Shown here in pieces: positions 1-64,000 of a stretch of DNA of 64,000 bases. Numbering within the stretch: the first letter of the stretch is position 1; every line of letters begins with the position of its first letter. Location of the stretch: positions 62,001-126,000 of the forward strand of contig JAKAWJ010000002.1 of assembly GCA_021817005.1 (NCBI GenBank), read 5' to 3'. A program made the position numbers and the translations under genes. Below the pieces are notes generated by a model. It searched no databases, was not told the origin of the DNA, and saw only the letters and a list, made by a program, of their open reading frames with translations. Source of the stretch: an archaeon. GTDB taxonomy: Archaea; Thermoproteota; Thermoprotei_A; Marsarchaeales; Marsarchaeaceae.

Positions 1-472
1 TACAACCCACATATAAGACAGCAACGAAAACAGCACTCACTAACCAAAGCGTCGTTTCCTTCGCCACCATTCATAAAGAGAGCTATATCGACCCAGGAGA
101 AACAAATTTGACATAAACCAGGCAAACAGTGCTGTAATGCAATTCACCAAAGTAAGTCTCGAATAGTCTCATAAGCGCCTTGGGTTACTTGCTCAGAAAC
201 AAAGGAATTGGACAGCAATGTTTTACCCCCATGGAAAGACTCAAGCCAATCAACTGAGCGGCTCCGACGCTATCTCTTAGTTGGAAACAAGTTTCCAAGG
301 CGAGTCATTTCAACCCGCATCTTCGCGAGATACTGATGAATAATCGGTCTAAACCCACGATTGTGGTCAAATGTTCTCTTACTCGACGCCTAGGCTGTAA
401 CGTTTCTCTACGAAAGTCAGCGTGGCCTCGATCATTCGAGTGGTTTCGAAGTTTAACTCAAAAACGGCAACA
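1..472. other. intergenic stretch, no supported gene
   Basis: I find no convincing gene here. The minus strand near the left edge has a short hydrophobic reading beginning with GTG at about position 35 that runs off the window, but it is too short to call. A near-palindrome at 281-298 has 8-bp arms (TTGGAAAC / GTTTCCAA) around AA. The right end abuts tRNA-Ala. Confidence 0.5.
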
Positions 473-545
473 TGGACTGGGCGGGATTTGAACCCGCGAC
501 CTTCCGCGTGCAAGGCGGACGCTCTGCCAGCTGAGCTACCAGCCC
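473..545 (-). tRNA. tRNA-Ala (anticodon UGC)
   Basis: A full cloverleaf is visible on the minus strand. The acceptor GGGCTGG pairs with CCAGTCC and is followed by discriminator A. The anticodon loop is CTTGCAC, so the anticodon is TGC, and the T-loop is TTCAAAT. There is no encoded CCA and no intron. An A/T box on the minus strand around 570-577 (GGATAATG) sits about 28 nt upstream and could be its promoter. The sequence differs from the second tRNA-Ala at 49429-49501 at only three positions. Confidence 0.97.
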
Positions 546-723
546 GGTACAGTGGACGCTGCGTTCCATTGCATTATCCTTTTTGGTGGTGCGCCGCCTT
601 TGCAATGGGTCATCATGGCAGATGCTCAGACCGCCCGTCTCCGCCGCGCACTTGCACCAAGGAGCACCCTGTACCTGCAACACCAGCAATTTTGGATTGG
701 GTTCTATTGCCTTACGAGCCAAC

Positions 724-731
724 TAGATATA
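724..731 (+). promoter_or_regulatory. TATA box of the ThyX gene
   Basis: TAGATATA is centred 29 nt before the ATG at 757. This spacing fits a leaderless transcript starting at the ATG. The assignment is inferred from spacing only. Confidence 0.5.
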
Positions 732-756
732 GGGGTGCCCATCTGATACCATCTCA

Positions 757-2298
757 ATGTCAGAGGTGATTTTTGCTGACCCGTACTTTAGCGTAGCAGG
801 CGCTACGAGGGCGGTGGACGTTTCCAAGTTTGTACCAGTAGAGCTCGCTCAGCGGAAAAACTACCTTAACAATCTCGAACTCGGCCCAGAGCTCTTTGAC
901 GCTCTTTGTGCGGCCGGCACTCACACCCGAGAATCCATCTATTCTCTCCTCAGTAGCAAACTCCGGAAGTTTGCATCTTTGGCAGAATCGCAGGTATCAA
1001 ACGAAGAAGAATTTCGCACGAATCTGAATAACTATCTCAGAAACTACTCTGCAAAAGTGTTCTCAAATACGCTTGCACGTGGACATATTGACGTAGCGGA
1101 TATGGGCACCTTCCTAGTCACTGGGGTCAATGTTCCCAGGCTTGTCACTCTATTTCTCTGTTCACCGCATTACCTCACGCACGAACAACAGTCATTGCGA
1201 TATAGTGAGCCCAGTAATTTTCATTTACCCAAGCCCCTTAGGGGCACAAGAATCGAACCGATTATACGCCGTACCATAGGGAGTGCCTACGAATTATACA
1301 AAAAAATGGTGGAAGGGGGGATTCCCAAGGAGGACGCTAGGTCAGCACTCCCCCTAGCAGTTAATAGCAACATTACTACTTCTGGTGGAGGTAGAGAGTT
1401 CACCTACCTATCCATCGTCAGAAACAGTAAATTTCTGCAGCTTCCAGAGGTAGTCCATGACTCTGTAACGCAGATTATGGCATCGGTAACTCAGGTGGCT
1501 CCTGAGGTTTTTAGGGAGCGAGGTCCGAATTTCGATATCAGGAGGTACTATCCTGCTCCACAGATCTTCGTAAAGCATAACAGGTTCGTCGAAGAAGCTG
1601 TATCGCTGCACAAATCAGAAAAAGTGAGCCTGTTGGGATTTCAGGACGGAGGCCTGAAACTCACCAAGGATCAGATAGCCGAAGGCGTGAAAAGTGCAGA
1701 TCCTTCGTTCTTTACCAATCTCCTGCACGTAAGGATAACATTTCTCGTCAAATTTTCGCTTGAGGCGGCTCATCAAGCGGTAAGGCATAGAACCTGGAAC
1801 CATGATTTCGAATCGATATACCGGGCCGCAGAAAGGTTCGACTATATGGTCCCTCCTAAAATCGCCTCATCGGATTACGTTCAAGAGTATCATGATATAA
1901 TCGCCCAGCTGTATGATATTTACCGATTGGTGAAATCGGAGCATGGCGAGCAAGAAGCTGTGATTTTCTTGAGTAATGCGCATAATCTGTATGACGTCAT
2001 CGAAATTGATGGTTGGAATCTTGTAGGAAACCTGCCGCTACGCACGTGCGAGAAGGCACAATGGGAGATTAGGGGAATCGCCAAACTCATGGTGAGCAAA
2101 CTGGCGTGGGGAGAAAAGGAGATTGGTTTCACTGGATCAAAGACTCTGAGCTTCTATGGCCTGCCGCCTTGCCACACTTTCAACACTTGCTTTGAGGACA
2201 ACACGGTTGACCCGTGCCCTATATATGTTCATAAATGGGGAAGCGCTGGCATAACGGGATTACCGAAAGAACAAGTCGTGAACCAAAATACTACCTGA
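757..2298 (+). CDS. thyX: tandem (double-length) FAD-dependent thymidylate synthase ThyX
   Basis: ThyX makes dTMP from dUMP using FAD, NADPH and methylene-tetrahydrofolate. This 513-residue protein is about twice the usual ThyX length and reads as two ThyX-like halves. The N-half has SPHYLTHEQQSLRYS (136-150), which aligns with the family signature RHRxxSxNExSxRYS but has lost RHR while keeping S-x-RYS. It also has EDARSALPL (192-200). The C-half has RHRTWNHDFESIYR (343-356), which keeps RHR but not the RYS end, then DYMVPP and RTCEKAQWEIR. Each half therefore retains a different part of the substrate motif, so this is probably a fusion that makes an active pseudo-dimer. The ATG follows a TATA box at leaderless spacing. 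The 3' end overlaps the convergent redoxin gene by 39 bp. Assignment to the family is firm; activity is inferred. Confidence 0.85.
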   Translation: MSEVIFADPYFSVAGATRAVDVSKFVPVELAQRKNYLNNLELGPELFDALCAAGTHTRESIYSLLSSKLRKFASLAESQVSNEEEFRTNLNNYLRNYSAKVFSNTLARGHIDVADMGTFLVTGVNVPRLVTLFLCSPHYLTHEQQSLRYSEPSNFHLPKPLRGTRIEPIIRRTIGSAYELYKKMVEGGIPKEDARSALPLAVNSNITTSGGGREFTYLSIVRNSKFLQLPEVVHDSVTQIMASVTQVAPEVFRERGPNFDIRRYYPAPQIFVKHNRFVEEAVSLHKSEKVSLLGFQDGGLKLTKDQIAEGVKSADPSFFTNLLHVRITFLVKFSLEAAHQAVRHRTWNHDFESIYRAAERFDYMVPPKIASSDYVQEYHDIIAQLYDIYRLVKSEHGEQEAVIFLSNAHNLYDVIEIDGWNLVGNLPLRTCEKAQWEIRGIAKLMVSKLAWGEKEIGFTGSKTLSFYGLPPCHTFNTCFEDNTVDPCPIYVHKWGSAGITGLPKEQVVNQNTT

Positions 2299-3126
2299 CG
2301 TAGTAATGGATAGTTCGCGATTTCCCCATCCCCCACCGACCAAATTGTAGAGCGCCGGTCGAGTTACGTCCAGATAGGACGCTCCACTCGGCGCCTTAAG
2401 AATGTCTGCTCCGATTGCGTGGCTCCTGACAAATCCCCCATTCAGTAGGACGTCCACCCTTGCCTGCGAAAATAGAGGAGAAATAGCCGCGAAACAAGTG
2501 CGTGATTTGAATCTAACGATGAATGCGCTACCAGCGCGCAGAAGCAGGCCATCGCTTGTCAAGTCGAATTCGCCTTCGATTGATAGCTTCCTCAACGAGT
2601 CCTCGCTTGCCCCAAAGTGGATGTCTGGCGAAACCGCGAATCCCCCCCTCGCGTGCGACTCAACGATGTCCCGAAAGTAACTCACAAAGCCATCGAAGCT
2701 TGGCAACGTTTCTGTCTTCTTCAATCTTATCGAGTCTCGTAACAGAACCTCCAGATTATACTCGCTGAACCGACCGGGGTAAGATGCAATCACTTCTTCT
2801 GAACAGATAATCTGCGTAGTAGGGAGACGAGCCAAGTCTTGGCGCGCCGCTAATCTCCCGTGTATATCCATCAGCACGGGATAGACAATGTTATGTCTAG
2901 AAATATACTCCGAATTGACGCCCAGATCTTTCTCGCACTCATAGAGAGGCGTTACAACCCCAACCACATTGACTCCGAGGCCCTGATACCTTGAGCTAAG
3001 ATCATTCAAGAAGCTTTGAATCTGAAGTGAATCGCAGCAAAGTGGCCTCCAGAATGTTAAAATAATCAGGTCGCTGGACTCGATTGCTAGCCTGCTCGGT
3101 GTAATCCACTCCAATCCCTCAAACAA
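2260..3126 (-). CDS. thioredoxin-fold redox protein with DipZ-like C-terminal domain
   Basis: Residues 1 to about 130 read as a thioredoxin/AhpC-type fold. They carry TFWRPLCCDSL (C30, C31), a strand like VVGVVTPLYE, and LPTTQIICSEE at the cis-proline region. About residues 175-288 resemble the C-terminal domain of DipZ/Rv2874-type proteins: a beta-rich stretch with VRFKSRTCFA, VDVLLNGG, GADILKAP, RPALYNLV and a terminal LFFR. There is no signal peptide and no CcdA-type membrane part, so it looks cytoplasmic. A CC pair in place of CxxC is unusual. Its 3' end overlaps the convergent thyX by 39 bp. The substrate is unknown; a thiol peroxidase or disulfide reductase role is a guess. Confidence 0.65.
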   Translation of the reverse strand: MFEGLEWITPSRLAIESSDLIILTFWRPLCCDSLQIQSFLNDLSSRYQGLGVNVVGVVTPLYECEKDLGVNSEYISRHNIVYPVLMDIHGRLAARQDLARLPTTQIICSEEVIASYPGRFSEYNLEVLLRDSIRLKKTETLPSFDGFVSYFRDIVESHARGGFAVSPDIHFGASEDSLRKLSIEGEFDLTSDGLLLRAGSAFIVRFKSRTCFAAISPLFSQARVDVLLNGGFVRSHAIGADILKAPSGASYLDVTRPALYNLVGGGWGNRELSITTSGSILVHDLFFR

Positions 3127-3157
3127 GCCGTTCCACCGTTTTCAATAACTGCACTTA

Positions 3158-3230
3158 TAGCCCCGGCCGGATTCGAACCGGCGTCGGAGGATCCAAAGTC
3201 CCCTATCCTTGGCCACTAGACGACGGGGCT
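3158..3230 (-). tRNA. tRNA-Gln (anticodon UUG)
   Basis: The minus strand folds as a tRNA with acceptor AGCCCCG/CGGGGCT and discriminator A. The anticodon stem GGGGA/TCCTC encloses loop CTTTGGA, giving anticodon TTG. The T-arm GCCGGTTCGAATCCGGC is canonical. There is no intron and no encoded CCA. A minus-strand TATA-like CTATAATT at about 3257-3268 is at typical tRNA promoter spacing. Confidence 0.96.
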
Positions 3231-3280
3231 TTAACCAAGCTCTTCTGAAGTCGGACAATTATAGCTGTTATGTGCCAAGA

Positions 3281-4840
3281 TTAAGAAAGATCAGCCAAAA
3301 TGGATCGAAAGTTCTGAATGGCCCGATTATAGATCCGCTGGTACTTCGAATTTATCTCTGCATAAACACTCTGCCTTATTTTCTTTTGTAGTAACTGCGT
3401 ATGCAGGTCAGCGATATCACTCAACGTAGTTCTCGCATCTTTAAAGCTAGACACCAGCCTATCCGCCGATTCTCGCTCAATCAAGTTTCTGTTCGAGAGC
3501 TCTCCCAACTCTCTTACCAGCTTCCTCTCCAAGTCGAGAGTCGTTGCAAGAGCGCTAGTGACAGCTCCTATCCGAACTGAACCTTGAGTATACTTTCGAA
3601 CGGTCTCTGCCGTGGCTTCTATTGTGGACAGAGCGGACTCTAGTAAGCTAAGCACGGCGGACCCGGGGGCTACTTTGACCTCTCGCTTCTCGCCCAACGT
3701 GGTGTATCCGAATGCCCCGACAAGAAAGACTGCCCCGATTATCAGCACAACGTCGCTTGCCCCGTTCATAAGGGCTACAGAGGACACCGGCGACACCACT
3801 GTATCAAGGACCGGGCTCGTGGGAAGTACACCATTAAAGTGCGCAGTATACCCCTGAGAGAACGGAATCCAAGCATTATTGTGAGGCATGACCCCTGCAA
3901 GATTCACGTTAAGTGTTTTGACATACATGCCATAAATTCCAATGTCTCCTAACGTAGTCGACAAGGCTGGTACGGAGTAACTTATGTGGAGTCCAAGAGC
4001 TACGCCGGAGCTAAGAGAATACAATGTCTGCACGTAAAGAACAGTATAATTCTGAAAAACCTTTGAGCTCAGAGAGGAGGACACATTATTCTGGAAAAAG
4101 TTGCTTATAGTTATGCTGTCCGCAATGACGTTACTTGGCAGAAGCATTGAAAAGTTTGTGGAACTTGATGAGGCGCCCACCATAATAACTGCATCAGAGA
4201 TTCTATAATCCGAACCGACATGAACTATTTCTCGAGAAAGCGATGATATAAAAGCTTGAGATTTTATACCGGAATTTGCCGAAGCCGTTCTATAGGTACC
4301 TGGGGGTGTCGTTCCATTGAAGTGAACTGTCACCCCTTCAGTAAGGTTCAATGTAGCTGTCCCGTTCGGCATTGACACTTGGCCGAGCCACCCGGGCATA
4401 CCCACAGAAAAGGTGCCGGAGTCGTTCACACTGGCCACAGAATAGCCAGGTTGAATCGGGAATACGGCCTTTCCAGAAGACACGAAACCAGTGTATACAT
4501 ATGTCAGATTAAATACCGAGCCCGCACTAAACGTGGATTTGAATACCACTAGCTCCTCAAGAGGCGAGCTGGCATACTGATACGAGTAACTAACGTCTGG
4601 CCCCGAGATATTCAGTAAAACAGTTCCAGTCGGGAAAAAGGCAGTAATGCTGTTGACAGAGCCGTTCATGACATGAATGGTATCAGTTGCGATAGCGTAG
4701 TTAGGGAACAGGGTGGTATAGCGGCTGATAGAGAGCAGAGGAGTTGTTTCAGGTTTTGCCGCAGCAGCCACTGGATACACAAGTCCAACTGAGAAAGCCA
4801 CCAAGAGAACTACCAAGAGCAAAGTGTATGTCTTATTCAT
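3281..4840 (-). CDS. secreted, C-terminally anchored surface protein
   Basis: No family recognised. The ATG at 4840 is preferred over an upstream one at 4915. It begins a clear signal peptide (MNKTYTLLLVVLLVAFSVGL, then AAAA), and a minus-strand TATA-like CTTATATG lies about 33 nt upstream. The mature part (about 370 residues) is rich in Ser, Thr, Val, Asn and Gly with many N-x-S/T sequons, typical of an extracellular beta-sandwich protein. A single membrane segment (VVLIIGAVFLVGAFGY) follows. The charged helical tail of about 150 residues (ALSTIEATAETVRKY, LERKLVRELGEL) probably lies in the cytoplasm. That topology could link a surface glycoprotein to an internal partner. The gene stands alone between tRNA-Gln and the Trm112-like gene. 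Confidence 0.7.
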   Translation of the reverse strand: MNKTYTLLLVVLLVAFSVGLVYPVAAAAKPETTPLLSISRYTTLFPNYAIATDTIHVMNGSVNSITAFFPTGTVLLNISGPDVSYSYQYASSPLEELVVFKSTFSAGSVFNLTYVYTGFVSSGKAVFPIQPGYSVASVNDSGTFSVGMPGWLGQVSMPNGTATLNLTEGVTVHFNGTTPPGTYRTASANSGIKSQAFISSLSREIVHVGSDYRISDAVIMVGASSSSTNFSMLLPSNVIADSITISNFFQNNVSSSLSSKVFQNYTVLYVQTLYSLSSGVALGLHISYSVPALSTTLGDIGIYGMYVKTLNVNLAGVMPHNNAWIPFSQGYTAHFNGVLPTSPVLDTVVSPVSSVALMNGASDVVLIIGAVFLVGAFGYTTLGEKREVKVAPGSAVLSLLESALSTIEATAETVRKYTQGSVRIGAVTSALATTLDLERKLVRELGELSNRNLIERESADRLVSSFKDARTTLSDIADLHTQLLQKKIRQSVYAEINSKYQRIYNRAIQNFRSILADLS

Positions 4841-4927
4841 GGGGCAGGCTGGCCTTCTGCTTCTTTGGCTGACATATAAGTCATTGTCGGAACAGGTCCA
4901 CATTTGGAAAGACACAACTTATACCAC

Positions 4928-5209
4928 CTACATCCGCTGAAATATGGGCGGTCGTTCCTGAAGGCTCATTTTATCGAATTTCGACTGATTTTCTCTGATA
5001 AACAAAGCGTCCTCGCTTCCCCTCAATTCATCCGTAAGCATGTGTGGAATCGAATTGATGATGGGATACCACCGGTGACAAGATTCGCATAAAATGGCGC
5101 CGGTCTTAACTTCGTCCCCTTCGGTCTCAAGTATCGCCAAGGCAAGTTTTATTCCGCCACACACCGGACATTGTAACGCCTCCATCAAATCTCGTCTCAA
5201 GTAAACCAC
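4928..5209 (-). CDS. Trm112-like zinc-binding protein
   Basis: A 93-residue protein with the Trm112 layout: LRRDLMEALQCPVCGG at the N-terminus, a second knuckle ILCESCHRWYPI, and the SIPHMLTDELR tail motif. In eukaryotes and some archaea Trm112 is a small partner that activates SAM-dependent methyltransferases for tRNA, rRNA and release factor. It starts 5 nt after the stop of the SIS-like gene, so the two are probably co-transcribed. A HemK-like methyltransferase (33279-33914) encoded elsewhere in this window is a plausible client, but that pairing is inference. Confidence 0.7.
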   Translation of the reverse strand: MVYLRRDLMEALQCPVCGGIKLALAILETEGDEVKTGAILCESCHRWYPIINSIPHMLTDELRGSEDALFIRENQSKFDKMSLQERPPIFQRM

Positions 5210-5214
5210 CCTCT

Positions 5215-6138
5215 TTATTTTATTCGCGGCATTTTGGACCCCGTCGCGTTGGCCAGTCCTGTGGGCCCCGGACGATCGGTAATCTTCTTTCTGGCTTTCG
5301 CGAAAGCGTATGCGTAGACCGATATAAGTGAAAAGGAGAGAGGGTCAATCCCGAAATGCACCGCTCTTAACACATGGTTGGAGACGGAATTGAACCTTGC
5401 TCTGGCTATTAATTCTGAGTCTATGTCAAAACCCCATACCTCCACCGGTTCACCTACTCGCCTCGTAAACAAAGAATCGATGCTATCTACTGTTACCTCG
5501 TGATTTACGATATTTGTTACTCTAGCAGCCGTAAGTAGCGCACTTTGCGCTCCGATGAGGGTTGCAGCCACTGGCTGGGAAAAACTGAGGGCCCTCGCAA
5601 TATAGTCCTTCAATTGCCGCTCCTCAATAGCCAAATTATCCAGAACTCGCGCAAATCTTTGATTTTTTGATTTAGCATAAATGACGTCAGTGAAACCGTA
5701 TGAAAATATTTTGAGAGCGCGTACTGGAAGTAGAATGTCTGACTTCAAACCAATTCCAATGACATCCTCATTATCATCGCCGCAAGGAGAGAGCGCCAAG
5801 GTTCGGTGTTCCATAATACGAAGAGCAGAGGCTAACTGCACTGCAGTTTGGGAGTTCGGGTCGTCGCAGAAGTAAATGTAAAACGAGTGTGTAGACGAAT
5901 ACGGCACACTGTAATACTGGGCTGTGTGGGAGTCTAGAAGCGAAGTAGAGTAGCCAGCCGCCAACAGCGCCCATTGCGCTGCTTCTGCATAAGCACGAGA
6001 CTGCAAATCATACACCAAAACAACATGATGACTTTCGTCTAAGCACTTGAGGGCCTCGACCAGTTTGGTTGACGGTGCTGTCTGGCAGAAGCATGTCGCG
6101 GCCTCATCAAGCGCGGCCTCCAGCGCGTCCTCCAACAT
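5215..6138 (-). CDS. hypothetical protein, possible SIS (sugar isomerase-like) fold
   Basis: Not confidently recognised. It is an alpha/beta protein of about 307 residues. Segments such as HHVVLVYDLQSRAYAEAAQWAL and the following strand-helix alternation recall the two-subdomain SIS fold of phosphosugar isomerases and sugar-phosphate-binding regulators. I see no catalytic signature. The ATG at 6138 (MLEDALEAAL) is preferred to a GTG at 6165 because a TATA box at 6163-6170 lies 29 nt upstream of the ATG and would overlap the GTG. The box appears shared with the divergent DUF354 gene. Downstream is the Trm112-like gene, 5 nt away. Confidence 0.5.
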   Translation of the reverse strand: MLEDALEAALDEAATCFCQTAPSTKLVEALKCLDESHHVVLVYDLQSRAYAEAAQWALLAAGYSTSLLDSHTAQYYSVPYSSTHSFYIYFCDDPNSQTAVQLASALRIMEHRTLALSPCGDDNEDVIGIGLKSDILLPVRALKIFSYGFTDVIYAKSKNQRFARVLDNLAIEERQLKDYIARALSFSQPVAATLIGAQSALLTAARVTNIVNHEVTVDSIDSLFTRRVGEPVEVWGFDIDSELIARARFNSVSNHVLRAVHFGIDPLSFSLISVYAYAFAKARKKITDRPGPTGLANATGSKMPRIK

Positions 6139-6162
6139 TATTTGTGGGGTTTTCGTTTCTAA

Positions 6163-6172
6163 CACTTATAGG
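6163..6172. promoter_or_regulatory. shared bidirectional TATA box
   Basis: The element CACTTATAGG reads as a TATA box on both strands (TTATAG and TATAAG). It is centred about 28 nt before the plus-strand ATG at 6195 and about 29 nt before the minus-strand ATG at 6138. One box therefore appears to place two leaderless starts symmetrically. Confidence 0.5.
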
Positions 6173-6194
6173 CTTGACTTACTCCATGTATTTG

Positions 6195-7232
6195 ATGCGA
6201 ACCCTCTGGTTCGATGCTCTTACGCCGAAACAGCTACGCATAGCAAAATATGTCAGAGAGTTGGCAACCAAGCGTGGCTATTCGTTTCTTCTTACGAGCC
6301 GAAAATATGATGAATTATCCGGTATGGCGGAGCTTTTGGGATTAAAACCGGAATTCATAGGCGAGCATGGTGGCTCGGATAGCGCAGCCAAGCTGAAAGC
6401 AAGTGTAAATCGGCTATCTAGCCTGTTGCGCAGGCTTGCAGATGAGGAATTGGGTTGTATTGTGTGTCACGGTTCACCGGAAGCTACTAGAATTGGATTT
6501 GGCAAGGGGGCTTTTACGATAAATATCAACGACTCACCTCACGCCGAAGCAGTAGCTAGGCTTACCATTCCCCTCACTACCAAGCTTATTTCAAGTAGCT
6601 ACATTCCAGCAAGAGCGTGGAAAGCGTATGGCCTGAGGACGGACGGACTCATACAATATCGCGGGTTTGAGGTCGTTTCTTGGCTAAAGCGTGAAAGGGA
6701 GAGCCAAGTTAGTTTACCAGAAAAACTCAGGAGGCCAATAGTTGCGTTTAGGCCGGAAGAGATTAAGGCGGCTTACCTCCATGTGGGGACGAAGGATTCC
6801 TACTTATCAAGTGCTCTGCGGGAGGCGCAGGAGGAGCTTGGTTTCAGTCTAGTCGTTCTTCCAAGATACAAAAGCCAGCGAAGAGCCTTGCGCGAGTCCC
6901 TCCCCGATAGTTATGTTTTGGATAGGCAGATTGACGGACTGGCGCTGATCGATAACTGTGATGTCTTCATAGGCGCTGGAGGGACAATGACTTGGGAGGC
7001 TGCACTCTCCGGGAAGCCAACTCTGTCAGCATTCCCGATGCGAACCTATGTGGGCGCGGCCCTTGGAAAAGTCGGATTAATCACACACACCACCTCGAAG
7101 GAGCTGAAACGTAGACTCAAACATGTCCTCACGGAATCCACTCCTTCAAAGAACAAAAGGCAGCAACGTGCCGCAAGCTTCCTTGGCTCTCTGGAGGATC
7201 CACTCGAAGTATTAGGAAGAACTATTCCTTGA
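6195..7232 (+). CDS. DUF354 family protein (glycosyltransferase-like fold)
   Basis: The protein of about 345 residues begins MRTLWFDALTPKQLRIAKYV, the usual DUF354 start, and has the C-terminal half typical of GT-B folds: DSYVLDRQIDGLALIDNCDV, then GAGGTMTWEAALSGKPTLS. The family is common in archaea, often near surface-polysaccharide genes, and its reaction is not established. The upstream reading (positions 6069-6194) is rejected because it crosses the divergent promoter. ATG at 6195 sits at leaderless distance from the TATA box; ATG at 6186 is an alternative. The 3' end overlaps the convergent small membrane gene by 21 bp. Confidence 0.75.
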   Translation: MRTLWFDALTPKQLRIAKYVRELATKRGYSFLLTSRKYDELSGMAELLGLKPEFIGEHGGSDSAAKLKASVNRLSSLLRRLADEELGCIVCHGSPEATRIGFGKGAFTININDSPHAEAVARLTIPLTTKLISSSYIPARAWKAYGLRTDGLIQYRGFEVVSWLKRERESQVSLPEKLRRPIVAFRPEEIKAAYLHVGTKDSYLSSALREAQEELGFSLVVLPRYKSQRRALRESLPDSYVLDRQIDGLALIDNCDVFIGAGGTMTWEAALSGKPTLSAFPMRTYVGAALGKVGLITHTTSKELKRRLKHVLTESTPSKNKRQQRAASFLGSLEDPLEVLGRTIP

Positions 7233-7463
7233 TTTCAACGCCGACTTCCGAATACGTACTGTCACTCGGAGCCATCCGTAAAGAAGGATTGCAAGCAAAC
7301 TCAGAAACGTTAGTCCCTTTAATGCGTCCAGTAAGACGGCTTGCCCACGAACGGGTGGGCTATCGAGCTTGACTAGAAATGAGCCTGAAAAATAGAATAA
7401 AGCCAGAAGCAACAACCAGAAGATAACCATTGTAGCTACTAACGCAACAACGGGTTCCCTCAA
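7212..7463 (-). CDS. small two-helix membrane protein
   Basis: Unrecognised 83-residue protein. It has two hydrophobic helices (about 6-31, VVALVATMVIFWLLLLALFYF, and about 48-67, LKGLTFLSLLAILLYGWLRV) and a basic C-terminal tail. It begins 6 nt after the stop of the sugar-phosphate transferase gene, so the two are likely one transcript and it may be an accessory subunit of that enzyme. The role is inferred only from position. Confidence 0.6.
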   Translation of the reverse strand: MREPVVALVATMVIFWLLLLALFYFSGSFLVKLDSPPVRGQAVLLDALKGLTFLSLLAILLYGWLRVTVRIRKSALKSRNSSS

Positions 7464-7469
7464 TCAGAC

Positions 7470-8489
7470 TCAACCGCCCCATGGAGTAAGAAAGAATGTC
7501 GCAAGCGCTAGGCCAACCCCAATCACAGTCAACAAATGATATCTAGCTATGAGCTGCTTCTCGCTCAAGGGAGAGCGCGAAGTCAATACGCCTGCCAAAC
7601 TAATCGGCGCTCCGGCGTGCGGGTTTGCCGAGATCATGCCGTCCTTGACCAAGACTGGCCTTTCAGGAAGCTGGTGGCTCTCGAATATTTTGCCCACACT
7701 CCCAAAAGATAAAAACCCATTGAGTATCATAGGCATTATAGCAACAGCCACTACTGCTTCTAGATTTCCAGTAATTGCTACCATGCCGGCGGCGGCACCC
7801 AGAGGTAGGCTTCCCACGTCGCCGATAAAGAACTTAGAAGGGTATCTGTTCATAAGGTACAGCCCTATTGATACGCCCGAACAGAGTAGAGAGAACGCTG
7901 ATACCATAGCAGAATACTTAGCTACTTGATCAACAAGTATCAGAACACCAAGAACTCCGAACACGAGAGCAGAAGCAAAAGTGAGGGTACCGTTATAAAC
8001 GTCATACATATTATACGCATTAGATGTTACGGCCAGTCCGACGGGGATTAGAAATGGATAAACAAAGAGAATGTGTATTTGGCCCACAAGAGGTAGGTAT
8101 GGATTTGCGCTGAAGAATCTTACATGGAGTAGGATTCCAAGAATATCCATCCAAACTCCTCCCAGCAAGGCTCCTCCCAATTTTATGCGGCGGGAGAGCT
8201 CCCAAAGGTCGTCCACCAACCCCAAAAGCACGTAGTATGTAAACGTCCCTAGCAAGACCAAGACGAACGCCCTTGCCGTAAGTGGTACGTAAAAATACAT
8301 TCCGGTCAAGACGGCATCTATTATAATTCCGGAAACAATTCCCCCCATTTCGGCCACCTTAGGCTTGCCTGGTTTGTGCACATCCAGTCCAAAGAAGCCA
8401 TGAAGAATGAATTTACTACGGAAGAGAAGCAAGCATACGTAAGTTGCCGCTCCTCCAAAGAGAAATGCAATTATCGAAGCGAAAAGCAT
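7470..8489 (-). CDS. polyprenyl-phosphate sugar-1-phosphate transferase (GPT/MraY/AglH-like)
   Basis: An integral membrane protein of 339 residues with about ten hydrophobic helices. Family motifs are visible: the first-loop motif GLDVHKPGKPKVAEMGGI, the cytoplasmic TSNAYNMYDVYNG and the catalytic FIGDVGSLPLGA. Such enzymes load a UDP-linked amino sugar phosphate onto dolichyl or undecaprenyl phosphate as the first step of N-glycan or surface-polymer assembly. In archaea the GlcNAc-1-P form (AglH) is the best precedent. The ATG lies 29 nt from a minus-strand TATA-like element (8515-8522). The downstream two-helix gene and the nearby DUF354 gene fit a surface-glycan locus. Sugar specificity cannot be read from the sequence. 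Confidence 0.85.
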   Translation of the reverse strand: MLFASIIAFLFGGAATYVCLLLFRSKFILHGFFGLDVHKPGKPKVAEMGGIVSGIIIDAVLTGMYFYVPLTARAFVLVLLGTFTYYVLLGLVDDLWELSRRIKLGGALLGGVWMDILGILLHVRFFSANPYLPLVGQIHILFVYPFLIPVGLAVTSNAYNMYDVYNGTLTFASALVFGVLGVLILVDQVAKYSAMVSAFSLLCSGVSIGLYLMNRYPSKFFIGDVGSLPLGAAAGMVAITGNLEAVVAVAIMPMILNGFLSFGSVGKIFESHQLPERPVLVKDGMISANPHAGAPISLAGVLTSRSPLSEKQLIARYHLLTVIGVGLALATFFLTPWGG

Positions 8490-8514
8490 GAGCCTCTTAA
8501 GTGTCGAACTCTGC

Positions 8515-8522
8515 TATAATTA
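8515..8522 (-). promoter_or_regulatory. TATA box of the sugar-phosphate transferase gene
   Basis: On the minus strand TAATTATA is centred 29 nt before the ATG at 8489, consistent with a leaderless transcript. Confidence 0.45.
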
Positions 8523-8734
8523 AGCTACTCGTGCGAATTTACAGAAGAACCGTGTTTCGAAAGCGTTTGAAAGGTACAAGCGACTGAAACGGCATGCCCA
8601 GAACGCCTTCTTCGATCCTAGGAAGATTCTACAATGAAAAATCGCGAAGCTTATCCATGCGAAAAATTCCTGTTGAAGCTTCTAGACACCTTTCTCAACA
8701 GCCAGTAGACTGTTGCTTGGTTCCTGCAACGGTG

Positions 8735-8818
8735 TGCGGGGTGTGGGATTCGAACCCACGCAGCTCTACGCGACGGAGCCTGAATCCGTCTCCTTTGGCC
8801 ATGCTCGGACAACCCCGC
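8735..8818 (-). tRNA. tRNA-Leu (anticodon CAG)
   Basis: An 84-nt class II tRNA on the minus strand. Acceptor GCGGGGT pairs with ACCCCGC, followed by discriminator A. The anticodon stem ACGGA/TCCGT encloses loop TTCAGGC, giving CAG. A long variable arm (CGCGTAGAGCTGCG) and the D-loop with TGGCC are typical of archaeal tRNA-Leu. There is no intron. Confidence 0.95.
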
Positions 8819-8919
8819 ACGATAACCCAATACTATGCCTTCTTTTGGGCTTTAAGTAATAAGTTGAGCAAAACCAAATCACTGGCCCGAGCCACGTCGT
8901 AATTCATAGTATGACCGAC

Positions 8920-9189
8920 TCAATCCTTGACAGTCTCAAGTGTGCTCACAACCTGCCATAACTGAACTCGAGTATGAGGCGGCATATTAGGATCCTGCGA
9001 TATTTGATCTATAACACTTATTGCGTTAGCGGCCCTGACTCCCGGTGTAAGATTCTTCGCTTGGAGCACCTTGAATGCCTCTTGGGTGGTTTTTCTTATA
9101 TTTCTAGGAATAGTGGTGTCGTCCGATATCTGTTGAAGCAACACCACTGCCTGCTTGATTTTTTCATCATTACCAATTTTCAGGGCCAT
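8920..9189 (-). CDS. UPF0147 family protein
   Basis: An 89-residue all-helical protein matching the archaeal UPF0147 family: IKQAVVLLQQISDDTTIPRNIR, then KNLTPGVRAANAISVIDQ and DPNMPPHTRVQLWQVVSTLE. No function is established for the family. It is divergent from the zinc-ribbon gene at 9254, and the A/T-rich element at 9222-9231 may serve both. Confidence 0.85.
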   Translation of the reverse strand: MALKIGNDEKIKQAVVLLQQISDDTTIPRNIRKTTQEAFKVLQAKNLTPGVRAANAISVIDQISQDPNMPPHTRVQLWQVVSTLETVKD

Positions 9190-9221
9190 GATAACATCCC
9201 TTCAAGACAGCCAACGCGGAT

Positions 9222-9231
9222 AGGAATATAT
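9222..9231. promoter_or_regulatory. putative bidirectional TATA element
   Basis: GGAATATATG lies 27 nt before the plus-strand GTG at 9254 and about 37 nt before the minus-strand ATG at 9189. It fits a leaderless start for the plus gene and a short leader for the minus gene. Confidence 0.4.
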
Positions 9232-9253
9232 GCTTTTACATGAAAGGAAGAAT

Positions 9254-9625
9254 GTGTCCAAAGTAAGCAAAGAAATAGCCAAAGTTCTCACACAAGGGGG
9301 TAAACTGCTTGCTGATACCTGTCCAAACTGCTCAACCCCCCTAGTCCAGACGCGAAGTGGCATGACAGTCTGCGTAAATTGTGGTTGGTCAACAAATCCA
9401 AATAAGGATATAGTAAACGGCCCTGTTCAACATGGGTCTCAGAGTTTTCCTGGATTGCGGTCCATTGTAGAAGAGGTAGTGAATTCGTATTCAAGAAGGC
9501 TCTCAAATCCTAACGACGTAGACCCGCAAGACCTGAAGGTAATCTTTCTTGCCCTCTCGATTCTTCAAAAACTTGATCAAACAGACGTCGAGGAGAGTTC
9601 TATTCAAGGAAGCCGTCACGAATAA
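9254..9625 (+). CDS. Sjogren/scleroderma autoantigen 1 (p27) family zinc-ribbon protein
   Basis: A protein of about 123 residues with a zinc ribbon (CPNCSTPLVQTRSGMTVCVNC) after a helical N-terminus (SKEIAKVLTQGGKLLADTCP). This is the arrangement of the autoantigen p27/SSSCA1 family found across archaea, whose function is not established. GTG at 9254 is preferred over an ATG at 9230 because the A/T box would otherwise lie over the start codon. It converges on hef, whose 3' end it overlaps by 10 bp. Confidence 0.75.
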   Translation: MSKVSKEIAKVLTQGGKLLADTCPNCSTPLVQTRSGMTVCVNCGWSTNPNKDIVNGPVQHGSQSFPGLRSIVEEVVNSYSRRLSNPNDVDPQDLKVIFLALSILQKLDQTDVEESSIQGSRHE

Positions 9626-11955
9626 CTCTGTTCTTTATCTAGATTGTTTCTCTCATAGGGTGAGTTAATCAGTTCCACCAGCCTCGCGGCGGTCTTCTCA
9701 CCTATCCCGTCCACGGCTTCTAGTTCCTTGGCCGAAGCGTTAAAAACGCCCTCAATTGAGCCAAAGTGCGTCAATAGATTCTTTGCTCTTGAACTGTCTA
9801 TACCGGGAAGAGAAGCTACTACATACTCCCTCAAATCATTATCCAAAACTGGCTTCCTCTCATCCCGAACAACTGGCCTAGACCTACCGAACTCGTGTTG
9901 TTCCCGTATTGCCATCCTACTAATGAAGAGAGCGGTTTCCGATGGCGACCGCGACCAAAGTATCGGAATGCCATAATCCACTGCCAAACTGATTAACGCG
10001 CCCCTTACGGACTCGGGACTGAGCGAGACCGAAAACAAGCTCTCACCTTCAATAATAAAAACTGGACGTCTGAACGTACGCCGAATATTAACAGCCTGCT
10101 GGAACAGTCTTCCGTCCTGTATCGAGGCTGCAAAGTCCTTTACCTGCTTCCTCTCAACACAAACTTGATCAGATACAATATAATCCCCGACTGGTAGCTC
10201 TTCAAATCTGATTTTGAGCCCGAAATTGCTGAGAGATGCTGCCACACTTGACGCTCCTTCCCGACTGTCCACTACTACTTCGGGTCTGACCTCGGGATTT
10301 GCGGTAGCTGACGAGTCGTGATTGCTTAACTGCAAATCTGGACCTTGAACTTCCAAGCCGCTCGCATGCGCCTCGCGCTGCACCTCTGACTTATCCGCCA
10401 ACGGACTTGATTGTGCAAGCCTAGATATGGTGGCTTTCAAATTCTGCTGTTTTCTGCGGGCTATCCAGTAAAAGACCTCATCTCTTGTCCCCTTTGTTAT
10501 CAGTGTGATCACTTTTCCCGCGCTCCTCCTGCCAGTTCTCCCCATGCGTTGCACCAACCGGGTTACGCTCGGTACGTTCTCATACATGACCACCAGATTG
10601 CACTCGTCTATATCCAGACCTTCCTCAGCAACCTGAGTTGCTACTAAAACATTGAACTCTCCAGCCTTGAATCTTTCGAGCACATTCGCCTGTTCCTTTT
10701 GAGACATCCCCTGATCCGATCCTCTCTCCGCTTGTCCAACAAACCTGATGGGTCTTACCCCGTCTATATGCGAGAGGGCACGAACAACAAGACTAGCCGT
10801 GTCTCTATAGTTTGTGAATATTATAGCTTTGTCGCTCCTATTCTTGAAGTAGCCGCTCAGTATCTGTACAAGGACGCCTAGTTTGGGGTGCTCGACTCCC
10901 TCATTAATCAGATTATCCAAATGAGACTTTGCCACTACCCAGAACGGGTCCATAGCGACGAGGCGAAGTGACCGACTTGGTCTTTTTCTGTAGGCCTCAT
11001 CAATTCTCTTTGTATACATGCGGGCAGAAGTTACTCCCTGCGTCTCGAGCAAATTCATGGCGTGCAAGAGCCTGATGCTTGCCGCTGTGTGAACGACCGC
11101 TTCAGACATCTCCGGAGTCCATCCACTTTGCGATGCTGCCTTCGTTAGGCGTTGCTGAAGTTCGATAAGCGTCTTCAGGTTTACTCTATCAGCGCCTGAC
11201 GCCGCCATCAATTTCTTCTCAACAAGTGGCTGCAACAGCTTACTGAACAGTAGCTCCATGTAACGCATCGTAGCCGCGAACTCCTTGGGAGGATTAACAA
11301 AGATTGGCTGATAATCGGTGGTCTGAACGTATTTTCTCACGTCTTCATCCGATGAGTTCTTTGAAGATATGTTCTTGATGCTGAGGTTCGTGCTGATTTC
11401 CTGAAGAGCGACAGGAGATGAACCAGGACTCGCAGTAAGTCCAATCGTCAAACCGCCCGGGTTTTGCGCCTGATACCGTCGAGCTATAAATACATAAGGG
11501 TAGTTACCCACTGACCTGTGGGCCTCATCAAATATCATTACGGATATACTAGCGAGTGAGTAGCGTTCAGCAATGAGGTCATTACGCACTACTTGAGGCG
11601 TACAAACAAGCACTCTAGCTCTCGCCCACTTAGCCACTCTCTCGCGTGGTGACTCGCTCCCTGTGAGTTCTGCGAAGTCTTCCTTATCAAAAAGTATGAC
11701 TCGTCTGAATTGTTCGACGAGTTGGGATACAAGAGGCCGGGTGGGAGCGAGTACAAGCGCTTTTTTGTCCAATTTTTGTTCCAACCTCGCAGCCACCACG
11801 AGAGCCGCAATAGTGGTCTTGCCTAGTCCTGTGGGCAATACTACCAAGGTATTAGCCTCAAGTGCGCTCTTGCAGAGCTCAAGCTGGTAGTCTCTTATTT
11901 CGAACGCGTCTAAGTTAAGAATTGAGGGTAGCTTAAACGACCGCGCCTGATTCAA
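9616..11955 (-). CDS. hef: Hef: helicase-nuclease of the XPF/FANCM family
   Basis: A complete 779-residue Hef. The N-terminal SF2 helicase has Walker A PTGLGKTT (41-48), DEAH in MIFDEAHRSVGNY (about 140), and motif VI QRMGRTGRRSAG. The C-terminal XPF-type nuclease has VVDSREGAS and the catalytic ERKQVKDFA, followed by tandem HhH motifs (LPGIDSSRAKNLLTHFG, VDGIGEKTAARLVEL). Hef processes stalled replication forks and branched DNA. All key motifs are intact. Many archaea outside Euryarchaeota have only the short nuclease form, so a full fusion is notable. The start overlaps the 3' end of tmk by 23 bp, so the two are probably co-transcribed. Confidence 0.93.
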   Translation of the reverse strand: MNQARSFKLPSILNLDAFEIRDYQLELCKSALEANTLVVLPTGLGKTTIAALVVAARLEQKLDKKALVLAPTRPLVSQLVEQFRRVILFDKEDFAELTGSESPRERVAKWARARVLVCTPQVVRNDLIAERYSLASISVMIFDEAHRSVGNYPYVFIARRYQAQNPGGLTIGLTASPGSSPVALQEISTNLSIKNISSKNSSDEDVRKYVQTTDYQPIFVNPPKEFAATMRYMELLFSKLLQPLVEKKLMAASGADRVNLKTLIELQQRLTKAASQSGWTPEMSEAVVHTAASIRLLHAMNLLETQGVTSARMYTKRIDEAYRKRPSRSLRLVAMDPFWVVAKSHLDNLINEGVEHPKLGVLVQILSGYFKNRSDKAIIFTNYRDTASLVVRALSHIDGVRPIRFVGQAERGSDQGMSQKEQANVLERFKAGEFNVLVATQVAEEGLDIDECNLVVMYENVPSVTRLVQRMGRTGRRSAGKVITLITKGTRDEVFYWIARRKQQNLKATISRLAQSSPLADKSEVQREAHASGLEVQGPDLQLSNHDSSATANPEVRPEVVVDSREGASSVAASLSNFGLKIRFEELPVGDYIVSDQVCVERKQVKDFAASIQDGRLFQQAVNIRRTFRRPVFIIEGESLFSVSLSPESVRGALISLAVDYGIPILWSRSPSETALFISRMAIREQHEFGRSRPVVRDERKPVLDNDLREYVVASLPGIDSSRAKNLLTHFGSIEGVFNASAKELEAVDGIGEKTAARLVELINSPYERNNLDKEQSYS

Positions 11956-12532
11956 CTAGTTTCCCCCAAACCTGCCTGAATACAGTTTCCGAAATTGCTC
12001 TAGGAGTGTCATCGCCTTGCAATACCTGAAAATTATAAATCTTCGCAAGATGCAAAAAGGCCGACCGCACTTTATCCAGATAGCCACGTGATTCGAACGC
12101 ATCGTGCTTGGATAATCGTCCTAGACTCAGCCTAGGGTCGATGTCTAGAAGGAAGGTCAAGTCCGGTCGAGGCGCAAAGGAATTTATCCGTTCAACAAAC
12201 TCCAAGGGTGCTCCAGCGGCCACCTGATATGCAATCGATGAGAAGTAGTATCTGTCAAACACCTGCACTGCGCGGCTCATATCTCCTAATTTTTCCAAAT
12301 GATCCGAACGATCCGCCGCATATAAGAGAGCGATAGTAACCGGATTGGTTATACTTGCTGCCTCTAGCACGTAGTGCCGTATTAGCTCTCCAACCGCACC
12401 CTCGGTGGGCTCTCTCGAATAGACGGAGTGTACTCCTCTCTCAAGCAGGCGACTCACGAGTAGCTTTGCCTGCGTGGACTTACCAGAACCGTCAATCCCT
12501 TCAAATACTATGAGCAAGAAATAAGCACCCAT
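11933..12532 (-). CDS. tmk: thymidylate kinase
   Basis: A 199-residue protein that phosphorylates dTMP to dTDP. The P-loop GIDGSGKST is at residues 12-20. YSREPTEGAVGELIR is the DRX/substrate region, ADRSDHL follows, and VQVFDRYYFSSIAYQ is the conserved DR(Y/W) motif. The lid region carries RLSKHDAFESRGYL. It is followed by hef (23-bp overlap) and lies head-to-head with the HD-domain gene. With ThyX at the left of the window, this supplies the dTTP branch. Confidence 0.93.
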   Translation of the reverse strand: MGAYFLLIVFEGIDGSGKSTQAKLLVSRLLERGVHSVYSREPTEGAVGELIRHYVLEAASITNPVTIALLYAADRSDHLEKLGDMSRAVQVFDRYYFSSIAYQVAAGAPLEFVERINSFAPRPDLTFLLDIDPRLSLGRLSKHDAFESRGYLDKVRSAFLHLAKIYNFQVLQGDDTPRAISETVFRQVWGKLVESGAVV

Positions 12533-12579
12533 TACACTTTTCTACGTGCTTGCAGCTCTAGGTCGTGCGAGAAACCCCA

Positions 12580-13869
12580 ATGAAATTCTTCAGTGAAATA
12601 ATGGACCCAGTCCACGGTTACATCCAGTTTACGGACGTAGAAAAGAGTATAATCGACACCGAACCTGTCCAAAGGCTTCATAGACTCAAACAACTTGGCA
12701 CGGCATATTATACTTACCCGTCTGCAGTTCACTCCAGATTTTCGCACGTAACAGGAGCTATGTCACTGGCCGGCCTTGCAGCCGACAGACTCTGCGCCGC
12801 CGGTTATTTGGAAGAAGATGACATACAGATCCTTAGGCTTTCAGCATTACTGCATGATTTGGGTCATGGGCCGTTCTCTCACTCATCCGAACGCGTATTG
12901 CGGCAAACTACCGGATTAACACATGAGGATATGGGTACCCGCCTTATATCCAGCACTGAGGTGGGAGATAGAATCTCCGCCGCAGGTTTTGACAAGGGAA
13001 CAATCTCTAAACTTGCGGTTGGCAAATCTGAATACAAGGGCAAATTATTCCCGGCGAAAATAATCGCTGGGCAGGTTGATGTTGACAAGATGGATTTCCT
13101 CAATCGTGATTCACACTTCAGTGGAGTTCCTTACGGTAGAGTAGACCATTTCAGGCTAATTGATGGGTTCTCCCCTGTAGACGACAATCTGACAATAAAC
13201 GCAAACGCACTCTATGCGCTCGAGCAATTCATAATCGCACGCTACGAGATGTTCAAAGCTGTATATTATCATCGCACTGTACGCGCATCAGAAATTATGT
13301 TAGATGCGATATTGCGCGCCTATGCTACAGACCTTGGATTCACGAAGGATATGAGCAATGAGACGTATCTTGAACTGGATGATGGATCTGTCTGGGGGAG
13401 GCTCAGAGTTTTGAGCGGGGACTCCAAAAGTGAAAAGGAGAAGCGAGATGCTAGCGAACTTTACAAAATGATGAACCGAAGAGAATTATTGAAGCCTTGC
13501 TATGAGGCGGTTCACCATGAATCAAATCCTCAAGGAAGAATTCTCGAAGACGCCAGAGTTCTTCAGGCTCTATCCGAATCAGTATCGACAAGAGCCAACG
13601 TGGATGCTTCCCAGGTCTTCATCGATACTCCTACACTTCCGACCATGCCACTGGGCCCGTTCGACAAGGGGAGCGCGGACATAATGATCTACACAGAAAA
13701 AACAGGCGAAGTTGAAAGACTCTCGCGGCTTTCACCTCTCGCGAACGCCCTCAGCCAGTATGTGGCTTTGGTGAGGGTATACTCGCTACCGTCAGCAAGA
13801 CGCGCTGTCTCCGAGGCCGCGTCAGTGGTATTTAAACGGGAACTAATTGCCGAGAAAGTATCCTATTAA
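12580..13869 (+). CDS. HD-domain dNTPase-like (SAMHD1/Dgt-type) phosphohydrolase
   Basis: About 429 residues. The N-terminus MDPVHGYIQFTDVEKSIIDTEPVQRLHRLKQLG is the classical start of SAMHD1-like HD proteins, followed by HSRFSHVTG (H51, H56) and LLHDLGHGPFSHSSE (H92, D93), the metal-binding HD site. Later DKMDFLNRDSHFSGV is also typical. Relatives hydrolyse dNTPs to nucleosides and triphosphate; the substrate here is inferred. ATG at 12580 is preferred, with GTG at 12565 as an alternative. It is divergent from tmk, and the XPD-like gene follows 27 nt downstream. Confidence 0.85.
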   Translation: MKFFSEIMDPVHGYIQFTDVEKSIIDTEPVQRLHRLKQLGTAYYTYPSAVHSRFSHVTGAMSLAGLAADRLCAAGYLEEDDIQILRLSALLHDLGHGPFSHSSERVLRQTTGLTHEDMGTRLISSTEVGDRISAAGFDKGTISKLAVGKSEYKGKLFPAKIIAGQVDVDKMDFLNRDSHFSGVPYGRVDHFRLIDGFSPVDDNLTINANALYALEQFIIARYEMFKAVYYHRTVRASEIMLDAILRAYATDLGFTKDMSNETYLELDDGSVWGRLRVLSGDSKSEKEKRDASELYKMMNRRELLKPCYEAVHHESNPQGRILEDARVLQALSESVSTRANVDASQVFIDTPTLPTMPLGPFDKGSADIMIYTEKTGEVERLSRLSPLANALSQYVALVRVYSLPSARRAVSEAASVVFKRELIAEKVSY

Positions 13870-13896
13870 ATTCAATTCTATCTATCTACCGGCTAC

Positions 13897-15582
13897 TTGC
13901 ACAGCGAAGACAACGAACTCATGAGCCTTGCGCGCAAGGCTTTTCCTTACACTATGACGGAAGACCAGACCAGAATACTAAACGTAATATTTGCAACGCA
14001 CCGGAGACGAATATGCTCTCTCATCGAAGCCGCAAATGGAGCTGGTAAGACAACATGTATAGCAGTTGCAGCAGCAACGTTAGCTACAATAGGCGAACGA
14101 CCTACCATCGCCTGTTCAACTCATTCTCAGACTTCTCGCGTTATCGAAGAGCTTCGACGTCTTCAACAAAAATACAAGGCTGTCGTTCTTGGCAGCAGAG
14201 ACGCCCTCTGCTCTTCAGATGGACTCAAGTCTGCAAAAGCGATTTGTGCCTTACCCAAGCTCAGATTCCGGTGCCCCTACTTTCCACCTGCAGCAGATTT
14301 TCATCCTTGGACCATGAACATTTCAGAAATGGTGTCGGTCGCTGCTGAGAAAGAAATCTGCGCGTATGAGACCTGCTGGAACAGCGCCTCTCAGTCCGAT
14401 ATTGTAATTGTACCACAGGCTTACCTGCTTAGCGAGTATTCATGGAAAAAGGCGTCAAGAATCATCGACTCCTCAATGTTGATGATAGATGAGTGCCATA
14501 ATGTTCTTACCCGCTCATTCGAGGTCTTTGACGTTGGAATTGAATTCATCTCAGAGGCGGGAAAAGAAGTTTCCAAGCTACTGAGAAGCAGGAAAAAGTG
14601 GACTAAGAAGAAACTGATTTCCACAGTAGGTTCAGTTGCCGCCATTTACGACGCTGTAACCGCAGAAGCTGAAGTAGCCGCGGACTGTTCGAAGCACGCG
14701 CTCGGATATCGTCTCTCCCGGGAATATATTGCGCTCAAAGCCCTTTTTGAGGGGAATTACACTACGCTCATAGTTGGAAACAATTCGGCGAGGGGCCTGC
14801 GCGACGGCGCTTCAGATTCTTTCGGAGAACGTCTTAGCTACTTTGACTCAATTGTTATGATGTCGGCCACCCCAGGGGCCGTTAAGCTCTACACTTCGCT
14901 TCTGCGAGAGAGACCCTTGTATGTCGAACGAATACCGAGTCCTTATCGTGACGGCCAGCTGAGAGTATACATTGTAACAGACTTTACTACGAAATTTACA
15001 GAAAGGAAGCCGTCAGACGGCGCAAGGTTGGCATCGTTAGTCGATATGGCGCTCCGTGGTAGGTCAGACGCCAGACTGGGCATCTTCTTTCCTTCGTACG
15101 CATATATGCACGAAACAGCAAATTGTTTCACCGAAATTGGCTATACCCTGATGCCATCTAACCGTGTAGAACTCACGTCAGTTGTCACGCTGTCGGATTC
15201 TGGGGGACACGTGGTCATGCTGGCAGTCCAGGGGGGAAGGGCAGGGGAAGGATATGAGTACCCAGGAGGGCTCGACATAGTGCTAGTTGTCGGTCTTGCG
15301 CTACCAGTACCCTACCCCACCGGATTGGAAGCGATGTTAGCTAGCTCTCTAGCGTTTGAGGTGTCATCGGTCTACGCATATCACATCTCCCAAGCAGTGC
15401 AGAAGGCAGTACAGGCAGTAGGCAGGGTGATCAGAGGGCCCCGCGACAAAGGGATAGGCGTTCTTATGGACCGGAGATTCCTTAATCGCACGGTGCTTGA
15501 TTCTATGCCTGCGTGGTTCAGGGATTGTCTGAAAGGCTCTGGCTCGTTTGGTTCGCTAGCTCAACTAATAATGGAGCGCTGA
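13897..15582 (+). CDS. XPD/Rad3-like Fe-S DNA helicase
   Basis: A 561-residue SF2 helicase. It has Walker A AANGAGKTT (45-53), and a DECH box in MLMIDECHN (198-201). Cysteines at about 105, 117, 126 and 155/160 (ALCSSDG, AICALP, RFRCPY, EICAYETC) match the XPD [4Fe-4S] domain. Motif VI is QAVGRVIRGPRD near the C-terminus. XPD-type enzymes unwind DNA 5' to 3' in repair. The start is uncertain: TTG 13897 or ATG 13921. The RecA-like gene begins 4 nt after the stop, so the two are likely co-expressed. Confidence 0.85.
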   Translation: MHSEDNELMSLARKAFPYTMTEDQTRILNVIFATHRRRICSLIEAANGAGKTTCIAVAAATLATIGERPTIACSTHSQTSRVIEELRRLQQKYKAVVLGSRDALCSSDGLKSAKAICALPKLRFRCPYFPPAADFHPWTMNISEMVSVAAEKEICAYETCWNSASQSDIVIVPQAYLLSEYSWKKASRIIDSSMLMIDECHNVLTRSFEVFDVGIEFISEAGKEVSKLLRSRKKWTKKKLISTVGSVAAIYDAVTAEAEVAADCSKHALGYRLSREYIALKALFEGNYTTLIVGNNSARGLRDGASDSFGERLSYFDSIVMMSATPGAVKLYTSLLRERPLYVERIPSPYRDGQLRVYIVTDFTTKFTERKPSDGARLASLVDMALRGRSDARLGIFFPSYAYMHETANCFTEIGYTLMPSNRVELTSVVTLSDSGGHVVMLAVQGGRAGEGYEYPGGLDIVLVVGLALPVPYPTGLEAMLASSLAFEVSSVYAYHISQAVQKAVQAVGRVIRGPRDKGIGVLMDRRFLNRTVLDSMPAWFRDCLKGSGSFGSLAQLIMER

Positions 15583-15586
15583 GGCT

Positions 15587-16264
15587 TTGTCTGGCACGGT
15601 GTGCCCTGAAAGACTGGACCCGCTCCTTCAGCTCGGGATACGGCAAATCACGAAAGGTAACACGTATGTAGTCTGGGGGTCGTCTGGATCTGGTAAAACT
15701 CTGTTCTCAATACTAGCGGCTCTTAGCAGGACGGCGCTAGGCGAAAGAGTGCTCTTTGCTACACGACTCGCTGAAGGAGCTGGCCGCCTAAAAACGCTGA
15801 GCAAAGCTCACGGTCTCACGGAGGAAATGCTCGAAAGAATAATTACGCTCGATATAGACTCAAAAAACACAGAAGCCGCCTTGATCGAAATTACTAGACA
15901 GGGCCTTTCCTCAACCGTCATAGTAGACACTATCACCGCAAGCTACCTAACATATGTGTCAGAGAATCCGGAGCTATTGTTCCAGCGGAACAGGCTCCTC
16001 GCATCATTTCTGGCAGAGCTACACTATTACCGCAGGAATGAGAATTTAGTCTTAATCCTTACAGCAGACTCTGGACAAGAGCCGAGAGATCAGCCTATTG
16101 CCGGTCATGTGCTTAACTACTTCGCAGATATGACCATTCACCTACGCAAAAAAGATATGACGAATTCGGGGGAGGCGTATATGCGCGAGGCGGGAGACGC
16201 CGTTACTACAAGATACTCTTATACTCTGGACTATCTGGGATTCAACTCTGGTGGTAACCGCTGA
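15587..16264 (+). CDS. RecA-superfamily ATPase (RadB/KaiC-like)
   Basis: A 225-residue single-domain RecA-fold ATPase. LLQLGIRQITKGNTYVVWG leads into Walker A GSSGSGKT (31-38). A Walker B-like strand SSTVIVDTITASYL follows, then LVLILTADSGQ. There is no N-terminal HhH domain, so it resembles RadB or a KaiC-like protein more than RadA. The start codon is TTG, 4 nt after the helicase stop. Next to an XPD-like helicase, a role in recombination or repair is plausible but unproven. Confidence 0.7.
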   Translation: MSGTVCPERLDPLLQLGIRQITKGNTYVVWGSSGSGKTLFSILAALSRTALGERVLFATRLAEGAGRLKTLSKAHGLTEEMLERIITLDIDSKNTEAALIEITRQGLSSTVIVDTITASYLTYVSENPELLFQRNRLLASFLAELHYYRRNENLVLILTADSGQEPRDQPIAGHVLNYFADMTIHLRKKDMTNSGEAYMREAGDAVTTRYSYTLDYLGFNSGGNR

Positions 16265-16266
16265 AT

Positions 16267-16809
16267 GTGGGTGTGGCTATTGTTACAACGGTTTACCTCC
16301 TCTTTCCTGCAATGACTGCTAATGCCGCCCCTGTATTTATCAAAAAAGGTCACCCGATTGATTGTGGCAAGCGTTTAAGGGATAAGCGACGACTATTTGG
16401 AGACGGTAAATCTTTCGAAGGTTTTGCTTTGGGTGTGGCAGTTGGAGTTGCCACAACTCTAATCGAGCTTGTAGGCGTGCCTGGATCGCAGCGATTCGTT
16501 ACTGGATTGACTTTTTCGATAGGCGCGCTATTAGGAGACCTTTGTGGCGCCTTTGTAAAGAGAAGAGCTGGATTTGAAAGAGGACAACCGGCCCCGCTGT
16601 TGGATCAGTTGGACTTTGTCCTCGGGGCCTACCTGCTCGCGATTGTTGTCAATTATGGGATAGGAGAAGGCGCTTCCGTCTTTGGAAACGGAATCCCAGT
16701 CGGAGAGCAACTTACTATAGTGCTTACCTCTCTCTACATTATTCCAATAATACATTTGCTCACAAACGCAGGAGCCTATAAATTGAAACTCAAGACTAAT
16801 CCCTGGTAA
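16267..16809 (+). CDS. carS: CDP-archaeol synthase
   Basis: CarS (DUF46) transfers CTP to 2,3-digeranylgeranylglyceryl phosphate to give CDP-archaeol, the precursor of archaeal phospholipids. The 180-residue membrane protein shows family motifs in order: PAMTANAAPVFIKKGHPIDCG, RRLFGDGKSFEGF, GALLGDLCGAFVKRRAGFERG and PAPLLDQLDFVLGAYLL. Five or so membrane helices are visible. It begins 2 nt after the RecA-like gene stop. Together with the GGGP synthase at 58375-59112 this window carries two steps of archaeal lipid synthesis. Confidence 0.93.
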   Translation: MGVAIVTTVYLLFPAMTANAAPVFIKKGHPIDCGKRLRDKRRLFGDGKSFEGFALGVAVGVATTLIELVGVPGSQRFVTGLTFSIGALLGDLCGAFVKRRAGFERGQPAPLLDQLDFVLGAYLLAIVVNYGIGEGASVFGNGIPVGEQLTIVLTSLYIIPIIHLLTNAGAYKLKLKTNPW

Positions 16810-16871
16810 CTACCATGAAAGCACCTCGTCCTCGTCGTAGTCAGTAAGAAAATTCCTCTCCTTCAGTAACT

Positions 16872-16880
16872 ATTAAATAA
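16872..16880 (+). promoter_or_regulatory. TATA box of aIF2alpha
   Basis: ATTAAATAA is centred about 32 nt before the ATG at 16908, fitting a leaderless or very short-leader transcript. Confidence 0.4.
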
Positions 16881-16907
16881 GTAGCCGGCTTATCCTACCG
16901 ATTTCTT

Positions 16908-17702
16908 ATGTCTCTCCTCGTAAGCTCTGACTGGCCACAGCGTGACGAGTTGGTAGTGGCCGTCATTGATGAAATTGTGGATCATGGAGCTTACGTGAAG
17001 CTGGAAACCTACAAAGGAAAAAGAGGTTACCTGCCTATTTCAGAAGTGAGCCAAGGCTGGGTAACCGACATTAGCAGGTTCATTAATCCTGGCCAGCGAG
17101 TCGTGCTGAAGGCTATAAGGGTAAATCCGACTAAGGGTCACATCGACCTTTCCATGAAGAGGGTGACGCCTTCAGAACGGAACTCTGTGCTCAGGGCCTG
17201 GAAGCGCCGCAGAAGATTCGACAAAACTATCGAAAACGTTTTCGAGTCCCTCAAATTTACGAAAGAACAACGGGCCCAAGTTCTGGAGAGATTGCTGGCA
17301 CAACCAGATCCCCTCGCTGTTATCGAGAAGGCCGCCTCAGAGGGCGCCATCGCGCTCACTGAAGCCGGAATTGAGCCGTCATTAATTCCCGTTTTAGTAG
17401 AGTACTCGAAAAGGAACATCAAACTCAAAGAGTATACATCTTTGCTCAAATTCTCTGTTTCAACGCCTGAAAAGGGTGGTGCGCTCAAAATCAAATCCCT
17501 CCTCGAGGGGATTGAAAAAGTGCTTAGTATGAGGAGCGTGAACTATGTGGTGTACGTTGTCGCAGCCCCTAATTATGCAATAGAAGTGTCATCACAGAGG
17601 CCGAAGCTTGTGAACGCCGTAATGAAAGATATTCCACTGAAGCTGAGAGAACTAGCCAGTGGCCTGAATCTCGCGCTTGAAATAGCGGAAGACAATAAAT
17701 GA
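16908..17702 (+). CDS. translation initiation factor aIF2 subunit alpha
   Basis: A 264-residue aIF2alpha, part of the heterotrimer that brings initiator Met-tRNA to the ribosome. The N-terminal S1 domain is clear: GAYVKLETYKGKRGYLPISEVS, then GQRVVLKAIRVNPTKGHIDLSMKRVTP with the eIF2alpha-like SMKRV end. A helical middle domain and an alpha-beta C-terminal domain follow. The stop overlaps the nop10 start by 4 nt (ATGA), so the pair is translationally coupled. This pair usually follows L44e and S27e in archaea; here it is on the opposite strand. Confidence 0.95.
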   Translation: MSLLVSSDWPQRDELVVAVIDEIVDHGAYVKLETYKGKRGYLPISEVSQGWVTDISRFINPGQRVVLKAIRVNPTKGHIDLSMKRVTPSERNSVLRAWKRRRRFDKTIENVFESLKFTKEQRAQVLERLLAQPDPLAVIEKAASEGAIALTEAGIEPSLIPVLVEYSKRNIKLKEYTSLLKFSVSTPEKGGALKIKSLLEGIEKVLSMRSVNYVVYVVAAPNYAIEVSSQRPKLVNAVMKDIPLKLRELASGLNLALEIAEDNK

Positions 17703-17896
17703 AAAGTCTTCTCAGAATTTGCCCCATTTGCCGTAGATACACACTCCTAGAATCGTGCGGAAAATGTAACTCCCCGACTTCGACTCCACACCCCGCCAAG
17801 TTTTCCCCCGATGACAAATACTTTGCATACAGATTATCTGCCGTCTATAAGTCGAAGAAAGCCATGATGGATCAAAGCTCGGCAGGCTCTGAATAA
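17699..17896 (+). CDS. nop10: H/ACA RNP protein Nop10
   Basis: A 65-residue Nop10 with zinc-binding CPICRRYTLLESCGKCNSP and the linker HPAKFSPDDKYFAYR that contacts Cbf5. Nop10 is a core subunit of the H/ACA pseudouridylation RNP. It overlaps the end of aIF2alpha by 4 nt. The usual archaeal length is 55-60, so this copy has a slightly longer tail. Confidence 0.95.
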   Translation: MKSLLRICPICRRYTLLESCGKCNSPTSTPHPAKFSPDDKYFAYRLSAVYKSKKAMMDQSSAGSE

Positions 17897-17977
17897 CTCG
17901 GGATGGAGTGGTCGGATACCAGCCGGAGCGGGAGCCTGGCAAACTATTTATCTTCCTAGCGATTTGATGATTCCAGA

Positions 17978-18358
17978 ATGAGCCTAGTCAGAAAAGTTTC
18001 AGAATTCTATGATAAAATAGGCAGGTACTTAGCAACTGTTTCTGAGTACATTGCAGTATTATTACTTATAGGCGTGCTTTCGGGCGGTTTATTTGTAGCC
18101 GTCTCACACCCTCCGGTTGAAGGAACCACCTCGGGGGGAGCGGTAGCAATAATCTATCCAGGACCGAGCTACCAGTTCGGTGCCGAAGCATTTATCGTCG
18201 GGGCAATTCTGCTTATTGCTACCGTGGGCATTGTGGCCCTGTTCCGTGCTCCAAACGTCTATGGCCAAAAGCGCTACTCTACTGCGCTGGCTGCACTAGG
18301 AATCATAACTCTGCTGACATCCATCATGGCTCTAGTATTCCTCTGGTCGGTAAAGTAA
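17978..18358 (+). CDS. small membrane protein, unknown
   Basis: A 126-residue protein with three predicted membrane helices: about 26-45 (IAVLLLIGVLSGGLFVAVS), about 71-89 (AFIVGAILLIATVGIVALF) and about 102-123 (TALAALGIITLLTSIMALVF). I do not recognise the family. A TATA-like CTATTTATC about 30 nt before the ATG suggests an independent leaderless transcript. It sits between nop10 and the convergent S27e gene, at the breakpoint where the usual archaeal order is interrupted. Confidence 0.7.
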   Translation: MSLVRKVSEFYDKIGRYLATVSEYIAVLLLIGVLSGGLFVAVSHPPVEGTTSGGAVAIIYPGPSYQFGAEAFIVGAILLIATVGIVALFRAPNVYGQKRYSTALAALGIITLLTSIMALVFLWSVK

Positions 18359-18381
18359 CGGAAATACATGAATTACTTGGG

Positions 18382-18570
18382 TCAGTGTTCGGAGACTACT
18401 TCACCAATGATCTGCGCTTCTCCTCCCGTGGGTTCGACCAAGGGCTTACCGCAGACCTTGCAGACCACCCTCGAAGCCGCATGTGAGTATATAATCTGAA
18501 CGTTTCCACAGTCGGCACAACGCACATCAAAGAATCTGGACCTTGGAGCGGGAATCGTCTCTCTAGTCAC
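18382..18570 (-). CDS. rps27e: 30S ribosomal protein S27e
   Basis: A 62-residue S27e with a zinc ribbon: FFDVRCADCGNVQIIYSHA and VVCKVCGKPL, followed by the typical PTGGEAQI ending. It starts with GTG 18 nt after the L44e stop and is the last gene of the minus-strand replication/translation run. Confidence 0.96.
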   Translation of the reverse strand: MTRETIPAPRSRFFDVRCADCGNVQIIYSHAASRVVCKVCGKPLVEPTGGEAQIIGEVVSEH

Positions 18571-18588
18571 GCAAAATTACCCCACTTA

Positions 18589-18864
18589 TCACACAATGTC
18601 TGCCTTCTTTAGGCGTATTCCCTTGCGGCTGAGAGTATATCCACATTTTTCACACTTCAGTTTAAGAGCTGCTTTCTTTGTAACTTTCGCAAGCCTCTTC
18701 TGTATGGGCTTCTTGGAGCCGCCATAACCTCTGTTCTCCATGGCATGCCTCAGTTCTCCAAGAGCTAGAGTGCGTCTTTTCCCAGCCTTATACAGCGAAA
18801 CACTGTGTCGAGTGTGCGACTTGCACTTTGGGCAAAACGTATTAAGCTGCTTTGGGATTTTCAT
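18589..18864 (-). CDS. rpl44e: 50S ribosomal protein L44e
   Basis: A 91-residue L44e: MKIPKQLNTFCPKCKSHTRH, the basic RRTLALGELRHAMENRGYGG and the second knuckle LKCEKCGYTLSRKGIR. It overlaps the end of the GINS gene by 23 bp, so the two are coupled. Confidence 0.96.
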   Translation of the reverse strand: MKIPKQLNTFCPKCKSHTRHSVSLYKAGKRRTLALGELRHAMENRGYGGSKKPIQKRLAKVTKKAALKLKCEKCGYTLSRKGIRLKKADIV

Positions 18865-19375
18865 TCGGAAACTTGTCCTCTAGGAACTGGACAATGCCGT
18901 ACCTAGACAAGATGAGAGCGTCTTCTTCCGGTATATAAGCCATATCTCTTGCATCGAATGGACCGATATGCCAGACTGCAGAATCCACAAATTTACCTAC
19001 AGGTGAATTAAATATCACAATGCGGCGATTGGGTCGAGAGGTGGTCCCCCCACGCATGATCAGCGAGCGGAATGTCTGGTAAGTTCTAACAAACCGACCG
19101 TAATCAGCGAACACTTGCATTTCGTCTCGCGGACACTTGTCATAACTAGCTCCAGCTATTACCTTGGAAAGCCGCAAATCGAACAGGACTGCAAGCTGCT
19201 TGATGGTATGCTCCCTAAAATCTTCAATAAACTCACTCGCGGCCGATAAAGATGCGATTTCGAGCAGCATTTTCGAGTAAAACTCATCATCAAGAGCGCA
19301 GAGTTCTTCTGCCTCTTGTTCGTCTCGAATTGCCTTAGACAATCTGGCGGAGAGCTCATATGGCTTTAATGTCAA
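18842..19375 (-). CDS. GINS complex subunit, Gins51 (Gins15) type
   Basis: A 177-residue GINS-fold protein. The helical A domain comes first (RLSKAIRDEQEAEELCALDD, REHTIKQLAVLFDLRLSKVI). The small beta B domain is last (FVDSAVWHIGPFDARDMAYIPEEDALILSRYGIVQFLED). The A-then-B order is that of Sld5/Psf1, hence Gins51 rather than Gins23. GINS bridges MCM, GAN and primase in the archaeal replisome. The gene overlaps priS by 20 bp, an arrangement conserved in archaea. Confidence 0.85.
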   Translation of the reverse strand: MTLKPYELSARLSKAIRDEQEAEELCALDDEFYSKMLLEIASLSAASEFIEDFREHTIKQLAVLFDLRLSKVIAGASYDKCPRDEMQVFADYGRFVRTYQTFRSLIMRGGTTSRPNRRIVIFNSPVGKFVDSAVWHIGPFDARDMAYIPEEDALILSRYGIVQFLEDKFPNENPKAA

Positions 19376-20483
19376 ATTTCGCTCCTCTTCTTACAACCAC
19401 ATAGTACGCTAAGGCGCTATTAACCTCTATTGACTTCCCCTTATCCGAGGGTCCGAGAGACTCGCCCTTAATCTCTACTCGTAAGGGAACGTTTTCGACT
19501 AGTAGCCTTTTCGAGGACCGGAGGTTCATCACAGCGCTCGTTAAGGGCTCGAAACCATCAAGGTCGGTTTTTGAGAGAATCTTGCATACAAGTCCTGAAC
19601 CCCCATGAACGCTTCCAGCCGCTCGCAGCAGTCGATTCAAGTCCACTGTAACCCTCTCGTCGATAGCAACCGTCAAATTGTTCATTGCCTCGCGCAGATA
19701 TTCATCAAGAACCTTCCTGTCTGTCCTGCGAACACACAATTCGGTCGGCTTTGAAGCCGTAGCGAGCTGTGAAACAATCCGCAGGGGCAGATGCGTTGGT
19801 GATGACCGATCCCGGTGCGCTACTACCCTGTTTTTCAGCCATGAAAATGTCCTCAAATCCCAGCCATAGTCGTGCGTAAATGGTGCAATCGCTCCCCGCT
19901 TGGCCGGAGCCCATTCGGGCATGTGCCCAAGTGCGACGTGTTCAACAATTTGGCGGCGGAACTGCGAGCCAAGCTCCTTAAACACCCTGTCGGTGATTCT
20001 CACGTGAAAGCCCCTGCCGCCTGAGAAGGCAATAGTATAATCCCTGCTAGTAAGCCCGAAATCAGCTTCTATGAAATTGTCCAATAGTTTGAAAAGCTCT
20101 CTCTTTATCTCTTCATAGTAAATATTGGAAATCCATCCATCCTTTACTAGCGGATCGTCTGTTCGAAGTACTTGTTCTGCGTCTAGATCAAAAGGGAGCT
20201 CAGCCTCCATCCAGCCTTTATCGGCCATTGGAGCGGCAGCTCTCCTGTATGAGGCAACACTATAATATACATCTTTTGGCAGAGCTTGTTGTATATATGA
20301 ATGCAAGTCTCTGCCGTGCTTGAAGCTTATGTGACGCCTGAACTGACCAATGAAAAACGCAAAACCAAATTCCCTAAGCTCAATGCTCTCGGGGCAATAG
20401 ACTTCTCCTACACTTGAATCATAGTGTTCTTTCAATAATTCATTCAGTATTTGATATTGCCTTCGTAGCTCTTCTGGATTCAC
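19356..20483 (-). CDS. priS: DNA primase small (catalytic) subunit PriS
   Basis: A 375-residue archaeo-eukaryotic primase catalytic subunit. The metal-binding ELPFDLDAE motif (D99, D101) and the downstream DYTIAFSGGRGFHVRI motif are intact. RLLRAAGSVHGGSGL and the following strand form the third conserved block. It makes primers with PriL. The 5' end overlaps priL by 44 bp and the 3' end overlaps the GINS gene. Confidence 0.95.
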   Translation of the reverse strand: MNPEELRRQYQILNELLKEHYDSSVGEVYCPESIELREFGFAFFIGQFRRHISFKHGRDLHSYIQQALPKDVYYSVASYRRAAAPMADKGWMEAELPFDLDAEQVLRTDDPLVKDGWISNIYYEEIKRELFKLLDNFIEADFGLTSRDYTIAFSGGRGFHVRITDRVFKELGSQFRRQIVEHVALGHMPEWAPAKRGAIAPFTHDYGWDLRTFSWLKNRVVAHRDRSSPTHLPLRIVSQLATASKPTELCVRRTDRKVLDEYLREAMNNLTVAIDERVTVDLNRLLRAAGSVHGGSGLVCKILSKTDLDGFEPLTSAVMNLRSSKRLLVENVPLRVEIKGESLGPSDKGKSIEVNSALAYYVVVRRGAKFDIKAI

Positions 20484-21594
20484 CCTTTGCTAACCTCCAT
20501 TTCCATAGATAAACCGAAACTGGATGCTTTAATCTGGGATTACAATACCCATCAATTGGACAGAGTCTACTAATCTTGAGAGAATCACAGCTCGGTGCAG
20601 TATATGATGTGTGCGAACCTATTTCACCGTAGATATGAGAAACCTGGTACTTGGTCATTTCCGCTCTAAAGTCGGATGCAGTCGTGAAAAGTTTCACCAC
20701 ATAGTCCTTTTCAACTCCAATCTGTCTCATGAACGAAGCAACTGCAAATCTTGCAAAGTGAGGAATGGATTCTCGCTTAGCAAGTTGCTCCACAAACAAA
20801 CTGATACAGGGCGGGTATTTTGTCGGGTCGTTTGGACGATTTACGGTTTCGTCGAACATCGTCGACTCTGGTATGAATTCCTTCATGTAGGTCTGGACAG
20901 AAGATATCCAAGCGGGTTTGTTTGTTGCCCCCCTAGCGACTTGGATTTTCCGCTCAAGTAGTCCCGCGAGGTAGGCAAAAGTCAAATCACCAGCGAGATC
21001 GGCTGCCTGATGTTTTGACAGTATTATTTCCCCTCGCCGCAAAGGCAATGTGGCTAAAGTTCGCTTCGGTGGACTCACGAACTTCGACGCCTTTGCCAGA
21101 TAATCTTTTAGCGACAAACTAACAATATCGCCTTGTGCGACAAGTGGCAACCCTAGGTCTGTTTGGTAATACTCTCGAATCGTGCCCTGGCTTTCACTCT
21201 CGAGAAGCGTAACTGTTCGCCTGGTAATCCAGCCAAAATAGTGCCCTCCTAGCCGCATCTTGTAGTTTTCCGGATAATCCGAGTATGCTAGAAAAGACAT
21301 AATAGCGATGTAAGCAGACACCTCATTTTCTGGGTAAAGATAATCAACCTCCGGGATCGTTTCCGGCGCAGATCTCTGCGCTCGTGAGAATATTTTACCT
21401 AGCTTGGCGTATACACTTTCATTGAGTAATTCTTCCCTTAGCTCTTCTCCCCCCCACGACGAAAGGATGAAGGAGCTTCCCCAGTGGCTAAACGGGTAGC
21501 GAGCAGCTAATGTAGCCGAGTCTACCGATGTCTCTTTGCTCTCCAAGATTCTCACTGCTGATTCCGAAGAGCGAGCGTTGCATCTATTCCTCAT
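20440..21594 (-). CDS. priL: DNA primase large subunit PriL
   Basis: A 384-residue PriL. The N-terminal AAARYPFSH-like start and helical region are followed by the Fe-S C-terminal domain with conserved cysteines in YPPCISLF, then PSCDSLK and CPIDGYCNPRLKHPVSVYLW, enough for the [4Fe-4S] cluster. PriL regulates primer initiation and length. It overlaps pcna by 11 bp and priS by 44 bp, so pcna-priL-priS-GINS-L44e-S27e reads as a single coupled run. Confidence 0.92.
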   Translation of the reverse strand: MRNRCNARSSESAVRILESKETSVDSATLAARYPFSHWGSSFILSSWGGEELREELLNESVYAKLGKIFSRAQRSAPETIPEVDYLYPENEVSAYIAIMSFLAYSDYPENYKMRLGGHYFGWITRRTVTLLESESQGTIREYYQTDLGLPLVAQGDIVSLSLKDYLAKASKFVSPPKRTLATLPLRRGEIILSKHQAADLAGDLTFAYLAGLLERKIQVARGATNKPAWISSVQTYMKEFIPESTMFDETVNRPNDPTKYPPCISLFVEQLAKRESIPHFARFAVASFMRQIGVEKDYVVKLFTTASDFRAEMTKYQVSHIYGEIGSHTSYTAPSCDSLKISRLCPIDGYCNPRLKHPVSVYLWKWRLAKGESRRATKAISNTE

Positions 21595-22342
21595 CCGCTC
21601 GAGGAGCCAGCAGAAAAGTCAACTTTACGTCGCTTGGAATCTGATACTCCAATTTCAAAGGTGCGTTCGCAGAGAAACTGACACCAACTGTCACCGATTC
21701 ATCAACTGCGGTTATGAATTCCAGGTATTTGATCCCATACGACGCACGAGCTTTTTTATTGGAAGACTTAAGACTGTAATCCAGAAGGTAGCCGCTGTCT
21801 TTTGTAAATTCCAGTGAGACGGTCCCCCTATTCCCTCTCGATCGGATATATAGCATGTCCTGGTCACCTTCAAATATGGCGTAATCACTAACCGCCCCCA
21901 CGTCCTTTATCCCCTCCTTAAGCGCGGTGGGATTGACTATTGCACTCACCTCGACTGGTAGGTTCGGCATAGGTGGGGTATTCTGACCCAACTCAATCAG
22001 ATTAATAGTAAACTCCCGCTTAATCTGACCAATAAATTTCAGGGTTAATGTGTTGTCTTTTGGTTCATATGAGATGCCCAGCTTGTCCGACTTGGTTGCC
22101 CTGCGAAGAACGTTGTTCAAATCGTCAAGCTTGATGCCTAGACTCACGTCCTCCGCTACGGCGTAACTGTCAAACGCCTGACTTGGCATTACCAAATCCA
22201 CCATGGCCAAGTGGGCACTATCCATGGCTCGTGCGGTGACCCCGTCTTTCTTGAATGACACCAATATCTCGTCAACAATTTTGGAAATGCTAGAAAATAC
22301 GGCCCCCCAACCTCGAGCCTCGGGATAAATTGCTTCAATCAA
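21584..22342 (-). CDS. pcn: DNA sliding clamp PCNA
   Basis: A 252-residue sliding clamp: AMDSAHLAMVDLVMPSQAFDSY, GIKLDDLNNVLRRA and the C-terminal VSFSANAPLKLEYQI, where a partner-binding PIP groove ends. The start codon is TTG, 30 nt from a minus-strand TATA box at 22371-22377, so it is probably leaderless and begins its own transcript. It is the only PCNA gene in this window. Confidence 0.95.
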   Translation of the reverse strand: MIEAIYPEARGWGAVFSSISKIVDEILVSFKKDGVTARAMDSAHLAMVDLVMPSQAFDSYAVAEDVSLGIKLDDLNNVLRRATKSDKLGISYEPKDNTLTLKFIGQIKREFTINLIELGQNTPPMPNLPVEVSAIVNPTALKEGIKDVGAVSDYAIFEGDQDMLYIRSRGNRGTVSLEFTKDSGYLLDYSLKSSNKKARASYGIKYLEFITAVDESVTVGVSFSANAPLKLEYQIPSDVKLTFLLAPRADEE

Positions 22343-22370
22343 AACGATCTGACATGACTTTAGGACGAGC

Positions 22371-22377
22371 TATATAG
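22371..22377 (-). promoter_or_regulatory. TATA box of the pcna-priL-priS operon
   Basis: CTATATA on the minus strand lies about 30 nt upstream of the TTG start of pcna. It separates the replication run from the upstream tfs operon. Confidence 0.5.
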
Positions 22378-22413
22378 ATTTTTGTCCATTAACTGCGGCC
22401 GCACCTCGTGTAC

Positions 22414-22761
22414 TCAGTCGTACTCTCGCCAAGTTCGTCCACATCCTGTGCATCTGAGGAATCTAGTTGTTGCCTCATCTGCAGACCTAGTCTGTTGCAT
22501 CCACCAATAGGCTTCACCGTTGCCGCATGATGGACAAACTGCCTTTGTTGTTGGCAATGTTGAACCGCTCTCACCAGAGGTTACTACAATCTCGGGGGAG
22601 AGCCGCTTAGGTTGAGGGCGTAAATTGGAGCCCTTCTGCGTGTCCTGTGACCCCTTAGCTTCCACGTAAGAACACTTTATACATGAATAGAGCACACCGC
22701 CTTGTTTTCTCTGAACTCGCAGAGTTGAGCCGCAGTTAGGACAGAACGCCATCCCACTCAC
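22414..22761 (-). CDS. tfs: transcription factor S (TFIIS-like)
   Basis: A 115-residue TFS with two zinc ribbons. The N-terminal one is FCPNCGSTL...YSCIKC. The C-terminal one is AVCPSCGNGEAYWWMQQTRSADEATTRFLRCTGCGRTWREYD, with the catalytic acidic pair written as RSADEATT. RSADE is the family's usual reading. TFS stimulates transcript cleavage by backtracked RNA polymerase. It overlaps the upstream RNase III-like gene by 26 bp. ATG at 22752 (MAFCPNCG) is an equally good start. Confidence 0.95.
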   Translation of the reverse strand: MSGMAFCPNCGSTLRVQRKQGGVLYSCIKCSYVEAKGSQDTQKGSNLRPQPKRLSPEIVVTSGESGSTLPTTKAVCPSCGNGEAYWWMQQTRSADEATTRFLRCTGCGRTWREYD

Positions 22762-23119
22762 CCTTACTCCTTATCTTATCTACAGTGTATGAGAGCAAAC
22801 CGATATATGCAGCTTGGTCTGACCCAGAGGATAGTAGCTTGGTCAGTTCTGCGTGAATCTCCTCGAATGCTATAATAGAATTCAAGTAGGCATACCCGAC
22901 GACCGCCTCGTAAATGTCGGCTATTTCGTGTGACGAATATCTACCCCTCGGCTTGATTCCGGTTAGCCTAACTGCCTCGGCAAGTAATGAATTTCTAACC
23001 CTAATGCTCTTACCTGCATCAGGGCCGCTACGAAGTGTGGCAAGGGTGGCTGCGGCGTTTATCAAAGCGTCGCCTACGGCGGCCAGATGCTTCATTGAAG
23101 GGTGGGCCGGTGAGGCCAA
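22736..23119 (-). CDS. archaeal RNase III-fold family protein
   Basis: A 127-residue helical protein with a shortened RNase III-like core: AVGDALINAAATLA, GKSIRVRNSLLAEAVRLTGIKP and the signature-like SSHEIADIYEAVVGYAYL. The acidic residues D/E in EIADIYEAVVG match the position of the RNase III metal site. There is no double-stranded RNA-binding domain. The function is not established to my knowledge. It lies between rpoL (1-nt gap) and tfs (overlap), among RNA polymerase and exosome genes. Confidence 0.65.
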   Translation of the reverse strand: MASPAHPSMKHLAAVGDALINAAATLATLRSGPDAGKSIRVRNSLLAEAVRLTGIKPRGRYSSHEIADIYEAVVGYAYLNSIIAFEEIHAELTKLLSSGSDQAAYIGLLSYTVDKIRSKGEWDGVLS

Positions 23120-23120
23120 G

Positions 23121-23384
23121 CTAAACCACTTTTAGTAACTCTGAAACATCAGCTTTTACGGACTCTACCGCTTGTGCTAGAGCTTCGCGGGGACTCAGTG
23201 CGCCGCCAGTCTGGACATACAAGATTGTCTCTCTTGAGAGGGGGTGAGGAGTTCTATACCCAGCGTGCACAACCCCTTCTATGGACCTTAACGCCAGACT
23301 CAGCAGGTTCGCTAGTGTGTGGTCCTCATCCTTGAAAGTGAACTCAGACCTATTGGCGTCTGTACTTCTTTCTATAATCTCCAT
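23121..23384 (-). CDS. rpoL: RNA polymerase subunit L (Rpo11)
   Basis: An 87-residue RpoL with the Rpb11/RpoA-like dimerisation motif: FTFKDEDHTLANLLSLALRSIEGVVHAGYRTPHPL. It forms the assembly platform with RpoD. It overlaps the csl4 end by 35 bp. Confidence 0.95.
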   Translation of the reverse strand: MEIIERSTDANRSEFTFKDEDHTLANLLSLALRSIEGVVHAGYRTPHPLSRETILYVQTGGALSPREALAQAVESVKADVSELLKVV

Positions 23385-23988
23385 GTCTGTGATCTTGCCT
23401 CTTAACGTCCCTGCGTTCGCTCTGTGGAGCCTCTTGTGATGACCTTATTAAGTAATTTGAGCTTAACTTACGTTCATCTCTAAGGCCGCAATTTCTGCAT
23501 ACCAGCCCCCGGCCCGTGGACTCGAGGACGTCGCCACAAGACCTGCAACGACCAAATACTACCCCACACTCGTCGGCCTTTGTTGAGAGTATAAAGGGTG
23601 ATCTTTCGTTCACGACTTCTGCCAGAATGATGTCCGAAGGAACGAAGTAATTATCAGCAGCATCAATCCGTTGCGACGATATCATCGAAACTGGTATAAG
23701 GCCAACAAACGGCGAACCATATGATTTTGCAGGTTTGCCCACGATGTCGGCGGTCACCATCTTTGGCTTCGCATCAGTGATTACTGCATACACTCTTTCT
23801 CCCTTTGAGGGTACCTGTAATTTCTTGCCCTGACGCTGGATCTTAATTATATGTTTGACGTCATCCTTAAGGACGCGGCCAACGCCCGAACTTCTTAAAA
23901 TCCCATTCAATTCATAAACCAAGCCTTCAGGTACGTATTGTTCGGCCACACCGACCTCCTCGCCCGGAACCACGATAGCGTCACTCAT
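23350..23988 (-). CDS. csl4: exosome RNA-binding subunit Csl4
   Basis: A 212-residue Csl4. It has an N-terminal PGEEVGVAEQYVPEGLVYEL domain, a central S1 domain (GERVYAVITDAKPKMVTADIVG, then FILSTKADECGVVFG) and a C-terminal zinc ribbon (CRSCGDVLESTGRGLVCRNCG). Csl4 caps the archaeal exosome and recruits substrates. It overlaps dph2 by 4 nt. Confidence 0.95.
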   Translation of the reverse strand: MSDAIVVPGEEVGVAEQYVPEGLVYELNGILRSSGVGRVLKDDVKHIIKIQRQGKKLQVPSKGERVYAVITDAKPKMVTADIVGKPAKSYGSPFVGLIPVSMISSQRIDAADNYFVPSDIILAEVVNERSPFILSTKADECGVVFGRCRSCGDVLESTGRGLVCRNCGLRDERKLSSNYLIRSSQEAPQSERRDVKRQDHRHGDYRKKYRRQ

Positions 23989-24998
23989 TGCAGGATAAAC
24001 ACGCCCCTGCTCATGTTAAGAGCATCGTAAAAGAACCTGTGCACTTCTCTCGCCTCGAAAATCGGAAGTGGTGACCTATCGTAGTCGTCCGTGACGAACC
24101 TGGTGCACGCAGCCGTTACAACTATGTCGTATCCCAACTCTTTCAGGCCCAAAAAGAAGTCATCTGAGAAGTTTTCTGCCTGGATAATATCTACGGTTGC
24201 CCTCGTAAGCTTACGATTCAATAACTCACGAACGCTCTTAGCAACACCTGGCGTCCTCTGCCCAGATACCAACCCTTCTACTACTGCGACCTTCTTTGAG
24301 GACATCAGCTGATATCCTGCATATCCCCTAATCCGGTTAATTTTGTCTGCTACCGACTTCTCCACCCATTTCGCATCTCCAGTATAAGGGTTCAGATGAA
24401 TTACAGGTTTCGAGACTGAGAGGGCAAGCCCAATCGAATGAAATTCTCCGCCTGCCACTATCACGTGGGAGTCCACCTCGCTATCCAGACGCATCGCGCA
24501 CAAATAGTCACATCCTACTACCTGACCTGGAAACTGCGCCCGTTTACCTGGCGGGCCAATCATAACTTTCTTACCCTTGGATTCCAATTCTTGTTTTAAT
24601 CCTGACAAAGTATTGATGTGCTGTACTGAGGCACATAGACCCACCTTGTCTTTACCGATTAAAAGTTCAATCACTCGAGGAATATAATCATCTATCTCTA
24701 GTTTACAAATTGCGGGCACATAGAGAATGGGGTACTCTGCTGGAACAAAACCTGTATGTCCAAAGTGAACTACTGCCTCGGCGCCGACCAGTGAGTGTGG
24801 GATGTCACAGGCGCCATACCTACCCCGGCCATCAATCAATACTTCTGACTTCGTTGAGTTAGCAAGTTCCTTAGCTATCTTAGGGAGATACGGCAGCAGA
24901 CCAGGGGCGGACTGGATTAACACCTTTGAGTATCCATTAGATGTGATCCAATTCGAGACTCTTTCAAGCTCAAAGTCATACCTTGCCTCCAAATCCAT
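23985..24998 (-). CDS. dph2: diphthamide biosynthesis protein Dph2
   Basis: A 337-residue Dph2, the radical-SAM-like Fe-S enzyme that moves the aminocarboxypropyl group of SAM onto the elongation factor 2 histidine. Three conserved cysteine sites are visible: GRYGACDIP (about C64), VVGCDYLC in the middle and AACTRFVTDD near the C-terminus. VVHFGHTGF is another family block. It starts 9 nt after the L10e stop and overlaps csl4 by 4 nt. Confidence 0.93.
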   Translation of the reverse strand: MDLEARYDFELERVSNWITSNGYSKVLIQSAPGLLPYLPKIAKELANSTKSEVLIDGRGRYGACDIPHSLVGAEAVVHFGHTGFVPAEYPILYVPAICKLEIDDYIPRVIELLIGKDKVGLCASVQHINTLSGLKQELESKGKKVMIGPPGKRAQFPGQVVGCDYLCAMRLDSEVDSHVIVAGGEFHSIGLALSVSKPVIHLNPYTGDAKWVEKSVADKINRIRGYAGYQLMSSKKVAVVEGLVSGQRTPGVAKSVRELLNRKLTRATVDIIQAENFSDDFFLGLKELGYDIVVTAACTRFVTDDYDRSPLPIFEAREVHRFFYDALNMSRGVFILQ

Positions 24999-25007
24999 TG
25001 TTTTCGC

Positions 25008-25526
25008 TCACTTTGTTACACGCTCAGAGCCGTTTCTTGAAATAATGAGGGTAGGTAACGGAAACTTCGCCTGAGCTATCCGTAAAGCTTGCATTGCAGA
25101 CTCAAATCCTCCATCGTTGACTGCCACAGTAAACACAACGTCCCCCTTCTTGACTCTAGCGGCCAACCCTGTTGGTTTTCCAAAGGAAAGCCGCATTCCC
25201 TGCTGCATTCTATCTGCGCCAGCGAAAGCCATCATCTTGTTTTCACGCAGGATCTGATGTGGATATTTTCTAACTTTGAAGAAATAGTTCTCTTCCCCCA
25301 GCGTGGATAGAATCTTGTGGATAGTCATACGGGTAGATTCTAGCGAATTATGTCGAACCTGCCCGGGGGTTGTAACTACAAGATCCATTTTGTGCACAAA
25401 GGTAGCATTGGCTGAGCCAAAATGAAACTTAGTTATCTTCGAATTGGGTGCCCCCGGTGCATACTCCTTTCGGGTGTAGGGGGGTGTACCAGGAGACCTG
25501 TAACACCTGCCAGGGCGTAGGGGCAT
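25008..25526 (-). CDS. rpl10e: 50S ribosomal protein L10e (L16 family)
   Basis: A 172-residue L10e: MPLRPGRCYRSPGTPPYTRKEY, KITKFHFGSANATF, RKYPHQILRENKMMAFAGAD and the RMQQGMRLSFGKPTG block. It starts the minus-strand run L10e-dph2-csl4-rpoL-RNase III-like-tfs. Confidence 0.96.
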   Translation of the reverse strand: MPLRPGRCYRSPGTPPYTRKEYAPGAPNSKITKFHFGSANATFVHKMDLVVTTPGQVRHNSLESTRMTIHKILSTLGEENYFFKVRKYPHQILRENKMMAFAGADRMQQGMRLSFGKPTGLAARVKKGDVVFTVAVNDGGFESAMQALRIAQAKFPLPTLIISRNGSERVTK

Positions 25527-25569
25527 CTGTTCTTCTTATTTATTATCTATGTGGGTGATTTAGGGATTG

Positions 25570-26751
25570 CTAAGCGGGGCCGTGCCTCAGTATGTATATA
25601 CTCCTCTGAACAATGTTGTCCGGTTTCCTCCATGTAATTGGAAGCCGGATTCCGAACCTCTGAAAATAGGTGTCCATTACCAATCCCGTTCCCTTGAGTA
25701 TTAGCCTTGAATCCGGCACCACAATCCCTCCTTTCGCTTTCCAGACTGGCGTAGTCAAGACGATCCGTCCGGCGTTATCAAGTATTCGAGATAATCCCTT
25801 TAGAGCCTGATTGTAAAATGGCGTCAATTCCCTCATAATCTTCTCGACGTGGCGCTTTTCGGGCGGGCGTTCAAGGATTGGTCCAAGTGGGGGTTCTGTG
25901 ACAATACAATCGAACAATCCCAAGCGCTGAAGCTCATCCTCATGGGTTGCATTCCCACGCATAACCAGATAGGACCGCGCAGAAGTGACAGTATTTGTTG
26001 TGAGCCATTTAAGATTCGCTAATGAGCATGCTACCATTTGGTAGTCTACATCCAAGCCTACCACGGTGAAACCCATATTAGCTGCCTCAAGAAGAATAGT
26101 GCCAGTCCCGCAGAATGGATCAAGCAGTCGAGCGTTCGGCTTGATTGCCTGAGTCAGGTTGATCAAACTGTTTGCAAGCGAGGGTGGCATACTTAGTCGC
26201 GGTCTAGTACACGGCCGAGCAAAGTCTCTCTCTATGAATCCGTCCAAGTCCGGATAGCTGATTGTCCTCCACAGCTCCAGTAATCCACCCCGCCTGACGC
26301 CAAGGAACTCAGTGCCAGAATCAGGAAACCCTTTTCTTATCGCTCTAGTGACCGTTAGCTCCCCAAACCTTGAATATCTAGCAGTGGCATCGACATAAAT
26401 TGACCTTCGGTGGAGAGACTTGATGGTTGTCTGTATTGCCTCTTTAAGGCTTGATTGCTCGCCGGGCGTTAGATTGACTGATATTAGCGCCCATAAGATA
26501 CCGCCTCCTCTTGGTTTCGCAAAGTCGAGCAGAACGTCTTCAAGATTATCGAGGGTGCCAACCGGTTTTGCCACTCGTAGAATAGAGCCATAGTAGAGCG
26601 GATGACGCATCTTCGTGCCACATAGCTTAAAAAAATTCTCACTGCCGGCAACCTTTTCGCACGAAGATGGACACATAACAGCGATGCTCTCAGCGATGGA
26701 GAGGTCCGGGTTGTCTCCTAGCTCGACTATTAGGTCCTGTGCCGATTCCAT
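25570..26751 (-). CDS. tRNA (guanine-10 N2) methyltransferase, Trm-G10/Trm11 type
   Basis: About 393 residues: an N-terminal THUMP-containing region and a C-terminal Rossmann methyltransferase with motif I LLDPFCGTGTILLEAANMG, GLDVDY and the catalytic TEPPLGP in the DPPY position. Archaeal members methylate G10 of tRNA. The ATG at 26751 (MESAQDLIVELG) is chosen because an upstream reading would run into nob1; even so it overlaps the nob1 3' end by 22 bp. The catalytic motif TEPP rather than DPPY is a known family variation. Confidence 0.88.
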   Translation of the reverse strand: MESAQDLIVELGDNPDLSIAESIAVMCPSSCEKVAGSENFFKLCGTKMRHPLYYGSILRVAKPVGTLDNLEDVLLDFAKPRGGGILWALISVNLTPGEQSSLKEAIQTTIKSLHRRSIYVDATARYSRFGELTVTRAIRKGFPDSGTEFLGVRRGGLLELWRTISYPDLDGFIERDFARPCTRPRLSMPPSLANSLINLTQAIKPNARLLDPFCGTGTILLEAANMGFTVVGLDVDYQMVACSLANLKWLTTNTVTSARSYLVMRGNATHEDELQRLGLFDCIVTEPPLGPILERPPEKRHVEKIMRELTPFYNQALKGLSRILDNAGRIVLTTPVWKAKGGIVVPDSRLILKGTGLVMDTYFQRFGIRLPITWRKPDNIVQRSIYILRHGPA

Positions 26752-27233
26752 GGTTTTCTCTTCAACACAACATCGCATGTAAGACACGACTTCTGCCCCC
26801 CAGTGTAAAACCTGTGACAACGCGGGCAATACCACCGCCACTTATACTCCTCGAATCTGGGTTTGCGAAGTGCAACCGTAGAATAACCTAAGCCAATCGA
26901 TGCCGCCACGTTTAGGATGGAATAGTCATCTGAGAATATTGTGACGGAATTGCATTCGCCGTTTGATAAGGAGTGCGCCAGTGCAATAAGAGAAATGTCC
27001 GCTTCTGAAAGCGTCTGCAAATCACCCGTGCTGTCGGCTGCCTCCCTGGCACTTTCGATAGATTCCCGTGAGGGGTCGATGACAATTATTCTATCAGAGT
27101 AAATAGACTCATAAAGTTCAAACGAATATTTACGTGCCTCCTCAACGATAAGTGAGGTAGTAAAATTTCTAGAGGTGAAACCTACCATCCTTGCAACAAT
27201 CGCGGATGTGTCAAGTACAATGCATCTGGTCAT
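26730..27233 (-). CDS. nob1: rRNA endonuclease Nob1
   Basis: A 167-residue Nob1 that makes the final cut at the 3' end of 16S rRNA. The N-terminal PIN domain has VLDTSAIVARM with its first Asp, LSEADISLIALAHS and TIFSDDYSILNVA. A C-terminal zinc ribbon follows: WYCPRCHRFYTGGQKSCLTC. ATG at 27233 is the start, giving MTRCIVLDTS. The 3' end overlaps the methyltransferase gene by 22 bp, so both belong to one RNA-maturation operon. Confidence 0.93.
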   Translation of the reverse strand: MTRCIVLDTSAIVARMVGFTSRNFTTSLIVEEARKYSFELYESIYSDRIIVIDPSRESIESAREAADSTGDLQTLSEADISLIALAHSLSNGECNSVTIFSDDYSILNVAASIGLGYSTVALRKPRFEEYKWRWYCPRCHRFYTGGQKSCLTCDVVLKRKPWNRHRT

Positions 27234-27361
27234 GGGATAGTCCCTTTCCCCGTGCCGTTCAAGGCTCTCCCTAACTTTAGACTTGCAGAGAAGTTGCGGA
27301 TGGACGTCTCTCGATAGCGTTGGGTGCAACTCTCGGTGGGTAAGATTGATTTTGTTAGCTT

Positions 27362-28180
27362 CTAGAGGCCGAGGCCCAACCTCTTACGAAAGAGCTTTTC
27401 CAGTAAGTCAGGTTCGCTCCGGAAAAGTCTAATCGGCACGGGAAAACGTCTGATACTCAGGCTAGAGCTAGGAAAAAGCCCTGACCACTTAACACCATCA
27501 ATCGTAATCGTGAAGGGAAAAGTGTCTACGTTAGTCACCGTTACTACCTTACTTCCATCTATCACTAATGGCCTCATCGCCATATTTATCGCAGCTAGCG
27601 GCGCTAACACCACCACCGAAGCGTCTGGATCAAGTATTGGGCCGCCAGATGAGAGCGAGTACGCCGTAGAGCCAACAGAAGTCGAAATGATTAGGCCATC
27701 CATCCTCCCAGAAAAATCCATCACATGCGGTACCTGCAGTCGAATCGATATCAGACGGCCGGGTGTGGATGGTGTGATAAAAATTTCGTTAGTTGCTGGT
27801 GGACTAGTTGACCGGGGATCCGAACAAATTTCCCCCTGTAACCTCTGAACTAGATAGAACTCCTCTTTCCCTTCTAGGAGCTTATTCAGCGTGCTCCTTA
27901 GAGCCGTTCGCTCGACTTCGGCCAAGAAACCAAGCCGGCCATAATTGACTCCCACAATAAGGGGAGAACTGGTTTGGAACAACTTTGCCGTTTTTAGCAA
28001 TGTTCCATCGCCGCCAAATGTGAAGACTGTATCCACTCCCTGCAGTTCGGATTCGTTTACTTCTGGTAGCTGAAAAACTCCCACGCAGTCAACTCCTTCG
28101 TCCACAAGCAGATTGTAAAAATCTCTGCCTGCGGCGACTGCCTCTGGTATTGGTTTACAAATCACCGTTACCCTTTTCAT
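27362..28180 (-). CDS. nadK: NAD kinase
   Basis: A 272-residue ATP-NAD kinase with TFGGDGTLLKTAK, VNYGRLGFL, NEIFIT and the glycine-rich STSVGSTAYSLSSGGPILDP. It forms NADP from NAD. The ATG at 28180 (MKRVTVICKPIPEAV) is supported by a TATA box 27 nt upstream on the minus strand at 28205-28212. Upstream readings lack family similarity. Confidence 0.95.
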   Translation of the reverse strand: MKRVTVICKPIPEAVAAGRDFYNLLVDEGVDCVGVFQLPEVNESELQGVDTVFTFGGDGTLLKTAKLFQTSSPLIVGVNYGRLGFLAEVERTALRSTLNKLLEGKEEFYLVQRLQGEICSDPRSTSPPATNEIFITPSTPGRLISIRLQVPHVMDFSGRMDGLIISTSVGSTAYSLSSGGPILDPDASVVVLAPLAAINMAMRPLVIDGSKVVTVTNVDTFPFTITIDGVKWSGLFPSSSLSIRRFPVPIRLFRSEPDLLEKLFRKRLGLGL

Positions 28181-28204
28181 TCGTTTAGGAGCTGGTATTT
28201 CGCC

Positions 28205-28212
28205 GTATAAGC
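28205..28212 (-). promoter_or_regulatory. TATA box of nadK
   Basis: GCTTATAC on the minus strand sits 27 nt before the ATG at 28180, consistent with a leaderless transcript. Confidence 0.5.
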
Positions 28213-28281
28213 GTTGACACCCGTTCAAGCTGCTTACAACAAGAATAAATCTCCCGCACACAACGCAGGCCAGAGGCTGAG

Positions 28282-28674
28282 ATGAGCAAACCCGTTGAAG
28301 TTGGCGACTTAAGGGAGGGAGGCTATCTAATGATTGATAATGAGCCATGTAGAATTGTCAGTACCGAGAAAAGCAAGCCTGGTAAACACGGAAGCGCGAA
28401 GGCCCGAATCGTTGCAATTGGAGTCTTCGATGGAGTAAAGAGGAGTATCGTAAACCCCGTCGATACGAGAGTGGACGTCCCAATAATAGAAAAGAAGACG
28501 GGTCAGGTGATTGCAACGCTCGGCCAAAATCAATACCAAATCATGGATCTCGAAACGTTCGAGACGTTTGATTCAGTCGTAGATGAGGGAGAACTAGGCA
28601 GCAGTTTAAAACAGGGCGACGAAGTCGAGTACTGGTTTATTCTAGGCAGGAAAAAGGTTGTAAGGAAGAAGTAA
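28282..28674 (+). CDS. translation factor aIF5A
   Basis: A 130-residue IF5A. The hypusination loop is TEKSKPGKHGSAKARIVAIG with the modified lysine at K35, and the OB-fold C-terminal domain follows. It prevents ribosome stalling at difficult peptide bonds. It is divergent from nadK. SRP54 follows on the same strand after 78 nt. Confidence 0.96.
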   Translation: MSKPVEVGDLREGGYLMIDNEPCRIVSTEKSKPGKHGSAKARIVAIGVFDGVKRSIVNPVDTRVDVPIIEKKTGQVIATLGQNQYQIMDLETFETFDSVVDEGELGSSLKQGDEVEYWFILGRKKVVRKK

Positions 28675-28752
28675 AAACCGATATGTCCCCTGTGACCAGA
28701 CCAGGCTTGCCACGGTAATTGTGGAAGATTATGAGAGGGGAGGGGACAAGCA

Positions 28753-30078
28753 ATTTCATTTCTAGGTAGTCTAGGTGACTCGCTGCGTTCTCTGATTGAA
28801 AAGCTGAGTAGGCAGCCCAGCCTCGACCAACGCCAAATCGGCCAGTTTGTCAACGAGTTAGAACGTGCATTAATCGCGGCTGACGTAAACCTCGAGACTG
28901 TTTCGAGGCTGGGCGCGAATATCAAAAACAAGATGCTCACGGAGGAACCCCCTCCGGGTGTGACCAAGCGCGACTACATGGTTAAATTGATTTACGACGA
29001 GTTGGTTTCGCTTCTCGGCGGTGAACAAAAGCGAACTGTGTGGCCAGATCGCGACAAACCATACGTAGTACTGCTTCTCGGCCTCCAGGGCTCGGGAAAG
29101 ACGACCACGGCAGCAAAAATTGCTAGGTTTTATTTGAAGCGTTCATATAAGGCGGGGCTCATAGCGGCCGACACGTTTAGACCTGGAGCCAAAGAACAAC
29201 TTAAACAGCTTGGTGAGAAACTGGGAGCGCCTGTCTATACGAGTGACGGCAATTCCGTAAGAATTTCGGTTGATGGTGTATCATATCTCAAGCGGCAAGG
29301 ATGCAACCTGATTATTATTGATACGACTGGTCGACATAAAGAGGAGGAGGAGCTCCTGCGTGAGATGGCCGTCATGAATAAAGAAGTGGGACCAGACGCC
29401 GTCTTCCTAGTCCTGGACGGTACTATTGGACAGCTGGCCAAGCCGCAGGCGGAGGCTTTCTCAAAGGTGGCCTCTATCGGATTTATTGTGATAACCAAGC
29501 TGGACGGAACTGCTAAGGGAGGGGGTGCGATTTCCGCCACGGTTGCAACAGGTGCCCCTATAGCCTTTGTCGGTACTGGTGAGGGCATCGATGATCTCGA
29601 AGTCTTTGACCCTCCCTCATTCATAAGCAGACTGCTTGGATTGGGAGATATCAAAGCTCTTGCGGAACGGGTAAAGGATGCCCAGATTAGCGAAAAGAGA
29701 TTCGAGCAAATTATTGGTACGGGTAAGCTTACGCTTGCAGATTTTGAATATTACATCGATTCCATGGACAAGATGGGTTCACTCGCAAAATTCTTCTCCC
29801 TCCTTCCTGGACTAAGCAATGTACCCCCCGAAATGATGAGGAATGCTGAGACGGACATGAGGCGCTGGAAAACCATCCTCAATTCGATGACCAAGTTGGA
29901 GAAGGTCCGACCAGAGTTGCTGGGTGCATCTAGAGTCAAAAGGATAGCCGTGGGCGCCGGAGCGAACACCGACGAAGTAAAGGCTCTGCTAAGAAGATAC
30001 GAAACGATGAAAACCCAAATGAAAATGATGAAACGCAACAGGACTCTTTTGAGAAAGCTTTCTAGCTATAAAGCTTGA
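28753..30078 (+). CDS. srp54: signal recognition particle GTPase SRP54, likely ATT start
   Basis: SRP54 binds signal sequences and SRP RNA. The GTPase motifs are intact: LLGLQGSGKTTTAAK, ADTFRPGAKEQL, DTTGRH and TKLDGTAKGGG. A methionine-rich C-terminal M domain follows (MMRNAETDMRR, MKTQMKMMKR). The first ATG, 28933, would delete the N domain. In frame upstream the reading is LGSLGDSLRSLIEKLS...ELERALIAADVNLETV, a proper N domain, and a TGA closes the frame at 28732-28734. Between stop and ATG there is no ATG, GTG or TTG. ATT at 28753 lies 9 nt after GGAGG (28739-28743), which matches the 16S 3' end, and gives 441 residues, the usual archaeal length. A single-base error in the G-run is the alternative. 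Confidence 0.85.
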   Translation: MSFLGSLGDSLRSLIEKLSRQPSLDQRQIGQFVNELERALIAADVNLETVSRLGANIKNKMLTEEPPPGVTKRDYMVKLIYDELVSLLGGEQKRTVWPDRDKPYVVLLLGLQGSGKTTTAAKIARFYLKRSYKAGLIAADTFRPGAKEQLKQLGEKLGAPVYTSDGNSVRISVDGVSYLKRQGCNLIIIDTTGRHKEEEELLREMAVMNKEVGPDAVFLVLDGTIGQLAKPQAEAFSKVASIGFIVITKLDGTAKGGGAISATVATGAPIAFVGTGEGIDDLEVFDPPSFISRLLGLGDIKALAERVKDAQISEKRFEQIIGTGKLTLADFEYYIDSMDKMGSLAKFFSLLPGLSNVPPEMMRNAETDMRRWKTILNSMTKLEKVRPELLGASRVKRIAVGAGANTDEVKALLRRYETMKTQMKMMKRNRTLLRKLSSYKA

Positions 30079-30081
30079 ATC

Positions 30082-31278
30082 TTGTATGCTATGGTAACAA
30101 TTCAGACCATCTCGGATAAGGATTTGATGAAGATAGAGCGCTTTACTGCGGCCCATACTGTATGCGAGCGATGCAGAGCGGCGTGCGCAACCCAAGGAGG
30201 AGCAAGCAAGAATATTGAACAGGTTAACAAGGAATGCATTGTTTGCGGTAGATTGCGGGACGCGACGCTGACTGACAATATCATTCGTGCTATAGCTTCT
30301 GAAGGCTACGAGTGGGATTCCTTCAGAATCAGCGTTGTGATCCCGCGGTTGGGTTCGTCTTATTCCCAAGATGAACTAGAAGCGTATGATTTGCTTCGTC
30401 AGTTCACAAAATCAGACATCAAACGGGATACGGGTCAAAAGTTGGAAACGAAGTTGAACAAACCCGTGAATACTGATATGCCAGACCTAGACATCATATT
30501 ATCTTCCTCGGGTGAAATCAAACTTGAGGGGGCTCCGATATACATACAAGGAAAGTATCATAAACACATGCAATGGGTCTCACAATCAGTTTGGTTCTGC
30601 AACGATTGTGGAGGCCGGGGGTGTATAGAATGTGGTTTCCGCGGTCGTCACTACGCATCATCTATAGATGAGATTATTCTCACTCCTTTAACATCTGTTT
30701 TCCGCGGACAGAGTGCCCTGCTCCATGCTGGTGGTCGCGAAGATGTTGATGTTTTGGTAAAGGGGAACGGAAGGCCCTTTGTTGCTCAAGTAGTAAACCC
30801 GCATAGAAGAAAAGTAGAGCTATCCCAAGTGCGGGAAATTATTAATGAATATGCGAGAGGGATTGCAGATGTAACTGATCTGCAAATCACCGGCAAATCC
30901 AGTGTAAGGGAGCTAAAAGTTGCTTCCGAGTCGGGGGAAAAGACGTACACTGGAGTGATCAGAGTTCAGTCAGAAGTGACTCGGTCAAGAGTCGAGGACG
31001 TTGCCAAACAAATGCGCGGAATAGTATTACAGCAAGCCACACCATTCCGTGTTCTCAGTAGACGGGCCAATCTCAGGCGCATGAAACATATTATTTCTGT
31101 TGATTTGAACCTGTTAGAGCCGCGGACCCTGGGCTTTGTTGTCAAATGTCAGGGAGGCACGTATATAAAAGAATTTATAAGCGGCGATGATGGTAGAACG
31201 AATCCAAGTATAGCAGGTGCGTTACACACTCCTGCAGTATGCATCGAGCTGTGCTTGATGGATGTGTGTCATAAATGA
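30082..31278 (+). CDS. pus10: tRNA pseudouridine synthase Pus10
   Basis: A 398-residue Pus10 (tRNA psi54/psi55 synthase). The N-terminal zinc/THUMP-like part has VCERCRAACA and ECIVCG. The catalytic core is LHAGGREDVDVLVKGNGRPF, where the Asp in REDVDV is catalytic. RRANLRRMKHI and the C-terminal strand VKCQGGTYIKEFISGDDGRTNPS complete the fold. The start is TTG 30082 or ATG 30091; the latter is at leaderless distance from CTATAAAG at 30065. It lies 3 nt after srp54. Confidence 0.93.
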   Translation: MYAMVTIQTISDKDLMKIERFTAAHTVCERCRAACATQGGASKNIEQVNKECIVCGRLRDATLTDNIIRAIASEGYEWDSFRISVVIPRLGSSYSQDELEAYDLLRQFTKSDIKRDTGQKLETKLNKPVNTDMPDLDIILSSSGEIKLEGAPIYIQGKYHKHMQWVSQSVWFCNDCGGRGCIECGFRGRHYASSIDEIILTPLTSVFRGQSALLHAGGREDVDVLVKGNGRPFVAQVVNPHRRKVELSQVREIINEYARGIADVTDLQITGKSSVRELKVASESGEKTYTGVIRVQSEVTRSRVEDVAKQMRGIVLQQATPFRVLSRRANLRRMKHIISVDLNLLEPRTLGFVVKCQGGTYIKEFISGDDGRTNPSIAGALHTPAVCIELCLMDVCHK

Positions 31279-31571
31279 CTCGATCAAAGGGGCTGCGCAA
31301 CAGGTCTAGATCATTACTGAGAAAGCCTGCGCGAAAGCGGGGCCTTCCATCGCCTGCCGTCATGCTCCGGAGATTCTCAGTGGGGGAAAAAGTGGTTCTT
31401 GACATAGAGCCTAGCGTCCATAAGGGGATGCCTCACAGAAGATTCCAAGGAAAAATTGGGGAGGTTGTGGAATCAAGAGGAAGGTCGTATGTGATCAAAG
31501 TCCCAATGCATCCTGAAGAGCGTTATCTTACTGTCAGGCCAGCCCACCTGAAAAGATTTGGTAGCAGCTGA
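31275..31571 (+). CDS. rpl21e: 50S ribosomal protein L21e
   Basis: A 98-residue L21e: GLRNRSRSLLRKPARKRGLPS, FSVGEKVVLDIEPSVHKGMPH, RFQGKIGEVVESRGRSYVI. It overlaps the pus10 stop by 4 nt and precedes rpoF, a conserved archaeal order. Confidence 0.96.
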   Translation: MTRSKGLRNRSRSLLRKPARKRGLPSPAVMLRRFSVGEKVVLDIEPSVHKGMPHRRFQGKIGEVVESRGRSYVIKVPMHPEERYLTVRPAHLKRFGSS

Positions 31572-31577
31572 AAGAAA

Positions 31578-31907
31578 TTGGCGCGTAAACTCGTTACTCA
31601 GCAACCGATTACCTCATCAGAAGCTAAGGAGCTGCTAGAAGTGAACGTCGACGAAAACACCAGATTGAATCCAAAAATCCAGATGTTGCTGCAGTCACTC
31701 TCTCTAACTGTAAGACTGGATGAAAAACGAGCCCTAGAGTTAAAGGCAAAGTTGCTCCAAGAGGGCCTGTCAGATAGAACGGCCTGTCAGCTAGTTGACG
31801 TCTTACCTCTATCAGACACAGAAATCGTGGCCGTCGCCGGTTCCGACCCAACTGTCCTTTCTAAAAAAGAAAGAATCCTCTCACTAATTAAGGAATCCCG
31901 AGAGTAG
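31578..31907 (+). CDS. rpoF: RNA polymerase subunit F (Rpo4)
   Basis: A 109-residue RpoF/Rpb4 homologue that forms the stalk with RpoE. The helical body LPLSDTEIVAVAGSDP with the HRDC-like end KKERILSLIKE is characteristic. The start codon is TTG, 6 nt after the L21e stop. Confidence 0.92.
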   Translation: MARKLVTQQPITSSEAKELLEVNVDENTRLNPKIQMLLQSLSLTVRLDEKRALELKAKLLQEGLSDRTACQLVDVLPLSDTEIVAVAGSDPTVLSKKERILSLIKESRE

Positions 31908-31926
31908 GAGTTGTCGCCCCACTCTT

Positions 31927-32529
31927 ATGACCGTCGAACCCAGACGAGGATTTAGAGATGAGTACTTCTACGTTCTAGATTTCTTACCAGCTGGCTCTCC
32001 ATCAGACCAACGTCCGCAGCACCTGCGCGAGTCGGTCGCCCAAGTTGTCGGCGAAGAGTATTTTTCACTTCTTGAGGTGGTACCATTGCCTGGTATTTCC
32101 CTCAAAACAGGTGACAGGATCTTGGTGGGCAAAAGCCAAGAAGACAGGGTGTATTCACAGGTACTGAAGGTGAGGAGAGCTATTACTTATTCGGATTTAT
32201 CCATGGTGGCTCGTAAGGAGCTTGAAAATATATTGGAAATGGTAGTTGATATAAACGAAGCAAAATTTGTGGATTTCTTCAATACTGCCCAGCCTTTGAC
32301 CGTAAAGATGCACCAACTTGAACTTATACCCGGCATTGGTAAGAAACTGATGTGGGAGATTCTTGGAGAACGGGAAAAAGCAAAGTTTACCAGCTTGGAA
32401 GACCTCCAAAACCGGGTGAAGGTTGCGTCTTTGAAGCATAAAATAGTAGAGCGAATTTTAAAGGAGCTTGAAGGTAACGAAAAATACAATGTTTTCGTTG
32501 CTCACCAATACCCTCAGTCCTGGACGTGA
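31927..32529 (+). CDS. DUF655 family RNA-binding-type protein
   Basis: A 200-residue DUF655 protein. The N-terminal part (DEYFYVLDFLPAG, YFSLLEVVPLPG) resembles an OB/S1-like fold, and a helix-hairpin-helix lies in HQLELIPGIGKKLMWEILGERE. The gene is regularly found between rpoF and ksgA in archaea, and its function is not established. A nucleic-acid-binding role is inferred from the HhH motif. Confidence 0.85.
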   Translation: MTVEPRRGFRDEYFYVLDFLPAGSPSDQRPQHLRESVAQVVGEEYFSLLEVVPLPGISLKTGDRILVGKSQEDRVYSQVLKVRRAITYSDLSMVARKELENILEMVVDINEAKFVDFFNTAQPLTVKMHQLELIPGIGKKLMWEILGEREKAKFTSLEDLQNRVKVASLKHKIVERILKELEGNEKYNVFVAHQYPQSWT

Positions 32530-32542
32530 CACCGAGCTTTTA

Positions 32543-33298
32543 ATGCGCACCTCGCGGAGATACAGGAGCCAGCACTTTCTGGTTAGTTCTGAAGTACTGG
32601 CTTTACTTGAGCCGGAAGTTCAGCCGCGTTGCCAAGCTGTGGAAGTTGGTGCGGGAAAGGGGTTTCTGACCGAGTGGCTAGCTGGAATATGTTCTCATGT
32701 AATTGCGATTGAAATAGATCCGTTCCTGTGTGAGACGTTAAGGATGAACTTGGGAGATCGCTGTGATATTGTATGTGCAAATGTGTTTGACATTTCCCTT
32801 CCCGCGACATCTCTTGTGGTTTCCTCCGTACCCTATTCGGTGTCGACCAGACTCTTGCTAAAACTCTTTGAGGAAGGAGAGTCTTGGCAGAAGTCCATTC
32901 TTATCCTGCAAAGAGAGTTTGTTCAGAAGCTCACTGCACGGCCCGGATCCTTGAACTATCGAAGAATAAGCGCGATTGCAACTAGTGGCTGGATAATTCG
33001 CGTAATCGGAGCTGTGCCCCGCGCGTGGTTCAGACCTCCCCCAAAAGTGGATTCCGTTGCTGTAACGCTGGAGTGGAGAGTAAGGAAGCCCGCAAAGGAG
33101 CTAAGGAAGGTGGTAGAGACCACAACTATTCTGTTCAATTACAGGAACAGGTCGCTACAGGCTGCACTGCGCGAATCGGGGCTTGCACGCAGAGTATCAT
33201 GCCTGCCCTCTGATGCTGGCGAAAAGCTCAAGCGCAGAGTTTCTAGTTTAGAAAGCCAAGACTTTTGGCAGATAGCTCTTGAGTGGATACGTGAATAG
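32543..33298 (+). CDS. ksgA: 16S rRNA adenine dimethyltransferase KsgA/Dim1
   Basis: A 251-residue methyltransferase that dimethylates the two adjacent adenines of helix 45. It begins RTSRRYRSQHFLVSSEVL, with motif I EVGAGKGFLTEWLAG, AIEIDPFL and the catalytic SSVPYSVSTRLL in place of NLPYxxST. ATG at 32543 follows the DUF655 stop by 13 nt; upstream starts would overlap DUF655. The Asn-to-Ser change in the catalytic N-x-P-Y is unusual. Confidence 0.88.
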   Translation: MRTSRRYRSQHFLVSSEVLALLEPEVQPRCQAVEVGAGKGFLTEWLAGICSHVIAIEIDPFLCETLRMNLGDRCDIVCANVFDISLPATSLVVSSVPYSVSTRLLLKLFEEGESWQKSILILQREFVQKLTARPGSLNYRRISAIATSGWIIRVIGAVPRAWFRPPPKVDSVAVTLEWRVRKPAKELRKVVETTTILFNYRNRSLQAALRESGLARRVSCLPSDAGEKLKRRVSSLESQDFWQIALEWIRE

Positions 33299-33914
33299 GC
33301 GTGGAATCGTTGAGAGAGTGCTCGCTTATGTACCATCTTCTGATACTTACATGTTAGCGGATTACGTATCTAGGCTTCCACGTGTTGACGCTGCAGTGGA
33401 GCTTGGTGTCGGAAACGGGATTGTCTCGCTTAGTCTCTCCGAGATTGCAAATAGAGTTCAAGCATACGATACAAGCATCTTTTCAATCGTAGAGTCGCGC
33501 AAAAATATCCTTGTTCGCAGGAAGCAAAACGTTATCAGGCTACAATTAGGAGAAGGTCGTAAAGGAAGACGGGTTTCACTTGTTGTCGCGAATCCGCCGT
33601 ACTTGCCGCAGCCCCCCACTTTCCGCCAAGACGCGGCAGATCTCGCCTGGAATGGTGGACCAGATGGGTCAAGAGTCACCCAAAGGATGATTCTAGTTGC
33701 CTCAAAAAGACTGAAAGAGGGCGGCCACCTAATCATGATTGTCAGCACGTTGCAAAATCTTGCGGTCATTACCCGGTCACTTCACGCTAACGGATTCAAA
33801 TTCCGAACCGCAGATAAATGCAAGAGTTTTTACGAAGAACTTCGCGTCTTAGATTGTGAGAAAATCAAATCCGCCAGCTCTCAGGGTCGTTTTCGTCGGC
33901 TGCGAAACTCCTGA
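33279..33914 (+). CDS. HemK/Mtq2-like N5-glutamine methyltransferase
   Basis: A 211-residue methyltransferase with motif I AAVELGVGNGIVSLSL and the diagnostic VVANPPYLPQP. The NPPY motif, plus the WNGGPDGSRV block, places it with HemK/Mtq2 enzymes that modify the GGQ glutamine of release factors. aRF1 is encoded in this window at 40148-41377 and is the likely substrate. Eukaryotic Mtq2 needs Trm112, and a Trm112-like gene lies at 4928-5209. It overlaps ksgA by 20 bp and the SpoU gene by 59 bp. Confidence 0.85.
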   Translation: MSGYVNRRGIVERVLAYVPSSDTYMLADYVSRLPRVDAAVELGVGNGIVSLSLSEIANRVQAYDTSIFSIVESRKNILVRRKQNVIRLQLGEGRKGRRVSLVVANPPYLPQPPTFRQDAADLAWNGGPDGSRVTQRMILVASKRLKEGGHLIMIVSTLQNLAVITRSLHANGFKFRTADKCKSFYEELRVLDCEKIKSASSQGRFRRLRNS

Positions 33915-34584
33915 AAATGCCGGCTTCCTTGCGAGGGCAATGAAGAATTTCGGTTTCCATTCTCTCTACCTTGTAACGCCCTGCGATCAAGTTCGAGAAC
34001 GGGGAGCCAAGACTGCCATGCATGCAAATGACCTGCTTTCACGCAGCGTTATTTCAGAGGATATCGAGACTGCTTTACAGGGATGTAACCTTGCTGTGGG
34101 GACGAGCTCAATTCGCCCCAGCTCAAGCCGAGGCGTTTTGAGGACGTACTTCACCCCCCGAGAATTTGGCAAAGCGTGGGCATCTACCACCGGAACTACG
34201 GCTCTTGTCTTCGGACGCGAGGGAAGTGGGCTAAGCAACCGGGAACTCGATATGTGTGATTATCTGGTAAACATACCAACATCCAGACGCTACTCTTCGC
34301 TGAATATCAGTCACGCCGCAACTATACTGCTTTATGAGGCTGCAAACTCGGCCGGCATTGTTCGCGGTGGAAGAAAACTGGCGACGCCAAACCAGCGCGT
34401 ACTTATCCTACGTACCTTAAAAGCCGCACTAGAGAAAACGGCAATGCCCAGACACAGGAGGCTAATTGCAGAAAGAGCGGTTCGTAACCTTCTCGGGCGA
34501 AGCGGTGTATCGAAACGCGAGGCAGGAATATTGCTTGGAACCTTGCGCAGACTCTATTTGAATCTGCCTGACCGCTCCGATTAA
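33856..34584 (+). CDS. SpoU-family RNA 2'-O-methyltransferase, TrmJ-like
   Basis: A 242-residue SPOUT methyltransferase. The three knot motifs are present: FVGCETPENAGFLARAMKNFG, LVFGREGSGLSNRELDMCD and IPTSRRYSSLNISHAATILLYE. The TrmJ type methylates position 32 of tRNA. A helical C-terminal domain follows. A long 59-bp overlap with the HemK-like gene suggests that the true start may be slightly downstream of 33856. Confidence 0.85.
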   Translation: MRKSNPPALRVVFVGCETPENAGFLARAMKNFGFHSLYLVTPCDQVRERGAKTAMHANDLLSRSVISEDIETALQGCNLAVGTSSIRPSSSRGVLRTYFTPREFGKAWASTTGTTALVFGREGSGLSNRELDMCDYLVNIPTSRRYSSLNISHAATILLYEAANSAGIVRGGRKLATPNQRVLILRTLKAALEKTAMPRHRRLIAERAVRNLLGRSGVSKREAGILLGTLRRLYLNLPDRSD

Positions 34585-34740
34585 CTTCTCAGCACCTGCC
34601 GAATAAGACTGGTACAGATATGGAGGCTAGAGTTCAGTATGCTGGCACCGACTTATGAGCAGTACGGAGATGGCCGTGCTCCTGCCACGCTTGAGATCGC
34701 TGGATAAAATATAAGGCCCTAAGAAAGGAAGGAGAACAGA

Positions 34741-36096
34741 TTGTCGAAATACCTGCTCAATAGCTCACCGATTGACGGCAGATATAGGGAAGAGGCAACT
34801 CAGCTGTCACAATATTTCTCAGAATTCGCCTTACTCCGAGAGAGGGTGTTCGTAGAAGCAGAATTCCTCCTCTTCGTCTGTAAGCTACTCCATATCAGTA
34901 TTAACCGCGCCGATAAGCAAGTACTCATTCAACTGCGTCGAGCTTTCACCCTCGAAGAAGCTGAGAAAATAAAGGTGAAGGAGGCGAAGTCTGGCCATGA
35001 TATAATTGCTGTCGAGCAGTTTCTGGGAGACAAGCTATCCGATAGCCGACTGAAAGAACTGATCCATTTCGGACTAACCTCAGAAGACATTAACAGCATC
35101 GCATATGGTCGATTGCTCAAAAGATTCTTTACGACGGTCTACATCCCCTCACTCAGGCTACTAATAAATGAGCTAAAGGCGTTATGCGAAACTCATGCTT
35201 CGGTACCTATGTTATCCCACACTCACGGACAGCCTGCAACACCCACAACGTTGGGGAAGGAAATTGCGGTATATGCCTGGCGTCTTTCGAACCGACTTTT
35301 AAAATTGGAAGGAGCTACCTTTTCTGGTAAATTGAACGGAGCTGTAGGCAATTATAATGCCATGTATGCTGCTGCACCAGAAATCGATTGGCAGAACATG
35401 TGCCACAAATTCGTTGCAAAAATGGGACTAAAACCCGCCGTGATTTCCACTCAAATCCTTCCGCACGACGATTATTCAGATCTTCTCTATCTAGTGCACT
35501 CTACAAACGACATAGTTGAGTCTTTAGATAGAGACATTTGGTTTTACTGCGCTCTTGGGTATATATCAGTCGAGTACTTACAAGATGAGGTTGGTTCTTC
35601 CGCCATGCCTCATAAACAGAATCCGCGCGATTTCGAAACGAGTGAGGGAAATCTGAATGTATCTAGCGCTTTGCTCGGAATGATGCAGTCGAAACTGCTT
35701 TCCTCACGAATGCAGCGCGACCTATCAGATTCGACAGTAAAGAGAAATTACGGGGTAGCTCTCGGCCATGCACTTATTGGATATAAGAAGACAATCTCTG
35801 GCCTCAGAAAGCTCAGAATTCATCCTGATGTGATGAAGAATGATCTCGATAACCATTCTGAAATATATGCGGAAGCGCTACAGACGCTTCTTCGCTACGA
35901 AGGTAAGGGAGATGCGTTCAGACGAATTGTTGCCAACACGAGGGGTAGAATCCTCACTAGCGGAGATATACTGGACCTCGGCAGGAGAATGGGTTTATCA
36001 GATAGAGGAATGGAGAAGCTAAAACTCGCCATTTCTTCACGGTACGTTGGTATAGCTCCAAGGCTTACCCAACAGGTTGCCAGCCTGATTGAGTAA
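34741..36096 (+). CDS. purB: adenylosuccinate lyase
   Basis: A 451-residue PurB acting twice in purine synthesis. It has SSPIDGRYREE at the N-terminus, HFGLTSEDINSIAYG, LSHTHGQPATPTTLGKE and the fumarase-superfamily signature GSSAMPHKQNPRDFE. The start is TTG, supported by GGAAGGAGA about 8 nt upstream and a TATA-like AAAATATAAG further up at 34706-34715. Confidence 0.95.
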   Translation: MSKYLLNSSPIDGRYREEATQLSQYFSEFALLRERVFVEAEFLLFVCKLLHISINRADKQVLIQLRRAFTLEEAEKIKVKEAKSGHDIIAVEQFLGDKLSDSRLKELIHFGLTSEDINSIAYGRLLKRFFTTVYIPSLRLLINELKALCETHASVPMLSHTHGQPATPTTLGKEIAVYAWRLSNRLLKLEGATFSGKLNGAVGNYNAMYAAAPEIDWQNMCHKFVAKMGLKPAVISTQILPHDDYSDLLYLVHSTNDIVESLDRDIWFYCALGYISVEYLQDEVGSSAMPHKQNPRDFETSEGNLNVSSALLGMMQSKLLSSRMQRDLSDSTVKRNYGVALGHALIGYKKTISGLRKLRIHPDVMKNDLDNHSEIYAEALQTLLRYEGKGDAFRRIVANTRGRILTSGDILDLGRRMGLSDRGMEKLKLAISSRYVGIAPRLTQQVASLIE

Positions 36097-36429
36097 AACC
36101 TGCAGTAGTGGAATGGGATGTACACAGAAAGGAAAACGGTTGATTGGCTGGTTAATCTGCTGCACCAATCAGATAAAAACCCGACAATTTTCCATAAGTT
36201 TAACCGTTGTCTACAATCTAGACCGGGTTGTCTCGGCCCTACAACATTTATGGGACAAAAACAAAGCTCCTCTAAACGATGTCGGTTGGCCCACATTTTA
36301 CGTGAGGTTTGGCAGACATTCTCAAGATTATATGTCCACGCATTTCTAGGAGCAATATCCCGTTGGTTAATTTGGTGCAACTTTTTGTGCGAAGGCTGGT
36401 GAATGGTGCTCGGGTCTTGAACATGGTCA
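36097..36429. other. gap with no supported gene
   Basis: Several overlapping short readings exist on both strands, but none has a family signature or a promoter at convincing spacing. The stretch may be decayed sequence belonging with the disrupted PrsW gene next to it. Confidence 0.4.
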
Positions 36430-37072
36430 ATCATATGCAGAGTATGTTTCGTTGATACCGTATATCGCAGCTCTTCTGGCGGAATGCTTGCTTCGGTTCT
36501 CGTAGCCCTTGCTATCGAGCTCTTCCTAAATGGGACGCTCCTATAGCGAGCCTCGTCGAAGAGCCTGAGATGCAGATCCCCCTACAGTTGTGCTTGGAGT
36601 TATTTCATCATCAGTTTTTTACAAGCTAGTCCAAAGTGAGATTGATGGCTGTGGCCTCTGGGTCCGGCTTCGCCCTTGTCGAGGATATATCCCGCATTCC
36701 AGGCAGCGACGTGGGTGTCATCACAACAAGAATATGGTCCCTGCCTTTGCAGAGGCGCTTTGGACAGGAATGGCTGCGATTGGGACGACGTTGGCATTTA
36801 ACAGAGCCTATAAAAAGAACAGCTGGAGAAAACCATCAATTGTTTCCGTAATGGGGTATTATCTGATACCACAATCACTGGTATTCATATTCATTTTAAT
36901 GGTTTTGCACACTATTTACGATAATACTACGCTTGCGATACCAATAAAAACGTATTTAATATGTATTGCTATGTTCTTCGCTACTTACTTATATGTTACT
37001 AATAACCTCGCTTTCTTCAGATTTGAAGGATTGTTAGGCACGTTCAGAGGGATGCGTTGCCCTAGTTCCTAA
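36430..37072 (+). pseudogene. frameshifted PrsW-type intramembrane protease
   Basis: Pieces of one membrane protease appear in order but in alternating frames. SLIPYIAALLA comes first (about 36450), then GGMLASVLVALAIELFLNGTLL. APIASLVEEPEM follows (36537), which is the EE(P)xK region. Next come VISSSVFYKLVQSEIDG (frame of 36590) and VASGSGFALVEDISR (frame of 36636), the DG...GFA-x-E(N/D) motif. Last are PAFAEALWTGMAAIG and VLHTIYDN in the frame of 36734 (GHA-x-xTG and LHxxxD motifs). At least three or four frame changes are needed, and a TAG ends the early part. PrsW enzymes are glutamic intramembrane proteases. The intact last piece (36734-37072) could still be read as a short membrane protein. 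Confidence 0.7.
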
Positions 37073-37459
37073 AATCAACAAACCTGCGAATCAGATTGCA
37101 CGAGGAACTTATTGCGCAAGCTGGGGAGCGAGGAAGTTTCCAAAAGACAAATTCTGCAACGAGTGCTGTGCAGGCACGGGTTAGCGGCGCGGCCTTGGAG
37201 TTGAACGCGGTAATGAGAAAAGTGTAACCAGTATTTCGGCTCTCTCCACGTCTGCACACCTGAGCCAGACGGAAGGATCACATTCTGTAAATACGGGGTG
37301 TCGTGGCATAATGCCGTAACTTTCCGCCTTCAGTTTTCAATCCTTAATGTACAAACTGCCTTCCTGATATTACTGTGCATCGACCATGTCTAAATTTAGA
37401 ATGTGATTGGCCCCATATTTTCACAGCTATACTCACGTCGTCGAGACCGAAAGGGACTG
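37073..37459. other. gap with no supported gene
   Basis: Short overlapping readings on both strands, none recognisable. The right end contains the 3' flank of the intron-containing tRNA-Leu. This may be further decay around the PrsW pseudogene. Confidence 0.4.
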
Positions 37460-37568
37460 TGCGGGGAGTGGGATTCGAACCCACGCAGGCCTGCGCCGGC
37501 AGATCGCTCTTCCGTGCCGTTCGCGGATCTTGAGTCTGCTCCCTTTGGCCAAGCTCGGGCATCCCCGC
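37460..37568 (-). tRNA. tRNA-Leu (anticodon CAA) with 24-nt intron
   Basis: A class II tRNA on the minus strand with acceptor GCGGGGA/TCCCCGC and discriminator A. The anticodon stem GCAGA pairs with TCTGC only after removing 24 nt from position 37/38. The exon ends CTCAAG and the next exon begins ATCTGC; the intron lies at about 37499-37522. The intron can pair with the exon to form a bulge-helix-bulge for the splicing endonuclease. The mature length is 85 nt. The variable arm is long, as for tRNA-Leu. Confidence 0.92.
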
Positions 37569-37674
37569 ACTTTGCACGATACAGGCATCAGTAAGAAGTT
37601 AAGAGTTTCTCCAAAAGAAAGACTGAATCGCGAAACTTATCAGGATATCGGGGGAAGATAGGAGCAGGCTTCCT

Positions 37675-39378
37675 TTGAAGATATTACAGTTGCACACCGA
37701 TTATGTAGAATACACTCCAATTGAGAGGGAAATATCCGTCGCCGAAGAGACAGCAACGTCCCCAAGAAGGTTCGAAGATGCCGTGGTATTACTTACCTCG
37801 GCAGAAATCGGCGATAACCAAAACACCTCCAAGGAAGCTTCGGACGACATAACAGAATCTATTCAAAAGCTAGGAGCAAAGCGCATTCTGGTTTATCCTT
37901 TCGCACATTTGGCACAGGACTTGGCACCGCCCACGGTCGCCTTGGAAATAATTAAGACACTCGCAACGGAGCTTTCCAAGGCCGGTTTCGAAGTACACCG
38001 GGCACCTTTCGGATGGAACAAATCCCTCGAACTAAAAGTTAAGGGCCACCCCCTAGCCGAGCAATCAAAGAGTTACCCACAGGTCGGGCATCCCAAGCAG
38101 CCTTATGTCGAAGCCAGTCACTCACAGGCACGCGTAACTGAGGCGAATATCCTAAGTCGGCTAAGGAAGGCAGACTTTTCGGGGTTGCCTGAAACTGACC
38201 ATAGAATAATTGGAGAAAGGCTCGACTTGTTTAGTTTTCAAGAAGTGTCTCCTGGTATGGTGTACTGGCACTATAAGGGTCTAAGACTGAAGGAGCTGCT
38301 TCTTGGCTTTTTGCGAGCTGAGTTAGCCAAAAGGAACTACATAGAAGTAAGTACGCCTGCCCTCGCGAATACTGCACTCTGGCGCGTAAGCGGACATTCA
38401 GAGCACTACAAAGACGATATGTTCCTCACCAAGATGGGCAATGAGGAAATGGGGCTAAAGCCAATGAATTGCCCATCCACCTTTCTCATTTACAAATCGC
38501 GTAGGTGGAGTTTCCGTGAGTTACCAGTTCGCTACTCGATTTTCGATCCACTCTATAGAAACGAACTAAGTGGCGTGTCTAGCGGTTTATTCAGAGTCAA
38601 AGCGCTCACTCAGGATGACGCCCATATTATTGCAACTGAAGAGCAGGTGAAACCGGAAATTTCCGATATGCTCGATCATATGGAAAAAGTATACAAAACC
38701 TTTGACTTGGGTTATAAGGTAAAAATCTCCACGCGGCCAGACAACTCAATGGGTAGCGAGGAAGAATGGAAACAGGCTACAGACACACTCATTGAAGCCG
38801 TGAAGTCCAAAGGATGGACTTACGAAATAAAGGAAAAAGAGGGAAACTTTTATGCGCCCAAAATTGACGTTGACATAAGAGATTCGCTGGGCAGAGAATG
38901 GCAGTGTGGAACGTTCCAGCTCGACCTGCAGATGCCCAAACGGTTCGGGCTCGTATATACCGGCTCCGACGGAAAGGAGCACACACCAGTAGTGTTACAC
39001 AGAACTATCTTGGGTTCCCTAGAGAGATTCACCGGAATTATTCTAGAGCACTATAAAGGCGCTCTACCAGTATGGCTCTCACCAGTGCAGGCGAGAGTAA
39101 TATCAATCTCCGATGAGCATATCGGATATGCTCGGCGAGTGCTTTCCGCGTTGGATGCCGCAGGAATTAGAGTAGAGAGCGATTTCGAGAGCGGAACTCT
39201 GGGCGCAAAAATCAGAAACGCGCGGCTGCAACGTGTCCCTTACATGGTCATTGTCGGTAAAAAGGAAGAAGAGGAGGAGCAGATTTCGGTGCGCACCCGA
39301 GAAGGAGCAGAGCGCCGCGGAATGTCTCTCCAAGAGCTGCTTAACGAGATTTCGGAGAAATCCAAACTGTACGAATGA
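37675..39378 (+). CDS. thrS: threonyl-tRNA synthetase, archaeal type
   Basis: A 567-residue ThrRS. The archaeal N-terminal editing domain is present (MKILQLHTDYVEYTPIERE, then KRILVYPFAHLAQDLAPP). The class II core has motif 2 (YRNELSGVSSGLFRVKALTQDDAH), the zinc-site LKPMNCPSTFLIY and motif 3 (LHRTILGSLERFTGIILEHYKGALP). An anticodon-binding domain follows. The start is TTG 37675, with GGAG 10 nt upstream. Confidence 0.95.
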   Translation: MKILQLHTDYVEYTPIEREISVAEETATSPRRFEDAVVLLTSAEIGDNQNTSKEASDDITESIQKLGAKRILVYPFAHLAQDLAPPTVALEIIKTLATELSKAGFEVHRAPFGWNKSLELKVKGHPLAEQSKSYPQVGHPKQPYVEASHSQARVTEANILSRLRKADFSGLPETDHRIIGERLDLFSFQEVSPGMVYWHYKGLRLKELLLGFLRAELAKRNYIEVSTPALANTALWRVSGHSEHYKDDMFLTKMGNEEMGLKPMNCPSTFLIYKSRRWSFRELPVRYSIFDPLYRNELSGVSSGLFRVKALTQDDAHIIATEEQVKPEISDMLDHMEKVYKTFDLGYKVKISTRPDNSMGSEEEWKQATDTLIEAVKSKGWTYEIKEKEGNFYAPKIDVDIRDSLGREWQCGTFQLDLQMPKRFGLVYTGSDGKEHTPVVLHRTILGSLERFTGIILEHYKGALPVWLSPVQARVISISDEHIGYARRVLSALDAAGIRVESDFESGTLGAKIRNARLQRVPYMVIVGKKEEEEEQISVRTREGAERRGMSLQELLNEISEKSKLYE

Positions 39379-39407
39379 GATGGGTACGGCCACCTAGTGG
39401 AAATCTT

Positions 39408-40076
39408 CTAGTAGGTTATCATGGTCCCCAACGGACGTTTTCCGACCGCTCGTCGAATGGCCGAGTCGGTTTTGCCGTTTGCTACAATCGTTGGAATCCT
39501 TGACCTTCTTAAAATCTTGAGGGCCACATCGTCGAAAAGGTCGTAGGTGCCCGCAAGGGCGGGGTTTAAGGACAGTATCTTAACGAGCTCATCAAGACTT
39601 ACTTTCTTTAACAATACAGAACCCGGCTCGCTCGGTTTCGCGGAAAACACGCCGTCCACGTTCGTCAGCACGACAAATCTGTCCGCGCAAATTCTTTCGG
39701 CAACAACCGCCGCAACTGCCGTGGTCGATTGCCCAGGAGTGAGTCCTCCTAATACGGCCGCCTTCGACCCTGCCAAGGCTTGATCAAGCTCTTTTAAGGA
39801 AGTCGGCTGCAGGGGGTAGCAATCTCTGCCGAGCATGTGAGCTAGCAGGTATGCGTTTAGCCTAGTCACGGATATGCCGATATCGTCAAGGAGCCCCTCA
39901 TTCAGTCCGAGAGCCCGTCCCATAGATATCCATTTTCGGGCTGGCGACCCTCCCCCAACTACAGCTACGAATGTGTGCTTGTGATTGAGTAGCCAGCGCA
40001 GCGAGGACGCTTGGTGCCTAAACGCACTCTCTCCTTCGTCCAGAAGATGACCGCCCACCTTCAAAACGAGTTTCAA
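39408..40076 (-). CDS. pyrH: UMP kinase
   Basis: A 222-residue amino-acid-kinase fold. KLVLKVGGHLL is at the N-terminus, then AVVGGGSPARKWI, LLDDIGISVTRLNAYLL, VLGGLTPGQSTTAVAA and VVLTNVDGVFSAKP, all typical of archaeal UMP kinase rather than isopentenyl phosphate kinase. The ATG at 40076 is 29 nt from a minus-strand TATA-like element at 40101-40109. It converges with thrS. Confidence 0.9.
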   Translation of the reverse strand: MKLVLKVGGHLLDEGESAFRHQASSLRWLLNHKHTFVAVVGGGSPARKWISMGRALGLNEGLLDDIGISVTRLNAYLLAHMLGRDCYPLQPTSLKELDQALAGSKAAVLGGLTPGQSTTAVAAVVAERICADRFVVLTNVDGVFSAKPSEPGSVLLKKVSLDELVKILSLNPALAGTYDLFDDVALKILRRSRIPTIVANGKTDSAIRRAVGKRPLGTMITY

Positions 40077-40100
40077 TGAGAAACCCGGGGGCTTGACATG

Positions 40101-40118
40101 GCTTATATCTGATAAGCG
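40101..40118. promoter_or_regulatory. promoter region between pyrH and aRF1
   Basis: GCTTATATCTGATAAGCG holds two overlapping TATA-like elements. AGATATAAGC on the minus strand is 29 nt before the pyrH ATG. TGATAAGC on the plus strand is about 33 nt before the aRF1 TTG at 40148. Confidence 0.4.
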
Positions 40119-40147
40119 TGACTATTTCCACGAAACGGGGATAACCA

Positions 40148-41377
40148 TTGCCTGTCCAAGCCGCCGAATATGATTCGTATGACGAATACCGCCTGAGAAA
40201 ACTCGTAAGCGAGCTTGAGGATAAGGAGGGTAGGGGTACCGAACTTATTAGTCTTTACATCCCTCCCAAGCGGGCAATAAGTGAGGTAGCCCGGGACCTT
40301 CGGGAGGAAGCCAGTACCGCCTCAAACATCAAGTCCAAATCTACCAGGAAAAACGTCACCGATGCAATAGAGTCGATACTACAAAAACTCAAACTTTTCC
40401 GAGAGCCACCCGAAAATGGCTTGGTCATCTTCTGCGGCGCAATCCCGCATGGCGGGCCAGGCACCGAAAGAATGGAAATACACGTGCTTGAGCCACCAAA
40501 ACCAATTAACGTCTATTTGTATAGGTGCGATGCTCGATTTGTACTTGAGCCAATCAAGGACCTTCTGAGTGAGAAAGAAGTATACGGCTTGATTGTGATG
40601 GATCGGGCTGAAGCCACCTTCGCACTGCTGCACGGTAGAAATATCGAAATTTTACATAATATTACTTCTGGAATACCGGGTAAGCATCACGCAGGTGGAC
40701 AGTCAGCCAGACGTTTTCAGCGGATTATAGAGCAAGTCGCGCATGAATTCTATGTCAGAATTGGGGAGTACGCCAACAAGTATTTCCTTGACAAACAGCT
40801 TAAGGGAATAATCATTGGGGGCCCAGGGCCCAACAAGAACGAATTTGCTGAGGGAAATTTCATGCATTATAGTTTACAGGAGAAAATTATTGGCCTAGTC
40901 GATACTGGCTACACGTCAGACGAAGGAGTAAGAGAATTAATCAATCGCGCAGAAGATTTGCTTCAGCAATCTAAACTTGTTCACGAAAAAAAGGTTTTTA
41001 ATACACTTATGGAGACGATGGTAAAGGATCCCTCACATGTCGCCATAGGACCTCGCGAAGTCCTAGAAAAGATTGATAAAATCAAAACGCTTGTCGTCTC
41101 GGAGGAGAGTAAAGATTCAGTCGCGGTATTTACTTGCAAGGCGTGCGGCAAAAAATCCGGTGAGCTCCTGAGCGAAGGAAATACCGTCGCGGCTAAAACT
41201 AAGAAGTGCCCGTATTGCGGAGGAGTTATGATGAACGGTCCCATCGAGCCTCTTGTCTCATTTCTTGCGGACGCCGTGAGGGAGAGGAAGAGGACGGTTG
41301 AGCTGCTCTCTACCAAGACTGAAGAAGGAGAGCAACTCAAGAATTCCTTTTTGGGTTGCGCTGCGATGCTTGACTAG
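40148..41377 (+). CDS. prf1: peptide chain release factor aRF1
   Basis: A 409-residue class I release factor of the eukaryotic type. Stop codon recognition residues are in TASNIKSKS (NIKS at about 60-63). The catalytic GGQ lies in GKHHAGGQSARRFQRI. A C-terminal zinc ribbon has FTCKACGKKSGEL and KKCPYCGG. The start codon is TTG. The HemK-like methyltransferase at 33279 is the probable modifier of the GGQ glutamine. Confidence 0.95.
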   Translation: MPVQAAEYDSYDEYRLRKLVSELEDKEGRGTELISLYIPPKRAISEVARDLREEASTASNIKSKSTRKNVTDAIESILQKLKLFREPPENGLVIFCGAIPHGGPGTERMEIHVLEPPKPINVYLYRCDARFVLEPIKDLLSEKEVYGLIVMDRAEATFALLHGRNIEILHNITSGIPGKHHAGGQSARRFQRIIEQVAHEFYVRIGEYANKYFLDKQLKGIIIGGPGPNKNEFAEGNFMHYSLQEKIIGLVDTGYTSDEGVRELINRAEDLLQQSKLVHEKKVFNTLMETMVKDPSHVAIGPREVLEKIDKIKTLVVSEESKDSVAVFTCKACGKKSGELLSEGNTVAAKTKKCPYCGGVMMNGPIEPLVSFLADAVRERKRTVELLSTKTEEGEQLKNSFLGCAAMLD

Positions 41378-41488
41378 GCAATTATTTTCGCACTAGAGCG
41401 GCGGTACTACTGTCACGCAACGGCTTTCCACTATAATGAGGCAGGAACTGGAATACGAACTGGGGCAGGCGTGCGCCAAAAGAATAAT

Positions 41489-41497
41489 AAGTATATC
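41489..41497 (+). promoter_or_regulatory. TATA box of the DhnA-type aldolase gene
   Basis: AAGTATATC is centred about 28 nt before the ATG at 41521, indicating a leaderless transcript. Confidence 0.45.
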
Positions 41498-41520
41498 TTC
41501 GTAAAAGTCATTGAAAACCA

Positions 41521-42345
41521 ATGGATTGGGGTCTCCAAAACCGACTATTCAGGATGATCAATCCCGTAACTCGTCGCACAGTTATGCTTGCCTGCGATCA
41601 TGGATACTTTATGGGCCCCACCCACAAGCTAGAAAACCCTCGAAGAACCATCGAACCGCTGGTTAGCTATGCTGATGCTCTTGCAGTCACGAGAGGGGTA
41701 TTGAGAACTTCCGTAGACGCGACATGGCGTGTACCGATTCTACTCAGGATGTCGGGAGGAAGCAGTATTTTGAGTGAAGACCTTAGCGATGAGGGGGTTA
41801 TTTCGTCCTTCAAGGATGCACTCAGATTGAATGTGTCAGCAGTCGCCCTCTCAATCTTTGTCGGGACTAGACATGAGAAACAAACGCTGCTGAATCTGGG
41901 GAAACTCGTAGACCTCGGAAATGAATATGGCATGCCTGTTGTGGCAATCACGGCGGTCGGAAAGGAACTTGAGAAAAGGGATGCGCGGTACTTGGGTCTC
42001 GCATGTAGACTTGCAGCGGAGATAGGAAGCCACCTGATAAAAACGTACTATTGCACAGGTTTTGATAAAATTGTCGATTCCTCATTGGTGCCGCTGGTTG
42101 TTGCTGGTGGTCCAAGACTGGAGAAGGAGTCGGATGTGTTTCAGCTGGTCTACGATGCGATACACGACGGCGCGGCCGGGGTTGACATAGGCCGCAATAT
42201 CTGGCAGCACAACGCCCCGATAGCGATGATCAGATCCATTCGCGCCATTGTTCACGAGGGCGCAACTGTGCGGGAGGCTCTTCAGATGTTTGAAGAGAAC
42301 AGAGTGAATCATGGCAATGTAATGAAGGCCGTGACTGTCGACTAA
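41521..42345 (+). CDS. DhnA-type class I aldolase (fructose-bisphosphate aldolase or ADH synthase-like)
   Basis: A 274-residue TIM-barrel enzyme. MLACDHGYFMGPT is near the N-terminus, HLIKTYYCTGFDKIV carries the predicted Schiff-base lysine, and VVAGGPRLEKES plus GAAGVDIGRNIWQH form the phosphate-binding C-terminal part. This family includes archaeal class I fructose-bisphosphate aldolases and 2-amino-3,7-dideoxy-D-threo-hept-6-ulosonate synthase of aromatic amino acid synthesis. The motifs do not decide between them. It has its own TATA box at leaderless spacing. Confidence 0.8.
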   Translation: MDWGLQNRLFRMINPVTRRTVMLACDHGYFMGPTHKLENPRRTIEPLVSYADALAVTRGVLRTSVDATWRVPILLRMSGGSSILSEDLSDEGVISSFKDALRLNVSAVALSIFVGTRHEKQTLLNLGKLVDLGNEYGMPVVAITAVGKELEKRDARYLGLACRLAAEIGSHLIKTYYCTGFDKIVDSSLVPLVVAGGPRLEKESDVFQLVYDAIHDGAAGVDIGRNIWQHNAPIAMIRSIRAIVHEGATVREALQMFEENRVNHGNVMKAVTVD

Positions 42346-42523
42346 GATGCTGTCAAATCCGGTTCCAAATTACCTCAAGACCCGGTATGAGCGAGTTGCC
42401 TGACGCTCAAGAGTTCTCCTCAGTATTGGAGCGCGTTATCAAGCTGAGACGAGGCAGAATATGTGCAACAGATACGAAGAGCCCGAGGTTTCGGCCGAGT
42501 GCCCTCGTGCCCTGCCTTCCACC

Positions 42524-43207
42524 TCAGTTCTCGAAGGTTTCTCCGGGCCCAAGGATGATACACTTCGACTCTGAGCTCTTTTCCACGGCCTCATTGAGCG
42601 CTCTAATGTCGGTCTGGATTGCAGGAAACGTGTTGTAATGAATCGGTATTAGCACCCGTGGCTTTAGAAGTCTTAGCGCGACGGAAAGGTCTTCTACTCC
42701 CATCGTATAGAATCCGCCGACCGGTAACATAGCGATGTCAAGCGGATAACTCTCTCCTATCAAACCCATATCGGAAAAAACCGCGGTATCGCCGGCGTGA
42801 TACATATAGTTATCTCCCATCCTAATCACGAAACCGCACGGATTTCCACCGAAGAGTTGATTGCTACCAATAGAAGAGCTGTGAGCTGCCCATGTTATCT
42901 TAACCCAAGCAAATCCGAAATCTCGCGATCCGCCGTGATTTCCACCAATTACGTTTGCGCCTTGTTTCTGAAGCTGCACGCTGAGCTCATAGGTGGTAAA
43001 GATAGGGCAGTTGTTCCTCTTCGAGATCTGGACGGCGTCGCCCAGATGGTCAGAGTGCCCGTGAGTAACCAAGATAAGGTCCGCCTTAACACTGTCCCAT
43101 GTGCAGGCAGCGGTCGGGTTTCCTGTAAGGAACGGATCTATGATTATATGTTTACCTGCATGCGATAACTCAACACATGCGTGGCCCAAATACTTCAGTA
43201 CAACCAT
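42524..43207 (-). CDS. UPF0173-type metallo-beta-lactamase-fold hydrolase
   Basis: About 227 residues. MVVLKYLGHACVELSHAGKH is followed by the metal site LVTHGHSDHLGDA (HxHxDH), YHAGDTAVFSD with the third metal ligands and PIHYNTF with the last His. This is the UPF0173 (YtkL/TM-type) group of zinc hydrolases with unknown substrate. ATG at 43207 is preceded by GGAGATGG at Shine-Dalgarno distance; ATG 43216 is an alternative. It converges with the aldolase gene, with about 180 bp between. Confidence 0.85.
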   Translation of the reverse strand: MVVLKYLGHACVELSHAGKHIIIDPFLTGNPTAACTWDSVKADLILVTHGHSDHLGDAVQISKRNNCPIFTTYELSVQLQKQGANVIGGNHGGSRDFGFAWVKITWAAHSSSIGSNQLFGGNPCGFVIRMGDNYMYHAGDTAVFSDMGLIGESYPLDIAMLPVGGFYTMGVEDLSVALRLLKPRVLIPIHYNTFPAIQTDIRALNEAVEKSSESKCIILGPGETFEN

Positions 43208-43370
43208 ACGTTCCATCTCCTGTTGCCCAGTGATAAGCCTGAATCTGCCTGCATGGCAGTAACTGGCGCTCTGAGCTGATGCTGCCCTTGCATTATATAT
43301 CTCCTGCAAAAAACCGCAATCTCAGCCCTGCGCTCGAACGATCTCCGGTAGCTAGTGGACTTTAAGCTTC

Positions 43371-43538
43371 TTACAAGTCTTGAGACTCCTGTTCTTCCGC
43401 GTCCTGTCCAGTATCCGGCTCTAACTCGTATGCCGCTCTGAGCTCAATCCCTTTCAGAGCTTCCTCATCAACACGCTTCTTCTCTTTTTCGTCCAAGTTC
43501 TCTTCGATTTGCTTGTTCTTCGTTGCCTTTTTTTTCAT
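43371..43538 (-). CDS. small highly charged protein (55 aa), putative
   Basis: A short reading on the minus strand begins MKKKATKNKQIEENLDEKEK and ends EEQESQDL, with alternating lysine and glutamate suggesting a charged helix. GGTGAGGAG just upstream of the ATG at 43538 is a usable Shine-Dalgarno site, and an in-frame ATG also exists at 43550. It lies downstream of the 23S rRNA processing stem on the same strand. No family is recognised. The codon pattern looks genuine, but at this length the call is tentative. Confidence 0.4.
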   Translation of the reverse strand: MKKKATKNKQIEENLDEKEKKRVDEEALKGIELRAAYELEPDTGQDAEEQESQDL

Positions 43539-43572
43539 TCTCCTCACCATTCAGAGGGGACAATCCAACCGA

Positions 43573-43612
43573 GCCGCATGTATTCACCTTCAATTTCGCC
43601 CAGATCTGCATG
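43573..43612 (-). promoter_or_regulatory. 3' arm of the 23S rRNA processing stem
   Basis: The plus-strand segments 43573-43587 (GCCGCATGTATTCAC) and 43602-43612 (AGATCTGCATG) pair with 46701-46715 (GTGAACACATGCGGC) and 46675-46685 (CATACAGATCT). The gap between the two helices contains an internal GGCG/CGCC segment flanked by A-rich bulges, as expected for a bulge-helix-bulge cut by the splicing endonuclease. Confidence 0.7.
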
Positions 43613-46674
<3,062 letters not shown>

Positions 46675-46837
46675 CATACAGATCTAGTTTGGCGTTTCCA
46701 GTGAACACATGCGGCTTCATTGCAACAAACCTTTTGGCTGCTGCTCGCCCTTAGCCCGTAACGCTTCCGTAACGGACCGCACTCAGAATTTGTCTGTCAA
46801 CCACTTTACCGGCTCGACTTCCCGCCCAATCGCGGAC
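46675..46837 (-). other. 16S-23S spacer with two processing-stem arms
   Basis: The spacer is short and contains no tRNA-Ala. It carries the 5' arm of the 23S stem (46675-46685 and 46701-46715) and the 3' arm of the 16S stem (46792-46804 and 46816-46825). A small hairpin with CCGTTACGG/CCGTAACGG-like repeats (around 46755-46775) lies between them. Confidence 0.7.
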
Positions 46838-48325
<1,488 letters not shown>

Positions 48326-48368
48326 CTATTTGGTCGCTTACTTGATCCTTAAGTCATCGTGCGGTCGA

Positions 48369-48403
48369 GCGGGAAGTCTTGCCTTTCGGCGTGGTTGACA
48401 GAC
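48369..48403 (-). promoter_or_regulatory. 5' arm of the 16S rRNA processing stem
   Basis: Leader segments GCGGGAAGTC (48369-48378) and GTGGTTGACAGAC (48391-48403), read on the plus strand, are perfectly complementary to spacer segments GACTTCCCGC (46816-46825) and GTCTGTCAACCAC (46792-46804). The two helices enclose the whole 16S rRNA. The leader side also has a GCC-GAAA-GGC mini-hairpin between them. Confidence 0.75.
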
Positions 48404-48555
48404 GTCAGGCATGATCCTTTCGGGTCGCGCCTCCACAAGATTGCACCTTAATTGTACCCTTAGGCTGGAAGGCAACCAGTCACCGTGCGGCCAAAGCCTA
48501 ACTCCTTGGTTGCGCCGCCACCTAGGGCGTGCAAACCCCTTTTCTTCCTTACGCC

Positions 48556-48564
48556 AATATAAGC
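48556..48564 (-). promoter_or_regulatory. rRNA operon promoter TATA box
   Basis: On the minus strand GCTTATATT lies about 230 nt upstream of the 16S 5' end, with purine-rich GGAGAAGT before it as a possible BRE. It predicts a transcript start around 48533. Confidence 0.45.
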
Positions 48565-48732
48565 ACTTCTCCTTAGCTTCCTCCTCAAGTTCGGCGGAGA
48601 CTGCTCAGTGACTCCTCCTCTGCGCTATTCTTGACACGTACGCTAGCCAAGAGCCATTCCAACTAATGCAACAATGGGCTCGTCCGCAAGAAATCTAGCG
48701 ATGGTGATTCGGTATTGTCAAGTTCGAAATAG

Positions 48733-48820
48733 TGGGCCCGGAGGGATTCGAACCCTCGACCTCCCGGTATCTGAGGTACTCATATCAGCCGAGCGCTCTA
48801 CCAAGCTGAGCTACGGGCCC
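48733..48820 (-). tRNA. tRNA-Ile (anticodon GAU) with 14-nt intron
   Basis: The minus strand gives acceptor GGGCCCG/CGGGCCC with discriminator A and D-arm GCTCAGCTTGGTAGAGC. The anticodon stem CTCGG pairs with CCGGG and the loop CTGATA/A is restored by removing a 14-nt intron (TGAGTACCTCAGAT) at position 37/38. The T-arm GAGGGTTCGAATCCCTC is canonical. The mature length is 74 nt. The tetranucleotide GATA on both sides of the intron leaves the exact cut ambiguous by sequence alone. Confidence 0.92.
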
Positions 48821-48951
48821 CAGAGTCCGAATGCGCCTTTGCATGAATTTAAACGTTCGGCATCACAAAGGCTTGAGACTCAAAATACGGGCTAGACTAT
48901 TTTAACGAATCCTAATATTATCCCCGACTTAGCTCTCCTCGGTACGCGGCC

Positions 48952-49254
48952 TTGGTTGATTCGCTGCGACGAAACTTAATCTATGTTGCTTGTGCGCTCG
49001 CCGCTGGTGGTGTTCTGCACTTTCTGTCCGTGTGGGTTTATCCGCATACCATCCTGAACGCTTACTCACGAAGCGAGATAGTCTACTATCCGTTCTATTT
49101 TATAAGAGAAACCTACTACGGAAGCAGCTCAGTTCCACTAAGTGGGCCGCCTGAGCTCGATTTTTTACAGGTCATCGCCGCGATGTGTGCAATATATCTT
49201 GCCATAAGAATTCTGTTTACCCGACCGCGCTCGGCGACGCCAAGGAAAATCTAG
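48952..49254 (+). CDS. small membrane protein, unknown
   Basis: A 100-residue reading starting with TTG. It has a hydrophobic segment at about 9-30 (LIYVACALAAGGVLHFLSVW), a polar Tyr-rich middle (SEIVYYPFYFIRETYYGSSS) and a second hydrophobic segment at about 72-88 (FLQVIAAMCAIYLAIRILF), with a basic tail. No family is recognised. It lies between two tRNAs. A weak A/T-rich element (CTAATATTATC) lies about 35 nt upstream. Confidence 0.5.
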   Translation: MVDSLRRNLIYVACALAAGGVLHFLSVWVYPHTILNAYSRSEIVYYPFYFIRETYYGSSSVPLSGPPELDFLQVIAAMCAIYLAIRILFTRPRSATPRKI

Positions 49255-49428
49255 CAGATATTACTCTGAGCTGGTTCGATAAGCACACCGGTAGGCGGCA
49301 CAAACCGATAAGATCGTGTCCTTTGCGGCTCCTTTGCCGCACGCTCAGTTCGCTATGTTGATCCTGCAGAATTGGGCACCAATGTTGTGACATCTTAATA
49401 GATGGCACACGTAATCACACATATTGTC

Positions 49429-49501
49429 GGGCTGGTAGCTCAGTTGGCAGAGCGTCCGCCTCGCACGCGGAAGGTCGCGGGTTCGAATCCCGCCCAGTCC
49501 A
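49429..49501 (+). tRNA. tRNA-Ala (anticodon CGC)
   Basis: A plus-strand cloverleaf with acceptor GGGCTGG/CCAGTCC, discriminator A, anticodon loop CTCGCAC (CGC) and T-arm GCGGGTTCGAATCCCGC. There is no intron and no encoded CCA. It is nearly identical to tRNA-Ala(UGC) at 473-545: one change in the D-loop, one in the anticodon and one in the T-loop. Confidence 0.97.
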
Positions 49502-49513
49502 ATGTCACTTAGA

Positions 49514-50224
49514 TCAAGTAGGCTGCTTGGGTTTCAAACGTTTCAAATCTAACAACAAGAGTAAAAAATTGATGTATTCGCGGAGGCTGAGCTTGCTTTT
49601 CCCAGATTTTCTCCCCACAAAAATATAAGGCACCTCGCAAACCGTTGAGTAGCTCGCTCTAACCAAAATCTCAATCAAAATCTTGTAGCCCCTTGGTCTA
49701 AACTCCACGTTCTTTAGGATAGAGCGACGGAACCCAAAGTATCCCGAGAGCGGGTCAGAGGTTGATTTCGACGCAGGTAAGATAATATAACACAGTTCCT
49801 TTGCCCCCCAAGACACGAATTTTCTAAAGGTAGACCACCCTTTTGTACCTCCGGCTTGGGTGTTCCTCGAAGCCACTACGAGATCACAGCCCAGCATTAG
49901 TTTCTCCCCTATCGACGGAAGGACCTCCGGCGGGTGCTGTAGGTCCGCGTCCATAACAATTATGAGCTCAGAAAGCGCTCTACTGGTTCCCAAGAGCACA
50001 GCCGAGCCCAATCCAAGCTTCCCTTTCCTGGAGGCCACTCTTACGTTTGATCTGTCCTTTGCCACTCTTTCTATTTCTTCCTTCGTTCCGTCTGGACTGT
50101 CGTCATCAACAAATAGTACCTCATAGCTCATACTTGAAAGAGCGCTGGCGATTCCTGCAATTAGGGGTCGGACGTTCTCCTTTTCGTTGAAAGTTGGAAT
50201 TACTATCGATATCAGGGGACACAT
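49514..50224 (-). CDS. family 2 glycosyltransferase, dolichol-phosphate mannosyltransferase-like
   Basis: A 236-residue soluble GT-A enzyme. ISIVIPTFNEKENVRPLI, VLFVDDDSPDGTKEEIE and IVMDADLQHPPEVL are the DPM1-type donor and metal motifs. DPLSGYFGFRRS and GYKILIEILVRA form the acceptor side. It ends without a membrane anchor, as in archaeal and human DPM1. It probably transfers mannose or glucose to a polyprenyl phosphate for glycosylation. It stands between tRNA-Ala and RNase P RNA. Confidence 0.88.
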   Translation of the reverse strand: MCPLISIVIPTFNEKENVRPLIAGIASALSSMSYEVLFVDDDSPDGTKEEIERVAKDRSNVRVASRKGKLGLGSAVLLGTSRALSELIIVMDADLQHPPEVLPSIGEKLMLGCDLVVASRNTQAGGTKGWSTFRKFVSWGAKELCYIILPASKSTSDPLSGYFGFRRSILKNVEFRPRGYKILIEILVRASYSTVCEVPYIFVGRKSGKSKLSLREYINFLLLLLDLKRLKPKQPT

Positions 50225-50297
50225 TTCTTGCTCTTTTGTGACGCTGCATTGACCTCCCTAGTCTGGGCGCGAGGGTCAACCTGTTTGGGGAAGTAAG

Positions 50298-50309
50298 AAT
50301 TAATTAAGC
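50298..50309 (+). promoter_or_regulatory. A/T box upstream of RNase P RNA
   Basis: AATTAATTAAGC lies about 20 nt before the predicted 5' end of the RNA and is the only clear A/T-rich element in the interval, so it is the likely promoter. Confidence 0.4.
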
Positions 50310-50322
50310 TTCCGGTTTGTTA

Positions 50323-50625
50323 GGGGGCGTGGCGAGCCACTGGACTGCTACCGGACCTTAGGGTCTGAGGACGCTCCGCCCACTATGTGGGGACGCGGTC
50401 CGAACGGACGCGGGGAGACCTGAGCCTCTGGCACAGAAACGAGACCCCCACCATACAGGATGACTAGGAGCGAAAAGCGAGGACTATGGTGGGGCGATGA
50501 AACGGTCAAGTCGCGTGGTGCAAGGGAGAACGCGTCCATGACGCCCACAGGAGACGCGGGTTTCCCGCTCAGCAAGATGCAGTCTAAAACTCAAGGCGGG
50601 CTACCGGTGGCACGCCACGTCTCCT
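50323..50625 (+). ncRNA. rnpB: RNase P RNA
   Basis: A structured GC-rich RNA of about 300 nt. P1 pairs GGGGCGTGGC (50324) with GCCACGTCTCC (50614) through one bulge. P2 pairs GCCACTGG (50335-50342) with CCGGTGGC (50604-50611). Conserved elements appear in order: GAGGACGCTCC (CR-I/P4 5' strand, near 50369), ACAGAAACGAGACC (CR-II/III, near 50431) and CTAAAACTCAAGGCGGGCTA (CR-V region, near 50583). CCGCC and GGCGG can form P5. The RNA is the catalytic part of the enzyme that matures tRNA 5' ends. The ends are uncertain by a few nt. Protein readings through this region are spurious. Confidence 0.88.
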
Positions 50626-50686
50626 TCTCTGAATCTGCTCGCTGGTTAACTTTATATGCGCTCTTCTCATTTCGCAGAAGATACAC

Positions 50687-50929
50687 TTGACTTCAGCATA
50701 CGTGTTAATAAATACCGAAATAGGCAGCGAGGAAGAAGTTCTTAAGGAGCTCAAGCAAATACCGCTGGTTAAAGAAGCGCATCTGGTGTACGGCGTTTAC
50801 GACATAGTCGCGCTAGTCGAGGCCCCCGACCTTGATAAGTTAAAAGAGGCGGTGACCTGGAAGGTCAGGAAGCTCGATAAGGTGAGGTCAACTCTTACAA
50901 TGATCATAGTTGAGAGAGGAGGTAAGTAA
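50687..50929 (+). CDS. stand-alone Lrp/AsnC ligand-binding (RAM) domain protein
   Basis: An 80-residue RAM domain without a helix-turn-helix: TSAYVLINTEIGSEEEVLKELKQI, then EAHLVYGVYDIVALVEAPDLDKL and TLTMIIVE. Such domains sense amino acids as oligomers. The start is TTG; TTTATATGC at 50651-50659 lies about 30 nt upstream, at leaderless spacing. The end overlaps tiaS by 20 bp, so both share a transcript, but a functional link is not evident. Confidence 0.88.
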   Translation: MTSAYVLINTEIGSEEEVLKELKQIPLVKEAHLVYGVYDIVALVEAPDLDKLKEAVTWKVRKLDKVRSTLTMIIVERGGK

Positions 50930-52247
50930 GGATACCTCCGGCCCTGACCTCGCTCGCGCGCTTTACCACGTAGGCATCGATGACACTGATGATCAGGGTG
51001 GAGGGTGCACCACATATTCTGCTTATAAAGCAATCAAGGAGTTGCTGGCTAATGGCCTAGATGTTGTTGATTTCCCGCGGCTGCTGCGATTAGACCCAAA
51101 TGTTCCCTGGAAGACTCGAGGGAATGCGGCAGTTGGTTTCTCTGTTCTCGGAGACAAACAGCGGATCATTGAAATAGTACAGGCTTGCTTGCGCGAATCC
51201 ACCAGGGGACTGCACTCGAACCCGGGCTTAGTCATCACAAACCGTTCTCAGCGGGTGAAAATCCGGTCCGTATTCTCAGGAGCAGTGTCTCGGCTTCTGA
51301 ATCCATTTGAATCGTTCGAAGTCTTGTCTAGGAGTGGCGCAGTTGTCTATGGAAAAAGGAGAAGGAGTTTGATTGGAGCGGCGGCGGCGGCCTGTAACCT
51401 TCTACTTGTGGGGGATTATAGCTATGAGCTCATTACTTATCGGAGGTCAGAACTAATTGGCACCGCAAGAAGAATCTCTGGGTCCAGCGTTGCCAGCATG
51501 GATATAGAATTTCACGATGCCACCTTTAACAATCTTTTTGGATTCATGCAGTGCGTCGCTCCGCACGGTTCCGACCCGGTGCTCTTTGGACTGCGCGGAG
51601 AAGACCCACGCTCGCTGATTCGCGCAATGTCTTTGATTCGGTCGGAAGCTCCTAGCGGATGGGCAGTCTTCGTAACTAATCAGGGTACAGATAATCACTA
51701 TCAGGACATGCCCTTGAAGTCTTCCCGTCTGGGTGATTCGCTGTCGCTCCGTGGTTCGGTCGCGGGCTTCCCTCGCGTGCTAAAGGGAGGCCATCTGACA
51801 GTCGAATTGGACTCTGACGGAGGAAAAATCACCGCTGTGGCGTTTCGAGAGAGCGGCGTCGTGCGTGATGCGGTCGCCGGACTTTCCCCGGGAGATGAAG
51901 TCATGGTTATGGGGGGAGTTAAGATGCAGTTACCGCTGTCACTAAACATTGAGAAACTTAAGATACTAAGAACGGTCCCTAGAGCGATTCTGAGAAACCC
52001 CGTTTGCCGCCTTTGTGGTAAGAGGACCAAAAGCGCGGGGAGGGGCCAAGGCGTTCGGTGCGAGACCTGCGACACAGATTACAGAGATTCTCAGGGTGTG
52101 GCGGTGTTCGTTTCCCAGGGACTCCCCCCCGGCCTCTACTTGCCTCCTAGTTCTTCGATCGGCCACCTAACGAAACCTCTCGCGCGTTATGGCCGAGAGA
52201 AAAGAGAGAGAGAATTCCGCCTGCGCCGGTTTTCCTTCTTAAATTAG
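50910..52247 (+). CDS. tiaS: tRNA(Ile2) 2-agmatinylcytidine synthetase TiaS
   Basis: A 445-residue TiaS, which attaches agmatine to C34 of tRNA-Ile(CAU) so that it reads AUA. The N-terminal kinase-like motif is HVGIDDTDDQGGGCTTY. NAAVGFSV and RAIQ-like blocks follow, then an OB fold (LPLSLNIEKLKILR) and a C-terminal zinc ribbon CRLCGKRTKSAGRGQGVRCETC. The start is TTG, overlapping the RAM gene. There is no other in-frame start before the GIDDTD motif. Confidence 0.93.
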   Translation: MREEVSKDTSGPDLARALYHVGIDDTDDQGGGCTTYSAYKAIKELLANGLDVVDFPRLLRLDPNVPWKTRGNAAVGFSVLGDKQRIIEIVQACLRESTRGLHSNPGLVITNRSQRVKIRSVFSGAVSRLLNPFESFEVLSRSGAVVYGKRRRSLIGAAAAACNLLLVGDYSYELITYRRSELIGTARRISGSSVASMDIEFHDATFNNLFGFMQCVAPHGSDPVLFGLRGEDPRSLIRAMSLIRSEAPSGWAVFVTNQGTDNHYQDMPLKSSRLGDSLSLRGSVAGFPRVLKGGHLTVELDSDGGKITAVAFRESGVVRDAVAGLSPGDEVMVMGGVKMQLPLSLNIEKLKILRTVPRAILRNPVCRLCGKRTKSAGRGQGVRCETCDTDYRDSQGVAVFVSQGLPPGLYLPPSSSIGHLTKPLARYGREKREREFRLRRFSFLN

Positions 52248-53608
52248 TCATGGGCAGCTACCCCTTCCCCTTCTATAGACTTCAGCTCTTGCTCGAGGAG
52301 CTCAATTGCGCAGTCAATATGGCCTTTTTGGACTATGAGTGGGGGGGCGAATCTGAGAACAGACCTTCCGCACCCGATTATAGCAAGTCCGCGTTTCCAG
52401 GATCTTAAGAGTAATTCCCCAAGCTCTTTGTCTGCTGGCTCTTTGCTCTTTGGGTCACGGACTAGCTCGACACCAATCATGAGACCCCTGCCACGAACAT
52501 CACCAATTAGGGAGAAGCGGTCTTGCAGCTCAACCAGCCGTTGTTTAAGGTAATCGCCGACATCAGTTACGTGTTTCAGGATCTCAAGTTCCTTGATTTG
52601 ATCCAATACCGCGTTCGCCGCTGCGCATGCAACCGGATTCCCGCCAAAAGTGCTCGCGTGAGATCCGGGTTCGAGACCCATCAGATCATCCCGCCCAAGG
52701 AGTACTCCCAGAGGCAGTCCGCCAGCAAGTGCCTTGGCCATAGATATATAGTCTGGTTTGACACCATAATGCTCGACTGCAAACCATTTTCCGGTCCTAC
52801 CGACGCCGGATTGAACCTCGTCCATTCCCAAAGGTATCCCGTTCACATCCAATAGTCTCTTTAGCTTGACAAAGTATCCCTCCGGTGCAGGGACATACCC
52901 TCCTTCACCCTGAATTGCCTCTGCTAGAAATAGTGCGGTTTCGTCAGCTGGGAGGTATTTGTCAAAAAGCTGCTCCTGAATATAATCGACGCAATACGTG
53001 CCGCATGATTCGGGTTCCAAGGAAAAGGGACATCGGTAGCAGTAAGGAAACGGCACGTGTTCCACCCCTGGCAGGAGCGGGCCAAACCCTCTTCTTTGCA
53101 CGGGTTTACTGGCGGTTAACGACACTGCTCCCAGGGTTCTACCATGGAAGGAACCGGTGAAGGCCAGAACGTAGGGGCGCTTTGTACTCCACCGCGCCGC
53201 CTTAATCATGGCTTCGTTTGCTTCCGCGCCACTGTTCCCGAAAAAGGCTTTCGTCTTTTGTCCTTGCGGCGCGATCTGCGAGAGTTTCTCGGCTAACGCA
53301 ACTGCAGGCTCATATAGAAAATCAGTAAACGAGTAGTGGGTCATTTTTTTAGCCTGGGAAATGATAGCCTTCGTGACTCGCGGGTCAGAATGACCCAGCG
53401 CCATTACGGCTATACCGGCATTAAAGTCAAGGTATTTGTTCCCGTCTTTGTCGTAAACGAACATGCCTTTTCCTCTGTCTGCGACCATTGGATACCAACG
53501 AGCGAACGACTGCATAACGTACCTTCGATCCTGGGAAATCACCTTCTTTGCTGCTGGTCCGGGTGGTTCAACGTTTATTTCGGGCCAAAACCGCTTATTG
53601 TTTGACAA
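52244..53608 (-). CDS. class III PLP-dependent aminotransferase (GabT/ArgD-like or amino-acid racemase)
   Basis: A 454-residue fold type I PLP enzyme. FFGNSGAEANEAMIKAAR, TGSFHGRT, LDVNGIPLGMDEVQSGVGRTG and the PLP lysine in ISMAKALAGGLPLG are intact. The cysteine-rich insert YCYRCPFSLEPESCGTYCVDY is characteristic of the Pyrococcus/Thermococcus ornithine aminotransferase and broad-specificity amino-acid racemase group. The substrate cannot be fixed from motifs. It converges with tiaS, overlapping by 4 bp. Confidence 0.85.
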   Translation of the reverse strand: MSNNKRFWPEINVEPPGPAAKKVISQDRRYVMQSFARWYPMVADRGKGMFVYDKDGNKYLDFNAGIAVMALGHSDPRVTKAIISQAKKMTHYSFTDFLYEPAVALAEKLSQIAPQGQKTKAFFGNSGAEANEAMIKAARWSTKRPYVLAFTGSFHGRTLGAVSLTASKPVQRRGFGPLLPGVEHVPFPYCYRCPFSLEPESCGTYCVDYIQEQLFDKYLPADETALFLAEAIQGEGGYVPAPEGYFVKLKRLLDVNGIPLGMDEVQSGVGRTGKWFAVEHYGVKPDYISMAKALAGGLPLGVLLGRDDLMGLEPGSHASTFGGNPVACAAANAVLDQIKELEILKHVTDVGDYLKQRLVELQDRFSLIGDVRGRGLMIGVELVRDPKSKEPADKELGELLLRSWKRGLAIIGCGRSVLRFAPPLIVQKGHIDCAIELLEQELKSIEGEGVAAHD

Positions 53609-53943
53609 TTGGGCTTTAAGGGGATCGTGTCGCTCTCACAAAAGGCTTCCTTACTGTTCTGCAACCGACAAGACGCAGGTTTGCCGGAAGGAGGAAAGGG
53701 GTTAGAGGCTACTGCTCCCTTAATTCGCACGCAGATGAAATAGAAATCTAGAGGAACGGGACAGTTGGCTTTCGGGAGCCAAAAAACAGCAGCACAGTCT
53801 GTCGGGGGAAGCGGGGATATTACGCGGTGGCTCAAGGAAGCGTTCGCGCCACTTCGTTCATGCTGTCGGGTGACGGTCCCTGCCCGACCAACGCTTAAAA
53901 GGCGCTGGGCAACGCGTCCTTCAGACGGGTCTGGGGCTAGCGC
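53609..53943. other. intergenic stretch upstream of initiator tRNA
   Basis: No gene is supported. GCTTAAAAGG at 53894-53903 lies about 45 nt before tRNA-Met and may be its promoter. A GGTTTGCCGGAAGGAGG segment near 53680 recalls the SRP RNA tetraloop, but no surrounding S-domain fold could be made. Confidence 0.4.
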
Positions 53944-54018
53944 AGCGGGGTAGGGGAGCCTGGTTACCCCGCCGGGCTCATAACCCGGAGGTCGATGGTT
54001 CAAATCCATCCCCCGCTA
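53944..54018 (+). tRNA. initiator tRNA-Met (anticodon CAU)
   Basis: A 75-nt tRNA with acceptor AGCGGGG/CCCCGCT, which begins with an A1:U72 pair, and anticodon stem CCGGG/CCCGG with the three G:C pairs of initiators around loop CTCATAA. The T-arm GATGGTTCAAATCCATC keeps the AUC-type loop sequence (TTCAAAT). There is no intron. Confidence 0.95.
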
Positions 54019-54933
54019 TGCCCTATGGTGTACCAGTGCTGGTAATGGCCCCATAGTCGCCGCGTTGGGATAGTCGGGCCCGAACCGGAAGTCCAAAGAA
54101 ACGACTTATATCGGCGCCAGTCTCGTCGGATGCGGGGTGGATGCCTGTTTCCGTCAGTGCGGTAGCAAACCTTGGGGCTGTGGTTTCGCTTATATGGTCC
54201 AACAAGCAGTCATGGTGAGTAGCCAGAAATAAGCTGGTGGTCGGAATGCGAAGCGCTCGAGGGCTCTTACATTTGGTAAGTCGGTGGGTGACTATTGCGG
54301 GGGGGCGTGGTCATGTTTGTTTTTATTGCCCTAGGTAGTTACTTGTCCTCCACGCCCGCTATACCGGATTCATGCCTTCTTGGACCGTTCCGCCCATAGT
54401 ATTCGGGCTAATCTACACATGCGTTGGTTTCGCTCTCTACTTGGTCGGACCTACGCCCGAGCCGACAGGCGAAACGGACGATTGAACCGTGTAAAACGAG
54501 ATATACAACTAGCCCTCGCCATCACATGCGGTTCCCACCCTATCAGGCGCAGCGCCCCGTCGTTGATTGAATCAAATCTTGACACCTGGCTGCGATTTGT
54601 CGGGTGCCTCTTGCGGACATATGGGGCAGTTTCTGGCCGGGACCCCCCTTCTTCCTATGGAGATTATTAGACACTGAGCGAACCGCCTTCGCGGGGTTTG
54701 TGGTTTATGTATGTTCCGAGCTGGAGTTGAAGAGTAGGGGTGGGCGTGGTGCCCTGCGGAAGCTTGTTATTAACAGTTAAACTAGATAACAGTTGAACCC
54801 CTCGCCTTCCACTGCAACAACTCGAAAAACAGGTAAACTGGTATCTACAGCCAAGCGTCAGCATCCGAAGGACACAGCTAAACACAATATCTTATAAACA
54901 AGACAGAGTAACCAGCGGTTGCGGGGTTAATTC
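54019..54933. other. 0.9 kb gap with strong hairpins, possible structured RNA
   Basis: The longest stretch without a recognised gene. Just after the tRNA, CTATGG (54023-54028) pairs with CCATAG (54051-54056) around an inner TACCAG-TG-CTGGTA hairpin. Further on, GGGCGTGG near 54303 pairs with CCACGCCC near 54352 across a T-rich loop. A 96-codon reading at 54380-54670 is Arg-rich and not family-like, so I do not call it. CTTATAAAC at 54892-54900 is the likely promoter of the next gene. Confidence 0.5.
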
Positions 54934-55329
54934 TTGAGGCGGTTCAGGGCGGAGTATGTGGATTCCAACGGAAATAAAGTGACCATTTCGCTTGAAGGGC
55001 AATTTACTAGGGAGCGCATCCAGAGACTTGTAGACACGATCACAGGTGTGGCCGACGCGACTGAGTTTGCCCGCCACGAACCGAGATTAGACTCTAACAC
55101 GGTTTTCGGGAAACTTGCTTTGCTGATCGAAGAATTTTCCCCAGATGAATGGGTCGGGTCGGCGCTTATTCGAGACGCCTATAATAAAAGATACGGGAAG
55201 GATATTCCCCAACCCGTAGTTTCCACATATTTATCCCGCCTCATGCGCGCCGGACTCGTGGAGAGGAAAGGAGGACGCGCAAACATTGTGTATCGACCCG
55301 TTAAATCGCAGCCAAGACAATCCCAGTGA
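54934..55329 (+). CDS. winged-helix-type protein, unknown
   Basis: A 131-residue protein. The N-terminal third reads as a small beta domain (FRAEYVDSNGNKVTISLEGQ). The C-terminal half is a probable winged helix: FSPDEWVGSALIRDAYNKRY, PQPVVSTYLSRLMRAGLVERKG and the wing ANIVYRPV. It could be a DNA-binding regulator. The TTG start lies about 38 nt from a TATA box. The 3' end overlaps the convergent DUF2070 gene by 29 bp. Confidence 0.65.
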   Translation: MRRFRAEYVDSNGNKVTISLEGQFTRERIQRLVDTITGVADATEFARHEPRLDSNTVFGKLALLIEEFSPDEWVGSALIRDAYNKRYGKDIPQPVVSTYLSRLMRAGLVERKGGRANIVYRPVKSQPRQSQ

Positions 55330-57079
55330 CGGCCGCGACGACCACGACCAGAGTGAGGGCTCTTATACCACGGCTTAAGGCCGCGAGCAGTTCGGAAAGA
55401 AAGCCTTCCCCTAACACCCTTACGGAGACCTCGACTTTAATTTTATCTAAGATTGCAGGCTGGGACGTGGAGGAAGCAGTGCGAGCCGCTTCCAGGCAGG
55501 CTCGCACTACGGGCTCTCTAGATACAGTGCCAACTGGAAGATAACCCAATCCGCGAGACGCGTTGCCGCTGTTCCAGTGGTTATCTGTTGTCAAAACCTC
55601 TACGTACGCGAATCCAGCTCTTGATAAGGCGCTTCTTATTTGTTCCGCTAGGCCGCACACCATATTGTTTCCGTCTACGCATACGAACACGACGCTCTTG
55701 TCGCCATTCAACACCACCGCGGACACCCCTCCCGGACCGACATCGCGAGCCTGGAGCGTAACACGACTAGAACCCACTGATTTTATTACGAGATGTTCTT
55801 CAGACGCCGCAGACAGCGCCTGTATCTTTCCTGCGAGCTCATGACCCTGCAGTTCGGAAAAGAGCGCGGTGTGTTCATTACAAAGGCCATTATGCCTGTC
55901 CACGAGGTCGCGAGTAGACGAGCGGAGCTGGCAAACTAAGGTGGGGAGGTCTTCGGTGTTACCAACTTTGCTCGCAAAGACGATTTCTGAAGATCCAAAC
56001 GAATAAGAAGCCACAGAGTATTTTGAATCGGAGACATCTCTATGAATCACGTGGGTGACTGGCACGCCCGTTCGAGCTCTGCCAAGTTCGGCCTTGAGAG
56101 CCGCAACTACGGCAAGGGTGGATTTTCGTGAAGCCAAGTTATGGGCGTGGTTTGAGGCCCCGTGGAGGACCACGGGGCCAAACTCATTGAGTTCTCGAGT
56201 CAAGACGGATGGCAGGTCACCGCTGCCCATTCCCCTTGCGGGCCCAGGGTGTATGTATGGAATGATCAGGCTCGCAATTCTTTGGGAATCAGACCTAAAG
56301 ATCAAAGCCGAGACGCTTACGACGGAGTTCGAACCGGCAGCCTCAGAGAGGTTATCAAACTCTAGGGATTCCGGTTCCATCCATGATGTTCCAAAGGCGG
56401 TCAGAGCCTCGCCTCCTGACACGCCACCAACCCTTATGCTACGCATACGGAGCAAAAATAGGCACGGAATTACCGAGAACGCCGCAACGGCTAACAAAGC
56501 TTGGTCCGCATTTAGACCCACCGGAGCTGATAGCAGGCTACCCACTTCTAAGAATAGTGAGGAAACTAGCGAAGATGCCGTTCGGGCTCCGAAAACAGTG
56601 ATTTGCGTTGCCGCATACAAAAAACTAAACACTAGGACAATCGGATACATAGCGAATCGAGAGTATTCTAGTGAAAGTGTCGATGCCGCCCCCCACAGAA
56701 AGGCTGAGGCGGCAGATGGCACGGCGAGAGATCCAACCAACAAAAAAGCCGAACGCCTCGTAGTCATACGGGCGCTTCCAGAATAGCTCTTTGCCGCAAT
56801 TAGAGACAACAAGTAGAGCGCCAGAGCAGTGACGCTCAGTAAGAGGTGACCAGACAAACCCGACATGACGTAAGGTACGGCCCATTCTAGGACGAACAGG
56901 CAAACCGAGACCCGGGTGTCCGGGACCCTAACCAGATACCTACGCCCAGGGACTAACCTCAACTCTTGTAATCGCCCCCCGTGTTTTCGATGGCAGGGGA
57001 TAAGCTGAGCGAAACCGGCACCCCCCCAACCACTATTCCTGGACCTGAGCGACTTTTTTGCCGGAGAAGAATGGAGCAA
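55301..57079 (-). CDS. DUF2070 family membrane protein
   Basis: About 590 residues: an N-terminal membrane region with about six to seven helices and a large soluble C-terminal domain. The latter carries SLIIPYIHPGPARGMGSGDLP, VVLHGASNHAHNLASRKS and VFVCVDGNNMV, the DUF2070 signature with conserved His and Asp that suggest metal binding. The family is archaeal and unassigned. The listed TTG start is uncertain; GTG/TTG alternatives lie within the first 45 residues, and the first convincing family residues begin around RRYLVRVPDTRV. It lies 150 bp downstream of secG with T-rich terminator-like sequence between. Confidence 0.8.
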   Translation of the reverse strand: MLHSSPAKKSLRSRNSGWGGAGFAQLIPCHRKHGGRLQELRLVPGRRYLVRVPDTRVSVCLFVLEWAVPYVMSGLSGHLLLSVTALALYLLSLIAAKSYSGSARMTTRRSAFLLVGSLAVPSAASAFLWGAASTLSLEYSRFAMYPIVLVFSFLYAATQITVFGARTASSLVSSLFLEVGSLLSAPVGLNADQALLAVAAFSVIPCLFLLRMRSIRVGGVSGGEALTAFGTSWMEPESLEFDNLSEAAGSNSVVSVSALIFRSDSQRIASLIIPYIHPGPARGMGSGDLPSVLTRELNEFGPVVLHGASNHAHNLASRKSTLAVVAALKAELGRARTGVPVTHVIHRDVSDSKYSVASYSFGSSEIVFASKVGNTEDLPTLVCQLRSSTRDLVDRHNGLCNEHTALFSELQGHELAGKIQALSAASEEHLVIKSVGSSRVTLQARDVGPGGVSAVVLNGDKSVVFVCVDGNNMVCGLAEQIRSALSRAGFAYVEVLTTDNHWNSGNASRGLGYLPVGTVSREPVVRACLEAARTASSTSQPAILDKIKVEVSVRVLGEGFLSELLAALSRGIRALTLVVVVAAVTGIVLAAI

Positions 57080-57155
57080 CCCGCATCATATCACGCATGC
57101 GACCGGACAAACGTCTCCGCGGCTTGCCGAGGGTTAAGGGAGTTGGCTCGAGAAA

Positions 57156-57194
57156 AGGAAAAAAATAGCCCTAGGCAAACCTAAGAAAAAAACC
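57156..57194 (-). terminator. T-rich terminator downstream of secG
   Basis: On the minus strand GGTTTTTTTCTTAGG and TTTTTTTCCTTTTC follow secG. Oligo-T runs of this kind are typical archaeal terminators, and they separate secG from DUF2070. Confidence 0.5.
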
Positions 57195-57227
57195 ACGCAC
57201 CCCGTGATTCAAGTAGTGCTCGTGAAT

Positions 57228-57392
57228 TTAAAAGATATGGTGGGCTACCGCTATAACTACAGCGAACACTGCCGAAATCGCCAAAATATAACCGGGTTTG
57301 AGCTTGAGGCCCAGATTCTCCTCCTCGTAGAACCGAACCAAACCCGCGCTGCTCATTGGTGAGCCTTGCTTCTTTCTCTTACGAGAACTCAC
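57228..57392 (-). CDS. secG: Sec61-beta/SecG preprotein translocase subunit
   Basis: A 54-residue protein: SSRKRKKQGSPMSSAGLVRF, then YEEENLGLKLKPGYILAIS and one membrane helix AVFAVVIAVAHH. This is the archaeal Sec61-beta family. GTG at 57392 is the start because a TATA box at 57413-57422 lies 26 nt upstream on the minus strand; the longer ATG reading to 57509 would run through that promoter. Confidence 0.92.
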   Translation of the reverse strand: MSSRKRKKQGSPMSSAGLVRFYEEENLGLKLKPGYILAISAVFAVVIAVAHHIF

Positions 57393-57412
57393 GAAGGAAT
57401 AAATTTTCAACA

Positions 57413-57422
57413 AGATATAAGC
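57413..57422 (-). promoter_or_regulatory. TATA box of secG
   Basis: GCTTATATCT on the minus strand is centred 26 nt before the GTG at 57392 and fixes the start of the small secG gene. Confidence 0.5.
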
Positions 57423-57540
57423 CCTTTCAAACACTCCACCCGTAACCATGAGGCTCAAATTAGCAGCAGGCCCAAGTTCTCGGCATGAAATACTTATTAC
57501 CTGCCCCACTCGTAACCTTCGGAAGAAGCTAGGCGATTGA

Positions 57541-58407
57541 ATGTTAAAGATAGAACAAGTGCTTGCAGTAGAAACCCCAAAATTACAGATTCCGATAGGT
57601 CGGGAGGCTGCTATCGCCGCACTCTTGGAGTCCGGTCTACCCGCACTTCCAGTAGTGGATGCGCAGGGACGCTATATTGGAGGGCTAACCGCCGAGGCTT
57701 TGCTTCAGAACCCAGAAGAGGAACAGGTCGGAGTCTTGGTCAGCGATGATAAGGCCGAACCAGCAACCGCTTTACTGGGCAACGCACAGATTAACACTAT
57801 TCAGCGGCGAGGGTATATTTTTGTAAGTAACGGTGAGGGCAAACTGTCAGGCGCAACTTACACAAGGGACGTGCTGAAGAAAGCCCTGGCTCGCAAGGAG
57901 TTTGAAAGGGTACCTATTACCCCGAAAATCACGAGGAAATTTCCCCTAATCTGGGGAAAGACGCCATCGAACATCGCATGGAGGTCTTTGGGATTCTTGG
58001 ACCAAAGCGAAGCACTAATCACCGATGACAGCATGAGCAATTTCAGAACGGTATCGGCTGTAAATCTCCTACGGGCGATAACAGAAGAGAAGATTAGTAT
58101 ACGTGAAGAAGCCGGAGCTGCCGGAGCTGAAGAAGAGTGGGGGGTAGAGGGTACCCAAATCATCTACATGGATAAGCTCGTCCTCCAGCTCTCTTCAAAG
58201 CCCATCGAGGCGTTTGCGAGTGCAGTCAGGCAGCACATTCTACTTAGCGATAGTGTGGCTACGGTCGCCGCAAAAATGTGCACGGAAAACGCCCGCCTGC
58301 TTCCGGTGATCAATACAGACCGCACCCTAGTGGGCGCCGTCGCAGCTAACGATCTGCTGGACCTTATGATAACATCAAGTTCTGAGAGCCTTCAGCCCCT
58401 GAATTAG
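57541..58407 (+). CDS. four-CBS-domain protein
   Basis: A 288-residue protein with CBS-type repeats: residues about 14-66 (GREAAIAALLESGLPALPVVDAQGRYIGGLTAE), about 70-120, about 155-200 (TDDSMSNFRTVSAVNLLRAI) and about 230-285 (SDSVATVAAKMCTENARLLPVINTDRTLVGAVAANDLL). CBS pairs bind adenine nucleotides and sense energy state. There is no fused catalytic domain. It is divergent from secG and converges on the GGGP synthase gene with a 33-bp overlap. Confidence 0.85.
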   Translation: MLKIEQVLAVETPKLQIPIGREAAIAALLESGLPALPVVDAQGRYIGGLTAEALLQNPEEEQVGVLVSDDKAEPATALLGNAQINTIQRRGYIFVSNGEGKLSGATYTRDVLKKALARKEFERVPITPKITRKFPLIWGKTPSNIAWRSLGFLDQSEALITDDSMSNFRTVSAVNLLRAITEEKISIREEAGAAGAEEEWGVEGTQIIYMDKLVLQLSSKPIEAFASAVRQHILLSDSVATVAAKMCTENARLLPVINTDRTLVGAVAANDLLDLMITSSSESLQPLN

Positions 58408-59112
58408 TTTGTTGGCTTCAGAAGGATTTTCCAGGACATTTCCTACTACTACGACGTCGGCGCCATGATCGAAGAGTTCGTACACTTGGGCCGCAGTCTT
58501 TACACCACCACCAGCCATAACTGGGATAGGTGAAGTCTTCCTAACAATTTCCACAAAAGAAGGACTTATTGGCTTCTTCGCTCCCGACCCGGCCTCAAGG
58601 TAGAGCAGACGGAAGCCTAGATAGCCGGCAGTAAGCGCGTAAATCGCGGCCAACTCCGGCCTGTCTTCCGGGACCGGTCTGGCGCGTCCGACGAATCCTG
58701 CAGTTCCGCCCTCGCCTACGATAACATACGCCGTCGGTATCGCTTCCAAGCCCATGCCTTTAACTACTGGTGCTGCGAGGAACTGCTGATCTATCATATA
58801 ATACGTGCTGTCCGAGTTTAGCAGGCTCATAAAAAGCACGGCGTCGGCCCTCGGGCTTAGGTTGCTGATCGACCCAGGAAAAATAATTATGGGTTTTACA
58901 GTTTCCTTCCTCATAGCTAAGATTACATCATCCACCTTACTTTGCCAAATGGCTGTGCTCCCTCCGACCAGAATTGCGTGAAATGAGCTGTCATCGAGTA
59001 CACTTGCTATATGAGCAGCAGCGTTGGGTGAATACTTCTCCGGATCAATAAGCGCCATCAGCAGCGGGTTCTTGCGACGGGCTTCCATGAGTCCCGTGTA
59101 GACCCCCGGCAA
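58375..59112 (-). CDS. geranylgeranylglyceryl phosphate synthase
   Basis: A 245-residue TIM-barrel prenyltransferase that joins sn-glycerol-1-phosphate and GGPP, the first committed step of archaeal lipids. MALIDPEKYSP, AILVGGSTAIW, IIFPGSISNLSPRADAVLFMSLLN, AYVIVGEG, LLYLEAGSGAKKP, VMAGGGVKTA and GADVVVVGNVLEN are the family blocks in order. It begins 4 nt after the Elf1-like gene, within the lhr operon. Confidence 0.94.
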   Translation of the reverse strand: MPGVYTGLMEARRKNPLLMALIDPEKYSPNAAAHIASVLDDSSFHAILVGGSTAIWQSKVDDVILAMRKETVKPIIIFPGSISNLSPRADAVLFMSLLNSDSTYYMIDQQFLAAPVVKGMGLEAIPTAYVIVGEGGTAGFVGRARPVPEDRPELAAIYALTAGYLGFRLLYLEAGSGAKKPISPSFVEIVRKTSPIPVMAGGGVKTAAQVYELFDHGADVVVVGNVLENPSEANKLIQGLKALRT

Positions 59113-59116
59113 ACTT

Positions 59117-59350
59117 CTAGCTACCTTCCATCGCTGTCAGCTTAGAGTACACGTCAATCGGTTCAGCGCCAGCATTGACGTGCACATCCTCGCGAGAGAA
59201 ACCGCAGTACGCGCATTGCACTCTTGCGTGCCCATCTTTTGCAATTATAATCCGAAGCGGGAAGCCTTCACAGATCGGGCATCTGAACACCTTTGGTGGT
59301 CCCCTCTTCTTTGGGGATACTATCCTATGCCTGCGTCTACGGCCGCCCAA
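59117..59350 (-). CDS. Elf1-like transcription elongation factor (zinc ribbon)
   Basis: A 77-residue protein with a basic N-terminus (MGGRRRRHRIVSPKKRGPPK), a zinc ribbon (FRCPICEGFPLR, VQCAYCGFSRED) and a C-terminal EPIDVYSKLTAME. It has the layout of archaeal/eukaryotic Elf1. It begins 6 nt after the lhr stop and 4 nt before the GGGP synthase start. Confidence 0.85.
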   Translation of the reverse strand: MGGRRRRHRIVSPKKRGPPKVFRCPICEGFPLRIIIAKDGHARVQCAYCGFSREDVHVNAGAEPIDVYSKLTAMEGS

Positions 59351-59356
59351 TTGACA

Positions 59357-62089
59357 TCACAACCAAAACTCCCTGGTTCTGATAAACTCTTGCTCTGCCT
59401 TGAATATTTCCGCGTAGAGCTCTTCTTGAGTGGGCACCCGCTTTCTGAGTATTCTCTTCGCCACGGTGGGTCCAATTCCAAAGCCACTCAAGACTAAAAC
59501 ACCCCTTTTTCCGTAATCTAGGTGTATTTCAGCGCTACCAACTAGCTCCTTCGCCAGATTGCTAATGTGTTCGTCATCACTTCTAGACCCAAACTTGACG
59601 GATTTCAGTGCAGCTTTCGCAACGGCGTCATTTTGTTCGATAAATCCAATAAATCGAGAACTGCACCTTGGGCATACGACCCACTCAGGCATTGACCCGA
59701 CAGTGGCTACAGAGTGGTACCGAAAGCAGCTCAGACAGTGCAAGTGGTAGGATTTTCTATTCAGGCGGTTGGCAAGCGAAGCGAGAAGTGCATCGGGAGT
59801 AACCGACTCCCCGGGGTCTTGCGAGATAAGCGACTCTGTAAAGATTGTGCAAAACTCAGATAGTGACCTTGATGGCTTGTCTATCAATAGAGGTCCACGG
59901 GCAAGCGCTGAAAGAAAAACTCGCACGTCCAACAAATCACTCATCACCTCATTCAAAACCTCCTTGCCGGCAAGCGTTGTCTGCAGAACCGCATGCGTTC
60001 TTCTTGCGCCATACCTGTCTAGTAATTTTTCAACATCAAATCCCAGCCTGCGCGATACTGCAAACAATCTATCGGTGAATGCACCATATCGCGCCACTCC
60101 CTTCTCAATCCAGGCGAAAACCGAATTCGGTGTTGAGGAGCCGAGAACAGCATAAACTCGCTCTGAGCTTAGGCCACGCGACCGCAGAATTATTCCCGCC
60201 GAGTTAACCACCACGAGTGGTCTGACCGCATAGTCCGCGAGCGCCTCACTCAGTGCGACCGACATCGCTCGGTTCCCTCTTGTGCCTAGGGGAGCCAGTA
60301 CCAGAACGGTGTCCGTTGAATTTGGTGGAGACACAACGCAGATTCTCTTATCCGCGAACTCGCTAACTGGCGGAACCTTGTCCAGCACTTTCTGGGCGGC
60401 GGGGAGCAGGTGCAGACCTTTGAGAACAGCTGCACGTCTTCGAGAGCAGGCGATATCATACATTCGCTTCGAGACGTAGCTGTCCACAGGTAGCATGTCC
60501 CCAGACCAGCTAGGAATAGCAGTTTGACCCTGCAGGCTCGGCCTTACGAGAACGGACCTAACACCAAAATCGACAGAAACTATTTCCCACACACGGTTTC
60601 CCAAGGCTATCCCCTGCCCCGAGTCGTGATATTTTTCAACGAAGGAGTTATCCAGGTATCCAACAACCCTCCTTGAAACAAGATCTCGTACCGAAAACTG
60701 AGTTGTTCCTGCGATTGTACCTATATGTGTGAGAAAATAGACCTTGGTCCTGCGACCGACCCGAACAACATCTCCATATAGAGAACCATACCTCATCTGA
60801 ATAAGAAAATTGAGTGCTACCTCGAAATCAGCCGCACTTAGGTCTCTGAAGCTAAAACAACGCCTGACGAGCTTAAAGAGCTCTTCTTTCTTGGCCTCTC
60901 TTACCATCAGCAGATGTGCCGCCAGCTGGTTAACGAGGACGTCAAGGGGGGCTGAGAACATTTTGGGTGCTTCAATCCACCTGCTGAGCAGTAAATTCGC
61001 ACAAGCAAGCCCCTCAAGCAAATCAACCGGGTTTAACGCAATAAGAACCCCTTTCGAAACCGCGCCAACAGAGTGTCCCGCCCGTCCGAACCGTTGTGCC
61101 AACGCTTCTACCGTTCTTGGAGAACCGACTTGGATGACACGCTCGAGTTCGCCAACGTCAATACCAAGCTCAAGGGAAGAGGTGGAGATTACTGAGCGAT
61201 CCCTCTGTTTGCGCAGCCTATCCTCGACGCTGAGTCGTTCGTCCAGAGAAAGCGAACTGTGGTGAACATCTAGGTCCACATTGTTACTTTCTTCCCGACC
61301 AATTTTAGCAAGGGCTTCAGCAAGGTGCCGGGTATTCACGAAAATTATTGCTTTTGAGCTCATCTCCCTTAGTAAAAGTGAGTAAACTTCTCCGAGTCTG
61401 TTGGGTGCTTGCACAGCATCTACAGCCAACGCGTAGGCCTTTCGATTCTTCAGATAAATTACATCGCCGCTATCCATGAAGAACCTGCAGACAAAGTGTC
61501 CACTCTTTACAGTCGCAGATAGGCAGATTAGTTGCAAGTCATGCTTAAGATAGGCTCTGAAACGAGTCAAGCCGAGAGACAGCTGGACCCCTCTCTTTGA
61601 CTGGACTAGCTCGTTTGCCTCATCGATTACAACATGACGAACATTCTCTAGCGCCCTTAAACTACCCTCATCTACCATCAGTGCTTGGAATGTTTCTGGC
61701 GTAGTAACGAGAATGTCGGGCGGGCTGAGGCGTTGCCTAATACGCACACTGCGCGGCGTATCTCCATGTCTGACTTCAATTTTCAGCCCTACCTCACTAG
61801 CTAAGTCCACTAATCGACTATGAACGTCGCGATTCAGTGCTTTAAGGGGGGTGATGTATAGCACTGACACACCCGCTCGCTCACCCAGCTTGACCAGCTG
61901 CATTATAGGAAGCATGGCAGCTTCTGTCTTTCCAGATCCAGTAGTGCTGCAGAGCACCACATTTCTACCAGCCAGAATCCTCGGAAAGGCTGCTTCTTGT
62001 ATTTCAGTTGGACCGGGAAAGCGACGGCTTGCCGCTTCGGCAACCTCGCCACTCAAATGCAACAATCTGTTTACCCCCGGGCGTAACAC
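59357..62089 (-). CDS. Lhr-type large SF2 helicase (aLhr2-like)
   Basis: A 910-residue helicase. Walker A CSTTGSGKTEA (48-57), the DEAH-box variant VIDEANELVQSKRG, STSSLELGIDVGELERVI and QRFGRAGHSVGAVSKG (motif VI) define the Lhr core. A winged helix and Lhr-specific domain follow. The C-terminal part has a cysteine-rich module (LHCLSCFRYHSV, VVCPRCSSRF) and an HhH-like FGIGPTVAKRILRK. aLhr2 proteins unwind and anneal DNA and DNA:RNA. The start is GTG 62089; TTG 62065 is an alternative at better promoter spacing. The gene heads the lhr-elf1-GGGPS operon. Confidence 0.9.
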   Translation of the reverse strand: MLRPGVNRLLHLSGEVAEAASRRFPGPTEIQEAAFPRILAGRNVVLCSTTGSGKTEAAMLPIMQLVKLGERAGVSVLYITPLKALNRDVHSRLVDLASEVGLKIEVRHGDTPRSVRIRQRLSPPDILVTTPETFQALMVDEGSLRALENVRHVVIDEANELVQSKRGVQLSLGLTRFRAYLKHDLQLICLSATVKSGHFVCRFFMDSGDVIYLKNRKAYALAVDAVQAPNRLGEVYSLLLREMSSKAIIFVNTRHLAEALAKIGREESNNVDLDVHHSSLSLDERLSVEDRLRKQRDRSVISTSSLELGIDVGELERVIQVGSPRTVEALAQRFGRAGHSVGAVSKGVLIALNPVDLLEGLACANLLLSRWIEAPKMFSAPLDVLVNQLAAHLLMVREAKKEELFKLVRRCFSFRDLSAADFEVALNFLIQMRYGSLYGDVVRVGRRTKVYFLTHIGTIAGTTQFSVRDLVSRRVVGYLDNSFVEKYHDSGQGIALGNRVWEIVSVDFGVRSVLVRPSLQGQTAIPSWSGDMLPVDSYVSKRMYDIACSRRRAAVLKGLHLLPAAQKVLDKVPPVSEFADKRICVVSPPNSTDTVLVLAPLGTRGNRAMSVALSEALADYAVRPLVVVNSAGIILRSRGLSSERVYAVLGSSTPNSVFAWIEKGVARYGAFTDRLFAVSRRLGFDVEKLLDRYGARRTHAVLQTTLAGKEVLNEVMSDLLDVRVFLSALARGPLLIDKPSRSLSEFCTIFTESLISQDPGESVTPDALLASLANRLNRKSYHLHCLSCFRYHSVATVGSMPEWVVCPRCSSRFIGFIEQNDAVAKAALKSVKFGSRSDDEHISNLAKELVGSAEIHLDYGKRGVLVLSGFGIGPTVAKRILRKRVPTQEELYAEIFKAEQEFIRTREFWL

Positions 62090-62113
62090 AAAGACTAATT
62101 AACTATCGTCCAC

Positions 62114-62248
62114 ATGCTAATGACCGTGATAAACTACTCGCTTATGTATTACTTGGGCACAGCCGTTTCCGTTTTAGTTTTCATTTTTGTACTGGCACTC
62201 TCACTGATTGAGCCAACTGGCCGAGACACTAGTGTGCAAACCAGCTAA
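62114..62248 (+). CDS. tiny single-span membrane protein (44 aa), putative
   Basis: Begins MLMTVINYSLMYYLGTAVSV, has one long hydrophobic segment (VSVLVFIFVLALSLIE) and ends with a short polar tail (RDTSVQTS). Below the usual length cutoff. An A/T box TAATTAAC at 62096-62103 lies before it and could give a leaderless GTG start at 62126 or the ATG at 62120. It runs convergent to the SWIM gene (4-bp overlap) and divergent from lhr. No family is recognised. Confidence 0.45.
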   Translation: MLMTVINYSLMYYLGTAVSVLVFIFVLALSLIEPTGRDTSVQTS

Positions 62249-62589
62249 GGCGGGTCACACTTACCTATCCGGCGCATCGAATCTAGAGCTGCAAGCGCTA
62301 GCAAATGTTTACAGGGAGTGCGTCCGTTTCTTGCTATATTTCGCATATAAAAATCACTACAGCTGCAATAGAAATATCGATAAATGCAATAATTATTTAT
62401 TATCCCTTCCAACACAAGTTTATTCCTCTCAACCTCATAGAAGTCTACAGACTCAACTACCCGCTTTGATGACCGAGTTTTTAAAGAATAAACCGTCGAG
62501 TCTTTGCCCCGGGTTCGATCCGGTGCGCCAGCGCAAGACTGTCTTTCGACAAATTGGGTGATAGCTCTTTCGATATCCCGATAAGTCAA
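62245..62589 (-). CDS. SWIM zinc-finger protein
   Basis: A protein of about 114 residues whose C-terminal part is a SWIM finger: YCSCSDFYMRNIARNGRTPCKHLLAL (CxC...CxH). The N-terminal part has the VDFYEVERNKLVLEGIINN beta region common in archaeal SWIM proteins. Such proteins have been proposed as relatives of the Sws1 subunit of recombination-mediator complexes; that role here is inference. TTG at 62589 is favoured by a minus-strand TATA box (ATAAG at 62616-62620, 30 nt away); ATG 62604 or 62616 would lie on or too near that box. Confidence 0.75.
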   Translation of the reverse strand: MTYRDIERAITQFVERQSCAGAPDRTRGKDSTVYSLKTRSSKRVVESVDFYEVERNKLVLEGIINNYCIYRYFYCSCSDFYMRNIARNGRTPCKHLLALAALDSMRRIGKCDPP

Positions 62590-62612
62590 TTTGGCCCTTT
62601 CCATCGCTGCGT

Positions 62613-62623
62613 CCACTTATAAC
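62613..62623. promoter_or_regulatory. putative bidirectional TATA box
   Basis: CCACTTATAAC reads as TATAAG on the minus strand, 30 nt before the SWIM gene TTG, and as CTTATA on the plus strand, upstream of the phosphoesterase reading. A second box, CATTATAGCC at 62660-62669, lies 27 nt before the TTG at 62691. Confidence 0.4.
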
Positions 62624-62690
62624 AGCGTCGGCAGTTCTTTACCCCAAAAGTCGTTCGCTCATTATAGCCGAACTGCATACGGGCTTCGGT

Positions 62691-63302
62691 TTGGAATCCG
62701 GATCAGAACTGCTAGCTAGGAACATTTTCGAGTTCTGGTTAAAGAACCTAGTTAGACTGCTTTCGAATTACGATTTAAGGCGTTTGATAATTTGCGGAGA
62801 TTTGAAGGAGTCCATTGGCACGCCGAAATCTGTCGAGGTTACGCTCCTGAAGGAGCTGCAGCACGTCCTTCTCCAGCACTCGGTGGAAGCCACGCTCCTC
62901 AAAGGTAATCATGATGGCTCCATAGAATCATATATCGAATTTCCGTGTTTGGATTATATATTATTGGAGGCAGGCGGTGAGGACGTTATAGTCGCGCATG
63001 GACACAGAAGGCTGCCTTTTGAGAACGCAAAAGGTGCAATTCTGGCTCATATGCATCCAAGCATTCGGCTGAACGGTTCAACGTCTTTCGTGTGGCTGTT
63101 TTTCAAGCGAACAAGTCCAAGACGGGGGGGAGTTGTGGTAATGCCTCCATTTAACCCGTTCTTAGGGGGTGGACGAGTAGTGGGCAGGCGAAGTCCGGCA
63201 CTGGCTCAGTTGAGGATTCCCAGCAAGATTTGGTCTAGCGCGGTTATCGGTCTCAATGGCGCTTACTACGGGACACTGGACGATGTTCAGGCGATGGCTT
63301 AA
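62691..63302 (+). CDS. archaeal calcineurin-like metallophosphoesterase; N-terminus uncertain
   Basis: The called TTG start gives 203 residues with IICGDLKESIG, LKGNHDG and VAHGHRRLP, the GD, GNHD and GH motifs of metallophosphoesterases, in the archaeal COG1407-like group often next to helicase genes. The first metal motif is missing from this reading. It is seen just upstream in the same frame as SLIIAELHTGFG, normally ADLHxG, preceded by LRPLITASAVLYPKSR. No ATG, GTG or TTG exists between that region and the stop at 62562. Either a non-standard start (ATT, ATA or CTG) is used or the motif is lost. The Asp-to-Glu change in the motif is also odd. The 3' end overlaps tfe by 50 bp. Confidence 0.75.
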   Translation: MESGSELLARNIFEFWLKNLVRLLSNYDLRRLIICGDLKESIGTPKSVEVTLLKELQHVLLQHSVEATLLKGNHDGSIESYIEFPCLDYILLEAGGEDVIVAHGHRRLPFENAKGAILAHMHPSIRLNGSTSFVWLFFKRTSPRRGGVVVMPPFNPFLGGGRVVGRRSPALAQLRIPSKIWSSAVIGLNGAYYGTLDDVQAMA

Positions 63303-63795
63303 GCGCATTGGAGAGGACGTTTCCAAGGAACTCGACCAGTTTGCTATTATCCTCCATGCTTAGCACCTCATTGCAAATTGGGCACCTGAAACCAGCATCA
63401 TAAGCATCGTCGAACGTAATTCTCGTACATTTATTGGGACAAGTGAAGAAGCCGTGGCTCTTTTCGTACTCATACCTCTTTCGATTTCTTTCCAATATTT
63501 TCGCCCTTTTGTAGTATACATAATTCTTGAAGTAATTCCTATTTGCTCTCCAGTAAAACGTTACCCAATTTGTCTTAAGATCAATAGTTTTTCGGAACGT
63601 TACAAGGTCGTTACGTTCGAGGTTGTAGATTATCTGGCGGATCACATTGGGTTTTACCTTAAAGGCGTCACTCAACTCCTCATCAGTGCACTCGCGCTCC
63701 TTTATGATTGTCTCTAGGACGGCGTAGCCTTCTGCGCCAGCAAGCTTGTAGGCAACGGCTAATAAGTCGAGGTCCACTTCAGTAATTCTCCGCAC
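63253..63795 (-). CDS. tfe: transcription initiation factor E, alpha subunit
   Basis: A 180-residue TFE. The N-terminal extended winged helix is VLETIIKERECTDEELSDAFKVKPNVIRQIIYNLERNDLV. The helix YYKRAKILERNRKRYEYEKSH follows, then the zinc ribbon FFTCPNKCTRITF...FRCPICNEVL. TFE assists promoter opening with TBP and TFB. It overlaps trm56 by 17 bp upstream and the convergent phosphoesterase by 50 bp downstream. Confidence 0.94.
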   Translation of the reverse strand: MRRITEVDLDLLAVAYKLAGAEGYAVLETIIKERECTDEELSDAFKVKPNVIRQIIYNLERNDLVTFRKTIDLKTNWVTFYWRANRNYFKNYVYYKRAKILERNRKRYEYEKSHGFFTCPNKCTRITFDDAYDAGFRCPICNEVLSMEDNSKLVEFLGNVLSNALKPSPEHRPVSRSKRH

Positions 63796-64000
63796 GAGAG
63801 ATTATGCCTCCCTTGGTTTTTAAGGCTGACAAAATTTTTATGCGACTCCCGGGGGTAGGGCGACCCCACGCCCTATTCCCAAGTAATTTTTCAAGGAAAA
63901 TCGCGAGGGCTGCCACTTCGGAGTGAGGGTAGTGAGTGACGGCCAGATTGAAATCACTTGCTTGGTAGACTTTACCGTCTACCTTAGAAGAACCGACCAC
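63779..64000 (-). CDS. trm56: tRNA (cytidine-56-2'-O)-methyltransferase aTrm56, C-terminal part (cut by window edge)
   Basis: Only the last 73 residues are inside the window. VGSSKVDGKVYQASDFNLAV followed by THYPHSEVAALAIFLEKLLG matches the C-terminal motif of archaeal Trm56, a SPOUT enzyme that methylates C56 in the tRNA T-loop. The GTG at the very edge is probably not the true start. The stop overlaps the tfe start by 17 bp, and Trm56 and TFE genes are neighbours in other archaea. Confidence 0.82.
   Translation of the reverse strand: MVGSSKVDGKVYQASDFNLAVTHYPHSEVAALAIFLEKLLGNRAWGRPTPGSRIKILSALKTKGGIISRAENY

Follow-up and report, generated by a model that had tools for sequence, protein, structure and literature searches.

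The srp54 gene at this archaeal locus raises the question of where its translation begins. Among the long open reading frames (ORFs) listed in the window (the whole stretch of 64,000 nucleotides that was analysed), srp54 was the only one without ATG, GTG, or TTG in its first 60 codons. Read base by base, its frame is closed by TGA at 28732-28734, and the first in-frame ATG, GTG, or TTG is found at 28933. The N domain is encoded upstream of this position, as Pfam SRP54_N matched along its entire length (profile positions 1-75/75), beginning at residue 13 of the stop-to-stop frame, and it would be truncated by a start at 28933; a gene caller restricted to these three codons would shorten the protein to 381 residues, with much of the N domain lost. 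ATT at 28753-28755 is preceded by GGAGG (28739-28743, + strand) with a spacer of 9 nt, and the frame from this codon to the stop at 30076-30078 comprises 441 codons and contains the SRP54_N, SRP54 GTPase, and SRP_SPB domains (probable CDS: 28753-30078, + strand). The 3' end of 16S rRNA in the window is GGATCACCTCCT, in which CCTCC complements GGAGG. A preliminary description of this DNA had given the same TGA, ATT, GGAGG, spacer, codon at 28933, and 441-residue product, together with the loss of the N domain from the shorter frame and the complementarity to 16S rRNA, and all of these were right. It had further proposed a controlled ATT start as in bacterial infC or, alternatively, one extra G in the preceding G-run, without which ATG at 28731 would be the start.

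Start codon of srp54 in relatives

Aligned codon 1 was ATT in the window genome (G000), G004, and G005, ACT in the sister genome (G001/L032), TTG in G003, and GTG in G002, in the comparison with close relatives that the preliminary description had suggested; the ATG at 28731 was kept as part of a guide sequence (see below). Because G001 and L032 are apparently one assembly, they were counted as one observation. G004 and G005, with 16 differences in ~1790 sites, are close to one observation, and ATT in G000 together with that in G004/G005 represents about two independent cases. The SRP54 protein of G001/L032 was 98% identical to that of the window. Since residues 2-4 (Ser-Phe-Leu) were kept through different codons in three genera and the preceding codons were unconserved as protein, codon 1 (28753) is the best reading of the start, and the alignments make this position likely. 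The use of AUU as such in the window genome is somewhat favored. ACT in the sister genome may mean that codon identity matters little, that one of the assemblies carries an error at this codon, or that the start works in a way not yet understood.

These results divided the proposal of a controlled ATT start into two parts. Its position stood, because constraint begins at 28753 and GTG, TTG, or ATT is found there in relatives. Its other part, namely control by the near-cognate codon as such, is improbable: although two genera of the family share ATT at the aligned position, ACT is present in the sister genome and TTG and GTG in others, and the conserved AUU expected for infC-type control was limited to G000, G004, and G005 among G000-G005. 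The infC loop, furthermore, depends on bacterial IF3.

An error of sequencing or assembly, either an additional G or a wrongly called start codon, would provide another explanation, as all of the genomes are draft metagenome assemblies and ATT differs from ACT by one base. The srp54 frame also changes inside the gene in G002 (L084/L007, near residue 100) and G018 (L225, near residue 290), probably by indel errors of these drafts. However, the G-run, ATG, and their spacing recurred in separate genera, the equivalent place being GAGAGGGGAGGGG in G001 and G003, GAGGGGAGAGGGGG in G004/G005, and GAGAGGTGAGGGG in G002, by which the extra G was refuted. ATT was also found in G004 and G005, and the frame from ATG 28731 would encode an unconserved peptide. 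An error of either type is thus very improbable. The run in the window, GAGGGGAGGGG, recurs in other genera and is accounted for by an RNA, in which it forms the end of the guide, box D, and the stem, as described below.

Predicted box C/D guide RNA in the eIF5A-srp54 interval

The ~65 nt between srp54 and eIF5A (aIF5A, a translation factor; 28282-28674, + strand; NCBIfam NF003076, 179.7 bits versus a cut-off of 138), which is located immediately upstream, were conserved among relatives, with a C-rich 5' end and a G-rich 3' end. The longest NAD kinase-like ORF (27362-28348, - strand) overlaps eIF5A by 67 bases, and the actual start codon is probably internal to this ORF. Read as RNA, 28684-28748 (+ strand) has GUCCCC/GGGGAC, a UGU bulge, tandem G·A pairs, and CC/GG, which together make up a kink-turn of the type found in box C/D RNAs. 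The 5' strand (28685-28697) consists of the stem GTCCCC (28685-28690), bulge TGT (28691-28693), box C-like GA (28694-28695), and CC (28696-28697). On the 3' side, box D-like GGGA (28738-28741), assigned by alignment with CTGA of G012 and G018, forms the non-bulged strand of the kink-turn, and is followed by GGGGAC of the terminal stem (28742-28747), which pairs with 28685-28690.

GA/GA with a 3-nt bulge and covarying stems was found across 10 genomes, in agreement with the kink-turn of archaeal box C/D RNA, in which boxes C and D form tandem G·A pairs next to a terminal stem. In the kink-turn stem, 92.5% of cells were paired (76.2% when shuffled) with 15 double changes (4.7 when shuffled); none of 500 shuffles reached either value, and the signal was destroyed on sliding the partner by 1-3 columns. 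In the terminal helix, 95% of cells were paired and both sides had changed at four of six pairs, while the pair after the tandem G·A was C-G, U-A, or A-U depending on the genome. The fold energy of the element was unexceptional (z of -0.35), and the thermodynamic fold was not used as evidence.

The consensus boxes C (RUGAUGA) and D (CUGA) were absent in the window copy, which has UGUGACC and GGGA instead; consensus-like boxes were present in G012, G018 (canonical box D, CTGA, in both), and relatives in family f18 (see below). Since pairing is kept despite the non-consensus boxes, the window RNA was classed by structure and descent. D' CTGA and a C'-like box were clear in G002, G006, G014, and G018, and no internal C'/D' motif was recognizable in G000, G001, and G004. 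A search of the window region with Rfam gave chance matches only, the element matching no family, whereas the sR41 and sR-tMet models matched relatives at the coordinates of the element below gathering scores: for sR-tMet (RF02163), there was no match in the window, and L009 and L024 gave 32.1 and 24.8 bits, respectively, versus a gathering score of 50. On the basis of structure, target, and location, 28684-28748 is almost certainly a C/D RNA of the sR-tMet kind. This RNA, which includes the Shine-Dalgarno-like motif, had been overlooked in the preliminary description.

Predicted target of the guide

In C/D RNAs, the fifth nucleotide before box D faces the modified nucleotide. TATGAG, which is conserved ahead of box D, complements the loop bearing the CAU anticodon, and the guide AGATTATGAG (28726-28735, + strand) is antisense to CTCATAATCT of elongator tRNA-Met (10/10 pairs with tRNA-Met in L113), with G28733, the fifth nucleotide before box D, facing C34. 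In each of eight genomes, including that of the window, 9-11 perfect pairs were formed with its own elongator (pre-)tRNA-Met, with C34 at +5, and guide and target varied together (AATCT, AAGG, and AGGG). The guides of G006 and G008 matched ACTCATAAGG and those of G012 and G014 matched ACTCATAGGG; in these four genomes, the match extended into an apparent intron after tRNA-Met position 37. This apparent short intron was observed in elongator pre-tRNA-Met of families f2, f5, and f7 (L169 in G012, L199 in G014, L209 in G008, and L210 in G006), family f1 being without it, and ARAGORN labels the G012 pre-tRNA as tRNA-Ser with an intron. The RNA is therefore predicted to direct 2'-O-methylation of C34 in elongator tRNA-Met.

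An rRNA target was dropped once the tRNA-Met match appeared; a scan of rRNA, with some loci in the wrong orientation, had given no conserved site, and the 5' half of the element may have an rRNA target. A second guide against the D-arm of tRNA-Met (CCAGGCT/AGCCTGG) was 7-8 bp, near chance, and is not claimed.

The ATG at 28731 complements the CAU anticodon in antisense and is kept in lineages in which srp54 has its own ATG; the apparently missed start codon is thereby explained. It opens a +1-shifted frame of 12 codons (28731-28769, + strand; TAG at 28767), which runs through the stem and across the srp54 start, and a short ATG frame ending near this start was found in all genomes of family f1. 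Frameshifting or termination-reinitiation from this ATG might be considered on these grounds, but the offset between ATG and the srp54 frame differs in G002, in which the short frame ends at once, and the guide accounts for an ATG that is conserved where srp54 does not need it. Frameshifting was rejected, and srp54 expression by either route is very unlikely.

The same consideration applies to GGAGG, which overlaps box D and the terminal stem: since it is constrained by RNA pairing, the match to 16S rRNA alone is no proof of a Shine-Dalgarno sequence. Its position suits one; the distance from GGAGG/GAGG to codon 1 was 9 nt in G000, G001, G003, G004, and G005, and 7 nt in G002. A Shine-Dalgarno function is fairly probable.

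Distribution and gene order

A covariance model of the element (matching 28684-28747 in the window) was used to search 229 genomes of the class and an even sample of 398 genomes of the phylum; the counts are minimum values, as weak matches are missed by the stricter filters of searches on this scale. In the class, at least 12 of 229 genomes had the element, with one match each, all between eIF5A and srp54, and these included G018, which was absent from model building. The element was located just before srp54 in four genera of family f1, the sister family, and two further families. In several class genomes (L025, L028, L030, and L031), eIF5A adjoins srp54 without the RNA.

In the phylum sample, at least 26 of 398 genomes were matched, including 19 from family f18, which is in another class; the boxes of these 19 are near-canonical. 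eIF5A was present in the examined stretch in 18 of the 19, directly upstream of the RNA in 17, and srp54 was ~0.7-0.9 kb downstream. The neighborhood of eIF5A and the guide RNA is thus conserved across classes. A PP-loop-like ORF with a MNVAALFSGGKD-type start lies between the guide RNA and srp54 in f18 (L226-L248). Weak matches in family f24 (L230, L242, L244, and L245) were near neither eIF5A nor srp54, and may represent either the guide RNA in a different location or chance matches. Since eIF5A is upstream of the RNA in both classes, the location of the RNA behind eIF5A is ancient, and its direct contact with srp54 characterizes the class to which the window belongs.

These gene orders bear on whether the nearness to srp54 has any regulatory meaning. 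A real guide RNA might simply be cut out, leaving a nearly leaderless mRNA to be translated and a start codon free to drift; the separation of RNA and srp54 in f18, which links the location of the RNA to eIF5A and not to srp54, and the variation in srp54 start codons between genera are both consistent with this. On the other hand, the steady spacing between GGAGG/GAGG and codon 1 is expected of a ribosome-binding site, although RNA pairing alone also keeps the motif. We regard this explanation as possible but rather unlikely.

Discussion

We consider it likely that an RNA of the sR-tMet kind is located between eIF5A and srp54 and shares its 3' strand with the ribosome-binding site of srp54. 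In the proposed order (eIF5A, guide RNA, and srp54), the RNA, about 10 nt from eIF5A, is inferred to be co-transcribed with it. The 3' strand, which comprises box D and the terminal stem (GGGGAGGGG), is the leading candidate for a ribosome-binding site of srp54, GGAGG lying inside box D and the stem and the kink-turn thus overlapping this site; translation would start ~9 nt further on, where ATG has given way to another codon (ATT in the window). Assembly of L7Ae, Nop5, and fibrillarin on the kink-turn would hide the ribosome-binding site and lead to excision of the RNA as a guide, whereas an open kink-turn would allow the ribosome to use GGAGG and begin srp54 at ATT, such that the two uses of the transcript would be mutually exclusive. 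Competition between the guide and srp54, which is patterned on the L7Ae-controlled leaders and the overlapping C/D genes described below, is a tentative proposal. A coupling of the RNA to SRP54 would be sensible because L7Ae also binds SRP RNA in Sulfolobus (PMC5539422). A more specific form of this proposal for family f1, in which the identity of the srp54 start codon hardly matters (ATT and ACT), the start is placed by the guide strand bearing the Shine-Dalgarno sequence, and guide biogenesis competes with SRP54 synthesis for one transcript such that the level of the L7Ae/C/D RNP sets SRP54 output, is speculative and, in our estimate, unlikely.

The puzzling start codon is replaced by a concrete object, a predicted guide RNA for tRNA-Met between eIF5A and srp54. 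Its place after eIF5A is kept in two classes of one phylum, and in one family some of its bases probably also serve an essential gene as the ribosome-binding site. If the proposal is true, wobble methylation of tRNA-Met, a translation factor, and protein targeting would be linked on one transcript, and the locus would offer an example from nature of a C/D RNA that is functional and also serves as a leader element. The RNA is of a known kind, and the arrangement was not found described in the literature searched, which was covered in part.

The closest known RNAs are sR-tMet of Haloferax volcanii (RF02163), which acts on elongator pre-tRNA-Met (Joardar et al. 2011, as listed in a table of PMC4033218), and sR41 (RF01126). 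They have in common with the present RNA the predicted target (C34 of elongator (pre-)tRNA-Met), size, C/D kink-turn, and guide before box D. In contrast, the boxes in the window are changed with pairing kept (CC/GG beside the G·A pairs), the RNA adjoins a coding start, and both models match relatives but not the window copy. Bacterial infC also has an AUU start behind a Shine-Dalgarno sequence; however, its loop needs IF3, the infC product, no such loop is applicable to archaeal srp54, and the sister gene has ACT. In the archaeal l7ae 5' leader, which is under L7Ae control, a Shine-Dalgarno sequence next to a kink-turn is located 9 nt before a non-ATG (GTG) start (PMC5539422), and folding of the kink-turn with L7Ae hides the ribosome-binding site (PMC6298567); by analogy, folding with L7Ae would hide the srp54 site. 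The kink-turn in the window differs in belonging to a guide RNA and in having srp54 as its gene. The start codon is similarly downstream of box D where a C/D sRNA gene extends into the beginning of an ORF, a situation described by Tripp et al. (2017) and reviewed in PMC7994747; according to that review, such genes are rare (7%) and lower the expression of the gene downstream. The present case differs from those reviewed there in that srp54 is essential, the order is the same across four families, and the start codon is eroded.
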